From contig JAHJSF010000110.1 in assembly GCA_018830405.1 (NCBI GenBank), positions 1 to 7,684 of the forward strand: DNA of 7,684 nucleotides, in the 5' to 3' direction. Source of the DNA: Nitrospinota bacterium. GTDB taxonomy: Bacteria; Nitrospinota; Nitrospinia; UBA9942; JAHJSF01. Positions 1 through 7,684 of the stretch are shown one piece after another. How positions within the stretch are numbered: position 1 is the stretch's first letter; every line of letters starts with the position of its first letter. The notes under the pieces were generated by a model that saw only the letters and a list, made by a program, of their open reading frames with translations, did not search any database and was not told the DNA's origin. The position numbers and the translations under genes are program-made.

Positions 1-15
1 GTAACCCTTTTTATC

Positions 16-95
16 GTCATTCCGCACTTGATGCGGAATCCAGAAAGTCAATAAAATCAAGGGCTATGGATTGCCCGGTCAAGCCGGGCAATGAC
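16..95. repeat. Double-hairpin palindromic repeat (REP/MITE-like)
   Basis: This 80-bp element starts with GTCATT and ends with AATGAC. It holds two hairpins: an 8-bp stem (19-26 with 32-39, loop CTTGA) and a 9-bp stem (70-78 with 84-92, loop TCAAG). The two loops are reverse complements, and the two ends form an imperfect inverted repeat of about 28 bp. The form is that of dispersed noncoding repeats common in many bacterial genomes. It lies downstream of mgtE and has no coding capacity. Copy number cannot be judged from one window. Confidence 0.65.
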
Positions 96-194
96 AAAAC
101 AGACATTGCGACACAGTCTCTGCGGGGGAGGACAAAGAAGAGGGGGGAGATTTTATAATCACAACCCACTCTATATTTCCATCTCCCAGTTTTC

Positions 195-232
195 AAATCC
201 CCCCTCACCCCCCTTTTCTAAAGGGGGAATTT
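195..232. repeat. C/G-tract hairpin repeat
   Basis: The segment runs AAAT-C6-TCA-C6, then TTTTCTAAA, then G5-AATTT. Positions 209-216 (CCCCCTTT) pair with 220-227 (AAAGGGGG) across a 3-base loop, and AAAT/ATTT flanks close the ends. It resembles a widespread dispersed repeat type. A T-rich stretch follows it only on the plus strand (230-245), so it is not a canonical intrinsic terminator for mgtE, which is transcribed the other way. Between this and the 16-95 element (96-194) I see only purine-rich sequence and a loose inverted pair (145-151 with 181-187). Confidence 0.5.
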
Positions 233-254
233 ATTTGTTTTTTTCTCCCCTCCA

Positions 255-1604
255 CTAATGGACAAGATGTTTTATTAACAGAGTCGAAAGACCGAGAAGG
301 GCAAAAAACCCGAGGCAGTCGGTAAATGTTGTTAGAAATACGGCTGATGAGGCGGCCGGGTCTATCTTAACCTTCTTAAGAATAATAGGGATAAGGACAC
401 CAAAGAGGGTACCTATAAATACGTTAAGAAACATGGTCGCAAATATAATCATTGTGAAAATAATATTTTTCTTCCAAACATAGGCGACTGCAGCGGTAAG
501 GACGCCGGTAATAAGACCGCTTAGGGCGCCTGCCAAGGCCGCATTATAAACCGCCTTCCTCCCATTCCCCGCATCCAATTCACCAAGGGCTATCCCCCTT
601 ATAGTTACAGCCAGCGCCTGAGAACCGGCTATGCCCCCCATTCCGGCTATAATCGGCATAAAGGCAGCCAGTACAACAAATGAACTGATAGCATCCCCAA
701 AATAACCGACTATAGAGGCGGCCATAACCGCCGTAATGAGGTTAAAGACAAGCCAGGGAAATCTCAATTGAACCGATTGCACGGGGGGATCAAATATGTG
801 TTCATCCCTATATATACCGGCTATTTTTAGCATATCCTCTGATGCCTCTTCATCTATAACGTCAACTATGTCGTCAACTAGGATACGTCCTAAAAGACGG
901 TTATCATCATCCACAACCGCGGCCGAGATGATGTCGTACTTCTCAAATATACGGGCAACCTCTTCCTGATCCATATGGACATTAACTGTAACAACACTCT
1001 TGTCCATAAAAGCGGCTATCGGGGTAGTCGGTTTGTGGAGAAGTAGGTTGGCAATAGGGGTTGAACCGACAAGAACACCGTCGGCATTAACAATGTAGAC
1101 ATTATGGATATCGCCCACCTCTCCAATATCTTCCGCTTCGGCTATAAACTTAACGACTACATCCTCAACCAGCATCCCCTCACGGACGGAAAATATCTCG
1201 GTCTGCATAATACCACCCGCAGATTCCGGGTCATATTTCAATATCCTTCTCAACTCTTCCGAATCGTCCTCGTCCAGCTCTTTCAGAAGATTATCGACAT
1301 CCTCATCAGGCAGGTCTCTTATAAGATTGGCAGCATCATCCGAGTTCATCTCCTCAACGATATCGGCCAACTTTTCAGTAGTAATATCTTCGAGGATATA
1401 TTCTCTCGTTTGGTCATCCATCTCAACGATAACCTCGGAGGCCAGGTCGGAATTTAAACGGTTAAATATCTCTTTCTTCTTATCGTCGCTAAGCTGCTCG
1501 ATAATATCGGCAATGTCGGCCGGATGCAGGCTGGAGAATATCTCCTGAGCCGACTCCTTATGGTCATTTATAAATTTTTTAAAATCGTCTATAGTATTTT
1601 CCAT
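255..1604 (-). CDS. mgtE: Magnesium transporter MgtE
   Basis: Inner-membrane Mg2+-selective channel/transporter of the MgtE family, 449 aa from the chosen ATG and thus full length. The order is an acidic helical MgtE-N domain (about residues 3-130), a tandem CBS pair (about 131-255) and a membrane domain of about five helices (about 282-447). Seen in the last part: the loop G-M-G-G-I-A-G-S-Q (321-329), R-G-I-A-L-G-E, and the final helix K-I-D-P...T-T-F-T-D. Its Asp429 corresponds to the conserved pore aspartate that binds Mg2+ in Thermus MgtE. The N and CBS domains are known to sense cytosolic Mg2+ and gate the pore. ATG at 1604 is preferred over in-frame TTG (1610) and GTG (1607) because AGG (1614-1616) sits 9 nt before it. 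An N in the usual GGNAG loop is I here, which I believe is a tolerated variant. The gene appears to be a single-gene unit downstream of pycB. Confidence 0.95.
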   Translation of the reverse strand: MENTIDDFKKFINDHKESAQEIFSSLHPADIADIIEQLSDDKKKEIFNRLNSDLASEVIVEMDDQTREYILEDITTEKLADIVEEMNSDDAANLIRDLPDEDVDNLLKELDEDDSEELRRILKYDPESAGGIMQTEIFSVREGMLVEDVVVKFIAEAEDIGEVGDIHNVYIVNADGVLVGSTPIANLLLHKPTTPIAAFMDKSVVTVNVHMDQEEVARIFEKYDIISAAVVDDDNRLLGRILVDDIVDVIDEEASEDMLKIAGIYRDEHIFDPPVQSVQLRFPWLVFNLITAVMAASIVGYFGDAISSFVVLAAFMPIIAGMGGIAGSQALAVTIRGIALGELDAGNGRKAVYNAALAGALSGLITGVLTAAVAYVWKKNIIFTMIIFATMFLNVFIGTLFGVLIPIILKKVKIDPAASSAVFLTTFTDCLGFFALLGLSTLLIKHLVH

Positions 1605-1630
1605 CACCAAAAACCTAACATTGCCATCAT
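1605..1630 (-). CDS. Possible 8-codon upstream ORF overlapping the mgtE start
   Basis: On the minus strand an ATG at 1630 opens a short frame encoding MMAMLGFW. It stops at TGA (1606-1604), which shares its A with the mgtE ATG at 1604 (TGATG). The frame differs from mgtE. There is no clear Shine-Dalgarno sequence before it, so it may not be translated. If it is, it would couple translation into mgtE. Leader peptides that govern Mg2+ transporters are known elsewhere (mgtL ahead of Salmonella mgtA), but nothing here shows homology. The listed span leaves out the shared stop base. Confidence 0.2.
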
Positions 1631-1647
1631 AAAGTTTGTTAAACGAA

Positions 1648-1689
1648 TACCCCCAAAAAGAGGGTAATTAACCCAATAATAACAGGGTT
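1648..1689 (-). promoter_or_regulatory. mgtE leader with competing hairpins
   Basis: The minus-strand RNA upstream of mgtE can form hairpin 1 (AACCC at 1689-1685 with GGGUU at 1674-1670, 10-nt loop). It can also form hairpin 2, a 7-bp stem with one U-G pair and a UUUUU loop (1666-1660 with 1654-1648). The GGGU of hairpin 1 can instead pair with the ACCC of hairpin 2 (1674-1671 with 1665-1662), so the folds exclude one another. This is the geometry of an attenuator, but the stems are short. It does not look like an M-box riboswitch, which is longer and has its own conserved sequences. Confidence 0.3.
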
Positions 1690-1710
1690 GTCCTAAAGTA
1701 ATTGTTATAT

Positions 1711-1738
1711 TTTATAGGATAAAATGGAGAGCTGCTAA
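1711..1738 (-). promoter_or_regulatory. Candidate promoter for mgtE
   Basis: On the minus strand, TTAGCA (1738-1733) and TATAAA (1716-1711) are 16 bp apart, an acceptable sigma70-type promoter with a good -10 and a mediocre -35. It lies between the palindromic element at 1752-1873 and mgtE and would give a leader of about 100 nt. It suggests mgtE is transcribed independently of pycB. Confidence 0.4.
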
Positions 1739-1751
1739 TAAAGAAACAAAC

Positions 1752-1873
1752 GACAGAGCGACATAAATTTGTATACCTTCGTTTATCCTCGGCTCATCGT
1801 TACGGCGTATGCTTAATACGCCTCACTCCTCGCCTTCGTCGCGACTCAGTCTGCTTTTTTCTGTCGCCCTGTC
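1752..1873. mobile_element. 122-bp MITE-like palindromic element
   Basis: The terminal inverted repeats GACAGAGCGACA (1752-1763) and GACAGGGCGACA (complement of 1862-1873) match at 11 of 12 positions. The two halves (59 and 58 nt) are imperfect inverted copies around a central hairpin, GGCGTAT/ATACGCC (1804-1810 with 1816-1822) with loop GCTTA. No transposase is encoded. The right end lies inside the pycB stop codon (TAG at 1875-1873), so the element abuts the 3' end of that gene. It is probably a dispersed nonautonomous repeat. I cannot see a clear target-site duplication. Confidence 0.65.
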
Positions 1874-3675
1874 TAATAAGGTTCTATAACGAAGATAGGT
1901 TGGTCATACTCAACCGGCTCGCGCTCTTGGACCAAGATATCGATCAAGCGAAACCTGTTTTCAGCCCTTACCTCATGTTTTAACCTCATAGACTCAATAA
2001 AACCAATAACCTGTCCCTTTTCGACAATATCCCCTCTCCCCATAGACTCACCGAAACGGAAGACCCCAACCATGCCTGAACGGACCATGTCTTTCTTCGG
2101 CACAGACCCCTTTTCAGGCTCTTCATCTTCCATTACCGTCTCAGGGTGAGGATTATTATCGGCCACATGGTTCCTCTTTATGGTAACCTTACCGAGATTA
2201 CCCTCCCAGACAAACTCGGTCAGGGCGGTTCCCGAAAGGGTATCGCATATAGAAGACAATTGAGACAACCTATCACTCCCCGCAGAAACAACGGCCGAGG
2301 CGATGGCCGCGCCGGATAATTCTCCCGCCTCTCTCTTTTGGAAGAACTCAACAGCAACATCCGGGAAGAGAGAGTAGGTTATAACATCAAGCTCATCATA
2401 TTTGAATCCCTTCTTGCTCAGGGCCTTCTCCGACTTGGCCAAGACCGGCTCAAGACGATCGGCCGGCCTGGTTGAGACATCAAGCTTCTTTACCCCGGCT
2501 ATCTTCATAAGTTTCGGGTCAATCTCTCCCGGAGGTTTGCCATACAGGCCGCTTAGATAATCCTTTATCTCTCTCGGAATCAGCTTATATCTTTTACCCG
2601 ATATGACATTGAATACCGCCTGTGTTCCGATTATCTGACTCATCGGCGTAACCAGGGGGGGCCAACCCATCTCCTTCCTTATCTTCGGTATCTCAAGCAA
2701 AACATCCTCAAAACGGTCTATGGCATTCTGCTGCTCAAGCTGCATAATCATATTGGAGACCATACCACCGGGGACCTGATGCTCAATAACCGAGACATCA
2801 ATCATGCTCTGCTTCTTTCTCTGTAGTTGGCGCTTCTCTGATATCTTCTCAAAATACTCCGATATCTTATGTATCCTATTAAAATTTATATGACTCATAC
2901 GATCTGTACCTCTAAAAATGGCTACCATAGTCTCAACAGCCGGTTGAGAGGTATAGAGGGCTAAAGGGGCGGCCGCGCAATCTATTATATCCACACCGGC
3001 TTCAACCGCCTTTACATAGGCCGCCGTAGCCATACCGCTGCTTGAGTGGCAGTGGAGCTGCAAGGGGAGTTTTACCTCCGCCTTAAGGGCCAAAACAAGA
3101 TTGTAGGCATCGTAGGGGGTAAGGATGCCCGACATATCCTTTATATTTATACTCGTCGCCCCGGCATTATAGAGCTTCTTGCCGAATTCAATATACTTTT
3201 CAATGGTATGAATTGGGCTTCTGGTATAACAGATTGCCCCTTGGGCTCGTCCCCCATATTTAATAACAAACTCTATCGCCTTCTCAACGTTCCTGATATC
3301 GTTAAGGGCATCAAATATACGGAATATGTCTATTCCATGTTCCAAAGACTTCTGTATAAAAGCCTCAAGAAGGTCGTCAGGATAGTTTTTATAGCCGACT
3401 ATATTCTGCCCCCTCAATAACATCTGGAGGGGTGTTCGAGTCATTTTCTCTTTTATCTTTTTAAGGCGAACCCAAGGGTCTTCATTAAGATAACGGAGGC
3501 AGACATCAAATGTAGCTCCCCCCCAGACTTCTACAGAATGATATCCGACCCTATCAATATCCTCGGCAATAGGCAGGATATCCTCGAGACGCATACGGGT
3601 AGCCCAGAGAGATTGGTGCCCATCCCTTAGCGTGGTGTCTGTAATCTTAATCGGTTTTTTTCTCTTATTTATCAT
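1873..3675 (-). CDS. pycB: Pyruvate carboxylase / oxaloacetate decarboxylase carboxyltransferase subunit, with non-canonical biotinyl domain
   Basis: 600 aa, the usual length for PycB/OadA. Residues 8-300 form the HMGL-like carboxyltransferase barrel: DTTLRDGHQSL (13-23) with metal ligand Asp13, the NIKDMSG segment with the active-site Lys179 (the residue carbamylated in characterised pyruvate carboxylases), and His208/His210 in LHCHSSSG. The conserved PYC_OADA region follows (PGGMVSN 302-308, TPMSQIIGTQA 343-353, up to about 500). An acidic linker (504-525) leads to a biotinyl-type domain (529-598). There the biotin motif reads ESMRLKHEV, so Arg564 (codon AGG, 1986-1984) replaces the acceptor Lys, and glycines usual in BCCP domains (nGxxVeyG) are E/R and D. 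The family moves CO2 between carboxybiotin and pyruvate/oxaloacetate. No biotin carboxylase or decarboxylase membrane subunit is next door, so the direction of reaction is open. ATG at 3675 has AAGGG about 6 nt upstream and its own promoter. Confidence 0.9.
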   Translation of the reverse strand: MINKRKKPIKITDTTLRDGHQSLWATRMRLEDILPIAEDIDRVGYHSVEVWGGATFDVCLRYLNEDPWVRLKKIKEKMTRTPLQMLLRGQNIVGYKNYPDDLLEAFIQKSLEHGIDIFRIFDALNDIRNVEKAIEFVIKYGGRAQGAICYTRSPIHTIEKYIEFGKKLYNAGATSINIKDMSGILTPYDAYNLVLALKAEVKLPLQLHCHSSSGMATAAYVKAVEAGVDIIDCAAAPLALYTSQPAVETMVAIFRGTDRMSHINFNRIHKISEYFEKISEKRQLQRKKQSMIDVSVIEHQVPGGMVSNMIMQLEQQNAIDRFEDVLLEIPKIRKEMGWPPLVTPMSQIIGTQAVFNVISGKRYKLIPREIKDYLSGLYGKPPGEIDPKLMKIAGVKKLDVSTRPADRLEPVLAKSEKALSKKGFKYDELDVITYSLFPDVAVEFFQKREAGELSGAAIASAVVSAGSDRLSQLSSICDTLSGTALTEFVWEGNLGKVTIKRNHVADNNPHPETVMEDEEPEKGSVPKKDMVRSGMVGVFRFGESMGRGDIVEKGQVIGFIESMRLKHEVRAENRFRLIDILVQEREPVEYDQPIFVIEPY

Positions 3676-3711
3676 CTTTAACCCTTTAGAGAGAACGGCA
3701 GCGAACTACGA

Positions 3712-3740
3712 ATAGTAACAACTTAGGGAGAAAAAGTCAA
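3712..3740 (-). promoter_or_regulatory. Promoter for pycB
   Basis: The minus strand has TTGACT (3740-3735), a 17-bp spacer and TACTAT (3717-3712), close to the sigma70 consensus. The predicted transcript starts near 3705, giving a 5' leader of about 30 nt before the pycB ribosome binding site (AAGGG around 3682-3686). This indicates that pycB is transcribed independently of argCJ. I see no operator-like symmetry around it. Confidence 0.65.
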
Positions 3741-3805
3741 GACCGGAAGAGGCATATATCAAGAGGATAAAAAAAGAAAGGCCTTATAATCCAACTTGTT
3801 ACAAA

Positions 3806-3844
3806 TATAGCGCGGGGGGACGAGATACCCGCAGGGTAACTATA
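3806..3844 (-). terminator. Weak candidate terminator hairpin after argJ
   Basis: Immediately after the argJ stop, the minus-strand RNA can pair UAUAG (3844-3840) with CUAUA (3810-3806), enclosing GCGGG (3832-3828) with CCCGC (3816-3812). The internal loop is lopsided (7 against 1) and no U-tract follows directly. A U-rich run (U7) occurs only further on, near 3768-3775. It may help end argCJ transcription, but it is not a canonical intrinsic terminator. Confidence 0.2.
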
Positions 3845-5047
3845 TCAGCTGCTGTAGGCGGAGTTTATTCGGATATATTCATAGGTCAGATCTGTAGTCA
3901 AAACTTCAGCCTCCCCCTTCCCTAAATTGAGGTTCAGGGTGATGGCAATATCTTTCTTCTTTAGGTATTTTTTTACTGATCCCTTGTCCGCTTGGCCGGT
4001 CGGTCTACCAGTGGAAATAATTGGGATTGTTCCAATCAACAGGTCAATTTTGTCAAAATAAACCTTGGCCTTGCAGCTACCGGCAGCCGATACAATCCGC
4101 CCCCAGTTTGGGTCTTCACCGAATATAGCCGTCTTGACTAAGCTTGAATTGGCAATTTTATTGGCAACCTCTAAGGCTGTCGCATCGGTCTCAGCCCCCT
4201 TGACCCCTATCTTAACAAACTTGGTTGCCCCTTCTCCGTCACGGATAATCTTCTCGGCCATATCGGCAGACAAAAACAGTAAGGCATCCTTAAAGAGATT
4301 ATAATCCTTCCCCTTTTTATTGATAAGCCTGTTTTGGGCGGCTCCGTTGGCCAATATCATAGCGGTATCATTGGTGCTCATCTCCCCATCAACCGTTATT
4401 CGATTGAAGGTAAACTCCGCTGACTCAGCCAGGGCCTCTTTAAGAAGTGGTTGAGTAATGGCTACATCGGTGACAATAAAGGCTAGCATGGTGGCCATGT
4501 TAGGATTTATCATTCCCGAGCCTTTGGCCATAGCTGTTAAACGAACCTTTTGCCCCGCCACGGCAATATCAACGGTAGAACTTTTAGGGAAGGTATCGGT
4601 GGTCATAATCGCCTCGGCGGCCTCTGAAAAACAGGCCGGGCTTAAGGCCTGCAAACCTTTCTCTATTCCCTTCCGGACCTTATCCATGGGAAGGGGAACG
4701 CCTATAATGCCGGTAGATGAAACCGCCACCTCCCTCAATTTGCAACCTACCCTCTTGGCCACAATCGAGGCCATCTCCTTGGTGTCGGCTTTGCCTCTAT
4801 CTCCGGTACAGGCGTTAGCGTTACCGCTATTAACGACTATAGCCCTACAGATACCATTTTTGGCAACGGATTGACTCCAGATTACAGGGGCGGCCTTAAC
4901 ACTGTTTTTGGTAAAAACACCGGCAACTGTAGCCGGAGTATATGAAATAATGAGGGCTATATCTTTCCTTCCAGTAGCCTTAATCCCTGAAGCAACACCT
5001 GAAAAGGTAAATCCCTTAACGGGTTTTCCCTCTTTTGACTTTTTCAA
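3845..5047 (-). CDS. argJ: Bifunctional glutamate N-acetyltransferase / ornithine acetyltransferase ArgJ
   Basis: Cytoplasmic enzyme that moves the acetyl group from N-acetylornithine to glutamate, recycling it in arginine synthesis; some members also use acetyl-CoA. At 400 aa it is full length. Family marks: VVNSGNANACTG (71-82), the oxyanion-hole segment STGIIGVPLP (111-120), and the self-cleavage site GMINPNMATML (178-188). Cleavage before Thr186 would free the nucleophile and give alpha and beta chains. Further marks are STNDT (224-228), GEDPNWGR (310-317) and the C-terminal NSAYSS. The start is TTG (5047-5045), whose TG is part of the argC stop TGA (TTGA overlap). No ATG or GTG lies nearby in frame and the N-terminus matches the usual family length. 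A TAGG lies about 9 nt upstream, within argC. Translational coupling to argC is likely. argB and argD, often next in such operons, are absent here. Confidence 0.96.
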   Translation of the reverse strand: MKKSKEGKPVKGFTFSGVASGIKATGRKDIALIISYTPATVAGVFTKNSVKAAPVIWSQSVAKNGICRAIVVNSGNANACTGDRGKADTKEMASIVAKRVGCKLREVAVSSTGIIGVPLPMDKVRKGIEKGLQALSPACFSEAAEAIMTTDTFPKSSTVDIAVAGQKVRLTAMAKGSGMINPNMATMLAFIVTDVAITQPLLKEALAESAEFTFNRITVDGEMSTNDTAMILANGAAQNRLINKKGKDYNLFKDALLFLSADMAEKIIRDGEGATKFVKIGVKGAETDATALEVANKIANSSLVKTAIFGEDPNWGRIVSAAGSCKAKVYFDKIDLLIGTIPIISTGRPTGQADKGSVKKYLKKKDIAITLNLNLGKGEAEVLTTDLTYEYIRINSAYSS

Positions 5048-6084
5048 GGTAGGAAGCCTATCGATGTCATACCGGTCTCCTCCGGGAAACCGGCCATAAT
5101 ATTCATGTTCTGGACCGCCTGCCCGGCTGCACCTTTAACAAGATTATCTATGGCCGAAACTATTATAAGGCGGTTACTTCTTTCATCTATCTCGAAGCCG
5201 ATATCGCAGAAATTTGTCCCGGCCACATTGGCCGTCCTCGGCAGATTACCCCGGCCAAGCAAACGAACAAACCGCTCATCCTTATACTTATCGGCATAAC
5301 AGGCCTCAATATCAGCTATCGAGACATCGCTGCTCAATTCGGCATATATTGTACTCAAGATACCCCTCTTCATCGGAACAAGGTGAGGCGTAAAGGTAAC
5401 TTTAACCTTATCTTTGGAGAAACAGCTCAAGACCTCCTCAATCTCCGGTGTATGACGATGCTTGGAGGCAATAGAATAGGCCCTGATATCCTCGCTGCAT
5501 TCCATATACATATAGGAGGATTCAGCCTTTCGCCCTGCCCCTGATACCGCTGATTTTGAATCGGATATAATTCCAGAACTATTTATAAGGCCTGATTCAA
5601 GAAGAGGATAGAGGGGAAGAATAATGGAAGTTGGATAGCAACCAGGATTGGCTACAAGTGTAGCATCTTTAATTTTATGGCGATTTATTTCTGGCAGACC
5701 ATAGACCGCTTCAGTCAAAAGTTCCTTGGCGGTATGCTTAATTTTGTACCACGATTCGTATGAGTCAGAGTCTTTGAGACGGAAATCGCCGCTAAGGTCG
5801 ATAACCTTAACCCCACTCTTTAAAATGGGGGGAATGTAAGACATGGAAACGCCGTGCGGTAAGGCACAGAAGATCAAATCGCACCTATCCTCCAACGCTA
5901 CATCGGACAGGCTCTCAAACTTGAGGTCAACTAATTTGGATAGATAGGGAAAGACACCTTTGGCCGAACGCCCGGCATATGTTTCAGATATAAGGGCGGA
6001 AATCTCCACCTTGGGATGATTCAGGAGGATTCTGAGTATCTCAAGGCCTGTATAACCACTAACCCCGGAGATAGCTATCCGCAT
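5044..6084 (-). CDS. argC: N-acetyl-gamma-glutamyl-phosphate reductase ArgC
   Basis: NADPH-dependent cytoplasmic reductase that converts N-acetylglutamyl-5-phosphate to N-acetylglutamate semialdehyde, the third step of arginine synthesis. 346 aa from ATG at 6084, typical for type 1 ArgC. Counting from that ATG: Rossmann motif GVSGYTG (7-13), ALPHG (74-78), DLSGDFR (96-102), catalytic Cys149 in ANPGCYPT, SAVSGAGR (178-185), and the catalytic histidine in KHRHTPEIEE (208-217). An in-frame TTG at 6087 is a less likely start, because GGGGAG (6096-6091) is 6 nt from the ATG. The gene overlaps argJ by the TTGA junction. A possible ARG box lies immediately upstream. Confidence 0.96.
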   Translation of the reverse strand: MRIAISGVSGYTGLEILRILLNHPKVEISALISETYAGRSAKGVFPYLSKLVDLKFESLSDVALEDRCDLIFCALPHGVSMSYIPPILKSGVKVIDLSGDFRLKDSDSYESWYKIKHTAKELLTEAVYGLPEINRHKIKDATLVANPGCYPTSIILPLYPLLESGLINSSGIISDSKSAVSGAGRKAESSYMYMECSEDIRAYSIASKHRHTPEIEEVLSCFSKDKVKVTFTPHLVPMKRGILSTIYAELSSDVSIADIEACYADKYKDERFVRLLGRGNLPRTANVAGTNFCDIGFEIDERSNRLIIVSAIDNLVKGAAGQAVQNMNIMAGFPEETGMTSIGFLP

Positions 6085-6090
6085 CAAACT

Positions 6091-6096
6091 CTCCCC
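6091..6096 (-). promoter_or_regulatory. argC ribosome binding site
   Basis: GGGGAG on the minus strand, 6 nt before the ATG at 6084. It favours that ATG over the TTG at 6087, which would leave only 3 nt of spacing. Confidence 0.7.
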
Positions 6097-6110
6097 TGAA
6101 AAATAATTCC
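6097..6110 (-). promoter_or_regulatory. Possible ArgR/AhrC operator (ARG box) and argC promoter
   Basis: The 14-mer (plus-strand TGAAAAATAATTCC) matches the ARG-box core TGAATWWWWATTCA at 12 of 14 positions. It lies directly before the argC ribosome binding site. A possible -10, TAATAT (6118-6113), is just upstream with no good -35, so the box would overlap the transcription start. This is the expected place for arginine repression. A single half-degenerate box in AT-rich DNA could also be chance. Confidence 0.35.
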
Positions 6111-6147
6111 CGATATTAAGGGCTTGTAAAGAAATAACCTATACATT

Positions 6148-6251
6148 TTGACTTGCTCTTTGGCCGTTTTTCTTCGTTGCAAATTTTGCTTATAGTCGCA
6201 AGCTATTAGCTGCAATTCGCGCCTCGAAAAACATCAAAATAACTGCGTCAA
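6148..6251. repeat. 104-bp imperfect palindrome between rpsI and argC
   Basis: TTGAC (6148-6152) and GTCAA (6247-6251) bound an imperfect inverted repeat. The inner matches include GTTTTTC with GAAAAAC (6166-6172 with 6225-6231) and GCAAATT-like arms with AATTCGC (around 6179-6185 with 6214-6220). The central hairpin is GCTTATAG (6188-6195) with CTATTAGC (6203-6210), 7 of 8 paired. There is no ORF. It looks like another nonautonomous intergenic repeat and differs in sequence from the 1752-1873 element. Confidence 0.5.
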
Positions 6252-6279
6252 TTCTGTAAACCTTACTTCTTTGCCAGCC

Positions 6280-6672
6280 CTAACGTTTGGAGAACTGGAA
6301 CTTCTTACGGGCACCCTTCTGACCGTACTTCTTTCTCTCCTTAATCCTGGCGTCTCTGGTAAGGAGACCTGCCCTCTTGAGAACCAACCTTAAGTTAGGA
6401 TTAGCCTGAAGTATAGTATTAGAAATGGCGTGACGTATAGCACCAGCCTGTCCCATAAGACCACCACCAGCAACATTGACCTTAACATCATACTTCTTGT
6501 CCAACTCGGTCATTTCTAAAGGGTAGAGGGAATAGGACACTTCTGATTCACTGGAGAAATATTCGCTAATCTCCTTATTGTTAACCTTTACATCCCCTTT
6601 GCCTTCTAACATACACACCCTGGCTATAGAAGATTTTCGTTTTCCGGTACCTATAAATTTTTCAGTTTCCAT
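6280..6672 (-). CDS. rpsI: 30S ribosomal protein S9
   Basis: 130 aa, the normal length for bacterial S9 (uS9), a small-subunit head protein whose basic tail reaches the P-site tRNA. Seen: FIGTGKRKSSIARV near the N-terminus (6-19), GGGLMGQAGAIRHAI (69-83), and the C-terminal block LLTRDARIKERKKYG ending in the invariant FSKR. The start is ATG at 6672 with only a weak purine-rich AGAAAGAG upstream. rplM ends 31 nt before it, so this is the standard rplM-rpsI operon. No convincing intrinsic terminator follows; the palindrome at 6148-6251 lies next. Confidence 0.98.
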   Translation of the reverse strand: METEKFIGTGKRKSSIARVCMLEGKGDVKVNNKEISEYFSSESEVSYSLYPLEMTELDKKYDVKVNVAGGGLMGQAGAIRHAISNTILQANPNLRLVLKRAGLLTRDARIKERKKYGQKGARKKFQFSKR

Positions 6673-6703
6673 AATCTCTTTCTTGAATTATTCTTTTTAC
6701 AAC

Positions 6704-7132
6704 TTAAACAGCAACACTCTCAGGCTTTTGAGACTCATGAGGGTGATTTGCATCCTTATATATCTTTAACCTGGTAATAACCTCACGGCTAAGCTTGTTC
6801 TTGGGAAGCATCCCCTTGACCGCATCATAGAGTATCCCCTCCGGCCCCTGTTCCATTCTATCCCCGGCTGTCTTAGACCTCAAACCACCCGGAAAACCAC
6901 TATGCGTGTAATAAACCTTATCCTCAAGCTTGTTACCGGTAAGACGAACCTTAGAGGCATTGATAACTATAACATTATCGCCGGTGCAAACGTGCGGTGT
7001 GTAGTCTGTCCTGTTCTTCCCCCTCAGTATGTCGGCAATCCGAGTGGCCAACCGCCCCAAAATCTGCCCGTCGGCATCCAATACCACCCACTTTCTATCT
7101 ACATCTTCACATTTTGCCATAAAAGTCTTCAT
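6704..7132 (-). CDS. rplM: 50S ribosomal protein L13
   Basis: 142 aa from ATG at 7132, the usual size for bacterial L13 (uL13), an early-assembling large-subunit protein. Family marks: WVVLDADGQILGRLAT (15-30), the TPHVCTGDNVIVINA segment, HSGFPGGL, GMLPKNKL, and the late LKIY...HPHESQKP. An in-frame TTG at 7138 would add two residues, but AGGGG (7143-7139) is ideally spaced for the ATG (6 nt). It leads the rplM-rpsI operon behind its own promoter and a structured leader. In E. coli L13 represses its own mRNA, so the leader here is a candidate feedback site. Confidence 0.98.
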   Translation of the reverse strand: MKTFMAKCEDVDRKWVVLDADGQILGRLATRIADILRGKNRTDYTPHVCTGDNVIVINASKVRLTGNKLEDKVYYTHSGFPGGLRSKTAGDRMEQGPEGILYDAVKGMLPKNKLSREVITRLKIYKDANHPHESQKPESVAV

Positions 7133-7138
7133 CGCCAA

Positions 7139-7143
7139 CCCCT
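7139..7143 (-). promoter_or_regulatory. rplM ribosome binding site
   Basis: AGGGG on the minus strand, 6 nt before ATG 7132. It overlaps no stem in the leader structure at 7182-7240, so any control by that structure would have to act at a distance or through folding changes. It decides the start in favour of the ATG. Confidence 0.7.
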
Positions 7144-7181
7144 ATTCCTCAATTTTAAAAATAATAAACATTAAAACAACT

Positions 7182-7240
7182 CCCCCAAGCACAACAAATT
7201 AGAGGGGCAAAAACTGGTAGTCATGCCCAAAGCTCGGGGG
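7182..7240 (-). promoter_or_regulatory. Structured rplM leader (candidate L13 autoregulatory RNA)
   Basis: In the minus-strand transcript, CCCCCGAGC (7240-7232) pairs with GCUUGGGGG (7190-7182): 9 bp with a single G-U pair. Inside this lies a second stem, GGGCA (7228-7224) with UGCCC (7209-7205), closing a 14-nt loop. A U-rich stretch follows, but not a clean terminator tail. The structure lies in the middle of the roughly 150-nt untranslated leader of rplM-rpsI. Ribosomal-protein leaders for L13 are known in other phyla; whether this one belongs to any of them cannot be told by eye. Confidence 0.5.
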
Positions 7241-7246
7241 CAAATA

Positions 7247-7265
7247 TGGGATATACAAATTCCCA
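7247..7265 (-). other. Small hairpin at the start of the rplM leader
   Basis: UGGGA (7265-7261) can pair with UCCCA (7251-7247) across a 9-nt loop in the minus-strand RNA. It lies between the predicted transcription start and the larger leader structure. It is short and could be chance, or an accessory stem of the same leader. Confidence 0.25.
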
Positions 7266-7291
7266 ACCGGTCTCGTTCAATCAAATGTAGT

Positions 7292-7320
7292 ATGCTAAGG
7301 GATATGTTCCTCTATGTCAA
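7292..7320 (-). promoter_or_regulatory. Promoter for rplM-rpsI
   Basis: Minus-strand TTGACA (7320-7315, perfect -35), a 17-bp spacer and TAGCAT (7297-7292). It starts 6 bp past the stop codon of the upstream sensor-domain gene, so the intergenic region belongs to the ribosomal operon. The predicted start is near 7285. Confidence 0.65.
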
Positions 7321-7326
7321 GCAAAA

Positions 7327-7684
7327 TCACAGCTGCTGACCATTTTTGTTATCCCGCTTGGCATAATGGAAGATACCTCCGGCTAATATTACTATAAACC
7401 CTAAATAGGCTATAAAGAGACGACGGAAAATCATACCGGCCCTCTCCTTAAAGACAGAACTGGGAACATAAGAGACAACCTTCCAAACATATTCATCCGC
7501 CTCAAGGTTGCTGGCTGAATCGGCAAAGGCCTGGCCCGAACCGGTCGTAGTTCTCATCCCCTTTTTAATCGGATATACGGTATTAAAGGTAAAGAGCCCC
7601 TCCTCAGTACGCAATTGCCCTTTACTCTCGGCAAATATGGTTTTGGAGGCCTCAGGGAAATCATTCTTTATATTGGCTTCCTTA
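7327..7684 (-). CDS. Membrane sensor-domain protein, C-terminal part (5' end outside window)
   Basis: The frame is open to the window edge, so only the last 118 residues are visible and the true start is unseen. A TTG at 7614 is an internal Leu codon, since the frame continues upstream without a stop. The visible part has an extracytoplasmic sensor-like segment (GLFTFNTVYPI, then GSGQAF and WKVVSYVPSSV). One transmembrane helix follows (about 7366-7419, FIAYLGFIVILAGGIF), then a short charged tail, YAKRDNKNGQQL. The segment recalls the periplasmic ligand-sensing regions of membrane histidine kinases and diguanylate cyclases, where W-K-hydrophobic-V-S-x-V-P stands just before the second membrane helix. 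Here the protein stops about 12 residues past that helix, with no HAMP, kinase or GGDEF domain. The family assignment is by eye and tentative. Confidence 0.6.
   Translation of the reverse strand, partial: KEANIKNDFPEASKTIFAESKGQLRTEEGLFTFNTVYPIKKGMRTTTGSGQAFADSASNLEADEYVWKVVSYVPSSVFKERAGMIFRRLFIAYLGFIVILAGGIFHYAKRDNKNGQQL

Follow-up and report, generated by a model that had tools for sequence, protein, structure and literature searches.

The two-subunit pyruvate carboxylase of M. flagellatus (PycA/PycB, 5ks8) has its carboxyltransferase and then its BCCP domain on one PycB chain, together with a BT-like domain, an acceptor lysine, and a dedicated PycA (PMC5059739). A mutant with the acceptor lysine changed to alanine is essentially inactive and regains 29% when mixed with an active-site mutant (PMC5059739), indicating that a carrier can serve the active site of another subunit. 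Fused PycB-AccB proteins with ~44-52% identity to the protein analyzed here occur in Bacillota and Actinomycetota (e.g., Desulfosporosinus and Solincola) and share its architecture. Unlike this protein, all those aligned have the acceptor lysine, and unlike in its order, most are directly followed by an AccC-like gene. Transcarboxylase 5S, which has no AccB fusion, uses a carrier on a separate subunit, 1.3S. The carboxyltransferase fold of 5S and OadA (1rqb, 2nx9) is shared with the PycB analyzed here. In plants, the BADC proteins are BCCP-like, lack the biotinylation motif, and participate in BC-BCCP assembly (PMC11926652).

We analyzed a 7,684-nucleotide stretch of DNA (the window) from a Nitrospinota bacterium, which encodes a fused PycB (Table 1). 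The M. flagellatus enzyme was the best structural match for its carboxyltransferase (39% identity), with the same order of carboxyltransferase and BCCP domain; the window PycB differs in its AccB-type C-terminus and in an arginine at the acceptor position, and just an ACC-linked AccC was found for it. Pfam identified HMGL-like, PYC_OADA, and Biotin_lipoyl domains, the last at residues 546-597. The HMGL-like TIM barrel and PYC_OADA were also recovered by NF006761 (744 bits; cutoff, 402) and by fold matches. On balance, we think it probable that this PycB carboxylates pyruvate with carboxybiotin supplied in trans by AccB and AccC and that its own carrier domain is kept for docking.

Table 1. Positions of pycB, its domains and key sites, and its neighbor in the window
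Feature	Positions	Strand	Description
pycB	1873..3675	-	600 aa; PycB/OadA/5S-type carboxyltransferase fused to AccB-like C-terminus
Carboxyltransferase + PYC_OADA region	2326..3675	-	Residues 1-450
AccB N-terminal-like segment	2167..2280	-	Residues 466-503; weak profile match, low model confidence
AccB-type BCCP domain	1876..2094	-	Residues 528-600
Arg564 codon AGG, biotin-acceptor position	1984..1986	-	
Lys566 codon AAA, +2 from acceptor	1978..1980	-	
Site of 6-residue deletion relative to six orthologues, thumb loop	2043..2044	-	Between Ser544 and Met545
mgtE, downstream neighbor of pycB	255..1610	-	Orthology marker; outside the proposed mechanism

Directly after the stop codon of pycB lies an imperfect palindrome of ~120 bp (positions 1753-1872), with a minimum free energy of -41.8 kcal/mol as RNA (z score, -2.9). 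The genome contains 41 further full or partial matches to it, thereby indicating a dispersed palindromic repeat.

Arginine at the biotin-acceptor position

The acceptor region of the window PycB reads FIE-S-M-R(AGG)-L-K(AAA)-H-E-V. The lysine of the E-x-M-K hairpin is absent, and Arg564 stands in its place; the translation of the reading frame, with the codon at 1986-1984, bore out the earlier note, which had pointed to this residue. The note had also taken the change to be real divergence rather than a single-base error and had proposed an alignment with relatives as a check. We examined seven genomes of the order, namely, the window genome (a draft, 87% complete) and six others, with completeness ranging from 73 to 87%. 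Each of the six other members encodes one full-length PycB orthologue with 57-60% identity, and mgtE lies downstream of pycB in all seven genomes. The orthologues are not uniformly lysine bearing. Two of them likewise have arginine (L005, ETM-R with codon AGA; L006, EAM-R with codon AGG), and the other four (L004 and L007-L009) have lysine encoded by AAG. Arginine at the acceptor position is thus found in 3/7 genomes of the order. In the alignment of fused PycBs (n = 68), 65 have lysine and three, those of the window, L005, and L006, have arginine; lysine is kept in all 61 fused relatives aligned from outside the order, and every one of the 23 class-level PycBs read has E[AS]MK. A tree of the carboxyltransferase part places the window PycB on a long branch (0.76). 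The distribution of arginine and lysine on this tree needs a minimum of three changes, whichever their direction, or of two should L005 and L006 be sister proteins. The biotin lysine is regarded as what defines a BCCP domain, and here it is replaced in three of seven related genomes with the domain and the enzyme kept.

A sequencing error was ruled out because the arginine recurs with different codons. Three near-invariant columns are also altered in the window domain (Pro534 to Gly, Ile559 to Phe, and Asn567 to His). More broadly, the draft state of the window genome, at 87% completeness, would leave room for an error of sequencing or binning or for a second, biotinylated PycB in the missing part. 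We regard this as extremely improbable, as arginine is found in two other genera, encoded by different codons, the neighboring gene is mgtE in all seven genomes, and each genome of the order has a single full PycB. Judged from the sequence, biotinylation of the window PycB at the usual site is very probably impossible, in line with the earlier note, and the protein would therefore carry no biotin there; the arginine is both real and recurrent.

The earlier note had further suggested that biotin might instead be attached to Lys566, two positions further along. In favor of such use, lysine at this +2 position is invariant across the order (7/7), and it is also present in two Bipolaricaulota proteins. 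However, it coexists with Lys564 in four orthologues and in both Bipolaricaulota proteins. Since the +2 lysine is present where the acceptor lysine is kept, it is not a replacement and does not track the loss. In addition, the structural model places Lys566 past the turn, in the strand of residues 565-570. In BCCP, BirA no longer biotinylates the lysine once it is moved away from its position in the turn. Lys566 as the acceptor was thus unsupported, and we consider it very unlikely.

AccB-type domain fused to the carboxyltransferase

The earlier note had proposed aligning the carrier domain with PycB/OadA and AccB domains. An origin of the OadA type was rejected because the AccB profile and the folds fit better, and the C-terminus of PycB corresponds to a whole AccB fused to the protein, with an N-terminal half that is weak in the window PycB. 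In the three orthologues scanned, TIGR00531 (AccB) matched profile positions 4/5-155 of 156 with 97-108 bits, a span that covers both the N-terminal segment and the BCCP domain. In the window PycB, it matched the BCCP half alone, with 46 bits, below the cutoff of 115 bits. For the N-terminal segment, a profile derived from relatives other than the window protein gave a weak score of 11.5 bits for the window PycB, 23-29 bits for the six orthologues, and at most 3.9 bits for OadA-type controls. Among 77 genomes of the phylum, an AccB-type C-terminus in PycB was found at clear scores in the order only, and class relatives have OadA-type domains in its place.

The model of the full PycB had a mean pLDDT of 84.7, and the BCCP domain was well predicted, with block means of 75-94 across residues 531-600. 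The AccB N-terminal-like segment was modeled, at low confidence, as a helix (residues 469-481) and two strands (485-491 and 496-501). Arg564 lies in the modeled turn between strands 556-562 and 565-570, the hairpin tip that is the site of the biotin lysine in BCCP. The best folds for the BCCP domain were those of the E. coli and Arabidopsis BCCPs. Modeled alone, the domain had its closest match in E. coli BCCP (1bdo; Z, 13.1; rmsd, 2.1; 74 residues), followed by 4hr7 (Z, 12.9; rmsd, 1.3; 71 residues); the VIA second look spanned model residues 70-144, with the N-terminal segment outside this range.

Several features of the window protein would also fit a slow decay of the domain. Its N-terminal segment is weakly detectable, its thumb loop is shortened by six residues relative to the six orthologues, two of the near-invariant columns are altered (Pro534 to Gly and Asn567 to His), and its branch is long. 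The fused AccB-like domain could then be a relic without a role that is being lost, with PycB still using AccB and AccC in trans. This reading is plausible but, in our judgment, unlikely, as the length, the fold, and most core residues of the domain are kept at the pLDDT values given above. Furthermore, the arginine-bearing orthologues L005 and L006 hold their BCCP domain under purifying selection (dN/dS, ~0.06, at a dS of 2.2, near saturation); this low ratio concerns L005 and L006 and not the window's own domain, for which dS against the orthologues was saturated.

Carboxyltransferase site and partner genes

Asp18, Lys179, His208, His210, and Thr343 are invariant in 68/68 relatives. The earlier note had described an intact site made up of Asp13, Lys179, His208, and His210. 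The last three residues stood, but Asp13 did not; the aligned transcarboxylase 5S has Glu (ITELVLRD) at this column. The metal ligand is presumably the Asp of the RD-HQS motif, which is Asp18 in the window PycB. Purifying selection on the order's carboxyltransferase is strong (dN/dS between L005 and L006, 0.05), and the enzyme appears alive from its intact active-site residues.

PycB could alternatively have ceased to be a biotin-dependent enzyme, acting as a biotin-independent decarboxylase or aldolase-like protein or as a BADC-like regulator that competes for AccC and AccB. The absence of the biotin acceptor is consistent with this, and in plants the BADC proteins, which are related to BCCP but have no biotin lysine, modulate the assembly of ACC (PMC11926652). 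Nevertheless, none of the active-site residues tested, Thr343 among them, has been lost, and the strong selection on the order's carboxyltransferase also argues against the loss of biotin-dependent activity, which we consider quite unlikely. The BADC proteins may be likened to the window domain in that both are BCCPs without the lysine, whereas they are separate proteins of the plastid ACC and the window domain is fused to a carboxyltransferase.

The earlier note had also proposed looking in the same genome for a biotin carboxylase and a free carrier, and both were found. Two Biotin_lipoyl proteins scored over the cutoff, PycB and a stand-alone AccB of 150 aa (EAMKLMNE). This AccB adjoins AccC, the one biotin carboxylase (PF02785) of the genome; a dedicated PycA biotin carboxylase was not found with PF02785 in this 87% complete genome. 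Two Carboxyl_trans matches are consistent with AccA and AccD, and a BirA-type ligase is encoded. Among the seven genomes of the order, one biotin carboxylase was found in six and none in the seventh, AccC adjoins AccB where both were seen, and the three genomes with arginine all have a stand-alone AccB. At 73-87% completeness, a second biotin carboxylase or PycB could conceivably have been missed. A reading of PycB as the OadA of a Na+-pumping oxaloacetate decarboxylase was rejected, as OAD_beta (PF03977) had no match in the seven genomes. The BirA-type ligase of the window genome, L060 (G000:C177), has GKGRGEHIW in its biotin-binding loop versus GRGRLGRRW in the order relative L061.

Because the acceptor lysine is now arginine, PycB probably borrows the biotin carrier of fatty acid synthesis and its partner enzyme. 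The earlier note had named three alternatives, a free carrier acting in trans while the domain serves for docking or structure, the use of Lys566, and a different role for the enzyme; the first was the best supported, with AccB, AccC, and a BirA-type ligase in the same genome. Under supply in trans, PycB, as a carboxyltransferase whose fused AccB is complete but cannot take up biotin, would form a pyruvate carboxylase together with AccC and AccB, two parts of acetyl-CoA carboxylase. AccC would carboxylate the biotin carried by the stand-alone AccB, and the resulting carboxybiotin would reach the active site of PycB from this separate protein. The AccB-like segment of PycB, consisting of the N-terminal helix-hairpin and the BCCP domain with Arg564, would be kept for assembly, holding AccC and/or AccB beside the carboxyltransferase. 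We infer the delivery in trans, the docking role, and pyruvate as the substrate. If the supply in trans is true, the carboxylation of acetyl-CoA and that of pyruvate share one biotin carrier, and PycBs of this kind would wrongly be taken for biotinylated proteins in automated annotation.

A wider and more tentative possibility is that the order has merged its pyruvate carboxylase into acetyl-CoA carboxylase. One module of AccC and holo-AccB would then feed the carboxyltransferases of both enzymes. The AccB attached to PycB would repeatedly have become a nonbiotinylated domain for docking or regulation, a bacterial equivalent of plant BADC in fused form. Such a merger could couple anaplerosis to fatty acid synthesis. 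In the literature searched, no paper was found on a PycB with a fused BCCP that lacks the lysine or on an AccB shared with pyruvate carboxylase, although this absence is not proof; as far as could be found, the lysine-less fused PycB-AccB is a previously undescribed variant within an enzyme type that is already known.

Other arrangements were seen in more distant genomes. Within the class, 48 of the 60 genomes searched (class relatives G007-G059) had no PF02785 match, and nearly all have an OadA-type PycB. Fused PycB-AccB proteins (L151 and L152) are also present in two genomes (G070 and G069) without a PF02785 match, which may reflect incompleteness. In a member of Thermodesulfovibrionales (L126), two pycB genes lie in tandem at 31-1840 and 1843-3196, encoding a 603-aa protein with a BCCP domain and a 451-aa protein without one. 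In a WOR-3 genome (L088:3983-7960), a fused PycB-AccB is followed by another PycB-like gene and a small stand-alone BCCP protein (EAMKMQND).
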